Below, piece after piece: positions 1 to 64,000 of a stretch of 64,000 bases of DNA. Both the position numbers and the translations under genes were made by a program. Positions within the stretch are counted from its first letter, which is position 1. Each line of letters starts with the position of its first letter. This DNA is from a bacterium A37T11 (GTDB lineage: Bacteria; Bacteroidota; Bacteroidia; Sphingobacteriales; Sphingobacteriaceae), in assembly GCA_900109895.1 (NCBI GenBank), contig FOBR01000001.1:310001-374000 (forward strand), written 5' to 3'. The notes under the pieces are model-generated. The model worked only from the letters and a program-made list of their open reading frames with translations. It did not search any database and was not told the origin of the DNA.

Positions 1-93
1 GTAATTGGCAATGATCAGATGCCCGGTGTGGATGGGATTAAAGGATCCAAAAAATAAGCCCGTTTTTGTCATCGGCGATCGGTTGGCAACCAT
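1..93 (-). CDS. nadD: Nicotinate-nucleotide adenylyltransferase, N-terminal fragment
   Basis: Reading the minus strand from 93 gives 31 codons that run off the left edge. They contain [19 protein letters not shown], the nucleotidyltransferase N-terminus with the (H/T)xGH-type nucleotide-binding motif seen in NadD. The enzyme adenylylates nicotinate mononucleotide in NAD synthesis. The first ATG (91-93) follows directly on the gmk stop codon (TAA then ATG). A second ATG at 70-72 (MTKTGLFF) would give a length closer to the usual start and is equally possible. It is the third gene of a yicC-gmk-nadD operon. Only the first part is visible, so the identification rests on the motif alone. Confidence 0.85.
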
Positions 94-681
94 TTATGAC
101 TTCAAAAAGTTTTCTAATAGTTGTTCGGCTTCAGAACAAGCGGTGTCCAGGTCGTCATTTTTGAGGATGACATCAAATTTATTGGCATAGGCCAGCTCCC
201 GATCAGCTTTTGCAATGCGTTCTTTTAATTTCTCAGGGCTGTCAGTGCCGCGTCCATATAAACGCTCAGCCAGGACTTCAAGGGATGGGGGCTGTACAAA
301 TATGGCTAATGCATCTTTTTTATATATCCGTTTTAGGTGAAGGCCGCCCTCTACATCAATGTCAAAAATGACATGCTTTCCTGCTTCCCATATCCGCTCA
401 ATTTCACTGCGTAAGGTTCCATAAAATGTGCCTGAGTAGACTTCCTCAAATTCAGCAAACTCTTTGTGGGCTATGCGGTGCAAAAATTCTTCTTTGCTGA
501 TAAAGTAGTAATCTACCCCATTCACCTCTCCACTTCTGGGCTGGCGTGTACTGGCCGAAATGGAGAAAGCGATCTTCTCGCCGTATTTTCCAAGTAAATG
601 CTTTACAATAGTTGTTTTGCCTGCTCCGCTTGGGGCGGAAAAGATGACCAGCTTTCCATGATGTGTTTTGGTTTTTGCCAT
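94..681 (-). CDS. gmk: Guanylate kinase
   Basis: This is a 195-residue cytoplasmic kinase that phosphorylates GMP to GDP with ATP. The P-loop SAPSGAGKTT lies at residues 15-24. The GMP-binding segment STRQPRSGEVNGVDYYF is at about 44-60, followed by EFAEFEEVYSGTFYGT, typical of the family. The length is normal and no key residue is missing. The gene lies 18 bp after yicC and abuts nadD, so the three are probably co-transcribed from the yicC promoter. YicC-Gmk adjacency is common across bacteria. Confidence 0.97.
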   Translation of the reverse strand: MAKTKTHHGKLVIFSAPSGAGKTTIVKHLLGKYGEKIAFSISASTRQPRSGEVNGVDYYFISKEEFLHRIAHKEFAEFEEVYSGTFYGTLRSEIERIWEAGKHVIFDIDVEGGLHLKRIYKKDALAIFVQPPSLEVLAERLYGRGTDSPEKLKERIAKADRELAYANKFDVILKNDDLDTACSEAEQLLENFLKS

Positions 682-699
682 ATGCTATTTCAAAACAGT

Positions 700-1575
700 T
701 TAAAGAACGTTTAAAAGTTGCTCTTTGATTTTTTCGAGTTCTTCTTTCATCAATATTACGGTTTGCTGGATGCCGGCATCGTTTGCCTTCGACCCGAGGG
801 TGTTGATTTCCCTGCCCATCTCCTGCGAAATGAAACCCAATTTTTTCCCGTTGGCATTGCTGTCTTCCAGTGCCTCCAAAAAGTAATTGCAATGGCTGCG
901 TAAGCGTACTTTTTCTTCAGTGATGTCCAATTTGTCAATATAGAAGATGAGTTCCTGCTCAAAACGGTTCATGTCTACATTTTCGCGCCCTACGGCTGCA
1001 TCCAGATATTGGCTGATACGTTCGCGGATGAGTGGTATACGATTTGTTTCACGGCTTTCTACCTCAGTAAGCAGTTCAACCAATTTTTTGCTGCGCATAG
1101 CCAAATCTGCTTTCAACACGCCTCCTTCATCGGCCCGGAATTGGTTAAACTTGGTCACCGCGGCGAAAAATGCTCCTGAAAGTGCCGCCCACTCTTCATC
1201 ATTGGCCAGTTCCTCATCATAAGTGATGACGTCTGGCAGGGTAACGGCTACTTGCAATAAATTATCAGGTGTATCATTAAATTTAAAGGCCAGCTCTTTT
1301 AACTGTTTATAATAGGCCTGAAGCAACGCGGTATTTAACCTGGAAGGGCGTTCAGCAACATCTATATATTCAACTGTGGCAGTAACATTGACTTTACCAC
1401 GCTCGATAAGCCTGGTGCATTCATTCCTTAAAAATAGTTCTTTATCAGAAAATGTGCGGGGCAGTTTTAGGTTAAGTTCCAAAAATTTGGAATTGAGTGA
1501 CTTTATTTCAACGGTGTATTTTGCTTTCTCAATTTCCATGTAGGCTATGCCATAGCCTGTCATTGATTTTATCAT
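700..1575 (-). CDS. yicC: YicC family endoribonuclease
   Basis: The 291-residue protein starts MIKSMTGYG, the family's hallmark N-terminus. An open frame continues upstream to 1722, but the added residues are not family-like and a promoter -7 box lies directly before the ATG at 1573-1575, so the shorter start is preferred. The C-terminal DUF1732 region is recognisable by ERISQYLDAA, RFEQELIFYIDKLDITEE and the end GKKLGFISQEMGREINTLGSKA. YicC proteins are metal-dependent endoribonucleases linked to RNA turnover in E. coli. It is the first gene of the yicC-gmk-nadD unit. Confidence 0.93.
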   Translation of the reverse strand: MIKSMTGYGIAYMEIEKAKYTVEIKSLNSKFLELNLKLPRTFSDKELFLRNECTRLIERGKVNVTATVEYIDVAERPSRLNTALLQAYYKQLKELAFKFNDTPDNLLQVAVTLPDVITYDEELANDEEWAALSGAFFAAVTKFNQFRADEGGVLKADLAMRSKKLVELLTEVESRETNRIPLIRERISQYLDAAVGRENVDMNRFEQELIFYIDKLDITEEKVRLRSHCNYFLEALEDSNANGKKLGFISQEMGREINTLGSKANDAGIQQTVILMKEELEKIKEQLLNVL

Positions 1576-1578
1576 GTA

Positions 1579-1609
1579 CAAAAGTAGCAATAAGTTGGAT
1601 ATTAGCAAT
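1579..1609 (-). promoter_or_regulatory. Probable promoter of yicC-gmk-nadD
   Basis: On the minus strand TACTTTTG (1586-1579) fits the Bacteroidota -7 consensus TAnnTTTG. ATTG at 1609-1606, a 3/4 match to the -33 TTTG box, lies 19 bp upstream. The box ends only three bases before the yicC start codon. Confidence 0.55.
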
Positions 1610-1747
1610 TGGTCTGTATGGTGTCGTAACAATTTCATGCAGACTGCTGTAATAAAGCAGTTACGCCACTGCTGTTGCGATATGATTACCTTTTCTTTGT
1701 GAATAGCTGCTAAAACAAACAAATTTTATTTCAGATACTAGGTACGT

Positions 1748-4207
1748 ATGCGCTTTTTTTCACCGATAATCACGTTCACTTCAATCGTTTTATTTACTAG
1801 CGCTGTTCATGCGCAAAATTCTGCAGCCATCCTTGGCAAGGTGGTAGATGCGGGTAACAGCCAACCTATTGAATTTGCCAGTATTTCTTTACTTAAGCCC
1901 GATAACCAGGCGGTAAAAGCGGGGCAAACAAATACCCTAGGTGTTTTTAAGCTGGACAATCTGCCAGCCGGCACGTATATGCTTAGGGCCGGGTTTGTAG
2001 GTTACAGCCAGTATGAGCGGCTGTCAATTGTTTTAAAAGCTGGCCAACAATTAAACCTGGGCACTATTTTGTTAAAAACTTCAGAAGATAATGTTTTGCA
2101 GGAGGTGGTAATTGAGGGTGCTCCTCCTGCTATGCAAATGGGAATTGACCGTAAGGTGTTTAATGTGGCTCAGAGTTTAGTTAGTGCTGGGGGCACAGCC
2201 GCTGACTTGCTTGGCAATATACCTTCTTTGCAAGTGGATATGGATGGCGCGGTCAGTCTTCGGGGTTCAGGCGCCCGCATCCTAATAGACGGAAGGCCTT
2301 CAGCCCTGGCTGGTAATGATGTGGGTGCTTTTCTTCAATCGCTGCCCGCCAATTCTATTGACCGGGTGGAAGTGATTACTAATCCTTCTTCTAAATACGA
2401 CCCGGAAGGCCAATCGGGCATTATCAACATTATATTAAAGAAAAATGTACGGAACGGGCTTAATGGCTCGGTGAATGCTTCGGCGGGTAATTATAATAAT
2501 TATAATGGTGGGCTTACTATGGGTTTTAAGGATAAACGGTTTAATTATTATGGCAACTATAATATTCGCAGAAACAACCGGCCTGGTTCTAGTGCAAACC
2601 ACACATTGTATTATGATGGAAATGGACTTATCGACAATACTTCGGAGAATTCACGAAAAGGTTTTGGCCATCAAGGGAAGCTGGGTTTGGACTATTACGC
2701 CGACGATAAAACCACCATTGGCGTTTCAGGCAATCTTAGTACCCGTACTAACGACCGCGGCGAGGACTTATATTATACGTATCAAAACCTGGCAGCCCCG
2801 GTAGGTAACAGCAACCGTTATACGAAACAAAATGAGGATGAATTTGGGTATGAGCTAAACCTGGACCTGACCCACGATTTTAGCCATAAGGGTGAAAACC
2901 TCTTGGCCAATTTTTCTTATGGCCACGAAAAGGAGGATGGAAATAAAACCTTTAACCAGGATTTTACGGACCCGACACAGGTGGGCGAAAACCGGAATAA
3001 TGATACGCGTGAAAAGACCCGGAATTATAATATCCAACTGGATTATACTCGCCCTTTTAGCGATGACAGTAAACTGGAAGCGGGTTATCGCACGTCCATT
3101 CGCAAAGAAAATAACTACCAGTTCTCTAATTTATTCGATGCGGATGCGGGTTTATTTCTGCCCGATTATCATCAAAGTAATAATTTTAGCATGGAGGATA
3201 TTGTCCATGCAGTGTATGCCAACTACCAGAATAAGCTGACCAAGACGTTGGGGTTTCAGGTTGGGCTAAGGGCTGAACAGGCCTACCTGAATACGTTGTA
3301 TGCTTCGTTGGATCCGGGCACTGATCCTGCCAATATAAATACGAAAGGGCGCCTGAATTATTTTCGGATCTATCCGAGTGTGTACCTGACCCAGCAATTC
3401 AATGACAAAGAACAACTGCAATTGAGTTATAGCCGCCGGGTGAGCCGGCCGGATGGGTGGCAGGTAAATCCGTTTCAGGATCTGTCTGACAACTATAATA
3501 TCCGCCAGGGCAATCCGAACTTGAAACCAGAAGATACCCATTCGGTTGAAATGAGTTATGCTTATTTTTGGCAAAAATTTACGCTTACTTCCTCCATTTA
3601 TGCGCGCTTTGTCAATGATGTGATCCAGCTGGTCACTTCCCGCGCAGAGGCCGCCAATAACCAGACTTTTTCACAATGGCAAAATTTAAGCAAAAGTCAG
3701 AATACCGGTTTTGAATTTATTGGCAAATGGAACATGATGCCGGGGACGGATGTGACAGGTAACTTCAATTTGTTTTATAAGAACCTGGATGGTGCTGCGG
3801 AATATGATGTGGATGGTACCCACGGCACCTCTTGGGATGCCAATATAAATGCCAATGTAAAGCTTGCCAAAAGCCTCACTGCACAAATCCGGGCCGATTA
3901 TAAAGCGCCACAGGTAATGTCGCAAGGCAAGACGTTTGCGATGAAGGGTGCTGACGTAGCGCTAAAATGGGATATTTTAAATACTAAAGGAAGCCTGATG
4001 CTTAATGTAAGGAATGTGTTTGACTCCAGAAAATTTGGTGGCACGAAGTTTACGAACCAATTTGTGCAGGATTTTGAATTTAGCTGGATGCGACGCATGG
4101 CTAACCTGACCTTCACCTATCGCTTCGGGCGTGAGGATTTCCAGAAAAAGAAACCTAGAAAGGATAATGACACCAATCAAGGTGACGAGCCGGGGGAAGG
4201 TTTCTAG
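1748..4207 (+). CDS. TonB-dependent receptor-like outer membrane barrel protein
   Basis: This is an 819-residue outer membrane protein. Residues 1-22 form a signal peptide ending in VHA before QNSAAI. A carboxypeptidase-like regulatory (Ig-like) domain follows at about 24-110 (ILGKVVDAGNSQPIEFASI). A TonB plug-like domain lies at about 130-230, with LRGSGARILIDGRPSAL and NPSSKYDPEGQSGIINIILKK. The rest is a large beta-barrel of the outer-membrane beta-barrel family found in Bacteroidota. No SusD partner or adjacent regulator is present, so the substrate cannot be inferred. It is a single gene, divergent from yicC. The C-terminus ends in a charged tail after the last strand, not in an aromatic residue. 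Confidence 0.9.
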   Translation: MRFFSPIITFTSIVLFTSAVHAQNSAAILGKVVDAGNSQPIEFASISLLKPDNQAVKAGQTNTLGVFKLDNLPAGTYMLRAGFVGYSQYERLSIVLKAGQQLNLGTILLKTSEDNVLQEVVIEGAPPAMQMGIDRKVFNVAQSLVSAGGTAADLLGNIPSLQVDMDGAVSLRGSGARILIDGRPSALAGNDVGAFLQSLPANSIDRVEVITNPSSKYDPEGQSGIINIILKKNVRNGLNGSVNASAGNYNNYNGGLTMGFKDKRFNYYGNYNIRRNNRPGSSANHTLYYDGNGLIDNTSENSRKGFGHQGKLGLDYYADDKTTIGVSGNLSTRTNDRGEDLYYTYQNLAAPVGNSNRYTKQNEDEFGYELNLDLTHDFSHKGENLLANFSYGHEKEDGNKTFNQDFTDPTQVGENRNNDTREKTRNYNIQLDYTRPFSDDSKLEAGYRTSIRKENNYQFSNLFDADAGLFLPDYHQSNNFSMEDIVHAVYANYQNKLTKTLGFQVGLRAEQAYLNTLYASLDPGTDPANINTKGRLNYFRIYPSVYLTQQFNDKEQLQLSYSRRVSRPDGWQVNPFQDLSDNYNIRQGNPNLKPEDTHSVEMSYAYFWQKFTLTSSIYARFVNDVIQLVTSRAEAANNQTFSQWQNLSKSQNTGFEFIGKWNMMPGTDVTGNFNLFYKNLDGAAEYDVDGTHGTSWDANINANVKLAKSLTAQIRADYKAPQVMSQGKTFAMKGADVALKWDILNTKGSLMLNVRNVFDSRKFGGTKFTNQFVQDFEFSWMRRMANLTFTYRFGREDFQKKKPRKDNDTNQGDEPGEGF

Positions 4208-4269
4208 TATCTCATATCTAGTATTTCACATGTAATTACTATTTTTGAGCCCAACTAACGATTAAACAT

Positions 4270-4722
4270 ATGTATAGCGTAATAAAATATTTCCATTCTG
4301 GCTGGCGGTATGTGGTCATGCTGCTCATTGTACTGGCTATTATAAGGGCATTTGCTGACTGGTTCGGCCATAAGAGTTATGGTGAAGGCAACCGTAAATT
4401 TAATTTGTTTGCCATGATCTCGGCCCATATCCAGCTACTTTTGGGTTTGGTTCTTTATTTTTTGAGCCCGCTACCCCAACCAGGTCATATGGGCGAGGCT
4501 ATGAAAAATGCGGTGTCACGCTATTGGACCGTTGAGCACCTTACTATGATGGTCATTGCCGTGGTGCTGATTACCATTGGGCACTCCCGCTCAAAAAAGG
4601 CTACGGAAGCTGTGGCTAAAAATAAGGCGATCGCCATTTTTTACACATTGGCAATCATCGTGGTGCTTATTGCTTTAAATAATCCTGAAAAAGGCGTTAG
4701 GATCTTTGGGAATTCTTTTTAG
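4270..4722 (+). CDS. Small four-helix membrane protein (possible cytochrome b-like)
   Basis: This 150-residue integral membrane protein has about four hydrophobic segments (roughly 14-30, 48-66, 90-105 and 120-137). Related Bacteroidota proteins are often labelled cytochrome B, and I recognise the layout (N-terminal KYFHSGWRY, then SAHIQLLLGLVLYFLSP). Histidines H9, H53, H90 and H105 lie in or at the ends of helices, which could fit haem binding, but nothing in the sequence proves it. A TATTTTTG box at 4240-4247 may be its promoter. It lies between the receptor and the trp leader and is probably monocistronic. Confidence 0.6.
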   Translation: MYSVIKYFHSGWRYVVMLLIVLAIIRAFADWFGHKSYGEGNRKFNLFAMISAHIQLLLGLVLYFLSPLPQPGHMGEAMKNAVSRYWTVEHLTMMVIAVVLITIGHSRSKKATEAVAKNKAIAIFYTLAIIVVLIALNNPEKGVRIFGNSF

Positions 4723-4759
4723 TAATTCGTTCATATAATAAAATTTTTAGGGACAAAAA

Positions 4760-4789
4760 TTTGTAATATCAAATTTATTTCTAAATTTG
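4760..4789 (+). promoter_or_regulatory. Promoter of the trp leader and operon
   Basis: TTTG (4760-4763) and TAAATTTG (4782-4789), separated by 18 bp, match both parts of the Bacteroidota sigma-ABfr-type consensus (TTTG, about 19 bp, TAnnTTTG). The predicted transcription start falls near 4793-4796, on or just before the GTG start of the leader peptide. Confidence 0.7.
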
Positions 4790-4794
4790 CGGTC

Positions 4795-4869
4795 GTGAAG
4801 TTAATACATACAACTTTTGGCAATTGGTGGTGGCCCTTGGAAAAGAGCGCCGGTAGTTGCTATATATAA
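4795..4869 (+). CDS. trpL: trp operon leader peptide
   Basis: This 24-codon reading frame starts with GTG and ends with TAA at 4867-4869. Its core reads FGNWWWPLEK, with three consecutive Trp codons at 4825-4833. Trp is the rarest residue, so three in a row ahead of trpE is the mark of a leader peptide whose translation senses charged tRNA-Trp. No Shine-Dalgarno sequence precedes it and no other in-frame start exists upstream, so the GTG is the only reasonable start. The stop codon overlaps the attenuator segment that would form the antiterminator. Confidence 0.85.
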   Translation: MKLIHTTFGNWWWPLEKSAGSCYI

Positions 4870-4938
4870 GGTTGGTGATAAGAAGAAATTAAGCCAAAAA
4901 ATAGATAACCCGACGCTTTAAAGTGGTCGGGTTTTTTT
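4811..4938 (+). promoter_or_regulatory. trp attenuator (ribosome-mediated)
   Basis: Four segments can be read. Segment 1, CAACTTT (4811-4817), lies just before the Trp codons and pairs over seven bases with AAGGTTG in segment 2 (4868-4874). Segment 2, AAGGTTGGT (4868-4876), can instead pair with ACCCGACGCTT (segment 3, 4908-4918) in nine pairs with two one-base bulges. Segment 3 also pairs with GTCGGGTT (4926-4933) to make the terminator. A ribosome stalled at Trp codons would cover segment 1 and favour the 2:3 antiterminator. One that reaches the stop codon covers segment 2 and favours termination. The pairings were worked out by eye, and no energies were calculated. Confidence 0.8.
4907..4938 (+). 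terminator. Rho-independent terminator of the trp attenuator
   Basis: AACCCGAC (4907-4914) is complementary to GTCGGGTT (4926-4933), and a run of T follows to 4938. It lies between the leader peptide and trpE, where it can stop transcription before the structural genes. Confidence 0.85.
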
Positions 4939-4992
4939 ATGGCCTAATCTTTCTACTAAAGCTCCTTATAAATGAATGTGTTTGTGATACAA

Positions 4993-5016
4993 ATGAAGAA
5001 ATAAATGAAGAAATAA
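4993..5016 (+). repeat. Tandem 12-bp repeat of start-stop mini-ORFs before trpE
   Basis: ATGAAGAAATAA occurs twice in direct tandem (4993-5004 and 5005-5016) and is followed at once by the trpE start ATGAAG at 5017. Each copy encodes Met-Lys-Lys-stop in the trpE frame, with each stop touching the next ATG. The first copy can also be the end of a ten-codon frame starting at 4972. It may affect trpE translation or may be a slippage duplication of the start region. Confidence 0.6.
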
Positions 5017-6423
5017 ATGAAGTATTTTTTAAAAACAACCTACAAAAAATTATTGGCAGACACGGCTACACCGGTCAGTATTTTCCTTAGGCTGCGGGAT
5101 GTATTTCCCAATTCGCTCTTGCTTGAAAGTTCTGACTACCACAGCCGGGAGAATAGTATGAGTTATGTGTGCTGTGAACCTATTGGGGGTATACGTTTGG
5201 AAGGAAACTCGCTGACTACTTTTTTCCCGGATGGAAAACGGATTGTTAAGGACGCGTCAACGATTAATTTACGCAGGGAGGTTTCTGAATTTCGTTCATC
5301 TTTTCAGTCAGGGGCTGAGGAAACCTTCAAGTTTATTTCTGGTGGCCTGTTTGGTTATTTTACGTTTGATGCGGTCGCTCATTTTGAGGATATTCATTTA
5401 CATGCTCCTGAAGATCCTTCCAGAAATATCCCGTTCCTGAATTATCAGGTTTATCGGTATGTGATCGCTATAGACCATTTCAAAAATGAACTTTACATTT
5501 TTGAGCACCATTGTGGGGATGAACCGGCTACCGGGCTGGAGAAAATGCAGTTCCTGATTCAAAACAAGAATTTTCCGGAATACCCGTTTGCGGTAAAAGG
5601 CAGCGAGCAATCAAATATGACGGATGAAGCGTTTATGGATTTGGTTAAAAAAATGAAAACACATATCTATCGTGGAGATGTGTTTCAAATTGTGCCGTCA
5701 AGAGCTTTTTCTATATCATTTACTGGAGATGAGTTTAATGTTTACCGTGCGTTGCGCTCAGTTAATCCTTCGCCGTACCTGTTCTACTTTGATTATGGTG
5801 ACTTTAAGCTGATGGGCTCGTCTCCCGAAGCTCAGCTTACGATCAAGAACCGGGAGGCTACGATCTATCCCATCGCAGGGACTTTTAAGCGAAGAGGCAA
5901 CCTGGAGGAAGACATACAGCTGGCTGAAACCCTTAAAGCTGACCCGAAAGAAAGTGCTGAGCACGTAATGTTGGTTGATTTAGCACGCAATGACCTGAGC
6001 CGCCATTGCCGTAACGTGAGCGTTAAATCGTTTAAGGAGGCCCAGTATTACTCGCACGTGATCCACCTGGTTTCAAGAGTTAGCGGCATCTTGGGCGCAA
6101 ATACAAATTCGTTTGATGTGGTGGGTGATACGTTTCCGGCCGGCACATTGAGCGGTGCTCCTAAGCACATGGCCATCCAGCTAATAGACCGCTATGAGGG
6201 CCAGCAAAGGGGTTTTTATAGTGGGGCGATTGGATACATGGGCTTCGATGGGGAGTTTAACCATGCCATTATGATTCGTACATTTCTCAGTAAAAATAAT
6301 GTACTCCATTACCAGGCCGGAGCCGGTATTGTAGCCGCTTCTGATCCGGAAAGCGAACTAAATGAGGTGAACAATAAGATTGCTGCGCTAAGGAAGGCAC
6401 TGGATTTGGCCTGTGAAATTTAA
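5017..6423 (+). CDS. trpE: Anthranilate synthase component I
   Basis: This 468-residue chorismate-using enzyme makes anthranilate from chorismate and ammonia supplied by TrpG. The N-terminal LLES motif (residues about 35-38), part of the Trp feedback site in TrpE proteins, is present, so the enzyme is probably inhibited by Trp. The catalytic C-terminal part shows DVFQIVPSRAF, PIAGTFKRRG, VDLARNDLSR, FPAGTLSGAPK and QAGAGIVAASDPE. The ATG at 5017 follows two in-frame start-stop mini-ORFs. Expression should be controlled by the attenuator at 4811-4938. PabB is the main alternative, but the Trp-rich leader and the linked trpC make TrpE much more likely. Confidence 0.96.
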   Translation: MKYFLKTTYKKLLADTATPVSIFLRLRDVFPNSLLLESSDYHSRENSMSYVCCEPIGGIRLEGNSLTTFFPDGKRIVKDASTINLRREVSEFRSSFQSGAEETFKFISGGLFGYFTFDAVAHFEDIHLHAPEDPSRNIPFLNYQVYRYVIAIDHFKNELYIFEHHCGDEPATGLEKMQFLIQNKNFPEYPFAVKGSEQSNMTDEAFMDLVKKMKTHIYRGDVFQIVPSRAFSISFTGDEFNVYRALRSVNPSPYLFYFDYGDFKLMGSSPEAQLTIKNREATIYPIAGTFKRRGNLEEDIQLAETLKADPKESAEHVMLVDLARNDLSRHCRNVSVKSFKEAQYYSHVIHLVSRVSGILGANTNSFDVVGDTFPAGTLSGAPKHMAIQLIDRYEGQQRGFYSGAIGYMGFDGEFNHAIMIRTFLSKNNVLHYQAGAGIVAASDPESELNEVNNKIAALRKALDLACEI

Positions 6424-6462
6424 CTATAAAAATAGACTTCCTACATAATATATGATAATACC

Positions 6463-7068
6463 ATGAGCGAAAACAGTACACTTAATAAAAATGTCTTAGT
6501 AATAGATAACTACGACTCTTTTACGTTTAACCTGGTTCATTTATTGCATGAATGCAACGTGGAGGCCACTGTGTGGAGAAATGATAAGTTTGCTTTGGAA
6601 GAAGTGGAGGCCTTTGATAAGATTATTTTATCGCCAGGTCCGGGCATACCCGAAGAGGCCGGGTTATTACTGGAGGTGATCAAATCTTATGGGCCTCATA
6701 AAAGTATTTTGGGTGTGTGCCTGGGCCAACAGGCTATTGCTGAAGTTTACGGCGGCCAGCTTTTCAATTTGCAAAGTCCGGTGCATGGTGTGGCTACTCC
6801 TATACGAGTTACTGACCCTGCCGAAATTCTTTTTGATGGTTTACCAAATCAATTTATGGTAGGCCGCTATCATTCATGGGCGGTTTCAAAAGAAGGTTTT
6901 CCGGACGTGCTTAAGGTTACGGCACTTGACAGTGAAGGGGTCATCATGGCCTTGTCTCATAAACACTATGACGTAAGGGGGGTTCAGTTCCATCCAGAAT
7001 CTGTATTGAGTGAACATGGCCGGAAGATGATAGAAAATTGGTTGGTTACAGCAAAAAATACGAAATAA
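6463..7068 (+). CDS. trpG: Anthranilate synthase component II (glutamine amidotransferase)
   Basis: This 201-residue class I glutamine amidotransferase supplies ammonia to TrpE. The nucleophile is Cys86 in GVCLGQQAI, and the His177/Glu179 pair is in FHPESVLSEHG. The oxyanion motif SPGPGIPEEAG is at about 58-67. It follows trpE by 39 bp and precedes trpC by 7 bp in the same operon. In many bacteria the same subunit also serves aminodeoxychorismate synthase (PabA role). That may hold here, but the context points to tryptophan. Confidence 0.95.
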   Translation: MSENSTLNKNVLVIDNYDSFTFNLVHLLHECNVEATVWRNDKFALEEVEAFDKIILSPGPGIPEEAGLLLEVIKSYGPHKSILGVCLGQQAIAEVYGGQLFNLQSPVHGVATPIRVTDPAEILFDGLPNQFMVGRYHSWAVSKEGFPDVLKVTALDSEGVIMALSHKHYDVRGVQFHPESVLSEHGRKMIENWLVTAKNTK

Positions 7069-7075
7069 TAAGACC

Positions 7076-7870
7076 ATGAATATACTTGACCAGATTATTG
7101 AACGAAAAAAGGCTGAGGTGTTGCTGGCCAAAAATTCCGTGAGCCTTGATACGCTTCAGCATATGCCTCTGTTTGGCCGGATATGCCTTAAAATGCTAAA
7201 TTTTGTTACTTCACCTTACCGGAATGGCATTATTGCTGAGTTCAAACGGGCGTCTCCTTCAAAGGGAATGATCAACCAGGATGCTGCGGTTGATGTGGTG
7301 GTGAAGGGCTACGAATTAGCCGGTGCCTCTGCAGTATCTGTACTTACGGATAGCGATTTTTTTCATGGGAGCTTGGACGACCTGTTGCTCGCGCGGCAAT
7401 CGCTACTCATACCCTTGCTGCGAAAAGATTTTATAATTGACACTTACCAAATTGCAGAAGCTAAGGCCCACGGGGCAGATATTATATTGCTCATTGCTGC
7501 GGTTCTTTCCCCCGCAGAGATTAACCAACTGGCTAGCTATGCCAAGGCACTCGGTCTAAATGTGCTACTGGAAGTTCATAACCGCGAAGAGCTGGATCGT
7601 AGCCTGTCTGAGTATGTGGATGCTGTGGGGGTAAATAACCGCGATTTGACCGACTTTTCGGTTTCTATTGATCATTCCCTGGAGCTTGTTGACTTGATTC
7701 CGGCATCTTTCATCAAGGTCTCTGAAAGTGGCATCAGTGATCCGGCAACGATTAATCAGTTAAAAAAGGCAGGGTTTGATGCTTTTTTGATTGGTGAAAA
7801 TTTTATGAAAACAAATGATCCGGTACGAGCGATCCAATCCTTTACTAGCCAGCTTAACGGGGAAAGCTAA
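7076..7870 (+). CDS. trpC: Indole-3-glycerol phosphate synthase
   Basis: This 264-residue TIM-barrel enzyme closes the indole ring from carboxyphenylaminodeoxyribulose 5-phosphate. Motifs in order are AEFKRASPSKG (Glu55, Lys57), VLTDSDFFHGSLDDL, LLRKDFI, GVNNRDL, VSESGI and FLIGENFM, all expected for TrpC. It is the last gene of the operon here. Its 3' end overlaps the convergent anmK gene by 17 bp. trpD, whose product acts earlier in the pathway and whose gene usually sits between trpG and trpC in this phylum, is absent, as are trpF, trpB and trpA. Confidence 0.96.
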   Translation: MNILDQIIERKKAEVLLAKNSVSLDTLQHMPLFGRICLKMLNFVTSPYRNGIIAEFKRASPSKGMINQDAAVDVVVKGYELAGASAVSVLTDSDFFHGSLDDLLLARQSLLIPLLRKDFIIDTYQIAEAKAHGADIILLIAAVLSPAEINQLASYAKALGLNVLLEVHNREELDRSLSEYVDAVGVNNRDLTDFSVSIDHSLELVDLIPASFIKVSESGISDPATINQLKKAGFDAFLIGENFMKTNDPVRAIQSFTSQLNGES

Positions 7871-9044
7871 CCTTACCCATACAGATGGCGGGTGAACCGC
7901 TGATACCGGATGCGTTTTCTGGAGATCCTGCTATTGTTTCATTGGCCAGCAGGGCAAACAGGGCCGCTTCTTTCGCGTCGGGTGGCAGTCCGAGTTCCTT
8001 AAATGACGTGATCCGTATATTCGGCAGTTGTTGTTTTAGCAGTTGCATAAGTCGGGGATTATGCAAACCTCCTCCACTTGCATATACCACAACGGGATCT
8101 TGATTGAAATTTGTATTTCGCACGGCCTGGCTTATGCTTGCGGCTGAAAATGCACATAAGGTGGCCATAATATCTTCGGGGGTAAGGTTTAATGTTCCTG
8201 ATTGATGCTGCGCACGTTCTAAATAATCAAGATTGAACAGTTCCGGGCCCGTGGTGCGGGGGAGAGGTAGTTCAAAAAAAGTGTTAGATAACAATGCTTG
8301 CAATAAAACTTCACTGACATTGCCTTTTATCGCCATTTCGGCATCAGTGTCCATCAATTTTCCTAACTGATGTTGCATATACTGATCCATCAGGGTATTT
8401 CCGGGCCCGGTGTCAGTGGAGAATACACCACTGCCACTTGCTGGTAGATAGGTGAAATTGGCAATGCCTCCTATATTTAGCAGCACTCGATTCTCATGGC
8501 TGTCTGAAAATAAAAGGTAGTCACCATAGGCTGCCAATGGTGCTCCCTCTCCTCCTCCCGCCAGGTGTTTTTGCCTGAAATCTGAAATGGTTATAATGCC
8601 CGTATTTACCGCAATGTGATCACCGTCACCTATTTGAAGCGTACTATTTGGTAAGTCTGTATGGCCGGTAAGTGACTGTGGTGCATGAAACACGGTTTGA
8701 CCATGGCTGGCAATCAGGTCAATTGCCGATGGCTGAACTTGCCACTCTTTCAGTGTTTCTAAAATATAAGCTGCGTGACGAATACCTATAAGCGCATTTA
8801 GCCCGCATAGCTTTTCAAAATCGACCGTGCGTTTGGCAAAAATAGTTTTGATCTGCTCCCTAAAATCCGGAGGATAGGCAACTGTTTTAAATTGATCAAC
8901 GGACAGCCGTGTATGCCGCCCGCTTCCACTTATCCGGCAAAGAGCGATATCCAAGCCGTCAAGCGAGGTGCCCGACATGAGCCCGATGATAAGACGTTGG
9001 GGCTTTTGGGCAATTATTACCAATTTTTCAAGTTGTTCATTCAT
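7854..9044 (-). CDS. anmK: Anhydro-N-acetylmuramic acid kinase
   Basis: The 396-residue sugar kinase phosphorylates and opens 1,6-anhydro-MurNAc released from peptidoglycan, giving MurNAc-6-P for recycling. The nucleotide-binding GLMSGTSLDGLD is at about residues 21-32. LLNIGGIANFTYL and FSTDTGPGNTLMD follow, and the C-terminal half has VVYASGGGLHNP and PDAKEAALFALLA. The start was set at 9044 (MNEQLEKL), because the 15 extra residues up to 9089 do not resemble the family. It is divergent from the nagB fusion gene, another amino-sugar gene, and convergent with trpC. No murQ is nearby. Confidence 0.93.
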   Translation of the reverse strand: MNEQLEKLVIIAQKPQRLIIGLMSGTSLDGLDIALCRISGSGRHTRLSVDQFKTVAYPPDFREQIKTIFAKRTVDFEKLCGLNALIGIRHAAYILETLKEWQVQPSAIDLIASHGQTVFHAPQSLTGHTDLPNSTLQIGDGDHIAVNTGIITISDFRQKHLAGGGEGAPLAAYGDYLLFSDSHENRVLLNIGGIANFTYLPASGSGVFSTDTGPGNTLMDQYMQHQLGKLMDTDAEMAIKGNVSEVLLQALLSNTFFELPLPRTTGPELFNLDYLERAQHQSGTLNLTPEDIMATLCAFSAASISQAVRNTNFNQDPVVVYASGGGLHNPRLMQLLKQQLPNIRITSFKELGLPPDAKEAALFALLANETIAGSPENASGISGSPAICMGKVSFPR

Positions 9045-9166
9045 GTATGCACTCGATTGTTTTGCTATTTTTTGATAAAAGTAATGCAAAAAACTATAAA
9101 TATTTAAATAAGCTATATAAAGTTTTACTATTTTTGCTGCTCACCTTAATTTCTAGTATCCATAAA

Positions 9167-11089
9167 ATGGCTCGTTTAAATTTATTGGAAGAAACGCGTT
9201 TCGAAAAACTCCCGGTTACCGTTTATCCAGATCCGCACAGCGCATCGCTGGCAGTGGCGCATCGTATTGCTACCTTAATTAAAACTAAACAACAGCGGGG
9301 TGAGCCGGCCATATTAGGCTTGGCTACGGGTGCCACCCCTATTGCAGTGTATGCCGAATTGGTGAGGTTGCACAGGGAAGAGGGTTTGAGCTTTAGCAAC
9401 GTCATTACCTTTAACCTGGACGAGTATTACCCCATGTTGCCCGATTCTGCTCAAAGTTATGTGACTTTTATGAATAAACATTTGTTTAGCCATATAGATA
9501 TTGATCCAAATAATGTTCACATTCCGAATGGCACCCTGAAGCTGGAAAACATAACCGACTTTTGCCTTGCTTATGAGCAAAAAATTACGGAATTGGGTGG
9601 TCTTGACCTGCAAATCCTCGGTATCGGCCGTACTGGCCACATCGGTTTTAATGAACCCGGTTCGGCTCCAAATTCGGGTACACGGCTGGTCACATTGGAC
9701 GATCTTACCCGGCGGGATGCTTCCCGCGATTTTGGGAGCAAAGAAAATGTACCAACCAAGGCTATTACCATGGGTATTGGAACCATTTTCAAAGCCAGGG
9801 AAATTATTTTGATGGCTTGGAACCGTAAGAAGGCTGAAATTGTTAAAAAAGCGGTAGAAGGCGAATTGTCGTCGGATGTTCCTGCCACCTTTTTACAGCT
9901 TTCAGACCACGTAGAATTTATCCTGGATGCGGATGCCGCATCTGAACTGACTCGATTTGATAAGCCTTGGCTGGTAAAAGATTGTACCTGGGATGATAAA
10001 ACCATTAAAAAAGCGGTGATTTGGTTAGCGAAAACGCTTAAAAAACCGATCCTAAAATTGACTGAGGAAGATTACAATAACAATGGTATGGCACAGCTGG
10101 CCACTGAAAAGGGACCGGTGTATAATATCAATATCCACATTTTTAACTTACTGCAGCATACCATTACCGGGTGGCCGGGTGGTAAACCTGATGCTGATGA
10201 TAGCCAACGGCCTGAAAGGGCCAATCCAACAAAAAAACGTTCGATCATTTTTTCACCGCATCCGGATGACGATGTCATTTCAATGGGCGGCACATTTATA
10301 CGCCTGGCTGATCAGGGCCATGAGGTTCATGTGGCCTACCAAACTTCCGGAAATACAGCAGTATGGGATGATGAGTCTTTGCGCTATCTGGAGTTTGCTT
10401 CTGACTTTTCCAAATCGTTGGGATTGGATACGGCCCTGTTGGATAAAATCTATTCAGAGGCCAGGTCCTTTCTAAAAGAAAAGAAACCTAATCAAATAGA
10501 TACGAAAGAACTTTTGGCCGTAAAGGGATTGATACGCAAAGGTGAGGCCATTGCGGGTGCGCGCTTTGCCGGGCTTCCGGATGAGCATATTCATTTTCAG
10601 AACCTGCCCTTTTATGATAAGGGTAAGTATGAAAAACATGTGGATCACGAAGCGGATATTGAACAAACCATGTCTCTTCTGCAACAGATAAAGCCTCACC
10701 AAGTATTTGCTGCAGGCGATTTTGCCGACCCGCACGGAACGCACAAGGTGTGTTTTGATATTATTTATGAAGCATTAAAACGTCTGAATAAGACGGAAGA
10801 TTGGGTTAAAGATTGCTGGCTTTGGTTATACCGTGGTGCCTGGCACGAATTTGAAATTCACGAGATTGAAATGGCGGTTCCGCTCTCTCCACAGGAGGTA
10901 TTGCGCAAACGTCTTGCGATCTTTAAACATCAGTCTCAAAAAGATATTCCGGTATTCCCTGGCGACGATGCGCGGGAATTTTGGGTGCGTGCGGAACAAC
11001 GCACGAGCGAAACTGCCCGTATTTATGACCAACTAGGCATGGCTGAGTATGAAGCGATCGAGGCATTCATACGCTGGCCAATTATTTAG
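9167..11089 (+). CDS. nagB: Glucosamine-6-phosphate deaminase fused to a PIG-L-type deacetylase
   Basis: The 640-residue protein joins two domains. The N-terminal half is a GlcN-6-P deaminase, with LGLATGATP near residue 50, FNLDEYYP near 82 and GIGRTGHIGFNEPGS. The C-terminal half from about 355 is a PIG-L/LmbE-type domain with the metal motif HPDDD (His365) and the later FADPHGTHKVCFD. Such fusions are usual in Bacteroidota, where the C-terminal half may deacetylate an N-acetylated sugar ahead of deamination; that role is inferred. The start is the ATG at 9167 (MARLNLLEE). The longer frame from 9047 adds a hydrophobic stretch not found in the family. A TATTTTTG box lies at 9129-9136. Confidence 0.9.
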   Translation: MARLNLLEETRFEKLPVTVYPDPHSASLAVAHRIATLIKTKQQRGEPAILGLATGATPIAVYAELVRLHREEGLSFSNVITFNLDEYYPMLPDSAQSYVTFMNKHLFSHIDIDPNNVHIPNGTLKLENITDFCLAYEQKITELGGLDLQILGIGRTGHIGFNEPGSAPNSGTRLVTLDDLTRRDASRDFGSKENVPTKAITMGIGTIFKAREIILMAWNRKKAEIVKKAVEGELSSDVPATFLQLSDHVEFILDADAASELTRFDKPWLVKDCTWDDKTIKKAVIWLAKTLKKPILKLTEEDYNNNGMAQLATEKGPVYNINIHIFNLLQHTITGWPGGKPDADDSQRPERANPTKKRSIIFSPHPDDDVISMGGTFIRLADQGHEVHVAYQTSGNTAVWDDESLRYLEFASDFSKSLGLDTALLDKIYSEARSFLKEKKPNQIDTKELLAVKGLIRKGEAIAGARFAGLPDEHIHFQNLPFYDKGKYEKHVDHEADIEQTMSLLQQIKPHQVFAAGDFADPHGTHKVCFDIIYEALKRLNKTEDWVKDCWLWLYRGAWHEFEIHEIEMAVPLSPQEVLRKRLAIFKHQSQKDIPVFPGDDAREFWVRAEQRTSETARIYDQLGMAEYEAIEAFIRWPII

Positions 11090-12465
11090 TTTTGAAAATT
11101 TCCTTTGCGGTCTATCCGCACGCTGAAAGGCTGGGGCTGGAGGTAGGTATCTGTCAATACAGCTACCTGCCTTCGGCTCAAAAGGTGCTCCGGATCATAA
11201 TTGCCTTTAAATTTAAAGCGCTTTTGCCAGCCCTTCTCTGTTTCGGCATCTAGCTCATTTCCGCGGCTGCCCAAATATTTAATGAGGCCCAGCAGGTCTT
11301 TGAGTTTGATATTTGTGAGGCCCTGATGATCGGCAAACCATATTTGGCTTCGGGTATACAGCTTTCTGAATACGGGTTCAAGCTCCTGAAAAGTAACGCT
11401 GCTGTCTGGCAGAAACAGACACCGTTCGTATCCATCCTGCTGTTTGAACCTGCCTTGGAGCAGTCCCGAAACGCCTGTGCGCTGAATGGACCAATAATTG
11501 GGGTCTTCGTAAAGGATGTCATAAAAAGGAATGAGTGCGGCTCCATAGGTGATAAGTTCTCCTTGGAGTTCTCTGGGCATGATCTTATCGGTACTTGATT
11601 TAAAAAAAGCGCAATATGCCGCTGATGCCCCGATCGCCTGGCCGCACATCATGAGCAACGGGGCATCGTCGATAGTACCGCTGAGCAGGGATGCAATACC
11701 CTGCATGTTACGGGTAGCGAAATAGTTGTTCAAGCTGTCTGGAAACAGAGCTTCCATGGGAATGATGAAACTTTTGCCGGCTATGGCGCCGCCCGCTACG
11801 CTTGTCCGGAACTTGCCGGTTTTGAAAAGGTCGTGTGCATTATCATCTGTGTAGGGAGTTTTTATTTTGATAAGCCCATTAAGCTTGGTTCCGCCCTTTG
11901 TTTTTTCGAACAGGGAAGATCCTGAAGTGGCATCCACCACCGCGCGAACCTTTAGCTTTTGCTGGTTGCTCAATACAATGTCAAAGCTTTTTCCGGAGGA
12001 ACTCATGCTGATTATCTGAACATTTTTCAGATAAGTTAGGTTCACGACCGAATCAGCCACTTGCTCCAGGACATTTTCTGCTATTCGTGGATTAAAACGA
12101 CCTTTAACCACTGCAAAAACTGAATCTGTTGGTTTTGATGAACGAAGCATTTTTTGCAGGAATGCTGCCCAGATACCTGAATCCATATGCGCGTTGGAAT
12201 TGATTTGCTGTATTCCTGGTTTTGAGATCAATTCTCCTCCTACCCTGTCTGAACCCCATACCCAAAGCGTATTGCACCCCGATTTTGCAGACTGTACCGC
12301 GGCAGCATAGGCGTCGGGACCACTGCCATATACCAAAACTTCAGGGTGCTTACTTTTTGATTTATTAACTGTTGGCATTGCTGGGCGCTCATATTCACGT
12401 CTGGCCTGTGCCATAAGTGCCCCGGGTAACAGCATTAATAAGATTAGCTTTTTAACTAACAGCAT
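11086..12465 (-). CDS. Secreted FAD-dependent oxidoreductase-like protein
   Basis: This 459-residue protein has a signal peptide (LLLMLLPGALMAQ-like core, residues 1-20). A Rossmann-type beta-alpha-beta unit (VLVYGSGPDAYAAAV) at about 43-57 and the motif GSDRVGGELISKPG place it near the FAD-dependent oxidoreductase (FAD_oxidored) family. The dinucleotide motif is divergent: GSGPDA in place of GxGxxG, and no acidic residue ends the second strand (TLWVWGSD). FAD binding is therefore uncertain. It would act in the periplasm or at the cell surface; the substrate is unknown. Its stop overlaps the nagB stop by four bases in convergent orientation. Confidence 0.6.
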   Translation of the reverse strand: MLLVKKLILLMLLPGALMAQARREYERPAMPTVNKSKSKHPEVLVYGSGPDAYAAAVQSAKSGCNTLWVWGSDRVGGELISKPGIQQINSNAHMDSGIWAAFLQKMLRSSKPTDSVFAVVKGRFNPRIAENVLEQVADSVVNLTYLKNVQIISMSSSGKSFDIVLSNQQKLKVRAVVDATSGSSLFEKTKGGTKLNGLIKIKTPYTDDNAHDLFKTGKFRTSVAGGAIAGKSFIIPMEALFPDSLNNYFATRNMQGIASLLSGTIDDAPLLMMCGQAIGASAAYCAFFKSSTDKIMPRELQGELITYGAALIPFYDILYEDPNYWSIQRTGVSGLLQGRFKQQDGYERCLFLPDSSVTFQELEPVFRKLYTRSQIWFADHQGLTNIKLKDLLGLIKYLGSRGNELDAETEKGWQKRFKFKGNYDPEHLLSRRQVAVLTDTYLQPQPFSVRIDRKGNFQN

Positions 12466-12544
12466 GTGATCATGATCGATTTTTGTTGCGGTGAAATTAC
12501 TGATTTTTTAAATGCTTGTTCCGAATTTTAGGTATTTTAACAAA

Positions 12545-12583
12545 CTAAAAAAGCCTCATTGGTCATTATTTCCAATGAGGCTT
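12545..12583 (-). terminator. Rho-independent terminator after the OmpA lipoprotein gene
   Basis: AAGCCTCATTGG (12551-12562) and CCAATGAGGCTT (12572-12583) form a perfect 12-bp stem with a nine-base loop. On the minus strand the stem is followed by TTTTTT, so it ends transcription of the gene at 12605-13297. Confidence 0.9.
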
Positions 12584-12604
12584 CCTATTATTAATTATTG
12601 CTTG

Positions 12605-13297
12605 CTAGTTGGTCCCAGATTGTGCATCTTTTTTCATTTCGCTACCAGCGGCAATAGCAAATTCTACACGACGGTTATGTGCCCGGCCTTCTTCGGTATC
12701 ATTGGTATCAATTGGCTCGTTAAAACCTTTGCCAACGGTAGTGGCTCGGTTTGGATCCAGGCCCTGTGCCACCGCATAAACCTTAACAGCTGCTGCACGG
12801 CGTTCTGAAAGCCCTTGATTGTACGCTGCTGTACCACGGCCATCGGTGTGGCCTACAATGGTAATATCCGTTCCGGGATTATTGTTGAGGGTTTGCACCA
12901 GTTTCTGTATGGCCGTTTTTGCTTGTGGCTTCAAATCTGTTTTATCAAAATCGAACAGGATTTCGTTATTGAATGATACGATAATTCCTTCAGGTGTTTG
13001 GATAACTTCTGCCCCGGGAACCGTATTTTTGATCTCGGCTGCCTGCTTATCCATTTTCTTGCCGATCAAACCACCGGCGGCTCCACCTACAGCAGCGCCA
13101 ATTAAGGCACCAACTGCCGTATTACCGGCTTTCTTTCCGATTAATGCACCCAATGTTCCACCCCCAGCTACGCCAACTGCGGCACCTTTTTGGGTATTGT
13201 TCATAGACTGTATGGTGCTGCAACTGCTAAAAAGCATGGCAGAGGTTGCTATTGATAAACCTATTACGGAGATTTTTTTCTTAATATTCATATTCAA
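12605..13297 (-). CDS. OmpA family lipoprotein with glycine zipper
   Basis: The 230-residue protein has a lipoprotein signal peptide with the acylated Cys26 in LFSSC. A glycine-zipper segment at about 36-80 is rich in GAxxG/AGGG repeats. An OmpA-like peptidoglycan-binding domain lies at about 113-213 (ILFDFDKTDLKP, VGHTDGRGTAAYNQGLSERRA, NRRVEF). It probably anchors the outer membrane to peptidoglycan. Proteins of this architecture are commonly compared with E. coli YiaD. It is a single gene with its own terminator at 12545-12583. Confidence 0.92.
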   Translation of the reverse strand: MNMNIKKKISVIGLSIATSAMLFSSCSTIQSMNNTQKGAAVGVAGGGTLGALIGKKAGNTAVGALIGAAVGGAAGGLIGKKMDKQAAEIKNTVPGAEVIQTPEGIIVSFNNEILFDFDKTDLKPQAKTAIQKLVQTLNNNPGTDITIVGHTDGRGTAAYNQGLSERRAAAVKVYAVAQGLDPNRATTVGKGFNEPIDTNDTEEGRAHNRRVEFAIAAGSEMKKDAQSGTN

Positions 13298-13369
13298 TCA
13301 ACTAATTTATTTAACTAATTTATGCAAAGCCAATGCCAAACTAATAATTGGATCCTGCGCTAGGCACGG

Positions 13370-14377
13370 TTATACCAGCTCGCCCTTGCTAACTAAATTG
13401 TTTTCCAATAAATATTCAGCAATCTGAACCGCATTTGTGGCTGCTCCTTTACGAAGATTGTCAGCTACCACCCATAGATTGAGGGTGTTTTCCTGGCTTT
13501 CATCTCGCCGGATACGGCCTACAAAGACTTCGTCACGGCCATGAGCATCTTTGGGCATTGGATATTTTAAGTGGGCGGGATCGTCAACCACAATAACACC
13601 ACTTTGTTTTTCAAGCAAGCTTCGTACTTCTTTCAGGTCAAAATCATGCTCAAATTCAATGTTAATGGCTTCAGAATGGCCCCCAATTACGGGTATACGG
13701 ACAGTTGTGGCTGTAACCCGGATATGATCATCGCCCATAATTTTATTTGTTTCCTGAATCATTTTCATTTCTTCTTTGGTGTATCCATTGTCCTGAAATA
13801 CATCAATCTGAGGGATTACATTTAGGTCGATTTGATAGGGGTATGCTTTTTCACCATCAATTCCTGCCCGCTCATCCTCCAATTGCCTTACGGCTTTTAC
13901 GCCAGTACCGGTAACTGATTGGTAGGTGGATACGACCACGCGTTTTATATTATACCGATCATGGAGCGGCTTGAGCACTACAACCATTTGGATGGTAGAG
14001 CAGTTGGGATTGGCAATGATTTTATCGGCCGCAGTAAGGACATGTGCATTTACCTCTGGTACGACCAGCTTTTTGGTAGGATCCATACGCCAGGCGGATG
14101 AATTGTCAATAACTGTTGTGCCGGCATCAGCAAATTGGGGTGCAAGTTCAAGCGAGGTACCTCCTCCTGCCGAAAATAAGGCTACATCGGGTTTTAATGC
14201 GATCGCTTCTGCTGCAGTAACCACCTTGTACTTCTTTCCCTTAAAATCAATATCCTTGCCCTTGCTCTTTTCAGAGGCTACTGGAATTAATTCTGTCACT
14301 GGGAAATTGCGCGCTGCCAATACTTTTAACATTTCCGAGCCTACCAGGCCCGTCGCGCCTACAACTGCGATCTTCAT
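13370..14377 (-). CDS. asd: Aspartate-semialdehyde dehydrogenase
   Basis: This 335-residue NADPH-dependent enzyme makes aspartate semialdehyde from aspartyl phosphate, feeding lysine/diaminopimelate, threonine and methionine synthesis. The Rossmann motif GATGLVG is at residues 7-13. The catalytic Cys126 is in NPNCSTIQ, and the active-site His234 is in VIGGHSEAI. The length is normal. A TATTTTTG box on the minus strand at 14449-14442, about 65 bp upstream, could be the promoter. It stands alone between the OmpA gene and a divergent secreted protein gene. Confidence 0.96.
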   Translation of the reverse strand: MKIAVVGATGLVGSEMLKVLAARNFPVTELIPVASEKSKGKDIDFKGKKYKVVTAAEAIALKPDVALFSAGGGTSLELAPQFADAGTTVIDNSSAWRMDPTKKLVVPEVNAHVLTAADKIIANPNCSTIQMVVVLKPLHDRYNIKRVVVSTYQSVTGTGVKAVRQLEDERAGIDGEKAYPYQIDLNVIPQIDVFQDNGYTKEEMKMIQETNKIMGDDHIRVTATTVRIPVIGGHSEAINIEFEHDFDLKEVRSLLEKQSGVIVVDDPAHLKYPMPKDAHGRDEVFVGRIRRDESQENTLNLWVVADNLRKGAATNAVQIAEYLLENNLVSKGELV

Positions 14378-14517
14378 TTTTTTTGTGATTTTGATTCTTG
14401 TATTTTGTTTTCTATTTTTATGCCTGATTTTTAAAAGGTTCCAAAAATACGAATTTAATTTTGTAAGATTGGTCTTTTATTAACATCTTTCTGTTTTTTG
14501 TCTACCATTTTTTGCTT

Positions 14518-16200
14518 ATGATCAGAATAATACTTGTCACGCTTATACTATCAGGATTCGGTAAAGCTATTGCACTTCCAGGCACCACTTTTTTACCGCG
14601 TACTGCAGTACAGCCTTTTGATGTGGTATTTAATGAAATAATGGCCAACCCAAACGGGGTTAATGACTTGCCTACGGCAGAATATGTGGAACTTTATAAC
14701 CGCAGCTTGGCAGCCGTTTCACTGTTTGGATGGAAATATCGGACACAAACGATTAGTGCAAACCTGGTTATTAACCCGGGTGAATATGTGTTAATTTGCC
14801 GTAAAAGCGATTCGGTAGCATTTAGTGCTTATGGAAAAGTTATTGCACTGTCCACATGGCCTGCTCTTAGCAACACGGGGGCGGCCTTAAGTTTATATAA
14901 CCTACAGGGACAGTTAATAGACGAAGTGACTTATTCTGATTCCTGGTATCGTGATAACCAAAAAATGAACGGTGGATGGAGTCTGGAGCGTATTAATACC
15001 GGGGCCTTTTGCATGGGGGCAGACAACTGGATAGCCAGTACCGATAAAAATGGTGGTACGCCAGGCAAAACAAATTCCGTTCGTGACGAGAGTACGGCCG
15101 AGAAAAAAATGATCAACTCATTGCTGTTGGTTGACTCCCTACAGTTAGAAATTGGCTTTTCGGTCTCGGTTGATCAGGGCGTTGCGGCGAACGTGACACA
15201 TTATCGTGCAAACAACGGAGTCGGTTTGCCCAATAAGGTGACCATCCAAAACGACCATACGGTACTTTTAGGTTTTGATAAACCGTTCAATCCGGGGCAC
15301 TTTTATGATATTGTGGCAGAAAATCTGGCCGATTGTGCTCAGAATTGGTTCAACAGCAGCTCCTCATTTTTTATTCCTGAAACTCCCATAATGGGCGACC
15401 TGCTCCTGAATGAGATCTTAAGTAACCCCAATACAGGCGGTGTGGATTTTGTAGAGGTCTACAACGCCAGCCAGAAAATACTGGATCTGTCACGCTTTAC
15501 ATTGGGTAGCCTGCGGAATAATGGCAACTTTAGCCAAGTTAGCATAAGCCCTGTACAACTATTGGTAAAACCCAATGAATACCGTGTTTTGACCATTGCC
15601 CCTGAAATAATTCGCCAACATTATCACTGCCCTTATCCCGATGTATTCATAAAGATGGGCTCGTTACCACCCTTTATTAATGACAATGGCAACGCTGTAA
15701 TCAAACACAACGGAAAAACAATTGATAGCCTGTGTTACGGCGAAACCAGCAAAGGGGTCTCTGTAGAACGTATCCAGTTTTCAAAAGCCGCTTACCTGCC
15801 CGAAAATCTTCACTATGCAGCCAGCACGGCTGGTTTTGCTACACCTGGCTATAAAAACTCTGAATCGATGGACAGTTTGCAAGCACCGCTATTCCAACTG
15901 GTCTCCAAAACATTCTCTCCTGATCAGGATGGCTTTGAGGATGAGTTGCAGCTTAAGTTTACCCTTCCTGAGAGTGGTTATATGGCCAGTGTAGAAATCT
16001 ATCATGAAAGTGGATTACTGATTAGGCGATTGTTACGTAACCAAAGCATAGCAACGGATGGATTATTAACATGGGATGGTTATACCGATGGAAATTCTAT
16101 TGCCCCTCCCGGAATTTATATCATCCAGTTGGAGCTTTATCACTTAAATGGTACGCGAAAACACTATCGAAAAGGCTTTGTGTTGGCCAGACCATTTTAA
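14518..16200 (+). CDS. Secreted lamin-tail domain protein with FlgD-like C-terminus
   Basis: This protein of about 560 residues has a signal peptide (MIRIILVTLILSGFGKAIA). Two lamin-tail (LTD) domains are visible, starting VVFNEIMANPNGVNDLPTAEYVELYN and, after residue 290, LLLNEILSNPNTGGVDFVEVYN. The C-terminal 95 residues begin FSPDQDGFEDELQLKF and end with GIYIIQLEL and GFVLAR, a FlgD-Ig-like fold related to C-terminal sorting segments of type IX secretion cargo. It is probably an exported surface protein, perhaps carried by the SprA system encoded downstream. The ATG at 14518 is preferred to the TTG at 14512. The function is unknown. Confidence 0.75.
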   Translation: MIRIILVTLILSGFGKAIALPGTTFLPRTAVQPFDVVFNEIMANPNGVNDLPTAEYVELYNRSLAAVSLFGWKYRTQTISANLVINPGEYVLICRKSDSVAFSAYGKVIALSTWPALSNTGAALSLYNLQGQLIDEVTYSDSWYRDNQKMNGGWSLERINTGAFCMGADNWIASTDKNGGTPGKTNSVRDESTAEKKMINSLLLVDSLQLEIGFSVSVDQGVAANVTHYRANNGVGLPNKVTIQNDHTVLLGFDKPFNPGHFYDIVAENLADCAQNWFNSSSSFFIPETPIMGDLLLNEILSNPNTGGVDFVEVYNASQKILDLSRFTLGSLRNNGNFSQVSISPVQLLVKPNEYRVLTIAPEIIRQHYHCPYPDVFIKMGSLPPFINDNGNAVIKHNGKTIDSLCYGETSKGVSVERIQFSKAAYLPENLHYAASTAGFATPGYKNSESMDSLQAPLFQLVSKTFSPDQDGFEDELQLKFTLPESGYMASVEIYHESGLLIRRLLRNQSIATDGLLTWDGYTDGNSIAPPGIYIIQLELYHLNGTRKHYRKGFVLARPF

Positions 16201-16459
16201 AGATCTTTTTTGTTCATTTTTAATTTTTTTGTTCATTTTGTTCATTTATAGAAATATTATCCATGCTATGATGCCCTTTACGTTAATTTAAACAAAAATA
16301 GGATTTAACCCTCGAAGAAGGATCGGAAATGATTTTCCTTTTTGCCGGATATGGACAAAATGTTTGCAAGTGTTTACAAAAAATGATCGGGCTCAGAAAA
16401 GAATGATAACTTTGCGAGTACAATTATCTGTGGAGAGGAAACCCACAAAAATTTTAATA
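16201..16459 (+). other. AT-rich intergenic region before maeB
   Basis: The region has three copies of GTTCATTT in T-rich sequence (16212-16219, 16231-16238, 16240-16247). A weak hairpin GGAAA/TTTCC (16325-16329, 16334-16338) is followed by five T and could act as a poor terminator. The maeB -7 box is at 16407-16414. No gene is apparent. Confidence 0.4.
16407..16414 (+). promoter_or_regulatory. -7 box of maeB
   Basis: TAACTTTG matches TAnnTTTG. A transcript would start near 16418, which rules out an upstream TTG at 16364 as the maeB start. No good TTTG -33 box is at the expected distance. Confidence 0.5.
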
Positions 16460-18718
16460 ATGAGTAAAACGAATCGTAAACTAGACGCATTAAATTACCA
16501 TGCCAATGGCCGGCCAGGAAAAATTGCCGTAATACCGACTAAACCCACTAACTCGCAGCGCGATCTTTCTTTGGCCTATTCTCCTGGGGTTGCTGAGCCC
16601 TGTCTTAAAATTGCAGAAAATACGGAGGATGTTTATAAATATACAGCAAAAGGTAATCTGGTTGCGGTGATCAGCAATGGATCAGCTGTACTGGGCCTTG
16701 GTAACATTGGTCCCGAAGCCGGCAAGCCGGTTATGGAAGGCAAGGGTTTATTGTTTAAAATCTTTGCGGATATTGATGTTTTTGATCTTGAGATCAATGT
16801 GCACCAAATTGACCAATTTGTTCAGGTGGTTAAGGCCTTGGAGCCTACTTTTGGCGGCATTAACCTGGAAGATATTAAGGCTCCTGAATGTTTCGAAATA
16901 GAACGCAGGCTTAAAGAGGAAATGAATATACCCGTGATGCATGATGACCAGCATGGCACGGCCATTATTTCAGGAGCAGCTCTTTTAAATGCGTGTGAAT
17001 TGCAGCATAAAAAGCTTGATAACATTAAGATCGTTGTAAATGGGGCCGGTGCTGCAGCTGTTTCCTGTACACGGATGTACCTTTCACTGGGCGCAAAAAT
17101 TGAGAATGTTGTGATGGTAGATCGTACGGGTGTTATCAGAAAGGACCGTGATGAATTGGATGTAACCAAGGCTCCATTTGCCACAGCGCGTAATATATAT
17201 ACGCTAGAGGAGGCCATGAAAGATGCCGATGTTTTCATTGGGTTATCTGCAGCCAACACCTTGTCTGCTGAAGCCCTTAAAAGCATGGCCCCGAATCCCA
17301 TTGTATTTGCGATGGCTAATCCAGATCCTGAAATTGATTATACGCTTGCCTGCCAAACTCGCAAGGATGTCATTATGGCTACCGGCAGATCTGACTTTCC
17401 TAACCAGGTGAATAATGTGCTCGGATTTCCTTATATCTTTAGAGGAGCCTTGGATGTGAGGGCCCGGGGCATCAATGAGGAGATGAAGATAGCAGCGGTG
17501 TACGCCCTTGCCGAATTGGCCAAAAAGCCGGTTCCTGAAGCGGTCAATGTGACGTATAATGATAATACCCTGAAATTTGGTAAGGAATATATTATTCCTA
17601 AACCTACCGACCCCCGATTGATCACAGAGGTAGCCCCTGCTGTTGCACTGGCAGCGATCCAATCGGGTATTGCCCGCAAAACGATTACTAATTGGGACGA
17701 CTACAAAGATGAGTTACGACGCCGTTTGGGCTTAGAAGATGTGCTGATGCGTGATCTGAGCGCTGCGGCAAAACGAAATCCTAAACGGGTCGTGTTTGCT
17801 GAGGCTGACAACTACCGCATTTTAAGAGCGGCACAAATTATAAAGGATGAGGGTATTGCTGAGCCGATCTTACTGGGAAGAAAAACGAAAATACAGGAGA
17901 TTCTTGCCGAAAACGCCATTGACCTTGAAAATGTACTGATCATTGACCCTTATGAAGAGTCAGGCACTGAACGATTTAAGAAATATGTTGATTTTCTTTA
18001 TCAAAAACGACAACGAAAAGGGATAAGCCAACTGGAAGCCAATAAACTAATGCTTGACAGGAACTATTTTGGAGCCAGTATGGTACAGTTTGGTGAGGCA
18101 GATACCTTGATTTCAGGGCTCACGAAAAATTACGCAACCACCATCAAACCCGCTCTTCATGTTATCGGGGCAGAGCCGGGCAAACGCCTGGCAGGTATGT
18201 ATATGATGCTGACTAAAAAAGGGCCTGTTTTCTTTGGCGACACCACGGTCAACATGAATCCGACAGCTGATGAACTGGTCGATATTACGGTCATGCTGAA
18301 TGAGGCGATCAAGAAATTGAATATTATGCCACGTATTGCACTTTTGTCTTTCTCTAATTTTGGGACCAATGATGGTGAAGTACCTGCAAAAACCCGCAAA
18401 GCGGTTGAAAAACTACATGCGTTGCATCCCGAAATTGTGGTTGACGGTGAAATGCAAGCAAATTTTGCCATGAACAGCAAAATGCTTGAGGAAAATTTTC
18501 CATTTAGCATGTTAAATGGAAAACCAGCTAATACACTGGTATTCCCCAATCTTGAATCAGGAAATATTGCATATAAACTATTGCAGGAAATTGGGGAAGC
18601 AGAGGCTGTAGGACCCATTTTATTAGGAATGAATAAGCCTGTACATGTGTTGCAACTGGGTAGTTCAGTAAGAGAAATTGTGAACATGGTGACCATTGCG
18701 GTCATAGATGTTCAATAA
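16460..18718 (+). CDS. maeB: NADP-dependent malic enzyme with phosphotransacetylase-like domain
   Basis: The 752-residue protein oxidatively decarboxylates malate to pyruvate and makes NADPH. The N-terminal malic domain shows SPGVAEPC (Tyr40 just before it), the lysine-bearing [20 protein letters not shown] and [11 protein letters not shown] Rossmann NAD(P) domain follows ([12 protein letters not shown]). From about residue 430 the C-terminal part is a phosphotransacetylase-like domain ([17 protein letters not shown]), as in E. coli MaeB, where it is non-catalytic and thought to sense acetyl-CoA. The ATG at 16460 ([14 protein letters not shown]) is the family start. It is followed after 25 bp by ruvA. 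Confidence 0.95.
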
Positions 18719-18743
18719 ATAAAAATACAGTTTACTAACGCTG

Positions 18744-19328
18744 ATGATGTACGAATATTTAAACGGAAAACTGGTTTTTAAAGCGCCAACCTATGTGGTG
18801 ATCGATGTGGGTGGCGTAGGCTACCATGTAAATATATCTCTTAACACCTTTGCTCAAATTAAGGATCGGGAGCAATGTAAACTTTTCATTAGCTTTCAGG
18901 TTAAAGAAGATTCTCATTCTTTGTATGGTTTTGCTGAGGATGGTGAACGACGGCTTTTTGAGCACCTGATCTCTGTATCAGGTATTGGACCCAATACGGG
19001 AAGAATGATTCTTTCATCCATCACACCTGATGAAATCCAATCGGCTATCATCACCGGAAATGTCCCGCTTATTCAGCGTATTAAGGGTATTGGGCCTAAA
19101 ACTGCCCAACGCCTGATCCTGGAGTTGCAGGATAAGCTGAAAAAACAAGGCGCTGACACGTGGCTGTCAGTTCCTCAAAAACAAAGTATTCCGGAAGAGG
19201 CCCTGTCTGCCCTTGTCATGCTTGGATTTACCAAACAACAAGCTGAAAAAGTACTTAATGAAATTGTAAGGAATAGTGGAGAACTTTCGGTTGAGGACTT
19301 GATCAAGGCCGCCTTAAAAAAATTATAG
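18744..19328 (+). CDS. ruvA: Holliday junction DNA helicase subunit RuvA
   Basis: The 194-residue protein binds four-way junctions and loads RuvB. The N-terminal OB-fold begins MYEYLNGKLVFKAPTYVVIDVGGVGYHV. Two helix-hairpin-helix motifs are visible, LISVSGIGPNTGRMIL and IQRIKGIGPKTAQRLILEL. The C-terminal domain III (SALVMLGFTKQQAEKVLNEI), which contacts RuvB, is present. Two adjacent ATGs (18744 and 18747) are both possible starts. It lies between maeB and sprA; ruvA directly before sprA is an order I know from related genomes. ruvB is not in the window. Confidence 0.95.
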   Translation: MMYEYLNGKLVFKAPTYVVIDVGGVGYHVNISLNTFAQIKDREQCKLFISFQVKEDSHSLYGFAEDGERRLFEHLISVSGIGPNTGRMILSSITPDEIQSAIITGNVPLIQRIKGIGPKTAQRLILELQDKLKKQGADTWLSVPQKQSIPEEALSALVMLGFTKQQAEKVLNEIVRNSGELSVEDLIKAALKKL

Positions 19329-19348
19329 GCTAAATTAATGGGTACGAA

Positions 19349-22300
19349 TTGAAAACTACCCGGTTGTTAATATTGCTTTTAATGACTGCGTCGGCTCAAA
19401 CCGGCATTGCCTATGCGCAACATCCCATTGACTCCTTATTGCGGGATAGTATTCCTGATAGTCTTAAATTAACCTATCCTATTACTGATCATCCTTTCCT
19501 CAATCTGCATCCCCTTCATAAAGGAATTGATCTGTTCGCTCCTAAAAATATAGAGCGGACGGTTGAATTTGATCCGATCAGCAAGCAGTATATTGTTCGC
19601 GAAAAACTTGGCAATTTTTTATACCGGCCACCGCAATATTTTTCTATTGATGAATTTTTACGCTATGACCAGGCATACGGAAAACGGAATTATTGGCGCC
19701 AGCTTTCTGACCGGGCCATCAATGAAACGCGGCAGCAGGGTATTCTTCCTGCTATTGAGGTGCATAGTGAAAGTTTTGAAAAAATATTTGGTGGCAATAC
19801 CATCAGTATCATTCCCAGGGGAAGTGCCGACGTGACTTTAATGGGCCAGGTCAGCAAAAATAAAAACCCGCTGTTTAACGAGCGCCAACGCAAACAGCTC
19901 AATTTTGATTTTGACCAGCGGATACAAATGAACGTAACGGGCCAGATTGGTGACAAACTCAAGCTTACGACCAATTATAATACAGAGTCCCAATTTGATT
20001 TTGAAAATCAGATCAAACTTGATTATACGGGCAAGGATGATGACATCATCCGTAAAATAGAGGTTGGAAATGTTAGTATGCCGATAAATTCTACCTTAAT
20101 TTCAGGCACACAGGCTCTCTTTGGTATTAAAACCCAGTTACAATTTGGAAAACTGGGTGTGACAAGTGTGTTTTCTCAACAGCGCTCCCAATCAAAAGAG
20201 ATCACGATTAATAATGGCGCACAACAAAGTGAATTCTCCATCTCTGCTGATAGTTATGAGTCTAACCGCCACTATTTTCTTGCGCAGTATTTCCGGGAAA
20301 ATTTTAATCGGGCATTAAGTAATGCGCCGGTTTTAATGACCAATGTAAATATTACACAAATTGAAGTTTGGGTCACTAACCGAAGCAATGCCTATATGGA
20401 TTCAAGGGATGTGCTGGCCTTATTGGATCTAGGCGAATATAATCCATACAATACCACCCTGGTCCACCCCAAAAATTCACCTTTACCCTCGTCTGGTATT
20501 CCAGGACAAAATGGTGCGCTGCTTTCCAATGATCTAAGCACACTATTGGGCGATCAATACCGACAAACAAATTCAAATGCCATCCAAACCCTTTTTCAGG
20601 GTTCAGGGGCCAATGATAATTATGCTAAATTGACTTATGCCCGTAAATTAAGGCCTGATGAGTTCGTACTCAACACCAGGCTTGGCTTTATTTCATTAAA
20701 CGTGGCCCTGAATGCAGACCAGGTATTGGCAGTGGCTTATCGCTACACAGCTAATGGGCGAGAGTACCAGGTAGGGGAGTTTTCGACAGACAGGGCAATC
20801 AATCCATCCAATCCGGAGATGCTTTATGTTAAACTGCTAAAAAACGAGATATTAAAAACAACTTTGCCTACTTGGGACCTGATGATGAAGAATATTTATT
20901 CTATCGGCGCTTACCAAGTCTCACCGGCAAATTTTTTCCTGAATATTTTTCGCCTGGATGATGAAAGTGGCGTAGAACAGACCGTGATGGCTGAAGGCAG
21001 CAGGACGGCAAATAAACTTTGGATACAGCTTACGGGCCTGGATCGGCTTAACCCGCAAAATAGCCGACAGCCGGATGGGGTGTTTGATTTTCTGGATGGG
21101 GTGACCATCGATGCGAAAAACGGGAGGCTGATGTTTCCTGTACTGGAACCTTTTGGCAAGGATTTAGCCAGCCAGTTTGCTCCGGGTGAGGAGCTGCTGG
21201 CAGATAAATACATTTTTCAAGCGCTTTATGATTCAACTGTTGTATTGGCACAACAGCTATATGCCAACAAAAACAGGTACGTTATTAAAGGTACCTATGA
21301 ATCAGAGGTAGGCACAGAATTTCAGCTTGGCGCTATCAATGTTCCGTATGGATCGGTGCAGGTATTTGCCGGCAACCTGCCTTTACAGGAAGGTACCGAC
21401 TTTACGGTAGATTATGACATTGGCCGCGTGCGTATACTCAATGAATCAGTGTTACAATCCGGACAGCCTGTTCGCATTAAGATGGAAAACAACGAGCTTT
21501 TTGGCTTGCAACAGCGGACGTTATTTGGTACTCGACTTGACTACTTGGCCAGCGATAAGTTGCAGTTAGGCGCTACTTATATGAACCTAAGCGAAAAACC
21601 ACTTACTCAAAAGGTGAATATAGGGCAAGAACCTATCTCCAACACCATGTGGGGCTTTGATGTGAATTATAACAGTACCTCGCGCTGGCTGACACGCATG
21701 GTTGACAAGCTTCCATTTATTAATACAAAGGCCGAGTCATCCATTTCGTTTTATGGCGAGTTTGCCCAACTGATTCCGGGCAGCCCGAAAGCACTTAATT
21801 TTGCCGGGTCTCAAAATGGCGTAAGTTACATCGACGATTTTGAAAACAGCCAATCTGTGATCGACTTAAAAGGGTCGCTGAATTGGCAAATATCGGGAAC
21901 CCCACAACTCTTTCCGGAATCAAACAACAGTGATGACCTGTCATACGGGTTTAACCGCGCCCGCTTGGCTTTTTATAATATTGATCCTATTTTTTATCGC
22001 AATAACAATTTAACGCCCGATAATATCCGCTCGAACGTTAAGGAGCTTTCCAATCATTATGTACGTGAAGTTTTAGAACAGGAAGTATTCCCGAATAAAG
22101 AGTCGATCACCGGGCAACCTTTATATATGTCTACCCTTGATTTGGGCTATTATCCAATGCTCCGCGGACCACATAACTACACCAATACCGGAATTACCAT
22201 GGATGGAAAGCTCACGAATCCAAAGGATCGCTGGGGTGGCATCTTCCGTAAAATTGAAACACCTGATTTTGAGTCGCAGAATATTGGTTTTATTGAGGTA

Positions 22301-25300
22301 TGGATGATGGACCCGTTTGTTTACAAAAAAAATGCAGATGGGGGTGATCTTTATTTTAACTTGGGTAACATTTCAGAAGACATTTTGAAAGATGGCCGCA
22401 AATCTATGGAAAATGGCCTGCCAGCCAACGGCGACCTTTCGCAGATAGAAACTACCCATTGGGGCAGGGTGATCAAAAACCAACCTGTTGTGCAGGCCTT
22501 TGATAACGATCCTGCTGCCAGAGCCCGGCAGGATGTGGGCCTGGATGGATTGAGTGATGACGACGAGCGCAGCCAATTTGCCAACTTTCTAAACCAGATG
22601 AACGGGGCATTAGGCCCTGAAGCGGCAGCAGCGCTTAATTTAGACCCTTCAGGGGATGATTATAGTTATTATCGCGGACCCGACTTGGATGCACAGCGTG
22701 CCGGTATTCTTAAACGTTACGAACGCTATAATGGTACCGAAGGTAATTCTAAAACGCCTGAGCAATCTACTCAGCAACTCGATATCCAAACTTCAGCAGC
22801 TACCCTACTTCCAGATGCCGAAGATATTAACCGGGATAATAACATGAACGAGGCTGATGAATATTACCAATATCGCTTATCCATCCGTCCGCAGGATATG
22901 CAGGTGGGTAAAAATTTTATTGTGGATAAGATTACTGCCAATGTGACGCTGGCCAACAAACAGAAACAGGATGTCAACTGGTATCAGTTTCGGATACCGA
23001 TAACCGAGTTTCAGGACAAGGTGGGCGATATCCAGGATTTCAAGTCGATCCGTTTTGTACGGATGTTCCTCACTCATTTTGCGGATACCACGGTACTCCG
23101 CATGGCGAAATTGCAGTTGGTAAGAGGCGAATGGCGCGGATATAATGCCGAAGAAACTATTGCCAAAGTGCTTGTAGATCCGGCAATGACCAACCAAACT
23201 CCCAGTCTGGATGCTTCCAAAATTGAGGTAGCGGCCGTTAATATTGAGCAGAATGGTAACCGCACACCCATCCCTTATGTAGTTCCTCCCGGCATTGAGC
23301 GCCAAATTGATTACGGAAACTCAAACACCAATGTTAGGCTCAATGAACAGGCGCTATCGCTTGATGTGAGAAACCTCAGTGATGGTTATGGACGCGCGGC
23401 TTACCGCACCTCAACCAACGATTTCCGCTCATATAAACGCATACAAATGTTTGTGCATGCCGAACAGCACACAGATCCGGCATTAATTGGCCTCAAAAAC
23501 TATGATCTCCGGGCGTTTCTACGCATTGGCATAGATGGACAGGATAATTATTATGAGTATAGTATGCCACTTAAGGTAACCAATCAGGGCGCAAAAGACC
23601 CTGAGGTGGTTTGGCCCGAAGATAACCGGATGAACATCCGCATCGAGTTATTTCAGGAGATCAAAGAAGCCCGGAACCGTGCCATTGCTACAGGACAGGC
23701 TGCTATTAACAAACCCTACAGCATGAGTGATGGGGAAAATACAATAACCATCAAAGGCCAGCCCGATATTAGCAAGGTGCGGTTTTATATGTTGGGAGTA
23801 CTTAATCCGCTAAAACAGTCGGCCAGAGCCAGCGAGGACGATGGCCAGAATAAGTCGGCCATCATTTGGTTTAATGAGCTTCGCCTTACTGACTTTGATG
23901 ACAAAGGGGGGTGGGCAGCCACCGCAAGGCTCAATGCCAAACTTGCCGACCTTGCCGACGTTACTTTATCAGGCAGTAAAAGTACCATCGGTTTTGGATC
24001 GATCGACCAACGTATTAGCGAGCGCAACCGCAGTGATGACAAGCTCATAGATTTGACGACGAGCGTTGAATTTGGCAAATTTTTCCCTGAAAGCAGCGGC
24101 ATCCGCATACCGTTTTATTTTAACTACTCCAATCAGGTAAGCACGCCCCAGTACAACCCGCTCATGCCGGATATTGAATTAAAGAATTCGCTGGCCGGCC
24201 TTAATAATCGTCAAAAAGATTCTTTACTACGTATCACAGAAGATTTTACCACCAGGAAAAGTTTTAATTTTACCAATGTGCGCAAGATTCGTATGAATCC
24301 TGATAAACCGGTACACTTGTGGGATATTGAAAATTGGAGCCTTTCATATGCCTATACACAATATTACCATCGGGATTACCTTACCGAAATGTCTCTGCAA
24401 AAAAATTACCGGGCTTCGCTGGCATATGACTTTAGTAATACCACAGAAAAGTACATAGAGCCCTTCAAAAAGATTTTCAAAAACAATTCATTGACTTTGC
24501 TGCGTGATTTAAATTTTAACCTGATGCCATCGCTCATCAATTTCAGGATAGAGGTTGACCGGCTTTACAATGAAAATACATTGCGCGAAAACTCACCCGC
24601 CAATACAATCGTAGGATCGCAAGGCCTGGGAACACTCTATAATAAGAATTTTACCATGAATCGGTATTACGGTGTTAGCTGGAATCTTACACGCAACCTT
24701 AAATTAGATTTCAATGCCACCAATTATTCAGTCATTGATGAGCCGCAAGGGCGGCTTGACGGGCTAAAAAGAGATACTCTTTGGGAAAATTTCTGGAAAC
24801 TGGGCCGTACGACCGACTATAATCACATGCTTAACCTCAATTATACCGTGCCGCTTGATAAAATACCCGGGTTAAAATGGGTAAATCTGGTAGCCCGCTA
24901 TGGCGCCCAGTTCACCTGGCAGGCAGAGCCTTTAGTTACGCAGGAAAACCCGGATATAAATTTGGGTAACAGCATTCAAAATTCGCGTACGATCCAGGTA
25001 AATCCTACCTTGAATATGACCGGGCTTTATAGCATGTTAGGGCTTGACAATGATGAAGGCGGAGGAGGCCTTGGTGTGCTGAAAAATTTGCTGACCAGCA
25101 TTAAAAACGTAAATGCTGCCTTTACCCGGACTGAAGGCACCTATCTTCCTGGCTATACCCCCAAGACCAATATATTGGGTTATGATTTTGATATGAATGC
25201 TCCAGGGCTGAGCTTTTTATTAGGAGGTCAGAGTAATATATGGCGAAAAGCCGCTGCCAATGGATGGCTTACCTCTGATTCGCTGCAAACGCAACTATAT

Positions 25301-26401
25301 TCCCAAAATTTACTGGAAGACTTTTCTATAAGGGCCATCATTGAACCGTTTCGGGACCTCAGTATTGAATTAACTGCCAACCGCATCCGCAACCAAAGTT
25401 TTACTACCACCATCAGTTACTCGTCCCAAATCGAGCAATATGAGAACCTAACTCCCAACACAAGCGGCGATTATAGCATTTCGTTTTTTTCCCTAGGGTC
25501 AGCGTTCAAAAACGGAAATAGCCTTTACCATAAGTTTGAAACAAGCCGTGAAGCCATATCGCAACGGCTGGGAAGTAAAAATATTAATTCCGGAGGCATT
25601 ACCAACGGGTACGCAGATGGTTACGGCCCTGCATCCCAGGACGTGGTGGTTAGCGCATTTCTTGAAACCTATGCCGGAAGAAAAAGCTCCCGGCCAAGCA
25701 ACTTTCCAAAGATACCTATACCCAATTGGTTCATTACCTATAACGGATTAAATAAGCTTACTTATTTGGAAGATGTTTTTGCCAATGTGACACTGACCCA
25801 TAAATACAATACATCCTATAACGTAAACGGTTACAATTCGATGTTAAGGTATGCAGAAGCCGATGGAGCGCCTTCGGCACGCGACGTTAATGACAATTTT
25901 TTGCCTGAACTGCAATATACGCAGATCACTTTGTTTGAACAATTCATTCCGCTGATCGGTATAGACGCACGTTTTAAGAATAACATGAGCGCGCGGGCAG
26001 AGTTCCGTAAATCGCGTACCCTTAGCCTCAGTTTGCAGAATAGCCAGCTATCGCAGCTGAACGACCAGGGTTTTGTACTGGGTTTTGGATATCGATTCAG
26101 CGGCTTTCAGTTTCCTTTTGGGTTATTTGAGAGCATTAAGCTTGACAACGACCTGAACCTGCGCCTGGATGCGTCTATAAATGATCTAAAAACAATAGTT
26201 TACCGGCCGGATGCCGGGGCTTCAGAAGTTGCGGCAGGTAACCTGAACATCAGTTATAAACCTTCTGTCGAATACTTCATCAATCAACGTTTTAACATGC
26301 GCCTTTTTTATGACAGCAACATGGTTAAACCGTATACTTCACAAACGTTTGCCACATCCTACACTAATTTTGGTATAAATCTGCGGATGATGCTTCAATA
26401 A
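19349..26401 (+). CDS. sprA: Cell surface protein SprA (type IX secretion translocon / gliding)
   Basis: This 2350-residue outer membrane protein has the size and N-terminus of SprA, the very large beta-barrel that is the translocon of the type IX secretion system and is needed for gliding in Flavobacterium. A signal peptide (residues 1-24, ending AYAQ) precedes the mature chain. Recognisable SprA stretches include IFGGNTISIIPRGSADVT, FDQRIQMNVTGQIGDKLKL, DYDIGRVRILNESVL and SFYGEFAQLIPG. The only sensible start is TTG at 19349, because the ATG at 19338 is out of frame. It follows ruvA by 20 bp, and gcvH downstream has its own promoter. No other T9SS core genes (gldKLMN, sov) are adjacent, as is usual. 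Confidence 0.95.
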   Translation: MKTTRLLILLLMTASAQTGIAYAQHPIDSLLRDSIPDSLKLTYPITDHPFLNLHPLHKGIDLFAPKNIERTVEFDPISKQYIVREKLGNFLYRPPQYFSIDEFLRYDQAYGKRNYWRQLSDRAINETRQQGILPAIEVHSESFEKIFGGNTISIIPRGSADVTLMGQVSKNKNPLFNERQRKQLNFDFDQRIQMNVTGQIGDKLKLTTNYNTESQFDFENQIKLDYTGKDDDIIRKIEVGNVSMPINSTLISGTQALFGIKTQLQFGKLGVTSVFSQQRSQSKEITINNGAQQSEFSISADSYESNRHYFLAQYFRENFNRALSNAPVLMTNVNITQIEVWVTNRSNAYMDSRDVLALLDLGEYNPYNTTLVHPKNSPLPSSGIPGQNGALLSNDLSTLLGDQYRQTNSNAIQTLFQGSGANDNYAKLTYARKLRPDEFVLNTRLGFISLNVALNADQVLAVAYRYTANGREYQVGEFSTDRAINPSNPEMLYVKLLKNEILKTTLPTWDLMMKNIYSIGAYQVSPANFFLNIFRLDDESGVEQTVMAEGSRTANKLWIQLTGLDRLNPQNSRQPDGVFDFLDGVTIDAKNGRLMFPVLEPFGKDLASQFAPGEELLADKYIFQALYDSTVVLAQQLYANKNRYVIKGTYESEVGTEFQLGAINVPYGSVQVFAGNLPLQEGTDFTVDYDIGRVRILNESVLQSGQPVRIKMENNELFGLQQRTLFGTRLDYLASDKLQLGATYMNLSEKPLTQKVNIGQEPISNTMWGFDVNYNSTSRWLTRMVDKLPFINTKAESSISFYGEFAQLIPGSPKALNFAGSQNGVSYIDDFENSQSVIDLKGSLNWQISGTPQLFPESNNSDDLSYGFNRARLAFYNIDPIFYRNNNLTPDNIRSNVKELSNHYVREVLEQEVFPNKESITGQPLYMSTLDLGYYPMLRGPHNYTNTGITMDGKLTNPKDRWGGIFRKIETPDFESQNIGFIEVWMMDPFVYKKNADGGDLYFNLGNISEDILKDGRKSMENGLPANGDLSQIETTHWGRVIKNQPVVQAFDNDPAARARQDVGLDGLSDDDERSQFANFLNQMNGALGPEAAAALNLDPSGDDYSYYRGPDLDAQRAGILKRYERYNGTEGNSKTPEQSTQQLDIQTSAATLLPDAEDINRDNNMNEADEYYQYRLSIRPQDMQVGKNFIVDKITANVTLANKQKQDVNWYQFRIPITEFQDKVGDIQDFKSIRFVRMFLTHFADTTVLRMAKLQLVRGEWRGYNAEETIAKVLVDPAMTNQTPSLDASKIEVAAVNIEQNGNRTPIPYVVPPGIERQIDYGNSNTNVRLNEQALSLDVRNLSDGYGRAAYRTSTNDFRSYKRIQMFVHAEQHTDPALIGLKNYDLRAFLRIGIDGQDNYYEYSMPLKVTNQGAKDPEVVWPEDNRMNIRIELFQEIKEARNRAIATGQAAINKPYSMSDGENTITIKGQPDISKVRFYMLGVLNPLKQSARASEDDGQNKSAIIWFNELRLTDFDDKGGWAATARLNAKLADLADVTLSGSKSTIGFGSIDQRISERNRSDDKLIDLTTSVEFGKFFPESSGIRIPFYFNYSNQVSTPQYNPLMPDIELKNSLAGLNNRQKDSLLRITEDFTTRKSFNFTNVRKIRMNPDKPVHLWDIENWSLSYAYTQYYHRDYLTEMSLQKNYRASLAYDFSNTTEKYIEPFKKIFKNNSLTLLRDLNFNLMPSLINFRIEVDRLYNENTLRENSPANTIVGSQGLGTLYNKNFTMNRYYGVSWNLTRNLKLDFNATNYSVIDEPQGRLDGLKRDTLWENFWKLGRTTDYNHMLNLNYTVPLDKIPGLKWVNLVARYGAQFTWQAEPLVTQENPDINLGNSIQNSRTIQVNPTLNMTGLYSMLGLDNDEGGGGLGVLKNLLTSIKNVNAAFTRTEGTYLPGYTPKTNILGYDFDMNAPGLSFLLGGQSNIWRKAAANGWLTSDSLQTQLYSQNLLEDFSIRAIIEPFRDLSIELTANRIRNQSFTTTISYSSQIEQYENLTPNTSGDYSISFFSLGSAFKNGNSLYHKFETSREAISQRLGSKNINSGGITNGYADGYGPASQDVVVSAFLETYAGRKSSRPSNFPKIPIPNWFITYNGLNKLTYLEDVFANVTLTHKYNTSYNVNGYNSMLRYAEADGAPSARDVNDNFLPELQYTQITLFEQFIPLIGIDARFKNNMSARAEFRKSRTLSLSLQNSQLSQLNDQGFVLGFGYRFSGFQFPFGLFESIKLDNDLNLRLDASINDLKTIVYRPDAGASEVAAGNLNISYKPSVEYFINQRFNMRLFYDSNMVKPYTSQTFATSYTNFGINLRMMLQ

Positions 26402-26416
26402 GGATGTATTTGAAAT

Positions 26417-26446
26417 TTTGAAATCCATTAAATTTACCTAAGTTTG
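26417..26446 (+). promoter_or_regulatory. Promoter of gcvH
   Basis: TTTG (26417-26420), 18 bp, then TAAGTTTG (26439-26446) matches both consensus boxes with the same spacing as the trp promoter. Transcription would start near 26450, 14 bases before the gcvH ATG. Confidence 0.7.
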
Positions 26447-26463
26447 AACCAAAATTATACACA

Positions 26464-26844
26464 ATGAGTTTTCCATCTGAATTAAAGTACACCAAGGATC
26501 ATGAATGGATCCGCTTAGAAGGCGATGAAGCCGTGGTAGGTATTACTGATTTTGCCCAGGGTGAGCTGGGAGATATTGTATTTGTAGATATTAACACGAC
26601 GGGAGAAGAGGTTAATAAAGATGCTGTTTTTGGGACAATCGAGGCTGTAAAAACGGTTTCTGACCTATTTCTTCCGATAGAAGGAACCGTACTTAGCGTA
26701 AATGAAAAACTCGACGCCAACCCTGAATTGGTTAACCAGGACCCCTACGGTGAAGGTTGGATTATTCGTATCAAACCAAAAAATCTGGCCGATGCAGAAA
26801 CCCTCTTATCGGCTGCTGATTACGAGGCGCTCGTTAAGTCTTAA
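26464..26844 (+). CDS. gcvH: Glycine cleavage system H protein
   Basis: This 126-residue lipoyl carrier shuttles the methylamine intermediate between the P, T and L proteins of the glycine cleavage system. The lipoylated lysine is Lys63 in [19 protein letters not shown] and [18 protein letters not shown] are typical. The length is normal. No gcvP or gcvT is nearby. It has its own promoter and precedes a VanZ-like gene by 42 bp, an arrangement I know from other Bacteroidota. Confidence 0.97.
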
Positions 26845-26886
26845 AATAGCCGCCTTTATTAGGACATTGATGATCATGCAGACGAT

Positions 26887-27261
26887 ATGAAGCACTACAT
26901 TTGGGCTGCCTTATGGGCTGTTTTTGTATTGGTGTTATGCTGTATACCCATGAATGATGCTGAAAAATTACCAAAATTTGAAGGAATGGATAAGCTGGTA
27001 CATACCGGCTTTTTCTTTGTTTTTACGGTATTGCTATATTTTGGTTCCATCCGACACCACGCGATAATTAGCCTGCCAAACGGCCTGCTTACCAGCCTCA
27101 AGGTGGTCGTTTTATCCCTTTTACTGGCCGCTCTGACTGAATTCCTGCAATGGAAATTTTTTACTTACCGCACTGGCGATCTCTGGGATCTCTTTGCAGA
27201 TTCGGTTGGAACGGGGATGGGTGTATTTGCATTCTTATTTTTAATCATTTTAAATAGATAG
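26887..27261 (+). CDS. VanZ-like family membrane protein
   Basis: This is a 124-residue protein with about four transmembrane helices. The segments MDKLVHTGFFFVFTVLLYFG and LTEFLQWKFFTYRTGDLWDLFADSVGTGMG carry the conserved acidic and glycine pattern of VanZ-like proteins (EFLQ...R..D..D...N/S..G). The function is not established; VanZ itself gives low-level teicoplanin resistance. It is probably co-transcribed with gcvH. Confidence 0.8.
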   Translation: MKHYIWAALWAVFVLVLCCIPMNDAEKLPKFEGMDKLVHTGFFFVFTVLLYFGSIRHHAIISLPNGLLTSLKVVVLSLLLAALTEFLQWKFFTYRTGDLWDLFADSVGTGMGVFAFLFLIILNR

Positions 27262-27311
27262 ATATTTGCGCGAAAGATTTCTTACCTTTACAGGCTAAGG
27301 AAAGAACCATC

Positions 27312-27569
27312 ATGCAAACGACCTTATCAGAATTAAAACCAGGTCAGCACGGCATTATTTTGTCATTTACTGATTTGGAATTATCCCTTAAACTCATGGA
27401 GATGGGTTGCTTGCCAGGCTCAGAAGTTGTTTTTGAGCGCACAGCTCCCCTCGGCGACCCGATTGTAATCACCGTGGCCGGATATCAGCTTAGCTTGCGT
27501 CTCCAGGAAGCCGCAACCATTTTGATAGAGGGCATCCGGACAGAGAAAATGACTAAGGACTATAAATGA
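27312..27569 (+). CDS. feoA: Ferrous iron transport protein A
   Basis: This 85-residue SH3-like protein has the FeoA pattern: TTLSELKPGQHGIIL, LKLMEMGCLPGSEVVFERTAPLGDPI and the end LSLRLQEAATILIE. It is a cytoplasmic helper of the FeoB Fe(II) transporter. Its stop codon overlaps the feoB start (ATGA, 27566-27569), so the two are translationally coupled. No Fur-box-like palindrome stood out upstream. Confidence 0.92.
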   Translation: MQTTLSELKPGQHGIILSFTDLELSLKLMEMGCLPGSEVVFERTAPLGDPIVITVAGYQLSLRLQEAATILIEGIRTEKMTKDYK

Positions 27570-29671
27570 ATATCGCAATAATAGGAAATCCAAATACCGG
27601 AAAAACTTCATTATTCAACGCTCTTACGGGGCTTAACCAACGGGTAGGAAACTTTCCAGGTGTAACCGTAGAACGTAAAACCGGGCATTGTTCTTTGCCA
27701 GATGGCCGCGTGGCCGAAATTCTGGACCTGCCAGGTTGTTACAGTTTATATCCCAAGAGCCGGGATGAGGCGATTGTTCTGGAGGTACTAAGCAATCGTT
27801 CTAACAAAAGCCTGTTCCCTGATTTGGTACTGGCTGTAGCCGACGCGTGCAACCTAAAACGAAATTTATTATTATTTACGCAGGTGGCTGATCTTAAAAT
27901 TCCAGTGATCCTCGTACTTAACATGATGGATGTTGCAAATAAGGAACACATAAAGATTGACGTGGATGCGTTATCACGCCGTCTGGGGGTGCAGGTAGTA
28001 CCGATCAGCGCCCGTAGAAAGGAACACATCCAGGAATTAAAGCAGGCCATTGTGCACGCTCCGGGCATTGCGCTGCAACACGATACTATTTCCGTTGAGT
28101 CGCTTGCTCCTGAATTGGTAGACAGCCTCACCGCTAAATTTGCGCTGGCAAGCCCCTATTCTGCTATTCAGCTGGCTCATCAGCATGAAAACTTGAGTTA
28201 CCTTAGCCCCGAACAAAGTGACCTTGTGGAAGCCACCGAGCAACAATATGGATTTCACTCAAATGAGCTGCAGGCCAAAGAGACGGCCGACCGTTATCAC
28301 TTTATCGGAAATTTGTTGAAAGACACCCTTGAGCAAGCGCATGAATCAAGGGAACAAAGGCAAACAAAAAAAATAGACTTTATCCTTACGCATAAGTTCT
28401 GGGGTTTTATTTCTTTCTTTTTTACCTTATTCATTATCTTCCAAGCTATTTTTGCCTGGTCAGCCTATCCCATGGATCTGATCGAAAATTTCTTTAGCTG
28501 GATGGACGGATTAGGACGAAGTTTTCTTCCTCCCGGCCCGCTGGCAGACCTGTTGCTGGATGGCGTATTGGCCGGCCTTGGTGGTGTACTGGTATTTATT
28601 CCCCAAATTGCTATCCTGATAGGCTTCATTGCCATCTTGGAGGACACCGGTTATATGGCTCGCATTACGTTTTTAATGGACTGGGCTATGCGCAAGGTTG
28701 GCTTAAGCGGCAAATCGGTGGTCCCCATGATCGGCGGACTGGCCTGTGCCGTACCTTCGATCATGGCTGCTCGCAATATCGAAAGTTGGAAAGACCGCAT
28801 CATTACTATTATGGTCACCCCGCTTATGAGTTGTTCAGCCCGTTTGCCTGTATACACGCTGCTCATATCCCTGGTTGTCCCGGATGAGAAAATAGGAGGG
28901 TTTTTCAACCTGCAAGGCTTAGCATTAATGTGTATGTATCTTATAGGAACGTTAGGCGCTATCGTTGTGGCATGGGTGATGAAACAATTGATCAAAACAA
29001 AAGAACGTTCGTATTTTATCCTGGAATTGCCCGTTTACCGCATGCCCCGTTGGAAAAATGTGGGCCTCACAATGTATGAAAAAGTGAAGGCTTTTATCTT
29101 CCAGACCGGCAAGGTGATCATTTCTTTATCCATTGTGCTGTGGGTATTGGCAAGCTATGGTCCTCCGGGCCGCATGGAAAAGGTGGAACAGAAATACCGG
29201 TCTGATGCATTTCGCAAAACGCTTCCTGCCGATGAAATTGACATCCATAAGTCTTCAGAGATGCTTGAGAATTCTTACATAGGCATTATGGGCAAAGCAA
29301 TAGAACCATCTATCAGACCTTTGGGTTTTGACTGGAAAATTGGCATAGCTCTTATCACATCTTTTGCCGCCAGGGAGGTTTTTGTCGGATCAATGGCCAC
29401 TATTTACAGTGTACAGGATGAGGGAGGCGATCCGGCACCAATTCGGGAAAAAATGGCTGCGGCGCGGGATCCTCATACCGGTAAGCCTATTTACACAGCG
29501 GCCACCGGATTTTCACTCATGATATTTTATGCCTTTGCCATGCAGTGTATTAGTACCATTGCTATTGTACAGCGAGAAACGAATAGCTGGAAATGGCCCA
29601 TTATTCAATTGGTCTATATGACCGGCCTTGCGTACCTGGCCAGTTTACTGGTGTACCAACTATTTAAGTAG
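27566..29671 (+). CDS. feoB: Ferrous iron transport protein B
   Basis: This 701-residue inner membrane Fe(II) transporter has an N-terminal G domain with G1 GNPNTGKTS (residues 7-15), G3 DLPGCYSL and G4 LNMMD. A cytosolic helical spacer follows to about residue 270. The membrane part holds two gate motifs typical of FeoB: GGLACAVPSIMAAR with SCSARLPVYTLL, and FAAREVFVGSM. The length is normal. It overlaps feoA by four bases and the convergent coaBC gene by 12. No feoC was seen. Confidence 0.97.
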   Translation: MNIAIIGNPNTGKTSLFNALTGLNQRVGNFPGVTVERKTGHCSLPDGRVAEILDLPGCYSLYPKSRDEAIVLEVLSNRSNKSLFPDLVLAVADACNLKRNLLLFTQVADLKIPVILVLNMMDVANKEHIKIDVDALSRRLGVQVVPISARRKEHIQELKQAIVHAPGIALQHDTISVESLAPELVDSLTAKFALASPYSAIQLAHQHENLSYLSPEQSDLVEATEQQYGFHSNELQAKETADRYHFIGNLLKDTLEQAHESREQRQTKKIDFILTHKFWGFISFFFTLFIIFQAIFAWSAYPMDLIENFFSWMDGLGRSFLPPGPLADLLLDGVLAGLGGVLVFIPQIAILIGFIAILEDTGYMARITFLMDWAMRKVGLSGKSVVPMIGGLACAVPSIMAARNIESWKDRIITIMVTPLMSCSARLPVYTLLISLVVPDEKIGGFFNLQGLALMCMYLIGTLGAIVVAWVMKQLIKTKERSYFILELPVYRMPRWKNVGLTMYEKVKAFIFQTGKVIISLSIVLWVLASYGPPGRMEKVEQKYRSDAFRKTLPADEIDIHKSSEMLENSYIGIMGKAIEPSIRPLGFDWKIGIALITSFAAREVFVGSMATIYSVQDEGGDPAPIREKMAAARDPHTGKPIYTAATGFSLMIFYAFAMQCISTIAIVQRETNSWKWPIIQLVYMTGLAYLASLLVYQLFK

Positions 29672-30856
29672 TGTTAAAATCTTTTGGCAAATATCTTTTG
29701 CCACCTCGGTTTTGCTTTTGAGGGGGTAGGATTGCGGCTCGCCATCTTTTCCAATCAGGGTAACCTGGTTGGTATCGCCCGCAAAACCAGCTCCTTGGTC
29801 GCGCATGGAGTTAAGCACAATGAGGTCAAGGTTTTTCTTATGAAGCTTGGCAATGGCATTCAATATTTCATCATTGGTTTCCAACGCAAAGCCTACCAAC
29901 AGCTGGTTGGCTTTTTTGCGCGACCCTAATGTTGCCAGGATATCGGTGGTTTTCTCCAAATGGAGGTCCAATGAAGGTTCCTGCTTTTTAATTTTTTCGG
30001 TGGCAATCTTAGCCAGGCGGTAATCGGCCACTGCGGCACTCATGACCACAATATCGGTGTTTTCAAACACGGCTTCGCAAGCTTCGAACATTTCAGCAGC
30101 GCTGGTCACATCTGTCCGTTGCACCCCATTTGGAGTGGCCAAGGTTACCGGCCCGGAAATAAGGTTTACCTCAGCCCCCAGCGTGGCCAGTTGTTGTGCA
30201 ATGGCAAATCCCATTTTTCCACTTGAATGATTGCCAATAAAGCGTACCGGATCAATGGACTCATAGGTAGGGCCCGCAGTAACCAAGGCTTTGCGGCCTT
30301 TTAAGGGTGCATTTAACTCAAAAAAGGCTGCCAAATGAGCTAAAATGTCTTCTGGCTCGGCAAGTCGTCCGTCGCCATGCAAGCCACTAGCCAGTTCTCC
30401 ATTTCCGGGAGGGATCATCTGGTTGCCAAATGCCTGTAATTTGGAAAGGTTTAGTTTGGTAGAACCATGTGCCCACATATCCATGTCCATAGCCGGAGCC
30501 AAAAAAACAGGGCATCTGGCAGACAAATAAACCGCACATAGTAAATTATCACAGATGCCGTTTGCCAATTTCGCCAGCGTATTAGCACTTGCTGGAGCAA
30601 TCAAAAGGGCATCTGACCATAAACCCCATTGAACATGATTATTCCATTCTCCATTCCCGGTTTTGAAATATTCAATCAAAACGGGCCTGCCAGAAAGGGT
30701 GGCTAACGTAAGTGGTGTAATAAACTGTGTTGCATCAGGGGTCATGACCACCTGAACCTGAGCGCCGGCTTTGACCAGCAAACGAGTCAGATAAGCCGTT
30801 TTATAGGCGGCAATACTGCCACATACTCCCAGCAAGATCTTTTTGCCCTGCAACAT
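29660..30856 (-). CDS. coaBC: Bifunctional phosphopantothenoylcysteine decarboxylase/synthetase
   Basis: This 398-residue flavoprotein carries out two steps of coenzyme A synthesis. CoaC (1-about 185) shows VCGSIAAYKTAYL, LIAPASANTLAKLANGICDNLL and FLAPAMDMDMW. CoaB (about 190-398) shows TAGPTYESIDPVRFIGNHSSGKMG, SAAVADYR and EKIKKQ. Two positions differ from the E. coli motifs: PxMNxxMW reads PAMDMDMW, and the Cys of the ACGxxGxGR clamp is Ser (ELASGLHGDGRLAEP). I believe this variant is common in Bacteroidota, but cannot check here. It is the last gene of bamD-rpoZ-coaBC. Confidence 0.95.
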   Translation of the reverse strand: MLQGKKILLGVCGSIAAYKTAYLTRLLVKAGAQVQVVMTPDATQFITPLTLATLSGRPVLIEYFKTGNGEWNNHVQWGLWSDALLIAPASANTLAKLANGICDNLLCAVYLSARCPVFLAPAMDMDMWAHGSTKLNLSKLQAFGNQMIPPGNGELASGLHGDGRLAEPEDILAHLAAFFELNAPLKGRKALVTAGPTYESIDPVRFIGNHSSGKMGFAIAQQLATLGAEVNLISGPVTLATPNGVQRTDVTSAAEMFEACEAVFENTDIVVMSAAVADYRLAKIATEKIKKQEPSLDLHLEKTTDILATLGSRKKANQLLVGFALETNDEILNAIAKLHKKNLDLIVLNSMRDQGAGFAGDTNQVTLIGKDGEPQSYPLKSKTEVAKDICQKILTLLK

Positions 30857-30873
30857 TCTGCTCTCGCACCGAC

Positions 30874-31230
30874 CTATTGTTCCGTTTCTTTAGAAGGATT
30901 CCGGAAATAAACCTTTTTATTCAGGAATTCATCCATGGCTACCAATGTGGGCTTGGGCATACGTTCGTAATGCTTGGAAATCTCGATCTGCTCCCGATTT
31001 TCAAATACTTCTTCCAAATTGTCATTAGAAGTGGCAAATTCTGATAATTTACCATGTAATTCTTCTTTAAGGTTTGCTGAGATTTGGTTAGCTCTTTTAC
31101 TGATAATAACCAGCGATTCATACAAATTATCAGTCTGTACATCCAATTGACGCAAATCGCGCGTTACCGTAGAAGTAGGCACATTGGCTAATTTATTAAC
31201 AGCTGCCTTATTTTCTTTCTCTTTACTCAT
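30874..31230 (-). CDS. rpoZ: DNA-directed RNA polymerase omega subunit family protein
   Basis: The 118-residue protein carries the omega/Rpb6 core: TVTRDLRQLDVQTDNLYESLVIISKRANQI corresponds to the helix region that clamps the beta' subunit. The C-terminal part (KPTLVAMDEFLNKKVYF) is longer than in E. coli, as in other Bacteroidota. It lies between bamD (14 bp) and coaBC (17 bp). The omega-coaBC neighbourhood is known from other phyla, which supports the assignment. Confidence 0.85.
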   Translation of the reverse strand: MSKEKENKAAVNKLANVPTSTVTRDLRQLDVQTDNLYESLVIISKRANQISANLKEELHGKLSEFATSNDNLEEVFENREQIEISKHYERMPKPTLVAMDEFLNKKVYFRNPSKETEQ

Positions 31231-31244
31231 GATCTTATCTTCTA

Positions 31245-32165
31245 TTATCCTTGCGGGCTTATCGATGTTTCTGTTTGTTTCTGACGCGCCTCTTGTTCTT
31301 TTTTCTCTTTGTCTATTTGTTCAGGGCTAAATTGCGCCATAATCCTTTTTGCCTGATCTATACCCTTTTCCGAACTTTTTTTGTAGTCTTCGGCTTCTTT
31401 TAAATACTTACTTTTAGGATAATGTTCTGCAAATTTATCACAACGGCTCATCACCTCATCAAAACGATCTTCCTGCCGGTAATACTTGCTGTTGTCGGCA
31501 TATAGATACTGTGATTTAATAGCTAAAAACTCCATTTCCTCTCCGTATTTGGTATCGGGATAATCGCGCAGCGCATTATCAAAGGCAATCACTGCTGCGG
31601 GATAATCGTCGCCCATCCCCATATCCAAGTATAATTTAGCACTTTCCAATGCCTTTCTTTCCAATTTGTCGCGCAAATTGGCAATCAGGTCTCCGGCCTC
31701 TTCTGCACGGTCGCTTTTTGGGTATAAGTTAATAAAAAGTTGCAGTGACTCGATTGCTTTTAATGTATTGCTTTGGTCAAGTGTATACGTGGGGGACTCC
31801 AAATAGTAACAATAGGCCGCCATAAAACGGCATTCTTCGGCCCTTGAACTGGATGGATACGTGTCTGTAAATTGTGAAAACTGATACCGGGCAGTGGTAT
31901 AATCACGCAGCCGGTAATTGGTATAAGCGTGGTAATAGGTTAAGTCTTCCGCATCAGACATTCCCCTATAGCGTTGTAGCAGGTCATCAAATAAAACCAA
32001 TGCTTTACTATAGCGCTTATTGTTATAATATTTAACTGCCTCCTGATATTTTTTTGCAGTATCGTTGCTTAAGCGCAGCTTTTCAAACTTGCTTTTGCAT
32101 CCAACCACTACAGCCACCAGCATCAGCATGGTGGCCCACATCATTAAACACCTGTTTTTAAACAT
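31245..32165 (-). CDS. bamD: Outer membrane assembly lipoprotein BamD
   Basis: This 306-residue lipoprotein has its acylated Cys23 in VVVGCKSKFEKL. TPR-like repeats follow (KKYQEAVKYYNNKRYSKALVLFDDLL, YRLRDYTTARYQFSQFTDTYPSSSRAEECRFM), the pattern of BamD/YfiO, part of the BAM machine that folds outer membrane proteins. The C-terminus is charged and polar (KKEQEARQKQ). It is the first gene of bamD-rpoZ-coaBC, with a -7 box right before the start codon. Confidence 0.92.
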   Translation of the reverse strand: MFKNRCLMMWATMLMLVAVVVGCKSKFEKLRLSNDTAKKYQEAVKYYNNKRYSKALVLFDDLLQRYRGMSDAEDLTYYHAYTNYRLRDYTTARYQFSQFTDTYPSSSRAEECRFMAAYCYYLESPTYTLDQSNTLKAIESLQLFINLYPKSDRAEEAGDLIANLRDKLERKALESAKLYLDMGMGDDYPAAVIAFDNALRDYPDTKYGEEMEFLAIKSQYLYADNSKYYRQEDRFDEVMSRCDKFAEHYPKSKYLKEAEDYKKSSEKGIDQAKRIMAQFSPEQIDKEKKEQEARQKQTETSISPQG

Positions 32166-32169
32166 CCTG

Positions 32170-32177
32170 CAAAGATA
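32170..32177 (-). promoter_or_regulatory. -7 box of bamD-rpoZ-coaBC
   Basis: TATCTTTG on the minus strand (32177-32170) matches TAnnTTTG and ends four bases before the bamD ATG at 32165. If used, it would give a leaderless or nearly leaderless mRNA. Confidence 0.5.
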
Positions 32178-32290
32178 AGTGAATTAAACCGTTGTGTCAA
32201 TTTTATTTTAACCTACCGCAAAATAACAGCATCCGGACAAAATAGCAAAAGTTAAGGTATATTTTAACAAAGTTTAACAGGGTACAGCAC

Positions 32291-32322
32291 AAAAAAAGCT
32301 GCCTTCTTTTTGGGAAGGCAGC
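32291..32322 (-). terminator. Rho-independent terminator after the cold-shock gene
   Basis: GCTGCCTTC (32298-32306) pairs with GAAGGCAGC (32314-32322). On the minus strand the stem is followed by seven T. It lies 25 bp after the cold-shock gene. Confidence 0.9.
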
Positions 32323-32347
32323 CGGATACGATTTATATACTAGTATT

Positions 32348-32539
32348 TTAGATTACTTTTACATTTACCGCATTTAAGCCTTTTTTTCCTTGCTCCACGT
32401 CATATTCAACGTGATCGTTTTCACGAATGGAATCAATCAGGCCTGATGAATGAACAAAGATTTCACCACCACCTGCATTAGGTACGATAAAACCGAAACC
32501 TTTGCTTTCATTAAAGAATTTTACTACTCCTTCTGCCAT
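32348..32539 (-). CDS. Cold-shock domain protein
   Basis: This 63-residue single-domain OB-fold nucleic-acid-binding protein begins MAEGVVKFFNESKGFGFI, with the RNP1 motif KGFGFI, and has the RNP2-like EIFVH and a conserved DHVEYDVEQGKKGLNAVNV. It probably acts as an RNA chaperone. It is monocistronic with a strong terminator. A DEAD-box helicase lies upstream on the same strand, a functional partner in cold adaptation in other bacteria. Whether it is cold-induced cannot be told from the sequence. Confidence 0.96.
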   Translation of the reverse strand: MAEGVVKFFNESKGFGFIVPNAGGGEIFVHSSGLIDSIRENDHVEYDVEQGKKGLNAVNVKVI

Positions 32540-32650
32540 TGTATTAAAATATTGAATTAATTATTAAAACACGAAGGTATATATAATAAACTATATATCA
32601 ACAAAAAAAATTTGTTTTTTATGCTATGGGTAAATTTTGCACGATTATTT

Positions 32651-33880
32651 TTACCGCCGACGCCGGTTCCAGCCGCCCTGCTTTTGCGCTTTAGGCTTGG
32701 ATGGGGCCACTTTTGATTCGGGAGGCACAATAGCCAGGCTTCCGGCCAACGCAAACGGATGATCATTGATCACCGGAATGTTTTGTGACGTTAGCTTGTT
32801 TATATCCCGAAGATACAGCCTTTCATCCGGGTCACAAAAGGACCATGCAATGCCGCTGGCACCAGCCCTGCCGGTACGGCCTATACGGTGTACATACGTC
32901 TCAGGCTCGTTGGGCAAATCAAAGTTAATAACATAAGCCAGGTCATCAATATCGATGCCACGGGCAGCGATATCAGTGGCTACCAGTACCCGGATGTCTC
33001 CGCTTTTAAAATTTTTGAGGGCTTTTTGCCGCGCGTTCTGCGCTTTGTTACCGTGTATCGCATCGGCGCTGATATTGCTGCGCTGCAATATTTTTACCAA
33101 CTTGTCTGCCCCATGTTTCGTCCGGCTAAATACCAGCACTCCATTTATGGCATGTTCACCCAGTAGGTAAGTCAGCAGCTTGGGCTTATCCGGCTTAGCC
33201 ACCATATACACCCCTTGCGTTACTTTTTCGGCGGTCGATGAAACCGGGGTTACCTCCACACGGACGGGATTACTTAAAATGCTGTTGGCAAGCTTGGCGA
33301 TCTCCGTAGGCATCGTTGCCGAAAAAAACAAGGTTTGGCGCTTCACCGGTATGCGGGCAATCACCTTTTTAATATCGTGAATAAACCCCATGTCGAGCAT
33401 ACGGTCTGCCTCATCCAGCACAAAAAATTCAATATGTTGCAGGTTAATGACCCCTTGGTTCATCAGATCAAGTAACCGGCCTGGAGTAGCAATGAGTATG
33501 TCAATCCCTTTACGAAGCGTTGTGATCTGTTGGTAGGATGATACGCCTCCAAAAATAACGGTATGGCGAAGGTTAATATGCCGGCCATAAGTTGTAAAAC
33601 TCTCTCCGATTTGAATGGCTAATTCGCGCGTTGGGGTTAAAATTAATGCCCGAATAGGATTTCTAGCACCGCTTTTTGACGGCTGTTGGTGTAACAACTG
33701 CAGAATGGGTAATGCAAAAGCAGCCGTTTTGCCCGTTCCGGTTTGGGCACAGCCCAGCAGATCTTTTTGCTGAAGGATGACGGGTATGGCTTGTTGCTGT
33801 ATGGGGGTTGGATGTGTGTAACCCTCTGATTGAAGAGCCCGCAACAGGGGCTCAATGAGTTCTAATTCTGAAAATTGCAA
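32651..33880 (-). CDS. DEAD-box ATP-dependent RNA helicase (RhlE-like)
   Basis: This 409-residue helicase has all family motifs in order: Q motif [11 protein letters not shown], Walker [52 protein letters not shown] and [11 protein letters not shown] short basic tail ends NRRRR, which probably binds RNA. The size and the compact tail resemble RhlE. It would unwind RNA in ribosome assembly or decay. A TACCTTTG -7 box is at 33911-33904. Confidence 0.95.
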
Positions 33881-33903
33881 ATTATGTAATGATTATGTTG
33901 GCA

Positions 33904-33911
33904 CAAAGGTA
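33904..33911 (-). promoter_or_regulatory. -7 box of the DEAD-box helicase gene
   Basis: TACCTTTG (33911-33904 on the minus strand) fits TAnnTTTG, 23 bases before the start codon. No -33 TTTG was seen. Confidence 0.45.
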
Positions 33912-34106
33912 CAATAATAAATGCGATGGACTGGGCCTAAAATTTTTGTTTTTGTCATTTTTTTAGTAAAATTGCTGGCAGTTTAGGAATCGATTTGATA
34001 TCAGCCGGCCAAACTCCCATTGCCAGTTAAAAATAATAAATAAATAGGATATAAGCTGCATCCGATAATTAAAGACTGGTGCTATCCTAATAAGAATTGA
34101 GTAAAA

Positions 34107-35279
34107 ATGAGATATTTTTCTGCGGATTATGTGTTTCCAGTGAATGCAGCGCCTCTTAGGAATGGTGTTGTAGCCGTGAAACCAGACCAAAGCATTGACA
34201 GGGTTTATTCTGCCGGAGATGCTGCTTTGGAGGGAAAGCCTGTAGAAAAGCACCCAGGGTTCATTGTACCCGGTTTTATTAATGCCCATTGCCATTTGGA
34301 GCTCTCCCATATGTTGGAAAAAATTCCTCGCGGAGAAGGTCTGACCACTTTTATACAACGGGTAATGTCTTCCCGTTGGACCAATGGCGAGCAGCAGGAC
34401 GAAGCCATGGAGGAGGCCGACCGGCAAATGGTGGCCAATGGTATCGTGGCCGTAGGCGACCATGTAAACACACTTGCCAGCAAAAAAGTTAAAGAAAAGA
34501 GCAGCATATTTTATCACACATTTGTAGAAATCATTTGTTTTGAGCCTGAAAAGGCCTTGAACCGCTTTAGGGAAGCCCTTGAAATTTGCAATAACTATAA
34601 TCGCCAGCATTCGTCTGTCACCCCACATGCGCCTTACTCGGTTACGAAGGAAGTTTTTCGTTTCCTGCAAACTCTATGTCGGTCTGAAAACAATCTTATT
34701 AGTATCCATAATCAGGAAACGGAAGAAGAAAACAAATTTTTCCGCTACAAAAGGGGAAAATTTATCGACTTTTATAATCAGTTAGGACGTGATATTGACT
34801 TCTTTAAAGCACAGGCCCGCAATTCCTTGCAAAGCATTACGCCTATACTGCCATCAAACCAGCGGATTTTGCTGGTACATAATACCTATACTTCGCTTAA
34901 GGACCTTTATTTCCTAAGCCGTTTTAACAAACATGTATCTTGGTGTTTTTGCCCCAAGGCCAACTTATATATTGAAGGCAGGCTGCCAAAGATTGACAAT
35001 TTTATTTATCATGATTTTGAACTGACCGTTGGAACAGATAGCCTGGCTTCAAATAATAAACTCTGTATACTTAGCGAAATAAAGACCATCCACCAGCATT
35101 TCCCCCATCTTCATTTTAACGATCTGCTGAAGTGGGCCACGCTTAATGGTGCTCGTTTTTTAGGTATTGACCATGCCTTCGGCAGCATTGAGCCCGGCAA
35201 AAAGCCTGGGCTCAACCTGATTAGCGGAACCAATGGGCTTGAAATTACTGAAAATTCTACTGTTAAGAAGCTGCTGTAA
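34107..35279 (+). CDS. Amidohydrolase family protein (TRZ/ATZ-like)
   Basis: This 390-residue metal-dependent hydrolase has the HxH metal motif HCHLELSH at His61/His63 after VPGFINA. Later come the expected metal and catalytic motifs HAPYSV, HNQETEEE, LVHNTYT and VGTDSLASN. The pattern fits the deaminase branch (TRZ/ATZ, aminodeoxyfutalosine deaminase and related). A role in the futalosine menaquinone pathway is possible but not supported by neighbours. The 226 bp upstream up to the helicase hold no other gene. It precedes the acylphosphatase gene by 46 bp. Confidence 0.8.
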   Translation: MRYFSADYVFPVNAAPLRNGVVAVKPDQSIDRVYSAGDAALEGKPVEKHPGFIVPGFINAHCHLELSHMLEKIPRGEGLTTFIQRVMSSRWTNGEQQDEAMEEADRQMVANGIVAVGDHVNTLASKKVKEKSSIFYHTFVEIICFEPEKALNRFREALEICNNYNRQHSSVTPHAPYSVTKEVFRFLQTLCRSENNLISIHNQETEEENKFFRYKRGKFIDFYNQLGRDIDFFKAQARNSLQSITPILPSNQRILLVHNTYTSLKDLYFLSRFNKHVSWCFCPKANLYIEGRLPKIDNFIYHDFELTVGTDSLASNNKLCILSEIKTIHQHFPHLHFNDLLKWATLNGARFLGIDHAFGSIEPGKKPGLNLISGTNGLEITENSTVKKLL

Positions 35280-35313
35280 TACGCTTTGATCATTCAATTC
35301 TCATTGTGTTGCG

Positions 35314-35321
35314 TATCTTTG
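35314..35321 (+). promoter_or_regulatory. -7 box of the acylphosphatase gene
   Basis: TATCTTTG matches TAnnTTTG and ends four bases before the ATG at 35326, so the predicted transcript is nearly leaderless. No TTTG box lies at the usual distance (the nearest, 35285-35288, is 25 bp away). Confidence 0.5.
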
Positions 35322-35325
35322 CTTC

Positions 35326-35625
35326 ATGAAGCGACTAACTATTAAGGTAAATGGCACGGTTCAGGGCGTGCATTTCAGGGCGTCGACTAAGGCGGTTGCT
35401 GACCAATTGGGTGTAAAAGGATTCGTTTGCAACCTTCCAGACGGTTCTGTTTATATTGAAGCCGAGGGTGACGACTTTGCCCTTGAAAGTTTTTTGGATT
35501 GGTGCCACGAGGGGCCTGAAAAAGCAAAGGTCACATCGGTAGAGCAAACAGATACGCCTCTGAAAAACAACCGCAACTTTGAAGTGGTCAAACGGATTCC
35601 GGATGTCTTTACACCCTCCATATAA
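35326..35625 (+). CDS. acyP: Acylphosphatase
   Basis: This 99-residue enzyme hydrolyses carboxyl-phosphate bonds such as acetyl phosphate. Both catalytic residues are visible: Arg18 in VQGVHFRAST and Asn36 in VCNLPDGSVYIEAEG. The VHF in place of the more common VGF/VFF before the Arg is a mild variant. The family length is about 90-100 residues. It precedes a flippase gene by 9 bp. Confidence 0.95.
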   Translation: MKRLTIKVNGTVQGVHFRASTKAVADQLGVKGFVCNLPDGSVYIEAEGDDFALESFLDWCHEGPEKAKVTSVEQTDTPLKNNRNFEVVKRIPDVFTPSI

Positions 35626-35634
35626 ATAACTATT

Positions 35635-37149
35635 TTGTCTACATTAAAAAAATTTGCTGGGCAAACATTAGTATATGGTTTAAGCACCATACTAGCCAGG
35701 GTCATGAATTTTATTATGACCCCTCTATTTGCGAAAGTATATGAGGCATCTAAATATGGCATCTTTACCTACCTGTATAGTGCAGCCGCCATGCTCAATG
35801 CTTTTTTGGCATTTGGCATGGAAACCACCTTTTTTCGTTACCTTCAAAAACGAGAGCGGGAAAAAGAAAAAGTCTACGGAAATACCTTTCTGATCATCCT
35901 GCTTACCTCCCTTTTGCTGCTGTTGTCTTTTTTTATTTTTTTTAACCCCATAGCATCCTATCTTCAGCAACAGTTTGATGATCCTGATCTGGAACTTTAC
36001 CTAAAATATTTCGTCCTGATCATGATAGCCGATGCACTGGCCGTTATCCCTTTTGCTCGCATCCGTGCAGAAGGGCGCCCTGGAAGATATGCTTTCATTA
36101 AACTAACCAACATCACCATTTATATCGGGCTAAACCTTATCTTCATGATCGCAATCCCGGAAGCCATTGCCCGCCACGCCCCCTGGGGAATTGCAGAGTG
36201 GCTGATCGTATGGTATAAAGGAGGATGGGTCGGTTATGTATTTATAGCTAATTTGGCGGCAAGTACCATCACCTTGATTTTATTATTGCCAGAACTCCTT
36301 CAACTGCGCATACAGCCTGACCGAAGGCTCATTTTGGACATGTTGGGTTATAGTTTCCCCATCCTCATTGCCAATTTTTCATTCATCATCAATGAGAACC
36401 TTGATAAATTGTTGTTAAAAGCGCTTTTACCTGCCGATACCGGTATCCGAGACGTAGGTATTTATGGTATGTGCAGCAAACTGGCCATTTTTATGAGTGT
36501 TGCTGTCCAAGCCTTCAGGTTGGGGGCAGAACCCTTTTTCTTTAGCCATGCTAAAGAAAAAAATGCAGGAACTACTTACGCAAATATCATGGATTACCTC
36601 ATTATTGCCATGGCTCTTGGAATGGTAGGTTTAGTGGCAAATATTGAATGGCTAAAATTCTTTATCCGGGGAGGTACTGCCGCGGCTCGGGAGGAGTATT
36701 GGTCAGGATTGCCCGTTGTCCCAGTACTTTTAATGGCCTATGTATGTCTCGGCATTTATATGAATCTTTCCGTTTGGTACAAGCTTTCTGATCAAACCCG
36801 GTTTGGGCTCTATATTTCGGTTGTTGGTGCGGTAGTAACCATTGTGCTCAACCTAACGCTCATACCCCATTTCGGCTACATGGCCTCTGCATGGATCACG
36901 CTGGCTACTTATGCCTCCATGATGGTCCTGTCATACGTCCTTGGCCAAAAAAACTACCCCATTCCTTACCATTTGCTCAAAAATTGTTTTTACCTTTTCT
37001 CCGCCGCTCTATTAAGCTGGATATCTTTTAGTATTTTTAACCGCAGTTTATGGATTGGCAACCTGCTATTCCTCTTTTTTGCTGCGGTGGTATACCGCTT
37101 AGAAGGCAAAAAGTTGCTCCAATTGATGAGGGGGAAAGAAATTATTTAA
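35635..37149 (+). CDS. Polysaccharide/lipid-linked oligosaccharide flippase
   Basis: This 504-residue inner membrane protein has about 12-14 hydrophobic segments and belongs to the Wzx/MATE-like (MOP) superfamily. It starts KKFAGQTLVYGLSTILARVMNFIMTPLFAKVYEASKYGIF, typical of polysaccharide biosynthesis proteins, and has the mid-protein SFPILIANFSFIINENLDKLLL. It probably flips a lipid-linked sugar. The start is TTG at 35635, because the next Met would cut the first helix. No glycosyltransferase is adjacent. The next gene starts two bases after its stop. Confidence 0.88.
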   Translation: MSTLKKFAGQTLVYGLSTILARVMNFIMTPLFAKVYEASKYGIFTYLYSAAAMLNAFLAFGMETTFFRYLQKREREKEKVYGNTFLIILLTSLLLLLSFFIFFNPIASYLQQQFDDPDLELYLKYFVLIMIADALAVIPFARIRAEGRPGRYAFIKLTNITIYIGLNLIFMIAIPEAIARHAPWGIAEWLIVWYKGGWVGYVFIANLAASTITLILLLPELLQLRIQPDRRLILDMLGYSFPILIANFSFIINENLDKLLLKALLPADTGIRDVGIYGMCSKLAIFMSVAVQAFRLGAEPFFFSHAKEKNAGTTYANIMDYLIIAMALGMVGLVANIEWLKFFIRGGTAAAREEYWSGLPVVPVLLMAYVCLGIYMNLSVWYKLSDQTRFGLYISVVGAVVTIVLNLTLIPHFGYMASAWITLATYASMMVLSYVLGQKNYPIPYHLLKNCFYLFSAALLSWISFSIFNRSLWIGNLLFLFFAAVVYRLEGKKLLQLMRGKEII

Positions 37150-37151
37150 TT

Positions 37152-38903
37152 ATGTACATTACATCATTCTCAAAGATACTCACAGCTTTAGTTGCTTTTG
37201 CACTATTGGGCAGTGTGCGCCTGGCCGCACAAACATTAGATTCGGTCACTGTAAATTCCAAGCTGAGCACTTCTGACAGCTTAAAGGTAAAAGATTTGTT
37301 CTTTTCTGCTCTCCGCCAAAAAGAGTCGGGCAACCTGGAAGAGGCCGTGGAATCGCTGCTCCAAATTCTCAATATTGACACACAAAATGAAGCTGCCAAT
37401 TACGAACTGTCGCGTATCAGCTTTCAGCAGAAGGACTATGGAAAAGCCGCGGCCTATGCCAGGGAGGCCGTAAACGTCAACCCGAATAATGAGAAATACT
37501 GGAATGTGCTGGCAGATGTTTACAAACAAATGGAGGATTTTGCCTCTTTGGTGCCGGTGTTTGACCAATTAATACGCCTAAAGCCAAAGGTAGAACAACC
37601 TTATTATGACAAGGCCTATGCCCTGTTCCTAACTAAAAAATATGATGCAGCGCTTGACCAATACAAACTGATTGAAAAAAATTTTGGCAGTAATGACACC
37701 CTTTTTATGGCCAGGCAACAAATTTATCTTGCCCAGAACCAATCAGAAAAAGCCATTGGCGCCATGCTGTCACGAAAACAGAAGAACCCTAAAGACAAAC
37801 GTAATTATTTGTTGCTGGCCGATCTTTATTTGAAGCTAAAGCAACCAAAAGATGCGTTGGATGCGTTGGATAGCGCAAATATACTTTTTCCAGATGATCC
37901 TTATGTATCCATCAGCAAAGCAGAGGCCTACCATGCTCTCAGGAAAGAAAGTGCTTCCTTTAATGAAATGAAAAAGGCATTTCAAAGTGACTCTATGAAT
38001 ATCGAAGCCAAAATTCAGGTACTCATGAGCTATTATACACAATCAGATAAAAGCAAAAAAGCGGGATTTGTTAATGAACTTGCCAATATGCTCACACAAA
38101 AATATGCTAAGGATGGCCGGGCTTTTGCAGTCAATGGCGATTTACTGATGCGCCAGGATCGCCAAAACGAAGCACATACCCAATACCTGACTGCCATAAA
38201 ACTAGACCCAAAAATGGAGGGTGTATGGGAACAATTATTGCAATTGGAAATGACCATGGGCCTTTTAAAAGAAGCGGAGGCGCACGGGAAACAAGCAACG
38301 GCCATATTTACTAACCATCCGGTTATTCTTTTTTTTGCTGGCCAGGCAGCTTTGGTAAACCATAATTACAAAGACGCCCGGGGGTATCTTGAATCGGCAC
38401 TAAACAATGCGCCTGAAAATAATGCCCTCTTAACCGGCCAAATCTATAGCGGTCTTGGTGATACATACCATAATTTAAAAATGTACGACGAATCGGACGT
38501 AGCCTATGGAGAGGCATTGTCGTTGGACAGCAACAATGTTTACGTACTAAATAACTACGCTTATTACCTGGCCTTGCGGAATGCACACCTGGACGAGGCC
38601 GCCCGAATGGCGGCAAAAGTCAATGAGCTCGAACCAGATAACAGCTCCTATGAAGACACCTATGCGTGGGTACTCTATTACCAGGGAAAGTACGAGCAAG
38701 CCGCCGAATGGATAAAAAAGGCCATTGATCATAGTGATGATGCCTCAGACACCCTTCTGGATCATTACGGCGACATATTATTTAAGCAGGGAAAAATAGA
38801 CGATGCGGTAACGTACTGGGAAAAGGCAAAGGGTGCAGCAAGCCTAGCTGGCAAGAATGTTGATTCATTATTAAAAAAGATCAATGACAGGCAGATTAAG
38901 TAA
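37152..38903 (+). CDS. Periplasmic tetratricopeptide repeat protein
   Basis: The 583-residue protein has a signal peptide (SFSKILTALVAFALLGSVRLAAQ). Many TPR units follow through the chain (NLEEAVESLLQILNIDTQNEAA, DYGKAAAYAREAVNVNPNNEKYW, MYDESDVAYGEALSLDSNN, KYEQAAEWIKKAIDHSDDASD). It is a scaffold of unknown partner, likely in the envelope. The start at 37152 (MYITSFSKI) was chosen over a frame open from 37050 because it gives a clean signal peptide just after the flippase stop. It overlaps the DUF4292 lipoprotein gene by 20 bp, so the two are probably coupled. Confidence 0.88.
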   Translation: MYITSFSKILTALVAFALLGSVRLAAQTLDSVTVNSKLSTSDSLKVKDLFFSALRQKESGNLEEAVESLLQILNIDTQNEAANYELSRISFQQKDYGKAAAYAREAVNVNPNNEKYWNVLADVYKQMEDFASLVPVFDQLIRLKPKVEQPYYDKAYALFLTKKYDAALDQYKLIEKNFGSNDTLFMARQQIYLAQNQSEKAIGAMLSRKQKNPKDKRNYLLLADLYLKLKQPKDALDALDSANILFPDDPYVSISKAEAYHALRKESASFNEMKKAFQSDSMNIEAKIQVLMSYYTQSDKSKKAGFVNELANMLTQKYAKDGRAFAVNGDLLMRQDRQNEAHTQYLTAIKLDPKMEGVWEQLLQLEMTMGLLKEAEAHGKQATAIFTNHPVILFFAGQAALVNHNYKDARGYLESALNNAPENNALLTGQIYSGLGDTYHNLKMYDESDVAYGEALSLDSNNVYVLNNYAYYLALRNAHLDEAARMAAKVNELEPDNSSYEDTYAWVLYYQGKYEQAAEWIKKAIDHSDDASDTLLDHYGDILFKQGKIDDAVTYWEKAKGAASLAGKNVDSLLKKINDRQIK

Positions 38904-39669
38904 CAGCATCCGGTTAGTGGCCATAGCTGCACTTTTAGCAGGTTGCGCCAGTAAGAAGCTGCCTCTACCTCGCCAGCAAGCTATTGGCGTACTTGAAGGA
39001 AAAGAGCGGTCGGCGGCGATGGCTTCCATATTGCAAAACCGCGTTTACTACCAAACATTTGCCGGCAAGGCCAAAGCAAAGGTTCAGGTTAACGATGACG
39101 CATATGATGCCACGCTCAATATACGGATAGAGCGGGGAAAGGCCATTTGGATTTCAATTACGGCCGTATTAGGTATTGAAGCCGCGCGGATTTTAATTAC
39201 GCCAGATAGCCTTTTAATGGTTAACCGTCTTCAAAAAGAATTCGTGCGGCAGCCTTACGAATTTATTCGCCGATTTTCAGGCGGTGAGGTGTCTTTTGCA
39301 TCACTTGAGGAATTGTTAACCGGCCAATCCTTGTCAGGGTTGCTCACGCGCGAGGCAATTTTATCAAAAAATAAGGCAGGTATTGCTGTAGAAGGCCTTA
39401 TAAACGGCTTAACAGGTAAACTGCAAACCAACCCCCAATACCGAATACAGAACACTTCCATCCATAGCCGGGATAGTGTTCAGGGACTGGAGGCTGCTTA
39501 TAGTAATTATGCTCTGTTTAATGGACAGTACTTTCCGCGCCTACTAAATTTAAAAATCCATACCGGGCAGCTTGACCTGCAAACAGCTGTTGATTATAAT
39601 CGTATAGCTTGCGATGAAACCCTTCAAATGCCCTTTAGCATTCCGCCAAATTATAAGGAAATGGAATAG
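38884..39669 (+). CDS. DUF4292 domain lipoprotein
   Basis: This 261-residue protein has a lipobox (AALLAGCASKK, Cys at about 21). The segment YQTFAGKAKAKVQVNDDAYDATLNIRIERGKAIWISITAVLGIEAARILITPDSL is the mark of DUF4292, whose fold has been compared with LolA/LolB-type lipoprotein carriers. An outer membrane or periplasmic lipid/lipoprotein role is therefore possible but unproven. It lies between a TPR protein (20 bp overlap) and EnvC, an order found in other Bacteroidota. Confidence 0.88.
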   Translation: MTGRLSNSIRLVAIAALLAGCASKKLPLPRQQAIGVLEGKERSAAMASILQNRVYYQTFAGKAKAKVQVNDDAYDATLNIRIERGKAIWISITAVLGIEAARILITPDSLLMVNRLQKEFVRQPYEFIRRFSGGEVSFASLEELLTGQSLSGLLTREAILSKNKAGIAVEGLINGLTGKLQTNPQYRIQNTSIHSRDSVQGLEAAYSNYALFNGQYFPRLLNLKIHTGQLDLQTAVDYNRIACDETLQMPFSIPPNYKEME

Positions 39670-39776
39670 CAGTACTTTCACAGAAAAAGAGCCGCTATGT
39701 AAAAATGAAAATACAGATTGCATATACCATTAGAATGACTACTTTCGTAAATCCAAAAATAAAGAAGCAAGAACGC

Positions 39777-41066
39777 ATGATTTTGAAAAAGACGGCGGTG
39801 ATCCTCATACTTTTATTTTCGACAGTAAGCTGGTGCATGGCCCAGTCCAGTGCCGATCTTAAAAAACAACGGGAACGGCTCAACCAGGAAATTCGCCTTC
39901 TTAACCGGTCTTTGCAAAACACCTCCAACAATAAAAAACTTTCGCTTAAACAGGTAAACGCCCTAACCTCGCAGATTACGTTGCGCCAACGAAAGATAAG
40001 CACAATCAATAGCGAGATATCACTTATAAATAACCAAATATATGAAAACACCAAGACCATCGGCAGTTTACAGGATCAGCTGGCTAAACTGAAAAAAGAC
40101 TATGCTAACATGGTGCTTTTTGCGTTCAGGAATCAAAATGCCTACAACAAAATGATGTTTATCTTTGCCTCAACCGATTTTAATCAAGCCTATAAACGTA
40201 TAAAATACCTCCAGCAATTTAGTGATTCAAGAAAAAGACAGGCGAAAGAGATTGAAGAAACCCAGGAAAATATCCGAAAAAAGCTGGCGCAGCTGGATGC
40301 CAATAAAAAAGATAAATCGACCCTGCTAGTGGACCAGGAACAGGAGAAAAAAGAACTGGATAAACAAAAAGGGGCACAATCAAAAGTGCTCCAAAACCTC
40401 ACTGCACAGGAAAAAGAATACAAAAAAGAACTGACACAAAAGCAGCAGGAGGATGCCCGTCTGGCCAGGGCCATTGAAGTGGCCATTAGGCGCGAAATAG
40501 AAGAGGAGCGCCGAAAAGCGGAGGCGCTTGCCAAGGCACAGGCAGAAAAGGAGCGTGCTGACGCCGTCAGAGCGGGAAAAGCCCTTCCTAAAGAAGTGGC
40601 CCCAATCAAAAAAACCAGCTCTGAATGGCTTGCAGCAACACCTGAGGCAGCCAAGCTATCTGCTGATTTTGCCGGTAATCGCGGCAGGTTGCCCTGGCCG
40701 GTATCGCAAGGAACCGTGGTCCAAGGATTTGGGATGAGTACCTATGGTAAAAATGTAAAAGTCAATAATACTGGCCTTAATATACGCACCACCGAGGGTG
40801 CTTCAGTGAGGGCTGTATTTGACGGAGAGGTGTTTACTGTTACATCCATTGCCGGGTTTTATGCCGTAGGTATACGCCATGGCCGCTACTTTACCATCTA
40901 TTCCAAACTGAAGTCGGTATCTGTTAGAAAGGGGCAAAAAATAACCGTTAAACAGCCTATTGGCACCGCTTACACTGATTCTGAAGAAGGCGCTACTGAA
41001 ATGCATTTTGAAATTTGGGAGGGAACGGCGCCTATAAATCCGACTCCCTGGCTTGCAGGTAATTAA
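39777..41066 (+). CDS. envC: EnvC-like murein hydrolase activator (degenerate LytM/M23)
   Basis: The 429-residue protein has a signal peptide (ILILLFSTVSWCMAQ), a long coiled coil at about 25-250 rich in K, E and Q, and a C-terminal LytM/M23 domain. The Zn-ligand motifs are incomplete: GLNIRTTEGA replaces HxGxD, IYSKL replaces YxHL, and EMHFEIW keeps only one His of HxH. It is therefore expected to activate amidases and not to cut peptidoglycan itself, as EnvC does at the division site in E. coli. The start is the ATG at 39777; the frame open from 39705 adds no family residues. Confidence 0.9.
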   Translation: MILKKTAVILILLFSTVSWCMAQSSADLKKQRERLNQEIRLLNRSLQNTSNNKKLSLKQVNALTSQITLRQRKISTINSEISLINNQIYENTKTIGSLQDQLAKLKKDYANMVLFAFRNQNAYNKMMFIFASTDFNQAYKRIKYLQQFSDSRKRQAKEIEETQENIRKKLAQLDANKKDKSTLLVDQEQEKKELDKQKGAQSKVLQNLTAQEKEYKKELTQKQQEDARLARAIEVAIRREIEEERRKAEALAKAQAEKERADAVRAGKALPKEVAPIKKTSSEWLAATPEAAKLSADFAGNRGRLPWPVSQGTVVQGFGMSTYGKNVKVNNTGLNIRTTEGASVRAVFDGEVFTVTSIAGFYAVGIRHGRYFTIYSKLKSVSVRKGQKITVKQPIGTAYTDSEEGATEMHFEIWEGTAPINPTPWLAGN

Positions 41067-41148
41067 TTTATTATGCGTATGTTTGTAATTCCGTATGCTG
41101 AAAAGGCATCGTACAGCTAAAAATAATGTTCATAGATATTAAGAAATT

Positions 41149-41337
41149 ATGTTAAGTATTTTGCTAGCTTTCTTGGGTACTCCCGAGATCATAATCATTG
41201 TTGTAGCCATCCTATTACTGTTTGGTGGTAAAAAAATTCCTGAATTGATGCGGGGATTAGGACGTGGCGTCCGCGAATTTAAAGAGGGTCAAAATGAGCC
41301 CAAAAAAGACGAAGTAAACGAAAAACAGGGATTATAA
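41149..41337 (+). CDS. tatA: Twin-arginine translocase subunit TatA/TatE
   Basis: The 62-residue protein has one transmembrane helix ([16 protein letters not shown]) and then the amphipathic helix [19 protein letters not shown] and a charged tail, the classical TatA layout. It forms the pore element of the Tat system for folded proteins. tatC is not in the window. It lies between envC and the lytic transglycosylase gene. Tat-exported amidases and their activator EnvC are functionally connected in E. coli. Confidence 0.95.
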
Positions 41338-41396
41338 TTCCTGTGAACATTTTCAGTTGACATACTTTTTTATTAAAAAGCCCGTTTACATGTGAA

Positions 41397-41415
41397 TGAC
41401 AAAAGTTAATTGTCA
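41397..41415. promoter_or_regulatory. Inverted repeat upstream of the lytic transglycosylase gene
   Basis: TGACAA (41397-41402) and TTGTCA (41410-41415) are perfect inverted arms around seven bases, 14 bp before the start codon at 41430. It could be an operator or a 5' UTR hairpin; it lacks a T-tract. Confidence 0.3.
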
Positions 41416-41429
41416 CTTTAAATACGCTT

Positions 41430-42824
41430 ATGATATTTAATAGAAAAATCTCTTTTGCCTTATTCGGATTCGTAATCGCCGTCAATTTCGGACAGGCTCA
41501 AATCCCTAAAACTTCTGATCTGAATACGATCAATATAGCCGCAAATGCAGCCATATCTGAAGTTCCCGCGGCACAAAATGACAGCAGCCGTATGCAGTTG
41601 GCTCAACGCATGAGCCTATCGGTATCTGAACAGTTTGCGTTAATGCAAAAACAGGTACCAATGTCTTATAATGAGCACGTGCAGAATTATATTGACACTT
41701 ATACATCGGAAAAGCGCCGCCATTATCTTTCAAGAATGCTTGGACTATCCAGTTACTACTTTCCCATTTATGAACGTGTATTTTCAGAAACCGGCTTGCC
41801 GGAAGAGATTAAATATCTTTCCATTGTTGAATCAGCTTTGGACCCCAATGCTGTATCGCGTGTTGGAGCCACAGGACCTTGGCAATTTATGTTTGCTACT
41901 GCCCGCTTATTCGGCCTAAGCATCGATAATTATATTGATGAACGGAAGGATCCTGTAGCCGCAAGTTATGCAGCTTCAGCCTATTTAAAAGATGCTTTTA
42001 ATGAATATGGTGATTGGCTTTTGGCTATTGCCTCTTACAATTGCGGCAAAGGAAATGTAAACAGGGCCATTCAACGTTCAGGAAAATCGACTCCGTCCTT
42101 CTGGGATATCATGCCGTATCTTCCGCGTGAAACCCGGAATTATGTGCCGGCATACTTAGCCCTCACGTATGTATTGACCAACCATGACCAATGGGGAATT
42201 ACTCCTGAAACAGGCAATATGATACTACAAACAGAAACTATTCAGATAGATAAACCAATTTCCCTTCAAATCATAGCTAAAGCATTGTCTGTAGATATCC
42301 GGGCATTGCAATTACTAAATCCAGCTTATAAAAAGGAAGTCATTAACGGCAGTTATGAATCACCAAAAAGGCTTGTAGTTCCACAGGTTGACAAATCTGC
42401 CTATACAAACCTATATGCTGCCCTTAATGGGCTTGCTGATCAAGATATACAGGTAATTGAAGCCTCAGAGGACATTACAAAAACCGCCAAGCCAATTCGG
42501 TTATCCTACCATCGGGTACGCCGTGGTGAGACTTTGGGTACCATTGCCAAAAAATTTCAGGTAGAAGTTCAGGATCTGAAAGCCTGGAATCATATTAAAG
42601 GTAGTGCGATTGTACCAGGACAGCGTTTAAAGATAGCATTCGGTAAGATTGCATCCGGTAAGGCATTATCGATGGCAACAGCTACTTATCGGGTTAAAAG
42701 AGGTGACACGCTTTCAGAAATTGCTGACAAAAACGGTATTACCGTTTCGAAGTTAAAAGCAGCCAATAATATAAGAAATAACAAAATAAGAGCAGGAATG
42801 CTGCTTAAAATTGCGCAAAATTAA
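41430..42824 (+). CDS. Lytic transglycosylase with two LysM domains (MltD-like)
   Basis: This 464-residue secreted enzyme cleaves glycan strands of peptidoglycan. A signal peptide at 1-23 ends GQAQ. The SLT (GH23) domain holds the catalytic Glu in KYLSIVESALDPNAVS, followed by GATGPWQFMFATARLFGL and YNCGKGNVNRAI. Two LysM modules, at about 360-405 and 418-463, each start with a RVRRGETLGTIA-like pattern and bind glycan. There is no lipobox, unlike E. coli MltD. It converges on the phosphoribosyltransferase gene with an 11-bp gap. Confidence 0.93.
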   Translation: MIFNRKISFALFGFVIAVNFGQAQIPKTSDLNTINIAANAAISEVPAAQNDSSRMQLAQRMSLSVSEQFALMQKQVPMSYNEHVQNYIDTYTSEKRRHYLSRMLGLSSYYFPIYERVFSETGLPEEIKYLSIVESALDPNAVSRVGATGPWQFMFATARLFGLSIDNYIDERKDPVAASYAASAYLKDAFNEYGDWLLAIASYNCGKGNVNRAIQRSGKSTPSFWDIMPYLPRETRNYVPAYLALTYVLTNHDQWGITPETGNMILQTETIQIDKPISLQIIAKALSVDIRALQLLNPAYKKEVINGSYESPKRLVVPQVDKSAYTNLYAALNGLADQDIQVIEASEDITKTAKPIRLSYHRVRRGETLGTIAKKFQVEVQDLKAWNHIKGSAIVPGQRLKIAFGKIASGKALSMATATYRVKRGDTLSEIADKNGITVSKLKAANNIRNNKIRAGMLLKIAQN

Positions 42825-42835
42825 CAGGTTTTTTC

Positions 42836-43351
42836 CTATAGCAACCAGGCAGCGTCAGTACCTCCGTCCAGTTCATTAAGTCTGACGGAAACTTGCTCAT
42901 TTAAAATCGTTGACAAACGCAATCCTGAAAAATCACTAAATACCGGGAATTTATGGTGGCTACGGTCAATTAGTACTGCCGTGCGTATCTTTTTTAACGG
43001 TACGTTTAAAAATACTCCAAGACCATAAGCTAAAGCCCGCCCACTATTCAGCACATCATCAATCAAAATGACTGCCTTTCCTGCCGCCCGATCAGGCGAA
43101 ATATCTGTGGAAGCATTTAACGATGTCCCTTCCTTGTCAAGGGTAATTTTAATAATAATGATGCTAAATGTGGAAATTTGTTCAAGTATCGATTTTAACC
43201 TTTGAGCAAAAATATATCCTCTTTCGGCAATCCCTGCCAATACAAGTTCTTTTTCATCAAAATTGTCTTCCAAAATTTGGTAAGCGATTCGGGTTGTTTT
43301 TTTCTGAATGTGGTCTTTATCTAAAATTAAAACTTCTTTGGATTTTGCCAT
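42836..43351 (-). CDS. Phosphoribosyltransferase (PyrR-like)
   Basis: This 171-residue type I PRTase has the PRPP-binding motif VILIDDVLNSGRAL and the N-terminal ILEDNFDEKELVLAGIAERGYIFAQRL. It resembles the PyrR/uracil phosphoribosyltransferase group. No pyr genes lie nearby, so whether it binds RNA as a regulator or salvages a base is open. An AAAAAAGG stretch before the ATG could serve as a weak ribosome site. Confidence 0.82.
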   Translation of the reverse strand: MAKSKEVLILDKDHIQKKTTRIAYQILEDNFDEKELVLAGIAERGYIFAQRLKSILEQISTFSIIIIKITLDKEGTSLNASTDISPDRAAGKAVILIDDVLNSGRALAYGLGVFLNVPLKKIRTAVLIDRSHHKFPVFSDFSGLRLSTILNEQVSVRLNELDGGTDAAWLL

Positions 43352-43408
43352 TACCTTTTTTGACCAATTAAATAAGCGTTACTACGATTGCACACATTTT
43401 GTTATAAA

Positions 43409-43435
43409 CAAAAAAGAGGCCATTTATCAGCCTCT
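43409..43435 (-). terminator. Rho-independent terminator after the NlpC/P60 gene
   Basis: AGAGGC (43415-43420) pairs with GCCTCT (43430-43435). On the minus strand the stem is followed by TTTTTTG. It lies just after the stop of the gene at 43457-44029. Confidence 0.8.
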
Positions 43436-43456
43436 ATGTTTTAATATGAAAAAATA

Positions 43457-44029
43457 TTAATTAACATTTTCATGCTCATCCTGCTCAAGGCTGGCAGTCA
43501 GTAACCGACCTCCCCGGTAGTAGTAGCGTCGCCAATAAGCCTCATCCAGGTTGCTAATCATAACACCTCGACTGGTAGAAGCGTGAGCAAATTTATTATC
43601 CCCTATATAGACTCCAATGTGCGTAATCCTCCGGCTTCTGATCTTAAAAAATACTAGATCGCCAGCTTTCAGTTCTTCTTTATTAACCGGGTCCACTTGG
43701 GTATAAATATTCCTTGAGTTATTTCCAAGGGTAGTATTAAACACCTTTTGGTAAAGTTCATAAGCAAATTTAGAGCAATCTATGCCGCTTTTTGAGGTGC
43801 CCCCTAGCCTGTATGGTGTACCGATCCATTCATATACAAACTGGTAGAGCTTAGTATTGGTCGTGGCAGATATAGCAACTCCCATAATCTGGGAAAAATA
43901 TTCTTTGGCAAGGTTATCAGGATCGTTCGGACTTTGTAGTTTAGTACTGTTATCGGTTGAGGTTTGAGCTTGTACAGTTGAAAACAAAAAAGCAAACAGC
44001 ATACATGCTACACAAACAATATTCTTCAT
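43457..44029 (-). CDS. NlpC/P60 family peptidoglycan endopeptidase
   Basis: This 190-residue exported cysteine peptidase has a signal peptide (MLFAFLFSTVQAQ). The catalytic triad region shows Cys85 in GIDCSKFAYELY, His137 in THIGVYIGDNKF and His149 in KFAHAST. It probably cuts D-glutamyl-diaminopimelate links in the peptide stem. The 188 bp between it and the divergent peptidase gene hold only promoter-like AT-rich sequence. It is monocistronic with a terminator at 43409-43435. Confidence 0.93.
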   Translation of the reverse strand: MKNIVCVACMLFAFLFSTVQAQTSTDNSTKLQSPNDPDNLAKEYFSQIMGVAISATTNTKLYQFVYEWIGTPYRLGGTSKSGIDCSKFAYELYQKVFNTTLGNNSRNIYTQVDPVNKEELKAGDLVFFKIRSRRITHIGVYIGDNKFAHASTSRGVMISNLDEAYWRRYYYRGGRLLTASLEQDEHENVN

Positions 44030-44185
44030 TTACACGTTTTATTTTGTTAACATTTCCAAGTTATAACGCTTAGTTTGACTCCTTATTATGACGGATGCAG
44101 GACAAATCTATTAATAAATCTATTAAAAACAATAAGAAAGTAAAAAAAGTTTGCTAATAAATTAAACAAAAATGGACAAATTAAG

Positions 44186-44193
44186 TAACTTTG
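44186..44193 (+). promoter_or_regulatory. -7 box of the prolyl oligopeptidase gene
   Basis: TAACTTTG fits TAnnTTTG, 24 bases before the ATG at 44218. The nearest TTTG (44150-44153) is 32 bp away, too far for a standard -33 box. Confidence 0.4.
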
Positions 44194-44217
44194 TTTTCCA
44201 TCTAAATTCCGTCATTT

Positions 44218-46359
44218 ATGCAAAAAACTTCGTTTTTTCTTTTGTTCGCCATTGTGTTAAGCGGTTGCAATGACGAAAGTTCGTTTATAAAACCTGTCGC
44301 AAACATGAAATTAATGCCTTACCCCTCTACGCCAAAAGGCGATGTAACCGATGATTATTTTGACATAAAAGTATCCGATCCTTATCGCTGGCTTGAAGAT
44401 GATACTGCTTTAAATACTAAAAACTGGGTTGCCGCACAAAATGAAGTCACCGCCAGTTACCTGGCTCAAATCCCTTACAGGGATGCTATTAATACCCGTC
44501 TTAAAAAACTGTGGAATTACGAAAAATTTACGGCCCCATTTAAAGAGGGACCTTATACCTATTATTATAAAAATAATGGGCTACAGAATCAATTTGTCCT
44601 GTATCGCCAAAAAGAAACCAATACCGCCGAACTATTTCTGGACCCCAATAATTTCTCCAAGGATGGCACCACCTCACTGGCCGGCATTAGCTTTAGTAAG
44701 GACGGAAGCCTGGCGGCGTACCAACTATCAGAAGGGGGGTCTGATTGGCGTAATGTAAGGATTATTCGTACTTCCGACAAATCTCCGCTACAAGACACAC
44801 TGAAAGATGTTAAATTTAGCGACTTGTCCTGGAAGGGTAATGACGGTTTTTATTATAGCAGCTATGAAAAGCCTAAAGCTGGAAGTTCACTTTCTGGCCT
44901 AACCGAAAAGCACACTTTATATTACCATAAACTGGGCACCCCACAAAATTCCGATAAACCGATCTTTGGCGGAATGGCAACACCGCGTCGGTATATTAGC
45001 GCCGGGATTACTGAAGATGAACATTACCTCATTATTAATGCCGCAAATACCACTAGTGGCGGAGAATTATATATACAGGATTTGACCATTCCAGGCGCAC
45101 CGATCGTCCCTGTGGTCAATAATTTTGATAAAGAACACGCCATCATCGGAAATGATGGAAGTAAACTGTTCATTCAAACCAATCTCGGGGCACCCAACTA
45201 TAAAGTGGTCATTGCAGATGCCGCCTCACCGGGTCCCGAACATTGGAAAGATCTGATCCCGGAAACCGAAAATGTGCTCAGCGCATCTACTGGTGGCAAA
45301 AAAATCTTTGCCCATTACCTGAAAGATGCTACTTCGGTGGTGGAGCAATTTGACTACAGCGGCAAATTAGAGCGAACTATTAAATTGCCGGGGTTAGGTA
45401 CAGCCGACGGCTTCAGTGCAAAACAAGAAGACAAAGCACTTTATTATACCTTCACCTCCTACATTTTTCCGCCTACCATCTTTAGATATGACATTGCCAC
45501 AGGACAATCGGCGGTCTATAAAAAATCAGGTGTTGATTTTGATCCCTCAAAGTATGAATCAAAACAAGTTTTTTATGCATCCAAAGATGGAACAAAGGTT
45601 CCAATGATTATTACGCACAAAAAGGGAATAGCTCTTAACGGCCATAATCCAACCCTATTATATGGCTACGGCGGATTCAATATCAACCTCACCCCATCCT
45701 TCAGCACATCAACCATCATTTTACTGGAACAGGGTGGCATCTATGCCGTACCGAACCTGCGCGGTGGTGGTGAATATGGCGAAAAATGGCATATTGCCGG
45801 AACAAAGTTGCACAAACAAAATGTATTTGATGATTTTATAGCTGCTGCCGAATACCTTATTGCGCACCATTATACCTCTGCTGAACGATTGGCCATTTCA
45901 GGCGGATCCAATGGCGGTTTACTAGTAGGTGCTTGTATGACCCAAAAACCAGACTTATTTAAAGTGGCCTTCCCTGCTGTTGGCGTTATGGATATGCTGC
46001 GCTATGATAAGTTTACTGCAGGGGCAGGCTGGGCCTTTGACTACGGAACCGCCGCAGATTCAAAAGAAATGTTTGAATACCTCTATCGGTATTCACCATA
46101 CCATGCCCTAAAACCAGGCACCGCTTATCCGGCCACACTGGTAACCACGGCCGATCATGATGACCGGGTCGTGCCTGCCCATTCTTTCAAATTTGCCGCG
46201 CGCTTACAAGCGTATAACAAAGGCACAAACCCTGTACTGATCCGAATAGAAACGATGGCCGGACATGGCGCCGGAAAACCCACTGACAAAGTGATCCAGG
46301 AACAAGCCGATAAATGGGCGTTTATGTTTCAGAATATGAATCTCGGGTATGAATTATGA
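44218..46359 (+). CDS. Prolyl oligopeptidase (S9A) lipoprotein
   Basis: This 713-residue serine peptidase cuts after proline in short peptides. The lipobox VLSGCNDE (Cys at about 17) suggests it is membrane-anchored in the periplasm or outer membrane. An N-terminal segment (YPSTPKGDVTDDYFDIKVSDPYRWLEDD) and a beta-propeller (about 75-430) precede the alpha/beta-hydrolase domain. The nucleophile is Ser564 in SGGSNGGLL; TADHDDRVVP and AGHGAGKPTD hold the Asp and His of the triad. It stands alone. Confidence 0.95.
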   Translation: MQKTSFFLLFAIVLSGCNDESSFIKPVANMKLMPYPSTPKGDVTDDYFDIKVSDPYRWLEDDTALNTKNWVAAQNEVTASYLAQIPYRDAINTRLKKLWNYEKFTAPFKEGPYTYYYKNNGLQNQFVLYRQKETNTAELFLDPNNFSKDGTTSLAGISFSKDGSLAAYQLSEGGSDWRNVRIIRTSDKSPLQDTLKDVKFSDLSWKGNDGFYYSSYEKPKAGSSLSGLTEKHTLYYHKLGTPQNSDKPIFGGMATPRRYISAGITEDEHYLIINAANTTSGGELYIQDLTIPGAPIVPVVNNFDKEHAIIGNDGSKLFIQTNLGAPNYKVVIADAASPGPEHWKDLIPETENVLSASTGGKKIFAHYLKDATSVVEQFDYSGKLERTIKLPGLGTADGFSAKQEDKALYYTFTSYIFPPTIFRYDIATGQSAVYKKSGVDFDPSKYESKQVFYASKDGTKVPMIITHKKGIALNGHNPTLLYGYGGFNINLTPSFSTSTIILLEQGGIYAVPNLRGGGEYGEKWHIAGTKLHKQNVFDDFIAAAEYLIAHHYTSAERLAISGGSNGGLLVGACMTQKPDLFKVAFPAVGVMDMLRYDKFTAGAGWAFDYGTAADSKEMFEYLYRYSPYHALKPGTAYPATLVTTADHDDRVVPAHSFKFAARLQAYNKGTNPVLIRIETMAGHGAGKPTDKVIQEQADKWAFMFQNMNLGYEL

Positions 46360-46428
46360 ATGATGCATTATTAGGTGGGTAGAATTTAGGCCAGAAATTT
46401 GAGTTGATCACAAATTTCCGGCCCTGAG

Positions 46429-46472
46429 TTTTAAGCTATTCGATTTAAGCTTTCAGCTTTTAGCTTTTAGCT
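46429..46472. repeat. Short AGCTTTTAG repeats between convergent genes
   Basis: The stretch holds four to five imperfect copies of (TT)AGCTTT(T/C) in tandem (AAGCTTTCAGCTTTTAGC and so on) and ends at the stop of the outer-membrane gene. No hairpin with a T-tract is clear. It looks like a slippage-prone repeat. Confidence 0.5.
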
Positions 46473-47074
46473 CAAAACAGTCTGTAGCCGATTCCGAAAT
46501 TCCACAACCTTAATTTTTGTGGGTAGGAATCGTTCTTACTGAGGTCACTAAGCCCGTGCTCATAGCGCAGATCTGCCCGGAGTTTACCAATATCTACCCC
46601 AATACCTCCGGTGATTGCCCATGCTTGGTTTTTATATTGGTCTGTGTGCATCACATTTTTGAATGCATCGCCAATTCCTTTATTAGTTAGGAAAGAAACT
46701 ACTGGCCCTGCTTGTATCCGGAAACCAATAGGGCCCAGTCCAATCCGGGTACCTAACAACAATGGAAGATCTAGGCTTGTAAAGGTTACCTTTGCAGTAG
46801 CTTCACCTCCATTCTCATCTTTAAATTTTGCATCCGCACTCTTTCCCGTTAAGTATAATTCAGGTTGGAAATGCAGTCCCACTGCGCCAAACCTTGCATA
46901 AAATCCAGCCTGATAACCCGTGCGGGTATCGCTTGAGAGCAAATCCTTACTTGAGGGAATGGAAGAAAAATTTAATGCACCCTTAATACCAAATTGTATG
47001 GAAGGAATTAATTGTGCCTGCGCGGCAACACAAGTCAATGCCAGCAAATAAATAGATAAATAAATTTTTTTCAT
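46472..47074 (-). CDS. Outer membrane beta-barrel protein (PorT-like family)
   Basis: This 200-residue protein has a signal peptide (MKKIYLSIYLLALTCVAAQAQ). An eight-stranded-type barrel follows with alternating hydrophobic residues (FGIKGALNFSSIPSS, YQAGFYARFG, LHFQPELYLTGKSA, LDLPLLLGTRIG, LRADLRYEHGLSDL) and ends in the aromatic IGYRLF. This is the generic PorT-like/outer-membrane-barrel family, not T9SS PorT specifically. The ATG at 47074 is chosen over TTG at 47083. It stands alone; the function is unknown. Confidence 0.85.
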   Translation of the reverse strand: MKKIYLSIYLLALTCVAAQAQLIPSIQFGIKGALNFSSIPSSKDLLSSDTRTGYQAGFYARFGAVGLHFQPELYLTGKSADAKFKDENGGEATAKVTFTSLDLPLLLGTRIGLGPIGFRIQAGPVVSFLTNKGIGDAFKNVMHTDQYKNQAWAITGGIGVDIGKLRADLRYEHGLSDLSKNDSYPQKLRLWNFGIGYRLF

Positions 47075-47182
47075 AATGATCAATCAAAGTCTAATTTGGT
47101 AAATTTTTGGTAAAAATACTCACAATTTTCGGGCCTAAAATTTTTTAACGACTCCCTTGTTATTTACAGGCTTGATTTTTGC

Positions 47183-47203
47183 TATTTTTGCTATAAAGGA
47201 GGT
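47183..47203 (+). promoter_or_regulatory. -7 box and strong Shine-Dalgarno of the CsbD-like gene
   Basis: TATTTTTG (47183-47190) fits TAnnTTTG. AAAGGAGGT (47195-47203), a full anti-16S match, lies five bases before the ATG at 47208. Such strong ribosome sites are rare in this phylum and decide the start. Confidence 0.65.
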
Positions 47204-47207
47204 AAAA

Positions 47208-47423
47208 ATGGCCAGTATTAATTTAAGTGCGTCTGAGTGGGGTATTCTTAAATTGAAATTTCAGCGTAAATACAATCATCTCAATGATGCAGATCTATAT
47301 CTTGAGCCAGGAGAAGAAGATGCATTGATAGATCGTCTCGCCAAACGTATCCATCGTGATCGGGCATACGTGCTCTTTACCCTTAAAAAAGGGTTATCCG
47401 ATTTGGAAAGCAACCGTCTTTGA
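47208..47423 (+). CDS. Small CsbD-like stress protein
   Basis: The 71-residue charged protein, read from the ATG after a strong Shine-Dalgarno site, shows SEWGILKLKFQRKYNHLNDADLYLEPGEEDALIDRLAKRI. This follows the CsbD pattern (W, KxKxKY, LTDDDL, EGxxDxLxxRLxxR). CsbD proteins are abundant general-stress proteins of unknown biochemical role. The match is by pattern and is imperfect. It converges on trmB with a two-base gap. Confidence 0.6.
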   Translation: MASINLSASEWGILKLKFQRKYNHLNDADLYLEPGEEDALIDRLAKRIHRDRAYVLFTLKKGLSDLESNRL

Positions 47424-47425
47424 CC

Positions 47426-48076
47426 TTATAAAAGCTGCCATTTGAGGTAATTTATATTTTTACCCGTGGTTAAGTATTTTCTCTCGTAATACGTTTTGAT
47501 GGCCAGTACCTCGTTCAAAAAAGTTGAATTGTATAAATCATTTGTGTTAACAAGGATAGGTAGTGAATGCGCAGATAACACCTCAAGTGTATAAGTAAAT
47601 AGGTCATCATTGTCTGTTTTGAGATGCACAGGACTACCCGGTGCCAAGACAGCCTTGTACCGATCAAGGAAAGGAGGCGCCGTAAGCCGTTTTTTTTCCC
47701 GGCTCTTTTGAGGTTGCGGATCTGGAAAGGTAATCCAAATTTCACTAACTTCCCCTTCATCAAAATAGTCTATGATGTTTTCAATTTGAATACGCAGAAA
47801 AGCCACATTACGTATATTTTCTTCCATGGCCGTTTTTGCTCCCCTCCACAATCGGTTTCCCTTATAATCAACTCCGATAAAATTTTTATCAGGAAACAGC
47901 AGAGCCATATTTACACTATACTCCCCCTTGCCACAAGCCAGCTCAAGTATTATGGGACTATTGTTACCAAAGTGGCCCTGTGCCCAATGACCTTTCATTT
48001 TTTTTCCTTCATCCTTTTGAAATACATTTTCAAAAGTGGCTATTTCGGCAAATTTTCTAAGTTTATCCTTTCCCAT
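47426..48076 (-). CDS. trmB: tRNA (guanine-N7)-methyltransferase
   Basis: This 216-residue SAM-dependent enzyme methylates G46 of tRNA. SAM motif I is [17 protein letters not shown], followed by [17 protein letters not shown]. The TrmB signature [27 protein letters not shown] and KTDND are present. The start at 48076 ([12 protein letters not shown]) is the family start; extra codons up to 48136 run into the divergent fcl gene. It shares a 43-bp promoter region with fcl. Confidence 0.94.
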
Positions 48077-48082
48077 AAACGG

Positions 48083-48102
48083 CAAAAATAACCTTATCTT
48101 TG
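48083..48102. promoter_or_regulatory. Back-to-back divergent -7 boxes of trmB and fcl
   Basis: On the minus strand TATTTTTG (48090-48083) precedes trmB. On the plus strand TATCTTTG (48095-48102) precedes fcl. Both match TAnnTTTG and are four bases apart, so the -33 regions of each promoter overlap the other. Confidence 0.5.
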
Positions 48103-48119
48103 TGCTAAGAAATGATTTT

Positions 48120-49046
48120 GTGGAAAAAAATGACAAGATTTATATAGCCGGTCACCGGGGCATGGTCGGCTCAGCCATAGTACGCAGCCTTAAAAAGGAA
48201 GGCTTTACGAACTTAGTGACTAAAAGTTCTGCGGAGCTGGACTTGCGGAATCAGCAAGATGTGTATGATTTCTTTGCTGTTGAACGACCTGAATACGTAT
48301 TTATGGCTGCCGCAAAAGTGGGTGGCATTGTAGCCAACAATACCTATCGGGCCGATTTTTTGTTCGAAAATCTGGAGATTCAGAATAACGTGATCAAGGC
48401 CTCTCATCAAAACCAAGTGCGTAAATTACTTTTCTTGGGTTCCAGTTGCATTTACCCCAAAATGGCGCCGCAACCTCTTAAAGAAGAGTACCTGCTCACA
48501 GGACCCCTTGAAAGCACCAATGAGCCTTACGCCATTGCAAAAATAGCAGGCATTAAGCTTTGTGAAGCCTTTCGCGCCCAGTATGGCAGCAATTTTATTT
48601 CGGTGATGCCCACCAATTTATATGGGTTAAATGATAATTACCATCCCGAAAACTCCCATGTGCTTCCCGCCCTTATCCGCAGATTTCATGAGGCAAAAAC
48701 AAAACAAAAGCCTGAGGTTGTAATTTGGGGCACCGGAAAACCGTTAAGGGAATTTTTATTTGCCGACGACCTGGCAAATGCCTGTCTGTTTTTGATGGAG
48801 AACTATGACGAGCCTGGATTTATCAATATAGGAACTGGTCATGACCTTAGCATTAAGGATTTGGCCATTTTGATCAAAGACATTATAGGTTATAAAGGTG
48901 CTCTTAAATTTGATTCTTCAAAGCCTGACGGCACTCCGCGCAAATTAATGGATGTTAGCAAACTTACAAGTCTGGGCTGGAAATACAGCACAGAATTGGA
49001 AGATGGTATTAAACTGGCTTACGAAGATTTTCAAAAAGCTTATTGA
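48120..49046 (+). CDS. fcl: GDP-L-fucose synthase
   Basis: This 308-residue epimerase/reductase of the SDR superfamily converts GDP-4-keto-6-deoxymannose to GDP-L-fucose with NADPH. The N-terminal nucleotide motif GHRGMVGSA is at about 11-19. The catalytic Tyr137/Lys141 are in [11 protein letters not shown], with the Ser in LGSSCIYPK. The start is GTG at 48120 ([13 protein letters not shown]), because the ATG at 48112 is in another frame. The preceding enzyme gene, gmd, is not in the window. It would serve surface polysaccharide synthesis. Confidence 0.93.
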
Positions 49047-49058
49047 GGTCTCAAAACG

Positions 49059-49547
49059 TTAATACGTTTCACTGTATGGAGGAATACCGTAATCTACTTC
49101 TTTGGTCTTGGTGCGTGAACGTTTCTTTGTACCAGCCGTATGCGATTTCGACCTGATAAAGTTAGTAATTTTATCAATGACACCGGCCACCCGATCTTTT
49201 GTGACTGCTCCAACCGCCGTTTGTGACAATAAAGCCACCATCACCTTTTTTAGGAAGCCCGCCTTCCGAAAAACAAAGCGATTTAGTACAAAGGGCACCC
49301 CAATGCGCAGCGATTTGGTAAACCAATCTTCATGATGATTTGGGTCAGGAGCAGGCAATCCAATCTTTGTTAGACGGGAGGGCAACCAAGAGGTAGCCGC
49401 GCGAAAAATACGCGCCGGGGCATCCAACTTATATTCCAGGTGTTCGTAAGATTCTTTGAAATATTTTTCCAAATCCCTACGTTGTACTTTTAGCCTCGTT
49501 ATTTCGGCTTTCAGCTCCGTTTGATTGCTTATTTTGTTCTTCGTCAT
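49059..49547 (-). CDS. Hypothetical protein, third gene of the YtxH/holin-like cluster
   Basis: I do not recognise a named family in this 162-residue protein. The N-terminal 45 residues form a charged helix (ELKAEITRLKVQRRDLEKYF). A mid segment (KAGFLKKVMVALLSQTAVGAV) may associate with the membrane, and the C-terminus is basic (SHTAGTKKRSRTKTKE). The ATG start at 49547 makes it overlap the upstream gene by 71 bp. A TTG at 49472 would remove the overlap but would lose the helix. It is always read together with the two genes before it. Confidence 0.65.
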   Translation of the reverse strand: MTKNKISNQTELKAEITRLKVQRRDLEKYFKESYEHLEYKLDAPARIFRAATSWLPSRLTKIGLPAPDPNHHEDWFTKSLRIGVPFVLNRFVFRKAGFLKKVMVALLSQTAVGAVTKDRVAGVIDKITNFIRSKSHTAGTKKRSRTKTKEVDYGIPPYSETY

Positions 49548-49902
49548 CGTCAGTATCGTTCCAATTTTTTAGTACCCGGGCTATGGTCAGTTCTGTCACC
49601 TTTTTTTCCAGCGCTTTGCGGGTCCAGGTAACCAGCAATATAAAAATAATGAAAAGCCCCCCTGTTGCCAGGAAACCCAGCGAGTTGCTATGCAGCAATT
49701 CACTGAGCCAGAAACCCAGAGATAAGCTAAAGAAAAAAAGTACAAATAGCGCCAAAAGGCCTCTTAACAAATCTGTAAATAAATCTGCAATGACCCTTGA
49801 CACACGGTCTGTCACTTGAAGAAGTACCAAATGCCTTCTATTGTTTGCGTACTCCTTTACCTTCCCGAAAAGTTCCTTTAGGGAAAATTTTTGCTCATCC
49901 AT
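49477..49902 (-). CDS. Holin-X-like two-helix membrane protein
   Basis: The 141-residue protein has two transmembrane helices (GLLALFVLFFFSLSLGFWL and LGFLATGGLFIIFILLVTW) flanked by charged ends: an N-terminal LKELFGKVKEYANNRRHLVLLQVTDRVSRV and a very acidic and polar C-terminus. The layout fits the phage-holin-like (Holin-X) family found in many bacterial chromosomes next to YtxH genes. There is no sign of a phage here. It follows the ytxH-type gene by 15 bp and overlaps the next gene by 71 bp. Confidence 0.7.
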   Translation of the reverse strand: MDEQKFSLKELFGKVKEYANNRRHLVLLQVTDRVSRVIADLFTDLLRGLLALFVLFFFSLSLGFWLSELLHSNSLGFLATGGLFIIFILLVTWTRKALEKKVTELTIARVLKNWNDTDDDEEQNKQSNGAESRNNEAKSTT

Positions 49903-49917
49903 GTATTAAGCCTATAT

Positions 49918-50187
49918 TCAGGCGTGTTCTTCAAACTCCTCTTGAAGATCTTGTTCACCTTTGCCTACTTTTGCCTTAATGGTAGAAATGACTTTTTCTT
50001 TCAAATCTGCCAATTGTTCTATCTGCTCTGCCGTCCGTTCTTTAATCGCATCTCCCAAATCCTTCAGTGAATCACTCAGCTTATCGCGTGTTTCTGAACC
50101 TTTATCAGGTGCAAACAAAATACCTAACGCTGCCCCAGCAGCCAATCCAGCTAATAATGCAGCTAAAATTTTCGAATTATCTTTCAT
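49918..50187 (-). CDS. YtxH domain-containing protein
   Basis: The 89-residue protein has an N-terminal Gly/Ala-rich hydrophobic segment [23 protein letters not shown], the YtxH hallmark with FAP(D/K)KG. A long charged helix follows ([33 protein letters not shown]). YtxH proteins are stress-associated in Bacillus; the function is unknown. It is the first gene of a three-gene minus-strand cluster, preceded by two inverted repeats. Confidence 0.85.
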
Positions 50188-50229
50188 ACTATTTCCAATT
50201 AAATTATTTCAACGATCCTTTAAATGGTT

Positions 50230-50285
50230 GGTAATTTACATTACCTTCTATTTTTATATTACAAACAAACTAGCAAACAGTTTGC
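50230..50285. promoter_or_regulatory. Two inverted repeats upstream of the ytxH cluster
   Basis: GGTAAT/ATTACC (50230-50235 and 50240-50245, four-base spacer) and GCAAAC/GTTTGC (50273-50278 and 50280-50285, one-base centre) are perfect inverted repeats. They lie in the 113 bp between the ytxH-type gene and the enoyl-CoA hydratase gene. They could be operators for a stress regulator. Confidence 0.35.
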
Positions 50286-50300
50286 CAAAGATGCAAAATC

Positions 50301-51074
50301 CTAAAAGCGCGGTTTTCGTTTTTCAAGGAATGCCGATACTCCTTCTTTAAAATCGGCCGTACCAAAACAACTCGAAAACGCTGCTTTTTCGGTTTCATAG
50401 CCGTTCTCATTGGGTAATAACCCCGCATTTACAGCCTTTATAGCCGCAGCAACAGCACTTGCAGACCGTGAACCAATTACTGCCAACAAACCGTCAGCCC
50501 TCTCCAATAGCTCACCAGGTGCCCAAAGTTCATTGACCAATCCGATGTGCAGCGCCTGTTCTGCGGAGATCATTTCTCCCGTCAGGATCATTTGAAGGGC
50601 CCTGCCCCTACCCACCAGTTGCGTGAGGCGTTGCGTGCCGCCATATCCTGGTATCAGACCCAACGATACTTCGGGCAACCCCAGCCGCGCATGAGGTACC
50701 GAAAGCCGGATATGACACGCCATAGCGAGCTCCAGGCCTCCCCCCAGAGCAAAACCATTAATGGCCGCAATAAACGGCTTAGGGGCATGGTGTATCAGGT
50801 CAAATACCTGCGCCTGTCCTGTGGAAGCTAATTCATAGGCCTGATGGGCATCAAAATCAGCAAAATCAGCAATGTCAGCCCCAGCTACGAACGCCTTATT
50901 ACCGGCCCCTGTAATCACCACCCCTTTTATTCCATCATCACTCAGTACATCGCTGATCGCCTCGTGCAACTCAGCAAGCGTTTCCCGGTCCAAGGCATTT
51001 AACTTTGCCTCCCGGTTAATTGTTATATGACACGCTTGTGCATATTGAGCAACTAAAAGATGTTGAAATTTCAT
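50301..51074 (-). CDS. Enoyl-CoA hydratase/isomerase family protein
   Basis: This 257-residue crotonase-fold enzyme shows ITREAKLNALDRETLAEL, the oxyanion-hole motifs GNKAFVAGADIADF and FALGGGLELAMACHIRL, and then LPEVSLGLIPGYGGTQRL. The last two carry the Glu positions used by hydratases. It probably hydrates enoyl-CoA in fatty acid or branched-chain degradation. No other beta-oxidation gene is adjacent, so the exact substrate is open. It lies 26 bp after the DUF5686 gene on the same strand. Confidence 0.92.
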   Translation of the reverse strand: MKFQHLLVAQYAQACHITINREAKLNALDRETLAELHEAISDVLSDDGIKGVVITGAGNKAFVAGADIADFADFDAHQAYELASTGQAQVFDLIHHAPKPFIAAINGFALGGGLELAMACHIRLSVPHARLGLPEVSLGLIPGYGGTQRLTQLVGRGRALQMILTGEMISAEQALHIGLVNELWAPGELLERADGLLAVIGSRSASAVAAAIKAVNAGLLPNENGYETEKAAFSSCFGTADFKEGVSAFLEKRKPRF

Positions 51075-51100
51075 AAAAAGCTATTCAAGTAAGTCCTGGG

Positions 51101-53653
51101 CTAAAACCCGATGTCAAGCCCGAAATTAAAGCCCCCACCCGGAATATTTTGATGGTTAAGGTACGTCAATCGCTTAACATATTCAACTTTCAGGAAACTA
51201 AATATATTTTCCAGCCCAAAACCGACTTCCATATAAGGTTTGGATTCAAGCGTGAATGTACCATTTTTACCGTCCTTATCCAACGGAAAATTGAGTAACC
51301 CTAAATTGTTGGCAGGCCTGTTCCGATCGCTTAAACCACCATATAAAAGCTTAAATTGAACCGTCTCGCGCAATTTTAATTTTTTGATCAGTGGAATCTT
51401 GTTGAGAAAAAACCCGCCAAAATTCTGCTTAATACTAAAATTGACATATCTGTCACTCACAAACTCCAGGTCGTTCATCAAGCTGAATGAATTGGAGGAA
51501 ACCAAATAACTGTGGTTAGCATTCGGGATATACAATAGTGGAAAAGGCAGCGTTCCCCAAACCTTACCACCGGTTAAATAAATATTGGCCGTACCCAGTT
51601 GAGAAAAGAACATCTTTTTAAAGATCGTTAACTCCAGGTTGCTATAATTATATTGTCCATCCAGCAAACCCTTCAGTCCAAGCCGGTATTGCAAGGAAAA
51701 TACCGGCCGGCCATTAGCAATGGCCTCCCGGTTAAGATTGCGCTGGTAGAATTGTTCGCCCGGTGCCCACCGCCATTCCATACCTATCTCCGTAGCTTTG
51801 ACAGGCCCCACGGTATCGCTAACCGGGCCCGATCGCACAAAAGGCAATCGCCAAGTGCCCCCCTGGCTTAAGGAATTTAAAGATGTATGCAAGCGTACAT
51901 GATTGCCAAATTCAACAAAATGTTCTAATTTATACTGCTTATAGTCAAGCCAGCGGTCATTATCGCCCCTTCTGAAGGAGCCAAAAAAACTATCCCCATT
52001 GGTAAATTGAAGAACATCCCCTGGCGTATTGATCTCGTGCTGTACACTTGCCTGCAGGTAATTGGCCGGATACTGACCAATGGGTTTCCCATTTAACGTA
52101 TAGGCGCCCCGGGCTAGGTATTTGAGTCGCTCATCCCTGAAACCATAGGCAACGTATCCGTCCCCATAAAATTTACGGCTCAGTTCGGGCGTAGTTCGCC
52201 CTCCCAGGCGAAAACGGTTGCCCTCTATCGGATTGCGGCTATACACATACTCCAGCGGCCCCAGCTCAATGTCACCTACCCGTTTATAGCTGGTCAGGAG
52301 AAAGGTAGACCATTCCAACAGTCGGTTAAATGAGCGCATGTGGTTTAGGCTATCGGTATTGGCATAGGCCTTCGCCTCCGTCGTCTTCAGGGCTACAGGG
52401 CGGTTAAGCTGCCAGTAGCTTTCAGGCCGTACTGTGCTGTCCAGGCGAACCAACTGCTGCCCCGCAAACACCCGGTCGGGCACCGGATCATGGATATTCA
52501 TGTGCGTAAAAACAATGGTGCGCTGACCAAATGCACCCTTATTGCTATTAGCAATACTAAAGTTGCTCCGCAAGTCATATTTGCTGGGCAAATACTTTCC
52601 GGAGCTGTCCAACTGGAACTCAAAGGTGGTATTCAAACTATCCACCCAATTCAGGTTGGCCTGTTTGTGAACCTCCAATTGTGCAAACTGCAGTGCATAC
52701 CGGCCATCCAGGCTCACATGCAGCGTGCCCGAGAACAACCTGTCAGTGGTGTTACGGGGCTCAAAACGCAGGTTAACGACACGCTGTCCTCCAGCCAGCG
52801 TCAACGTATCGGTAATGTAAAAACGGTAGAAAATTGGCGAGCTGGGAGATAAAGGACTCAAAAATGGCTTATTGAGAATGATCAGATCATTGTCATAAAC
52901 ATCCAAATCCCGGTACAAAAATTTAAAAAATGTGGTCAGGTTGTCGTTTTGGACATAGCGCTTATCAAATTCGACTTTTTTATTGGCTTCAATAATCGTC
53001 TTACTACTGGATGGATGACGGGTACGGTATTGTTGGTTTACCTGCTCCTCCAGATAAACCGGCAAAAACGAGCGTCCCTTTTGCATGGTCGTATCCACGT
53101 TATCAAAGTAAAATTTATACTTTTTAAGCATAAAATTATTTTTAAAGAAATTAGGCACATTGCTGATGGCAAAATGCAGCTTGGTATATTCCTTATAGGA
53201 GGCCTGTGCCACTGCCGAAAACCTGTTTTCATCTTTATGGGCAATGACCTCGCGGATAAGGTCCACAGCGGGGTTGCCCTTATTACGGTACTTGGACTTC
53301 CCGGAATTGACCTGAACTTCCTGCAAGGTCTCTAACGCATTTTCCAAATTTACTTTCAGAACAGCTGAATGGCCCGTCCATGATTTCGACAGCAGCTTAT
53401 AACCCACCAGCGAAAAATAAAGCGTCCCGGAACTATCCGGAAGCGTCAGTTCAAAATGCCCTTCTTTATCGGTAGTAGTACCTATCGTGGATTTATAAAC
53501 CGTAATATTCACATAAGCCAGCGGTTTCTGTGTCGTCCCGTCATGCACCGTCCCGCTGACCTTAGTTTGGGCATTCATTTGCAAACTTATGAGGCTGCAA
53601 AATAATACAGTACAAAAAAAAGCAATACCCTTATATATACCCGTCCCTGTCAT
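51101..53653 (-). CDS. DUF5686 outer membrane protein with carboxypeptidase-like domain
   Basis: The 850-residue protein has a signal peptide (GIAFFCTVLFCSLISLQMNAQ). A carboxypeptidase-like regulatory domain lies at about 30-115 (VSGTVHDGTTQKPLAYVNITVYK), followed by the long DUF5686 region rich in beta structure and aromatic residues. It ends in GGGFNFGLDIGF with a C-terminal Phe, as in outer-membrane barrels. It is found in Bacteroidota; the function is unknown. The start at 53653 (MTGTGIYKG) gives the best signal peptide. It is divergent from the L,D-transpeptidase gene. Confidence 0.82.
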   Translation of the reverse strand: MTGTGIYKGIAFFCTVLFCSLISLQMNAQTKVSGTVHDGTTQKPLAYVNITVYKSTIGTTTDKEGHFELTLPDSSGTLYFSLVGYKLLSKSWTGHSAVLKVNLENALETLQEVQVNSGKSKYRNKGNPAVDLIREVIAHKDENRFSAVAQASYKEYTKLHFAISNVPNFFKNNFMLKKYKFYFDNVDTTMQKGRSFLPVYLEEQVNQQYRTRHPSSSKTIIEANKKVEFDKRYVQNDNLTTFFKFLYRDLDVYDNDLIILNKPFLSPLSPSSPIFYRFYITDTLTLAGGQRVVNLRFEPRNTTDRLFSGTLHVSLDGRYALQFAQLEVHKQANLNWVDSLNTTFEFQLDSSGKYLPSKYDLRSNFSIANSNKGAFGQRTIVFTHMNIHDPVPDRVFAGQQLVRLDSTVRPESYWQLNRPVALKTTEAKAYANTDSLNHMRSFNRLLEWSTFLLTSYKRVGDIELGPLEYVYSRNPIEGNRFRLGGRTTPELSRKFYGDGYVAYGFRDERLKYLARGAYTLNGKPIGQYPANYLQASVQHEINTPGDVLQFTNGDSFFGSFRRGDNDRWLDYKQYKLEHFVEFGNHVRLHTSLNSLSQGGTWRLPFVRSGPVSDTVGPVKATEIGMEWRWAPGEQFYQRNLNREAIANGRPVFSLQYRLGLKGLLDGQYNYSNLELTIFKKMFFSQLGTANIYLTGGKVWGTLPFPLLYIPNANHSYLVSSNSFSLMNDLEFVSDRYVNFSIKQNFGGFFLNKIPLIKKLKLRETVQFKLLYGGLSDRNRPANNLGLLNFPLDKDGKNGTFTLESKPYMEVGFGLENIFSFLKVEYVKRLTYLNHQNIPGGGFNFGLDIGF

Positions 53654-53766
53654 TCTTAGCTTCCATTCTCTGCAAATTGCCCACAATATACATTTTATCA
53701 GCCAACTGGAAAGGTAACTTTTATCATTTATTTTTTCTCAAACACTTTTTTTTAATTATTAATATA

Positions 53767-53774
53767 TACTTTTG
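53767..53774 (+). promoter_or_regulatory. -7 box of the L,D-transpeptidase gene
   Basis: TACTTTTG fits TAnnTTTG. The start would lie near 53778, after the alternative upstream initiation codons, which supports the CDS start at 53803. No -33 TTTG was seen. Confidence 0.45.
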
Positions 53775-53802
53775 TAGTAATAGGAAATACTTAGATGACT
53801 AT

Positions 53803-54561
53803 ATGATGAATACGAAGAGAAGTACCTTGCTATTGTCCTTTTGTCTTTTGGCAGCTGCGGTGGTTACCATTAGCAGCAGTAAATCGGCGCTTACAGATCA
53901 CAAACCAACTGAAGTTAAATATCCAAAAGCATCGGCTATGCTTTCAGAAGTTGCCATGAACACATATCTGCATTGCAACCTGTCACAGGCCGAACTTGAC
54001 TCGAATGTCTTTAAAAAGGCCTGCATTGGCTTCTTCAATCTTAAAGCGCGCGGAAAGGTTGCACCCAGTCCGGCCATACTTACTATAGCAGACCTAAGCC
54101 TGTCAAGCAAAAAGAAACGGCTTTGGGTCATAGACCTTGAACATCAACGCTTGCTGATGCATACCTGGGTAGCACATGGACAGGGCAGCGGAGGCGATAT
54201 TGCCACCCAATTTTCTAACGACAATGAATCGCACCAAAGCAGTCTGGGATTTTATGTCACAGGTGAGGTATACCAGGGTAAGCACGGCCGTTCACTCCGC
54301 CTGGATGGCATGGATAAAGGTTTTAATGATCATGCCCGCGAGCGGGCAATTGTGCTTCATGGCGCTCCTTATGTAAGTGGGCAAGCTATCCGGAACCTTG
54401 CCCGACTGGGCCGCAGCTTTGGTTGCCCAGCTGTCCCCACCGCATTAAGTGACCAAATTATTAACCTCATTAAGGGAAAAACAGTTCTTTTTGTCTATGC
54501 TAAAACGGCCGACTATCGGTCAGCCTATTTAGATGAAAATGCCGCCAATAACCTCCTGTAA
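53803..54561 (+). CDS. Murein L,D-transpeptidase catalytic domain family protein
   Basis: The 252-residue exported protein has a signal peptide (LLLSFCLLAAAVVTISSS). The catalytic domain of the YkuD_2 type shows HTWVAHGQGSGG, the His in AIVLHGAPYVSG and the nucleophile Cys in GRSFGCPAVPTAL. It probably makes 3-3 cross-links or attaches proteins to peptidoglycan. Starts at 53803 or 53806 are equally possible. Its stop is immediately next to the stop of the convergent gldH gene. Confidence 0.88.
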   Translation: MMNTKRSTLLLSFCLLAAAVVTISSSKSALTDHKPTEVKYPKASAMLSEVAMNTYLHCNLSQAELDSNVFKKACIGFFNLKARGKVAPSPAILTIADLSLSSKKKRLWVIDLEHQRLLMHTWVAHGQGSGGDIATQFSNDNESHQSSLGFYVTGEVYQGKHGRSLRLDGMDKGFNDHARERAIVLHGAPYVSGQAIRNLARLGRSFGCPAVPTALSDQIINLIKGKTVLFVYAKTADYRSAYLDENAANNLL

Positions 54562-55041
54562 TTAATGGCCTGTGTGAGGTGTCACACGTAAACCCACATC
54601 CTGTATTTCTGCCAGCGGGTTTTCGCGCATATTCTGTTCCACGCTAAACACATAATTCCCTTCATCCGGAAAATGGTACGCATTGGCAAAGCAAACCTGC
54701 CGTGAGTATAAATTTCCGGACCCTTTACCTAGCCACCTTCCGTCTGTTTCTGCCAGTTTTAGTTCTATCCGTATACTGGTTTTTCGTCCATTTGGATACT
54801 GTTGATGAACCACTAAATACAGGTTGGAATATTTATAAGCTGCGGTATGACGAAGATGAAGGTATAAGTTATAAGGCTTGGAAATATCCGATATTCTCAC
54901 TGTAAAGGCCGGTTTATAGGTATATTCCCATTTTTGATTAGCAATTGGCAAACTCTCATCCAGCAATGCATCGTCCTTGCAGGCCATAAAACAAAATAAT
55001 AAGCCCAATAAAATCCGGATTCTTCCATGCTTAATTTGCAT
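54562..55041 (-). CDS. gldH: Gliding motility lipoprotein GldH
   Basis: The 159-residue lipoprotein has its acylated Cys21 in LFCFMACKDD. The body shows the GldH pattern: WEYTYKPAFTVRISDISKPYNLYLHLRHTAAYKYSNLYL, then GRWLGKGSGNLYSRQ and FSVEQNMRENPL. GldH is needed for gliding in Flavobacterium johnsoniae and its family is widespread in the phylum; the molecular role is unclear. The start at 55041 (MQIKHGR) overlaps the ricT end by 11 bp; 55050 is an alternative. It is the last gene of holB-ricT-gldH. Confidence 0.88.
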   Translation of the reverse strand: MQIKHGRIRILLGLLFCFMACKDDALLDESLPIANQKWEYTYKPAFTVRISDISKPYNLYLHLRHTAAYKYSNLYLVVHQQYPNGRKTSIRIELKLAETDGRWLGKGSGNLYSRQVCFANAYHFPDEGNYVFSVEQNMRENPLAEIQDVGLRVTPHTGH

Positions 55042-56341
55042 TATTACCATCCGGTTTATGTTGATCGCCACCACTACGCCTGTTTCCACGCCTTCTTTTA
55101 TTCCGGTTATTGCCCGCTTTGACCGATGGGGCTGTAGAGACTGCTGATACTATTGCTGGCTTTTCGGCTGTGTCTGCCAAATTTTTTGCGGCAGCTTGTG
55201 GTTTTTTACGCCGCTTAGATTTTTTCCCGCCCCTTTGGGTCCTTCTGTCATCCAGTCGGGTTAAGCTATCCTGCCCAACCACATTTTCATAATCGTATGC
55301 TACGGGTGCAGGTGTATTTGCCAATTCGACTTTCTCTTCCCGGATATCCTCGGGCTTGATCCCTTCCTTATTTAATTTGGCCAGCTCCTTTACCTTAAGC
55401 GTACTTAGTGGAATCCAGTTTTCATCATCCGGATAACTAAACCACATCAATTTCTTAAAAATATCAGTTTTTTGTAACCGGGCTACCCCTTTTTTGGTTT
55501 CCAACCGTTCAATATCGTTCGGAATATCTTTCAGGGCATCCATGTAAGTATCCAGCTCATAATTAAGGCAGCATTTCAATTTGCCACATTGGCCGGCCAG
55601 TTTCAGGGTGTTGAGTGATAAGTTTTGGTATCGGGCTGCCGAGGTGGAAACCGATTTAAAATCGGTTAACCAGGTAGAGCAGCAAAGCTCCCTGCCGCAG
55701 GATCCAATGCCGCCCAGGCGGCTTGCTTCCTGGCGCATGCCTATTTGCCGCATTTCAATACGAACACGAAATGCCTCAGCCATCTTTTTGATCAGCTCCC
55801 GGAAATCTACCCTTCCTTCAGCCGTGTAATAAAAGGTGGCCTTGCTTTTATCCCCCTGATAGTCCACATCGCTTAGCTTCATAGATAAACCAAGTGTCAG
55901 CGCCAGCTTTCGGGCGCGGTGCATGGTTTCCCATTCCAGCTCCTTTGCAGCCTGGTATTTTTCAGCATCCGCCACAGAAGCTTTGCGGTAAATCTTTCTG
56001 GTTATACTCTCGGCCGTTACCTTGCTTTTTTTCAACTGCAGGCGCACCAATTCGCCGGTAAGCGATACGTGGCCTATATCATAGCCACCTGTTGTGGTTT
56101 CTACCACCACCATTTCGCCCATTTCAAGGTAATGGTTGTCGGCATTGATATAAAAGTCTTTTCGGGAGCCTTTGAACCTAATTTCTACAATATTAAAAGG
56201 CTTATAATTAGCCGGCATATCCATGTGGCTTAGCCAGTCATATACATCCAGTTTATTACATCCGCTGGTCATACAAGAGCCATTGCTCTGACAACCTGCA
56301 GGGGCACAGCCCCCGCCGGATGAACATGTGTTACATCCCAT
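55031..56341 (-). CDS. ricT: PSP1/RicT family regulatory protein
   Basis: The 436-residue protein holds a PSP1 domain (FNIVEIRFKGSRKDFYIN, EMGEMVVVETTTGGYDIGHV). The motifs GIGSCGRELCCSTWL and AGQCGKLKCCLNYELDTYM are typical of RicT (YaaT), which works with RicA and RicF to direct RNA cleavage in Bacillus subtilis. The first 28 residues carry six Cys (3, 6, 12, 17, 23, 28). The C-terminal 100 residues are very basic (KKSKRRKKPQ, NKRRRGNRR), suggesting RNA contact. The start ATG abuts the holB stop. Confidence 0.9.
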   Translation of the reverse strand: MGCNTCSSGGGCAPAGCQSNGSCMTSGCNKLDVYDWLSHMDMPANYKPFNIVEIRFKGSRKDFYINADNHYLEMGEMVVVETTTGGYDIGHVSLTGELVRLQLKKSKVTAESITRKIYRKASVADAEKYQAAKELEWETMHRARKLALTLGLSMKLSDVDYQGDKSKATFYYTAEGRVDFRELIKKMAEAFRVRIEMRQIGMRQEASRLGGIGSCGRELCCSTWLTDFKSVSTSAARYQNLSLNTLKLAGQCGKLKCCLNYELDTYMDALKDIPNDIERLETKKGVARLQKTDIFKKLMWFSYPDDENWIPLSTLKVKELAKLNKEGIKPEDIREEKVELANTPAPVAYDYENVVGQDSLTRLDDRRTQRGGKKSKRRKKPQAAAKNLADTAEKPAIVSAVSTAPSVKAGNNRNKRRRGNRRSGGDQHKPDGNNAN

Positions 56342-57490
56342 TTATAGATATGTTGAGTCCGCCTCTCGGCGGAACGTTGCGTATTTAAAGTTTAAAACCA
56401 ATTGCAAAGATACATCTAAAAACAATATTTTACCGTTGGCATTACGTTCTATGTGGTAGTGGGCCTTTTCAAACACTTCTACTGCATTATCCAGCTGCTT
56501 TTCGGTATAGAGGCCGGCAAATTTTTCAGCAAAACCTTTCTCGGCACCGCTAAGTCTCATCAACGCCTCAGCGCCAGCCTTACACAGCAAAACCTGGCGC
56601 ATCATACTGATGGCGTACAAGATAAAACTTTTTTGGTTCTCCCGGCCCATTTTAACCAAAATATCTTCCGAAAAATCGATCAGCGACAACCCTGAATCGG
56701 TCACGCAGTAGCGCAGCCATTGCACCAACAACTCAAAATGATCGCTGTGTTCTTCATTAAGCAGGTTTAGTGCCCGTTGCACATTCCCTTCACTGATAAA
56801 AGCTGCCTGCCTTGCCTGCTGTTCCTGCACATGCCCCACCTCCATCAGGTATGCTGCTACTTCGTCGTTTCCGGGCCGACTGACCTTAACCAGTTGCGTA
56901 CGTGAAATAATCGTACTTAATAATTTGTCCGGATTTTCGGCCACCAAAAGGAACAACGTCTTGGCAGGTGGCTCTTCAATGAGTTTCAGCAGCGCATTTC
57001 CCTGCGAATCCAGGAATTCCGGCAGCCACATAATGAGCACCTTATATTCGGCTTCGTAGGCTTTCAGGCTTAATTTTTTGATGATATGATGGGCCTCCGC
57101 AATGTTAATATTAGCCTGTTTATTTTCAGCATTGAGCTGATTGCGCCAACATTCCAAGTCCAGGTAAGGATTGTTCAGAAAACAATTTCGCCAATCGCTG
57201 ATATAATCAGCAGCCGTATCATCCTTATGTTTAGCAAAAAAGGGATAAGAAAAATGCAGGTCGGGATGGATGATCCGGGCATACTTACGGCAGGAGGTGC
57301 ACACGCCGCAACTGTCGCTTTCCTGCTTATCCAGGCAATTGATGAATTGTGCATAAGCCAAGGCCAAGGCCAAACTGCCGCTTCCTTCAGGGCCCAGGAA
57401 CAACTGTGCATGGCTTACCCGGTTTTCCCTGACAGTATTTATGAGTCGTTCCTTCACGGCCACATGACCTATAATATCTTTAAATTGCAT
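56342..57490 (-). CDS. holB: DNA polymerase III delta' subunit
   Basis: The 382-residue clamp-loader subunit begins MQFKDIIGHVAVKERL. The P-loop reads GPEGSGS (33-39), with Ser where the Walker lysine should be, so it is unlikely to hydrolyse ATP, as expected for delta'. Four Cys (52, 61, 64, 67; SCGVCTSC) form the zinc module. AYKVLIMWLPEFLDSQGNALLKLIEEPP and IISRTQLVKV (SRT in place of SRC) follow. The start at 57490 is the family start. It is first in holB-ricT-gldH. Confidence 0.92.
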   Translation of the reverse strand: MQFKDIIGHVAVKERLINTVRENRVSHAQLFLGPEGSGSLALALAYAQFINCLDKQESDSCGVCTSCRKYARIIHPDLHFSYPFFAKHKDDTAADYISDWRNCFLNNPYLDLECWRNQLNAENKQANINIAEAHHIIKKLSLKAYEAEYKVLIMWLPEFLDSQGNALLKLIEEPPAKTLFLLVAENPDKLLSTIISRTQLVKVSRPGNDEVAAYLMEVGHVQEQQARQAAFISEGNVQRALNLLNEEHSDHFELLVQWLRYCVTDSGLSLIDFSEDILVKMGRENQKSFILYAISMMRQVLLCKAGAEALMRLSGAEKGFAEKFAGLYTEKQLDNAVEVFEKAHYHIERNANGKILFLDVSLQLVLNFKYATFRREADSTYL

Positions 57491-57499
57491 ATCAATCCC

Positions 57500-57522
57500 T
57501 ACATTTGCAAAAAACAAAGATA
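57500..57522. promoter_or_regulatory. Facing divergent -7 boxes between holB and ruvX
   Basis: On the plus strand TACATTTG (57500-57507) precedes ruvX. On the minus strand TATCTTTG (57522-57515) precedes holB. The gap between the two genes is only 39 bp, so the two promoters overlap and transcripts start inside each other's core region. Confidence 0.55.
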
Positions 57523-57529
57523 AGAGATT

Positions 57530-57952
57530 ATGCGGATAATGGCCTTTGATTACGGTACGAAACGTGTCGGAATAGCCGTGACCGATCCACTCCAGCTTAT
57601 AGCCACAGCCCTAATTACATTGCATCCGGACAAAGTAACTGACTTTTTAAAAGGCTATCTGGTAAATGAACCGGTCGAACGCTTTGTAGTGGGCATGCCT
57701 AAGCAAATGGATGGGAGTGATTCGCAAAGCGCACCCCATGTTAAAGGTTTTATACGACTGCTTAAAAAGACCTTTCCTGCGGTTGGGATTGTTACAATTG
57801 ACGAACGATTTACTTCCAAAATGGCCTCCGCAGCCATCGCCCAAAGTGGCCTCAGTAAAAATAAAAGGCAGGATAAGGCCCTTGTTGACCGCGTTGCTGC
57901 AGTAATCATTTTACAATCATACATGGAACAAAATGCCTTTTTTAACGCCTAA
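57530..57952 (+). CDS. ruvX: Holliday junction resolvase-like RuvX (YqgF)
   Basis: This 140-residue RNase H-fold protein has the metal-binding Asp7 in AFDYGTKRVGIAVTD, FVVGMPKQMDG, TIDERFTSKMA and the final KALVDRVAAVIILQSYM. YqgF proteins are implicated in 16S rRNA 5' processing and as putative resolvases. The length is normal. It is followed after 18 bp by an O-methyltransferase gene. Confidence 0.94.
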   Translation: MRIMAFDYGTKRVGIAVTDPLQLIATALITLHPDKVTDFLKGYLVNEPVERFVVGMPKQMDGSDSQSAPHVKGFIRLLKKTFPAVGIVTIDERFTSKMASAAIAQSGLSKNKRQDKALVDRVAAVIILQSYMEQNAFFNA

Positions 57953-57970
57953 TTCTTTTACTTTGCAACC

Positions 57971-58621
57971 ATGGAATTGCTTAGTGAATTGCTAACGGAC
58001 TACCTGACGGATCATGGCGATGCCGAGCCACCCTTGCTGGCAAGCATTAACCGTGAAACACACCTTAAGGAAACCCGTCCACATATGTTATCAGGCCATT
58101 ATCAAGGCAGAATTCTGAGCATGATCAGCCGGTTACTGGCACCAACAAGTATCCTTGAGATCGGAACCTTTACCGGTTATGCCACCCTTTGCCTGTCCGA
58201 AGGATTAGCCCCACAAGGCTGCATCCATACCATTGACATTAATGAAGAACTGCAGGAACGCGTGCAAAGTTATTTCGAAAAGTCGGGCCTGGCAGCTAAA
58301 ATTCATTATCACATCGGGCCCGCACTCGAGGTAATACCCACCATCCCGGAATTGTTTGATCTGGTATTTATTGATGCAGACAAGCAAAATAACCGCGCTT
58401 ATTACGACCTGGTATTTGACCGCGTTCGCCCCGGCGGCCTTATTCTTATTGACAATGTGTTGTGGAAAGGAAAAGTTCTGGAGAAAGAAACTCCCGATAA
58501 ACAGACGGCTTCTGTTTTAGCATTAAATGCGTATATTGCGGCCGATCAGCGAACTGAAAAGATCATGTTACCGGTGAGGGATGGCATCTTCCTCATCCGG
58601 AAAAAAATTTTTATAAATTAA
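57971..58621 (+). CDS. O-methyltransferase (class I SAM, catechol-type)
   Basis: This 216-residue SAM-dependent methyltransferase shows motif I ILEIGTFTGYATLCLSEGL and IHTIDINEELQERV. The metal-binding Asp region FDLVFIDADKQNNRAYYDLV and GGLILIDNVLWKGKV are typical of the O-methyltransferase family 3 that includes caffeoyl-CoA and YrrM proteins. The natural substrate in this phylum is not known. The YrrM group includes tRNA hydroxyuridine methyltransferase (TrmR), an attractive alternative. Confidence 0.9.
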   Translation: MELLSELLTDYLTDHGDAEPPLLASINRETHLKETRPHMLSGHYQGRILSMISRLLAPTSILEIGTFTGYATLCLSEGLAPQGCIHTIDINEELQERVQSYFEKSGLAAKIHYHIGPALEVIPTIPELFDLVFIDADKQNNRAYYDLVFDRVRPGGLILIDNVLWKGKVLEKETPDKQTASVLALNAYIAADQRTEKIMLPVRDGIFLIRKKIFIN

Positions 58622-58631
58622 ACCCGAAAAA

Positions 58632-59141
58632 ATGCTAAAAACAAAATTTCCGGTTGCTTTTATCTGCCTGTTTTTTATAGTTACCCCGATATCGGCCCAG
58701 CGCTTGTCTGCTTTGACCTATGTAAAAGCAAATAAAGACCGTGCCATTGCATTTATGCATCAATTTGGCCTTCCAGCCAGCATAATTTTAGCCGTTGCCA
58801 TGCATGAAAGTGCCCATGGAAATAGTAAAATTGCCCGGCATCTCAACAATCATTTTGGCATAAAAGGGCCCAATCGCAACAGACGCATCCGCTCAGCCTA
58901 TAAGGATTATGAATCAGTGGATGAATCGTACCTTGATTTTGTACATTGCCTGCAGACAAGGCCGGCTTTTCAGCAATTATTTGATAAATACCCAATCAAC
59001 GATTATCAGAGTTGGGTTAAGGGCATCGCACGCGGCGGTTACGCCGGAAGCCGCCAATGGGCAAGGCAAGTTATAAACATGATTGAGCGTTATCACCTCG
59101 ATGAACTGGACAGCATACCCGGCCAAAAAATCATGCAGTAA
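58632..59141 (+). CDS. Exported glucosaminidase (GH73), short form
   Basis: The 169-residue protein has a signal peptide (AFICLFFIVTPISAQ). The GH73 domain shows the catalytic Glu in AVAMHESAHGNSKIARHLNNHFGIKG, then SAYKDYESVDESYLDFVHCL and NDYQSWVKGIARGGYAGSRQWARQVINMIERY. It cuts the glycan of peptidoglycan. It is a tandem paralogue of the next gene but lacks LysM. It is followed by the second copy after 7 bp. Confidence 0.9.
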   Translation: MLKTKFPVAFICLFFIVTPISAQRLSALTYVKANKDRAIAFMHQFGLPASIILAVAMHESAHGNSKIARHLNNHFGIKGPNRNRRIRSAYKDYESVDESYLDFVHCLQTRPAFQQLFDKYPINDYQSWVKGIARGGYAGSRQWARQVINMIERYHLDELDSIPGQKIMQ

Positions 59142-59148
59142 ACCATTC

Positions 59149-59970
59149 ATGAAAAATACCGTTTGGGTCATTGCGCTTTTATTGCTTTTTAGTTCCTGTT
59201 TACCTAAACACCAGGTGTTGCAGGGGCGTGGTTACAACCCTGGCAAAAATAGCTCCTCCAACCGAAATACCAAACCGGCAAACAGCATCAGCGCCCAAAA
59301 TTACATAAACCGGTACAGCCGCATTGCCATAGAAGAAATGAATGCTTATGGCATTCCAGCCAGTATAACCTTGGCGCAGGGCCTGCTTGAATCATCCAAT
59401 GGCAACAGCGTGCTGGCACAACAGGCCAATAACCATTTTGGCATTAAAACCACCTCAGATTGGGCCGGAAAAACCATCCTGCAGGATGACGACAAGCGTG
59501 ATGACTCCTTCAGGGCCTATAATACCCCGGAAGAATCGTTTCGTGACCATTCCCAATTTCTGTTGCGCAACCGCTACGCCAAACTATTTGAACTGGACAA
59601 GGATGATTATAAAGGTTGGGCTAAAGGCCTGAAAAAAGCAGGTTATGCCACTAACCCCAGGTATCCGGATCTTTTAGTGGACCTGATTGAGCGTTATGAG
59701 CTCTACCGGTATGATAAACCCGAAAATGCCATGTTCAAAACACAGCGGGAAGAAAAGGTACTGGACGAAATTGCCGAAACCACCGCTAAAGAGCCTATCA
59801 AGACCGAAGCCAAGCCCCCCCTTAAAATGACCATCCATGAAGTCAAGGCCGGTGAAACCTTGTTTAGCATTAGCAACCTATACGGACTTAGCGTGAATGA
59901 ACTGAAAGCCCTTAACAACTTATCCGATGTCCCGATTAGCGTTGGCCAATTGCTATTGGTTTCCAAGTAA
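59149..59970 (+). CDS. Lipoprotein glucosaminidase (GH73) with LysM
   Basis: The 273-residue protein has a lipobox (LLLFSSCLPKH, Cys17). The GH73 domain at about 50-190 holds the catalytic Glu in GLLESSNGNSVLAQQANNHFGIKT and YKGWAKGLKKAGYATNPRYPDLLVDLIERYELY. One LysM at about 225-272 begins HEVKAGETLFSISNLYGLSVNELKALN. It is an outer-membrane-anchored glucosaminidase. The start at 59149 gives a clean lipoprotein signal; the frame open from 59083 overlaps the previous gene. The next gene starts one base after its stop. Confidence 0.92.
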   Translation: MKNTVWVIALLLLFSSCLPKHQVLQGRGYNPGKNSSSNRNTKPANSISAQNYINRYSRIAIEEMNAYGIPASITLAQGLLESSNGNSVLAQQANNHFGIKTTSDWAGKTILQDDDKRDDSFRAYNTPEESFRDHSQFLLRNRYAKLFELDKDDYKGWAKGLKKAGYATNPRYPDLLVDLIERYELYRYDKPENAMFKTQREEKVLDEIAETTAKEPIKTEAKPPLKMTIHEVKAGETLFSISNLYGLSVNELKALNNLSDVPISVGQLLLVSK

Positions 59971-59971
59971 A

Positions 59972-60733
59972 ATGCCCACCGTTTATGTAGCAAGTCTTTT
60001 CTTCTGCTTTCTCAGCTTTTGCTGTTTTGGCCAGGAGATCGAGGGATTTGTATACGACGCGCAAACCGGCCAGCGTGTGGCTAAGGTATATATCTATAAT
60101 ACCGCCAATGATGAAGGCATTTATAACAACCTCAAAGGCGAGTTCAGTATAAAAGCAAAGCAAGGCGATATCCTTATTGCCGCTACGGATGGCTACTTTC
60201 CAGATACCCTGGTTGTATCTAACCAAAAAAACTTGTTCTTTAAGTTACAGCGCTCGTCCATCTGGCTCAAGGAAGTGACCATTATCGGCCGGCACAGCCC
60301 CCAAGAGGAGTTGGATAAAAAGAAGGAAGATTATCGCTCTGCCTATCGTAAAGGTCACCCCGGGTCCATCTTTTCAGTAGGTCCAACCGGGGCAGGGCTG
60401 AGTATTGATGCCATCTATTCGCTGATCAGTAAGGAAGGAAAAAATGCCCGTTTTCTTGAAAAGATCATTGAACGCGACTACGAAAACACCGTGATTGACT
60501 ATCGCTATACACCTACCCTGGTTAGCACAGTGACCGGTCTAAAAGACAAACAACGGGAAGATTTTATGGTTCAGTACCGGCCATCCTACTATTTTATACT
60601 CAGAGCAACCGACTATGAACTGGTATCCTACATCGCTTCCAGTTTTCAGCAATACCAGACAAACCCCAAAGCAAACCGCTTGCCCAAACTTCCGACAGAC
60701 TCAACTTTTAAACCACAAAACGAGCCCAAATAA
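59972..60733 (+). CDS. Exported protein with carboxypeptidase-like regulatory domain
   Basis: The 253-residue protein has a signal peptide (SLFFCFLSFCCFGQ) and a carboxypeptidase-like regulatory domain at about 22-100 (IEGFVYDAQTGQRVAKVYIYNTANDEGIY). The rest is an alpha-helical charged region (SKEGKNARFLEKIIERDYENTVIDYRYT) seen in other Bacteroidota proteins of this type. No barrel or enzyme motif is visible. It is part of the glucosaminidase cluster and probably acts in the periplasm. Confidence 0.75.
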   Translation: MPTVYVASLFFCFLSFCCFGQEIEGFVYDAQTGQRVAKVYIYNTANDEGIYNNLKGEFSIKAKQGDILIAATDGYFPDTLVVSNQKNLFFKLQRSSIWLKEVTIIGRHSPQEELDKKKEDYRSAYRKGHPGSIFSVGPTGAGLSIDAIYSLISKEGKNARFLEKIIERDYENTVIDYRYTPTLVSTVTGLKDKQREDFMVQYRPSYYFILRATDYELVSYIASSFQQYQTNPKANRLPKLPTDSTFKPQNEPK

Positions 60734-60801
60734 AACACAACATTTAATAATGCCGGGTATTTTTTGCTATTTTGCAAAAGATATAACACATTAGCAGGTT
60801 C

Positions 60802-61824
60802 ATGAGACAGACATACTTATTCGCTCTATTTTTGCCCATCCTCCTTTCTACTGGGGTAATGGCACAGCAGGACAGCTTGTCAGGGCTGCGGCAAGCACCT
60901 CCGAAAGATCCGCTAGAGGTTAAGGCCCCGGAACTGTCCATTAAAGAAGTTATCATCCGTGATGAAAACCTAAACTTGCAGGTAGATTATTGGCGCAATT
61001 GGACAAAATTTGGTATTAACGCCAACCAGGCTTCTTTTAATGATAATTGGCAGGGTGGTGGTGTTAATTTTCTTGGAATTGGTCTGGCTTTTAATACGAA
61101 GTTTGATTACACAAAAGAAAATAAGAATTTTACCTCCGAACTTGATTTGAAATATGGCAAACAAAAAAACAAGGACCAACTAGCCCGAAAGTCTAATGAC
61201 CGGATCTTCTGGGACAATAAATTCTCGGTGAACTTTACTAAACAGTGGTCATTCTTTGCTTCATTGGCTTTCGAATCGCAGTTTGACAAAGGTTATACTT
61301 ATAAAACAGGTTCAGAAGGACAAGATACCCTGGACAGGTTCATTTCCAGTTTCCTTGCCCCCGGTTACCTCACCGAATCCGTAGGTATCGAGGTTAAGCC
61401 AGATCCTACCTGGTCCATTCGTTTTGGTACTGGTACAGCCAGGCAGACGCTTGTTTTGAATGACAACGTGCTACGTCCTGACACGGTTAAAATCAGGACA
61501 GACCCAAACTATCTTCCCAATTATCAACGCTTCGGCATCAACTGGCCGGGAACATTCAGAAATGAACTGGCTTTTCAACTAGTATCTACCCTAAATCGTA
61601 ATCTTAGTGCCAATATCAATATAAATGCCCGCTATGCTTTCTTTGCCAACTATCAGGATCTGAAAAATGCCAGCCACCGTGTAGACGCTACCTTGACTGC
61701 CAAAGTTTCTCGTGTGCTCAGCGTAACATTGGTTGGCGTATTGTTATATGATCCGTTACAAGATCCAGGTATCCAAACCTCCCAGACTACCGGCATTGGC
61801 ATCCAATATAACTTCCCACGATGA
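60802..61824 (+). CDS. DUF3078 outer membrane protein
   Basis: The 340-residue protein has a signal peptide (FALFLPILLSTGVMAQ). DUF3078-type beta strands follow: YWRNWTKFGINANQASFNDNWQGGGVNFLGIGLAFNTKFDYTKE, FFASLAFESQFDKGY and LAPGYLTESVGIEVKPDP. The end is IGIQYNFPR. It is probably an outer membrane barrel; its function is unknown. Its stop codon overlaps the next gene start (ATGA), so it is translationally coupled with the amidase. Confidence 0.85.
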   Translation: MRQTYLFALFLPILLSTGVMAQQDSLSGLRQAPPKDPLEVKAPELSIKEVIIRDENLNLQVDYWRNWTKFGINANQASFNDNWQGGGVNFLGIGLAFNTKFDYTKENKNFTSELDLKYGKQKNKDQLARKSNDRIFWDNKFSVNFTKQWSFFASLAFESQFDKGYTYKTGSEGQDTLDRFISSFLAPGYLTESVGIEVKPDPTWSIRFGTGTARQTLVLNDNVLRPDTVKIRTDPNYLPNYQRFGINWPGTFRNELAFQLVSTLNRNLSANININARYAFFANYQDLKNASHRVDATLTAKVSRVLSVTLVGVLLYDPLQDPGIQTSQTTGIGIQYNFPR

Positions 61825-62669
61825 TCAAAACCCCGAGCCCTGCTGCGTATGCATTGCTGCTGTTGGCCGCATTGAGCAGCTCTTGCGCTTCAAAAAAGCC
61901 TTATGCAACCAGCAATAAAATATATCAGCAGCAGGTAAAAGTGATTGCCGCAGAGATCAGCAAGCCCCCGCTCCCGCTTACTGACACCCTTCCGGCTGAA
62001 AAAGCTTCTGAATGGGTAGGTACAGTCAATTTTGGTATGCGCCGTCCCAATTATGTGGTCATTCACCATACTGCCCAGGACAGCCTGGGTCAAACCTTAA
62101 AAACATTTACCATCAGCCGTACGCAAGTCAGTGCACATTACGTAATTGGCAAGGATGGCAAGGTTTACCACATGCTGAGCGATTATCTTCGCGCGTGGCA
62201 TGCCGGCAACAGCAAATGGGGCAGCATTACTGACCTGAACAGCGTGTCCCTGGGAATTGAAATGGATAATAACGGTACTGAGCCCTATACCGAGGTACAG
62301 CTAAACAGTCTGCTCAATTTGTTGGATACAATAAAACTAAACTATAAGATTCCCGCCGATAACTTTATCGGCCATGGCGACATTGCCCCGGGTCGCAAGG
62401 TAGACCCTGGCGTTAATTTTCCATGGAAAAAATTGGCTGAAAAAGGTTTTGGCATTTGGTATAGCGACTCGCTGCAAACCCCTCCCCCGGCATTTGACCC
62501 CATGGATGGATTGCTCATTATTGGTTACGACATCAGCCGTCCCCAGGATGCCATCAAAGCATTCAAGCGGCATTACCTGCCCGACGTAGCCCAAGACGCA
62601 GAATGGACAGACTATGCCCTTTCGGTACTCTATAACCTGTATATAAAAAAGAAAACAGCACTTTTATAA
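61821..62669 (+). CDS. N-acetylmuramoyl-L-alanine amidase lipoprotein (amidase_2)
   Basis: The 282-residue lipoprotein has Cys22 in LSSSCASKKP. The AmpD/amidase_2 domain shows the first Zn ligand in NYVVIHHTAQDSLG, then SAHYVIGKDGKVYHMLSDYLRAWHAGNSKWG and the second His/Asp pair in IGHGDIAPGRKVDPG. It removes stem peptides from MurNAc. It is coupled with DUF3078 by a four-base overlap and converges on glnS with a three-base gap. Confidence 0.93.
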   Translation: MIKTPSPAAYALLLLAALSSSCASKKPYATSNKIYQQQVKVIAAEISKPPLPLTDTLPAEKASEWVGTVNFGMRRPNYVVIHHTAQDSLGQTLKTFTISRTQVSAHYVIGKDGKVYHMLSDYLRAWHAGNSKWGSITDLNSVSLGIEMDNNGTEPYTEVQLNSLLNLLDTIKLNYKIPADNFIGHGDIAPGRKVDPGVNFPWKKLAEKGFGIWYSDSLQTPPPAFDPMDGLLIIGYDISRPQDAIKAFKRHYLPDVAQDAEWTDYALSVLYNLYIKKKTALL

Positions 62670-62672
62670 GCT

Positions 62673-64000
62673 TTACGCTTTCTTAGCTTCCTTAGCCCAG
62701 GTATCCCGCAAGCCTACCGTGCGGTTAAAGATCAGTTTTTCGGGTGCCGAATGCGTATCCAATGTAAAATAACCAATCCGCATAAATTGATAGCCTTTAC
62801 CCGGTTCCGCATTTTTCAAGTCGGGCTCTATGTAGACCTTATCCAATATCGTCAGACTTTCCGGATTCAGCGTATCTTTAAAATCGCCATCGGCCGCGGC
62901 CGGATTCTCGACATTGAAGAGCCGGTCATACAAGCGCACTTCCGCCGTTTCGGCATGCGGTACACTCACCCAATGTATTGTTCCTTTTACATGCATCCCG
63001 CTGTTATCTTCACCGCTTTTGGTTCCGGGAATATAGTTGCAATGCACTTCGGTTACAATCCCCGAATCATCTTTTAGGAAATCCGTACAGGTAACAATAT
63101 ATGAACTTTTCAGCCTCACGGAAAGTCCGGGAGCCAGCCGGAAAAACTTTTTCGGCGCATCTTCCATAAAATCATCCCGCTCAATCCACAACTCCCGGCT
63201 AAAAGGAATTTCACGGCTCCCTTCTCCATCGGTGGCCTCCGGATTATTTTCACTGCTCAACCATTCTGTTTTATCTTCCGGATAATTCGTTATCACCAAT
63301 TTTATTGGGTCAAGCACGGCCATGCGACGCCAGGCCGTTTTATTGAGGTCTTCACGCACACAAAATTCAAGCAGGCCCACATCAATTACATTTTCGCGCT
63401 TGGCAATACCCACCCGTTCGGCAAAATTCCGGATGCTGGCCGGTGTATAACCCCGCCGGCGCAAAGCGCTAATGGTAGGCATACGCGGGTCATCCCATCC
63501 GTCCACGTGTTTATTATTGACCAATTCCAGCAGTCGGCGCTTGCTCATTACCGTATAGGTCATGTTCAGCCGCGCAAATTCATATTGTTTGGAAGGGAAA
63601 ATACCAATATTTTCAATCAGCCAATCGTACAATGCGCGATGAGGCACAAACTCCAGAGTACAGATTGAATGCGTGATCTTTTCAATGGAATCACTTTGCC
63701 CATGCGCAAAATCATACATCGGGTATATACACCAGACATCTCCTGTACGGTGGTGATGCGCATGTTTAATGCGGTACAACAGCGGATCACGCAGGTGCAT
63801 ATTTGGGTTTGCCAGGTCGATCTTAGCCCGCAGTACTTTGGATCCATCCGGATATTTTCCGTCTTTCATTTCGGCAAACAGGCGCAAATTTTCAGCTACA
63901 GATCGGCTGCGGAACGGCGTTGGCCTGCCGGGTTCGGTAGGCGTACCTTTGGCGGCGGCTATCTCCTCGGCCGTACTGTCATCAACATAAGCCAGCTCTT
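62673..64000 (-). CDS. glnS: Glutaminyl-tRNA synthetase, partial (N-terminus outside)
   Basis: The minus-strand frame runs on to the right edge without a start codon. Beyond the first internal start at 63887 it still reads GTPTEPGRPTPFRSRSVAENL, which continues the GlnRS body. Visible motifs are DGSKVLRAKIDLANPNMHLRDPLLYRI, the KMSKS-like VMSKRRLLELVN, and GYTPASIRNFAERVG. The C-terminal beta-barrel anticodon domain ends RDTWAKEAKKA. The HIGH motif lies outside the window. It charges tRNA-Gln. Confidence 0.96.
   Translation of the reverse strand, partial: ELAYVDDSTAEEIAAAKGTPTEPGRPTPFRSRSVAENLRLFAEMKDGKYPDGSKVLRAKIDLANPNMHLRDPLLYRIKHAHHHRTGDVWCIYPMYDFAHGQSDSIEKITHSICTLEFVPHRALYDWLIENIGIFPSKQYEFARLNMTYTVMSKRRLLELVNNKHVDGWDDPRMPTISALRRRGYTPASIRNFAERVGIAKRENVIDVGLLEFCVREDLNKTAWRRMAVLDPIKLVITNYPEDKTEWLSSENNPEATDGEGSREIPFSRELWIERDDFMEDAPKKFFRLAPGLSVRLKSSYIVTCTDFLKDDSGIVTEVHCNYIPGTKSGEDNSGMHVKGTIHWVSVPHAETAEVRLYDRLFNVENPAAADGDFKDTLNPESLTILDKVYIEPDLKNAEPGKGYQFMRIGYFTLDTHSAPEKLIFNRTVGLRDTWAKEAKKA

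Follow-up and report, generated by a model that had tools for sequence, protein, structure and literature searches.

The window, that is, the whole 64-kb stretch of DNA that was analysed, carries near its beginning a short leader ORF with three adjacent Trp codons and an intrinsic terminator, followed by genes of tryptophan biosynthesis. The features of the locus are listed here, with coordinates counted from the first base of the window.

4760-4763, + strand: TTTG, putative -33 element of a sigma-ABfr-type promoter, 18 nt before the -7 element
4782-4789, + strand: putative -7 element TAAATTTG (consensus TAnnTTTG), ending 5 nt before the start codon
4794-4795, + strand: predicted transcription start, from promoter spacing (5' UTR of 0-1 nt)
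4795-4869, + strand: leader peptide ORF VKLIHTTFGNWWWPLEKSAGSCYI, GTG start, 24 codons, stop TAA at 4867-4869
4825-4833, + strand: three Trp codons, TGG TGG TGG, read from the sequence; the putative sensor
4818-4838, + strand: segment 1, 5' arm of the leader hairpin, overlapping the Trp codons (predicted folds)
4843-4862, + strand: segment 2, 3' arm of the leader hairpin, of which 4844-4853 is the predicted antiterminator part with segment 3 (folds, covariation)
4909-4919, + strand: segment 3, 5' arm of the terminator and alternative partner for segment 2 (folds, covariation)
4907-4933, + strand: intrinsic terminator hairpin, segments 3:4, -13.0 kcal/mol for the whole hairpin
4932-4938, + strand: U-run of the terminator, read from the sequence
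5017-6423, + strand: trpE, anthranilate synthase component I family (TIGR00564, E 1.5e-126, 423.1 bits, under the curated cut-off of 517.7)
6463-7068, + strand: trpG/pabA-type glutamine amidotransferase (TIGR00566, 175.8 bits, above cut-off)
7076-7870, + strand: trpC, indole-3-glycerol phosphate synthase (NF001377, 287.4 bits, above cut-off)

The gene order after the leader, identified with profile HMMs, is thus trpE-trpG-trpC. The 24-codon leader with three adjacent Trp codons had been described in an earlier note on this DNA, and that description holds as it was given. The fold of 4795-4945 is stronger than those of all 200 of 200 dinucleotide shuffles (z -3.2). Two observations concern the surroundings of the operon. 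A perfect 12-bp tandem repeat, AAATGAAGAAAT, is present in 2.7 copies at 4991-5022 and yields two mini-ORFs, each reading MKK and a stop (4993-5004 and 5005-5016), the last stop abutting the ATG of trpE at 5017; the repeat has the appearance of a duplication of the region where trpE starts and could tune initiation. At the other end, the last 17 bp of trpC (7854-7870) are shared with a minus-strand anhydro-N-acetylmuramic acid kinase gene (7854-9089).

The comparative analysis was based on two samples. The related set comprises 81 loci, namely the window and the best 80 of at least 567 TrpE relatives in named genomes, mostly from Parapedobacter (TrpE 73-76% identical), Sphingobacterium, Olivibacter, Daejeonella, Pedobacter, Mucilaginibacter and other Sphingobacteriales, with two loci (L029 and L066) labelled just 'Bacteroidetes bacterium'. 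TrpE matches at E <= 1e-60 were obtained in 129 of 148 phylum genomes and 58 of 178 class genomes, and the phylum sample consists of 100 trpE upstream stretches, 69 from the 71 class matches and 31 from the 96 matches outside the class. The two class matches left out were G195, without upstream sequence, and G152, in which the Rfam model RF01692, that of the catalogued trp leader of Bacteroidetes, gave a score of 39.2 bits immediately before the trpE match.

A Trp-rich short leader ORF, with its Trp codons adjacent or once interrupted, and a terminator precede trpE in all 81 related-set loci. The earlier note had named loss of the Trp codons in close relatives as grounds for abandoning its reading, and none of these relatives has lost them. 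The start codon is GTG in the window as against ATG in the other 80 loci, which speaks against the leaderless message proposed below in so far as leaderless GTG starts are considered weak. In the phylum sample, leader and terminator were found at 71 of 100 loci (56 of 69 in the class and 15 of 31 outside it), which indicates that RF01692 covers just a portion of a broader group with diverse sequences. As to the 29 misses, the upstream sequence of L133 is only 151 nt long, L131, L154, L155 and L162 do show Trp leaders but beyond the start-to-Trp limit applied, and L101 has a Trp leader without an accepted terminator. A further miss, L141 in genome G208, has an RF01692 match of 78.1 bits (L183, contig C3 788912-789049) about 1.3 kb upstream of the trpE match, so that leader and trpE seem to be separated in this genome. 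Outside the class, the leader MMKNKNKYFGFTWAWFWFNKSCGTPV upstream of trpE at L177 mixes Trp and Phe codons, which suggests a sensor of two aromatic amino acids, and genome G158 has two TrpE-like matches (L127 and L140) preceded by the Trp-rich leaders MILNTNTWRWQVSLS and MKKQFVNNSWWWFSTKVVNG.

Examination of the sequences upstream of the leaders pointed to a conserved promoter at a short distance from the start codon. An exact TAnnTTTG stands before the leader in 76 of the 81 related-set loci (81 of 81 at one mismatch or fewer) compared with 13 of 35,901 background positions, TTTG lies 18-19 nt upstream of it in 67 of 81, and the distance from the -7 element to the first in-frame ATG or GTG is 3-10 nt in 78 of 81 (mode 7; 5-8 nt in 62 of 81). 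The consensus of the -7 element is that given in passages of two studies of the phylum (PMC6847099, PMC7366714), the first of which describes many -7 elements of F. johnsoniae as sitting 4 or 5 nt before the transcription start. Because the gap in the window is 5 nt, this spacing predicts a 5' UTR of 0-1 nt, and because the sigma-ABfr-like promoter ends so close to the start codon the leader message is probably leaderless or nearly so. No report of leaderless trp leaders in Bacteroidota was found in searches of an open-access library.

The alternative that transcription starts further upstream, and that the leader is translated from an ordinary 5' UTR, is rather unlikely. Leaderless messages form a minority in the phylum: they amount to 5.5% in the figures given for F. 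psychrophilum (PMC9723704), about 3.7% of 5' UTRs in B. thetaiotaomicron are stated to be shorter than 10 nt (PMC7366714), and 87% of the F. johnsoniae transcripts with a probable promoter are reported to have leaders longer than 10 nt (PMC6847099). Likewise, the gap is 10 nt in 10 of the 81 related-set loci, that is, perhaps a UTR of 5-6 nt, and among the class loci of the phylum sample the -7 element lies 10 nt or less from the start codon in 30 of 56 and 16-20 nt before the ATG in 14 of 56. The length of the 5' UTR therefore seems, as far as promoter positions tell, to have shifted within the class; many leaders of family f4 (L088-L099 and similar) have their -7 element 16-20 nt before the ATG. 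Against a leadered message in the window stand the exact -7 element, the short gap and the -33 spacing shared by most of the related set.

The trp genes of the window's genome are split, with trpEGC in the window and trpDFB on another contig (C14), where trpD is found with trpF and the start of trpB. Each group lies behind its own Trp leader, the second one at the following position.

L189:1324-1455, contig C14: MNVKFVNINGWWHRDFLCGMTL, the second Trp leader, with its terminator, ahead of trpD-trpF-trpB

The sequence before trpD shows CATATTTG, then 13 nt on MNVKFVNINGWWHRDFLCGMTL, and then a terminator of -19.6 kcal/mol whose T-run ends 30 nt before trpD. To cover further genomes we used a model, R1, built from 77 aligned trpE leaders (77 of the 81 related-set sequences, the four dropped being identical from the Trp codons to the terminator). 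At E <= 0.1 and at any genome position, R1 matches in 41 of 41 genomes of the order, all of them from the window's family. Of 20 second R1 matches in 20 chosen genomes, 19 have a Trp-rich leader and 18 are then followed by trpD-like and trpF-like ORFs, as judged by eye with an HMM check for L189 and L232 only; the exceptions are L241, which stops at a contig end, and L245, which gave nothing.

This arrangement bears on the possibility that, besides attenuation, the terminated short RNA or the leader peptide acts in trans in the manner of rnTrpL and peTrpL of S. meliloti, as these are described in passages of PMC7298713. The layout resembles the S. meliloti one in its predicted 5' end at the start codon, its terminated short RNA and its split trp genes. 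However, the peptide varies widely, by eye, outside the Trp and structure-bearing codons, and trans control would be unneeded because trpDF has a leader and terminator of its own. We regard action in trans as quite improbable.

Analysis of the 77 aligned leaders allowed us to identify which pairings have been conserved. The terminator, which the earlier note had placed at 4907-4914/4926-4933 with a T-run at 4932-4938 (arms -12.1 kcal/mol), is confirmed: the 3:4 helix is paired in 98.7% of cells with a covariation of 0.257. Its alternative, the antiterminator 2:3, joins leader codons of the type GCGUCGGG (columns 65-72) to the 5' arm of the terminator and is paired in 82.2% of cells, with a covariation of 0.146 against a shuffle mean of 0.100 and none of 500 shuffles as high. 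When this helix was slid to other registers the covariation was 0.065 or less, and these slid controls weigh more since the alignment shuffles leave relatedness in place. Covarying partners include GUC opposite GAC, AUC opposite GAU and GCC opposite GGC. Segment 2 is thus similar to segment 4, with which it competes for segment 3. The codons directly after the Trp codons form a 1:2 helix with segment 2 in 67.0% of cells, with a covariation of 0.269 that none of 500 shuffles attained; its register differs from that of the window's own leader hairpin. The window itself retains six of the eight consensus 2:3 pairs and two of the six consensus 1:2 pairs. The reading frame, its Trp codons, the terminator, the covarying 2:3 and 3:4 helices and the promoter spacing are accordingly what the sequence and its comparison with relatives bring out.

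Other measures of the antiterminator were less uniform. Complementarity to the terminator arm is strongest at the expected offset, with a mean of -10.5 kcal/mol versus -2.5 to -7.0 at four other offsets. Exchanging arms between related-set loci discriminated poorly, as the arms resemble one another. Compared with swapped arms, the native pairing does better than average in 43 of 69 and in 32 of 69 distinct loci (pooled, 92 of 138). Of the other related-set leaders, 63% pair with the window's terminator arm equally well or better. The 2:3 duplex is better than shuffles at p <= 0.05 in only 50 of 81 related-set and 22 of 71 phylum-sample loci, and it is poor in several relatives, for example L014, L019, L021, L029 and L064. 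For many loci of family f4 (terminator GGCTTGTC) no convincing antiterminator partner was found, and we therefore do not claim the 2:3 model for them.

It is very improbable that the attenuator, though real, uses the pairings drawn in the earlier note, in which 4811-4817 pairs with 4868-4874 (1:2), 4868-4876 pairs with 4908-4918 (2:3) and segment 2 lies at the stop codon. Both helices can be drawn, at -4.2 and -7.1 kcal/mol respectively. The first is perfectly complementary and forms the base of the larger hairpin (4818-4862) present without a ribosome, in which state the second has an expected 1.2 pairs. Nevertheless, neither rises above shuffles in the 77 loci and both were rejected as conserved elements. 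The weak 1:2 is paired in 44.7% of cells (254 of 500 shuffles at least as high, and its covariation reached by 27 of 500), and the 2:3 in 35.8%, under the shuffle mean of 37.2%. With a stalled ribosome, moreover, the latter is expected to form 0.00002 pairs as against 7.95 for 4845-4854. The expectation that relatives would keep the pairings is hence borne out for 3:4 and fails for the other two. Nor does the stop codon regularly fall on segment 2: it follows the first Trp codon by 15 to 60 nt across the 81 loci, and the conserved segment 2 ends before or at the stop codon in 76 of them, lying within the ORF in most.

What holds its position is segment 2 relative to the Trp codons. A ribosome with a Trp codon in its A site protects a stretch that ends about 13-17 nt downstream, and a ruler set by the ribosome edge predicts a constant distance from the Trp codons to segment 2. 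In 60 of the 81 related-set loci the part of segment 2 that enters the duplex begins 20-23 nt beyond the first Trp codon (20 nt in the window). The spacing is looser in the phylum sample, with starts at 17-28 nt in 40 of 71 loci against 77 of 81 in the related set.

Modelling of the window with a ribosome on the Trp codons gave pairing of 4844-4853 with 4910-4919. The probability that segment 3 is paired upstream is 0.88 for a first free base located 5-20 nt beyond the beginning of the first Trp codon, and it falls as the ribosome moves on, to 0.62 at 23 nt, 0.47 at 26 nt and 0.38 at 29 nt. A ribosome at the stop codon gives 0.24. With no ribosome the value is 0.34, because the hairpin 4818-4862 then holds segment 2. 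Averaged over the 81 loci, the probability is 0.78 in the stalled state, 0.58 when there is no ribosome and 0.12 when the ribosome has reached the stop codon; the stalled mean drops to 0.52 once the segment-2 region is shuffled. Pairing in the stalled state exceeds the locus's own shuffle mean in 76 of 81 related-set and 67 of 71 phylum-sample loci, reaching p <= 0.04 in only 41 of 81 and 23 of 71, respectively. Since the ribosome-free mean is still 0.58, clean super-attenuation appears to be absent in many relatives under this simple model. That the antiterminator excludes the terminator and is exposed by a ribosome on the Trp codons is borne out by modelling and covariation, the window's own 2:3 duplex being weak when taken alone (-9.9 kcal/mol, z -1.2, p 0.11 versus shuffles).

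The equilibrium fold of the full-length window leader favours the terminator at 0.93 both with a stalled ribosome and without one. This figure suits a constitutive terminator behind an unrelated small gene with no Trp regulation, an explanation that we nonetheless find scarcely credible: the Trp codons, the terminator and their position before trpE are kept in all 81 loci, segment 2 covaries and stays at its distance from the Trp codons, and trpDF too is preceded by Trp-rich leaders with terminators. As the equilibrium favours the terminator even when the ribosome is stalled, switching has to depend on kinetics. TrpR, TRAP and the T-box control trp genes in other phyla, a precedent that makes a Trp-binding protein or a tRNA-reading T-box conceivable here and yet an almost negligible possibility, as in the 41 genomes of the order none was found over cut-off while control genomes were positive in each search: TrpR in 0 of 41 (one weak match, G330), TRAP (PF02081) with no matches, the window's genome included, and the T-box (RF00230) in 0 of 41 under stricter filters (one weak match, G335), with no T-box match in the window in the Rfam scan.

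Taking all the results together, we consider it very probable that 4795-4938 is a ribosome-mediated transcription attenuator of trpE-trpG-trpC with the antiterminator 4844-4853/4910-4919; its message is probably leaderless or nearly so. As a ribosome-mediated trp attenuator in a member of the Bacteroidota, which is what the earlier note had proposed, the element is strongly supported by conservation, covariation, operon content and modelling, even though two of the three pairings first drawn for it are unconserved. RNA polymerase would begin at the leader GTG or one base before, and the ribosome would load at the 5' end of the message. When charged tRNA-Trp is scarce, we infer that the ribosome stalls on the Trp codons at 4825-4833, covering segment 1, with its leading edge stopping just short of segment 2 (4844-4853); segment 2, being free, would pair with 4910-4919 and the terminator would be blocked. 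When Trp is plentiful the ribosome would run over segment 2, leaving segment 3 free, and the terminator 4907-4933 with its U-run would end transcription, so that tryptophan would control the operon in vivo. Without a ribosome, segments 1 and 2 would pair (4818-4862) and the terminator would form too.

A more general model can be proposed for the window's family (f1; Sphingobacteriaceae by its named relatives), to which we give about an even chance. In this model Trp control would be exerted through two attenuators per genome, at trpE and trpDF; the trpE leader would start within a few bases of its start codon; segment 2 would be set by a ribosome-length ruler and not by the stop codon; and leaderless loading would keep the ribosome close behind RNA polymerase. 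The Bacteroidota are described as a phylum naturally without Shine-Dalgarno sequences (PMC6847099). If the model is true, the ribosome can board once the 5' end of the leader emerges, in a phylum that hardly uses such sites. Attenuation requires a ribosome close behind RNA polymerase, and how this is done without Shine-Dalgarno sites becomes directly testable with the working anatomy gained here, namely the ribosome-length ruler from the Trp codons to segment 2 and the probable leaderless start.

Among known systems, the enterobacterial trpL (RF00513) shares with the window the Trp codons, the alternating 1:2, 2:3 and 3:4 helices and the terminator before trpE. E. coli trpL has a Shine-Dalgarno site in front of it and its segment 2 downstream of the leader stop codon, whereas the window has segment 2 inside the ORF and probably a leaderless message. 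RF00513 (Trp_leader) scores 19.5 bits (E 0.13) in the window region, under its gathering score of 41, and no Rfam gathering score was reached in the whole 64 kb; the sub-threshold matches in this region (STnc240, Trp_leader and DnaX among them) were taken as chance matches to terminator-like sequence. A closer likeness in the 5' end is offered by S. meliloti trpL (rnTrpL), whose leader RNA is described as having its 5' end at the ATG of the leader ORF and as attenuating trpE(G) (PMC7298713). The window leader shares the probable attenuation of trpE, and its RNA is predicted to start at the start codon or one base before it, but S. meliloti belongs to another phylum and uses another promoter type; and in the passages concerned attenuation is stated for trpE(G) only, whereas in the window's genome trpD also has a Trp leader and terminator.

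Within the phylum, passages of a study of F. psychrophilum report 'strong clues' for leader-peptide attenuation before amino-acid operons (PMC9723704), the same inferred mechanism as in the window; these passages give neither pairings nor start sites of trp leaders. A passage of PMC2965389, from 2010, states that, ermC apart, only Proteobacteria and Actinobacteria had been shown to possess leader-peptide systems before the Firmicutes case described in the paper itself. The earlier note was right that such attenuators had already been proposed in Bacteroidetes: RF01692, 'Bacteroid-trp', is that proposal, listed as the Bacteroidete tryptophan peptide leader RNA in Table 1 of Weinberg et al. 2010 (PMC2864571), and the novelty of the element is correspondingly smaller than that note implied. 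RF01692 is like the window in coming from Bacteroidetes, in lying before trpE, in its Trp-rich leader ORF and in a hairpin across the Trp codons followed by the 5' arm of a terminator; it differs in that terminator, which reads CCCGAC as against GGCUUGUC in the window. The model gave no match in the window at gathering (49 bits), in 4701-5020 at E <= 10 or in the window's genome at E <= 1. Three of 20 loci scanned scored above its cut-off, none of them among the 10 that come from the related set or from the family of the window, and at these three the -7 element lies 18, 18 and 5 nt from the ATG. Of 99 class genomes, 3 gave a match over the cut-off and 17 a match at E <= 1. Since RF01692 is known and attenuation has been reported in F. 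psychrophilum, 4795-4938 is best seen as a member of an already catalogued kind, though one that the RF01692 model misses, to which the present analysis adds a corrected pairing, a ribosome ruler, a probable leaderless start and a second trp leader.
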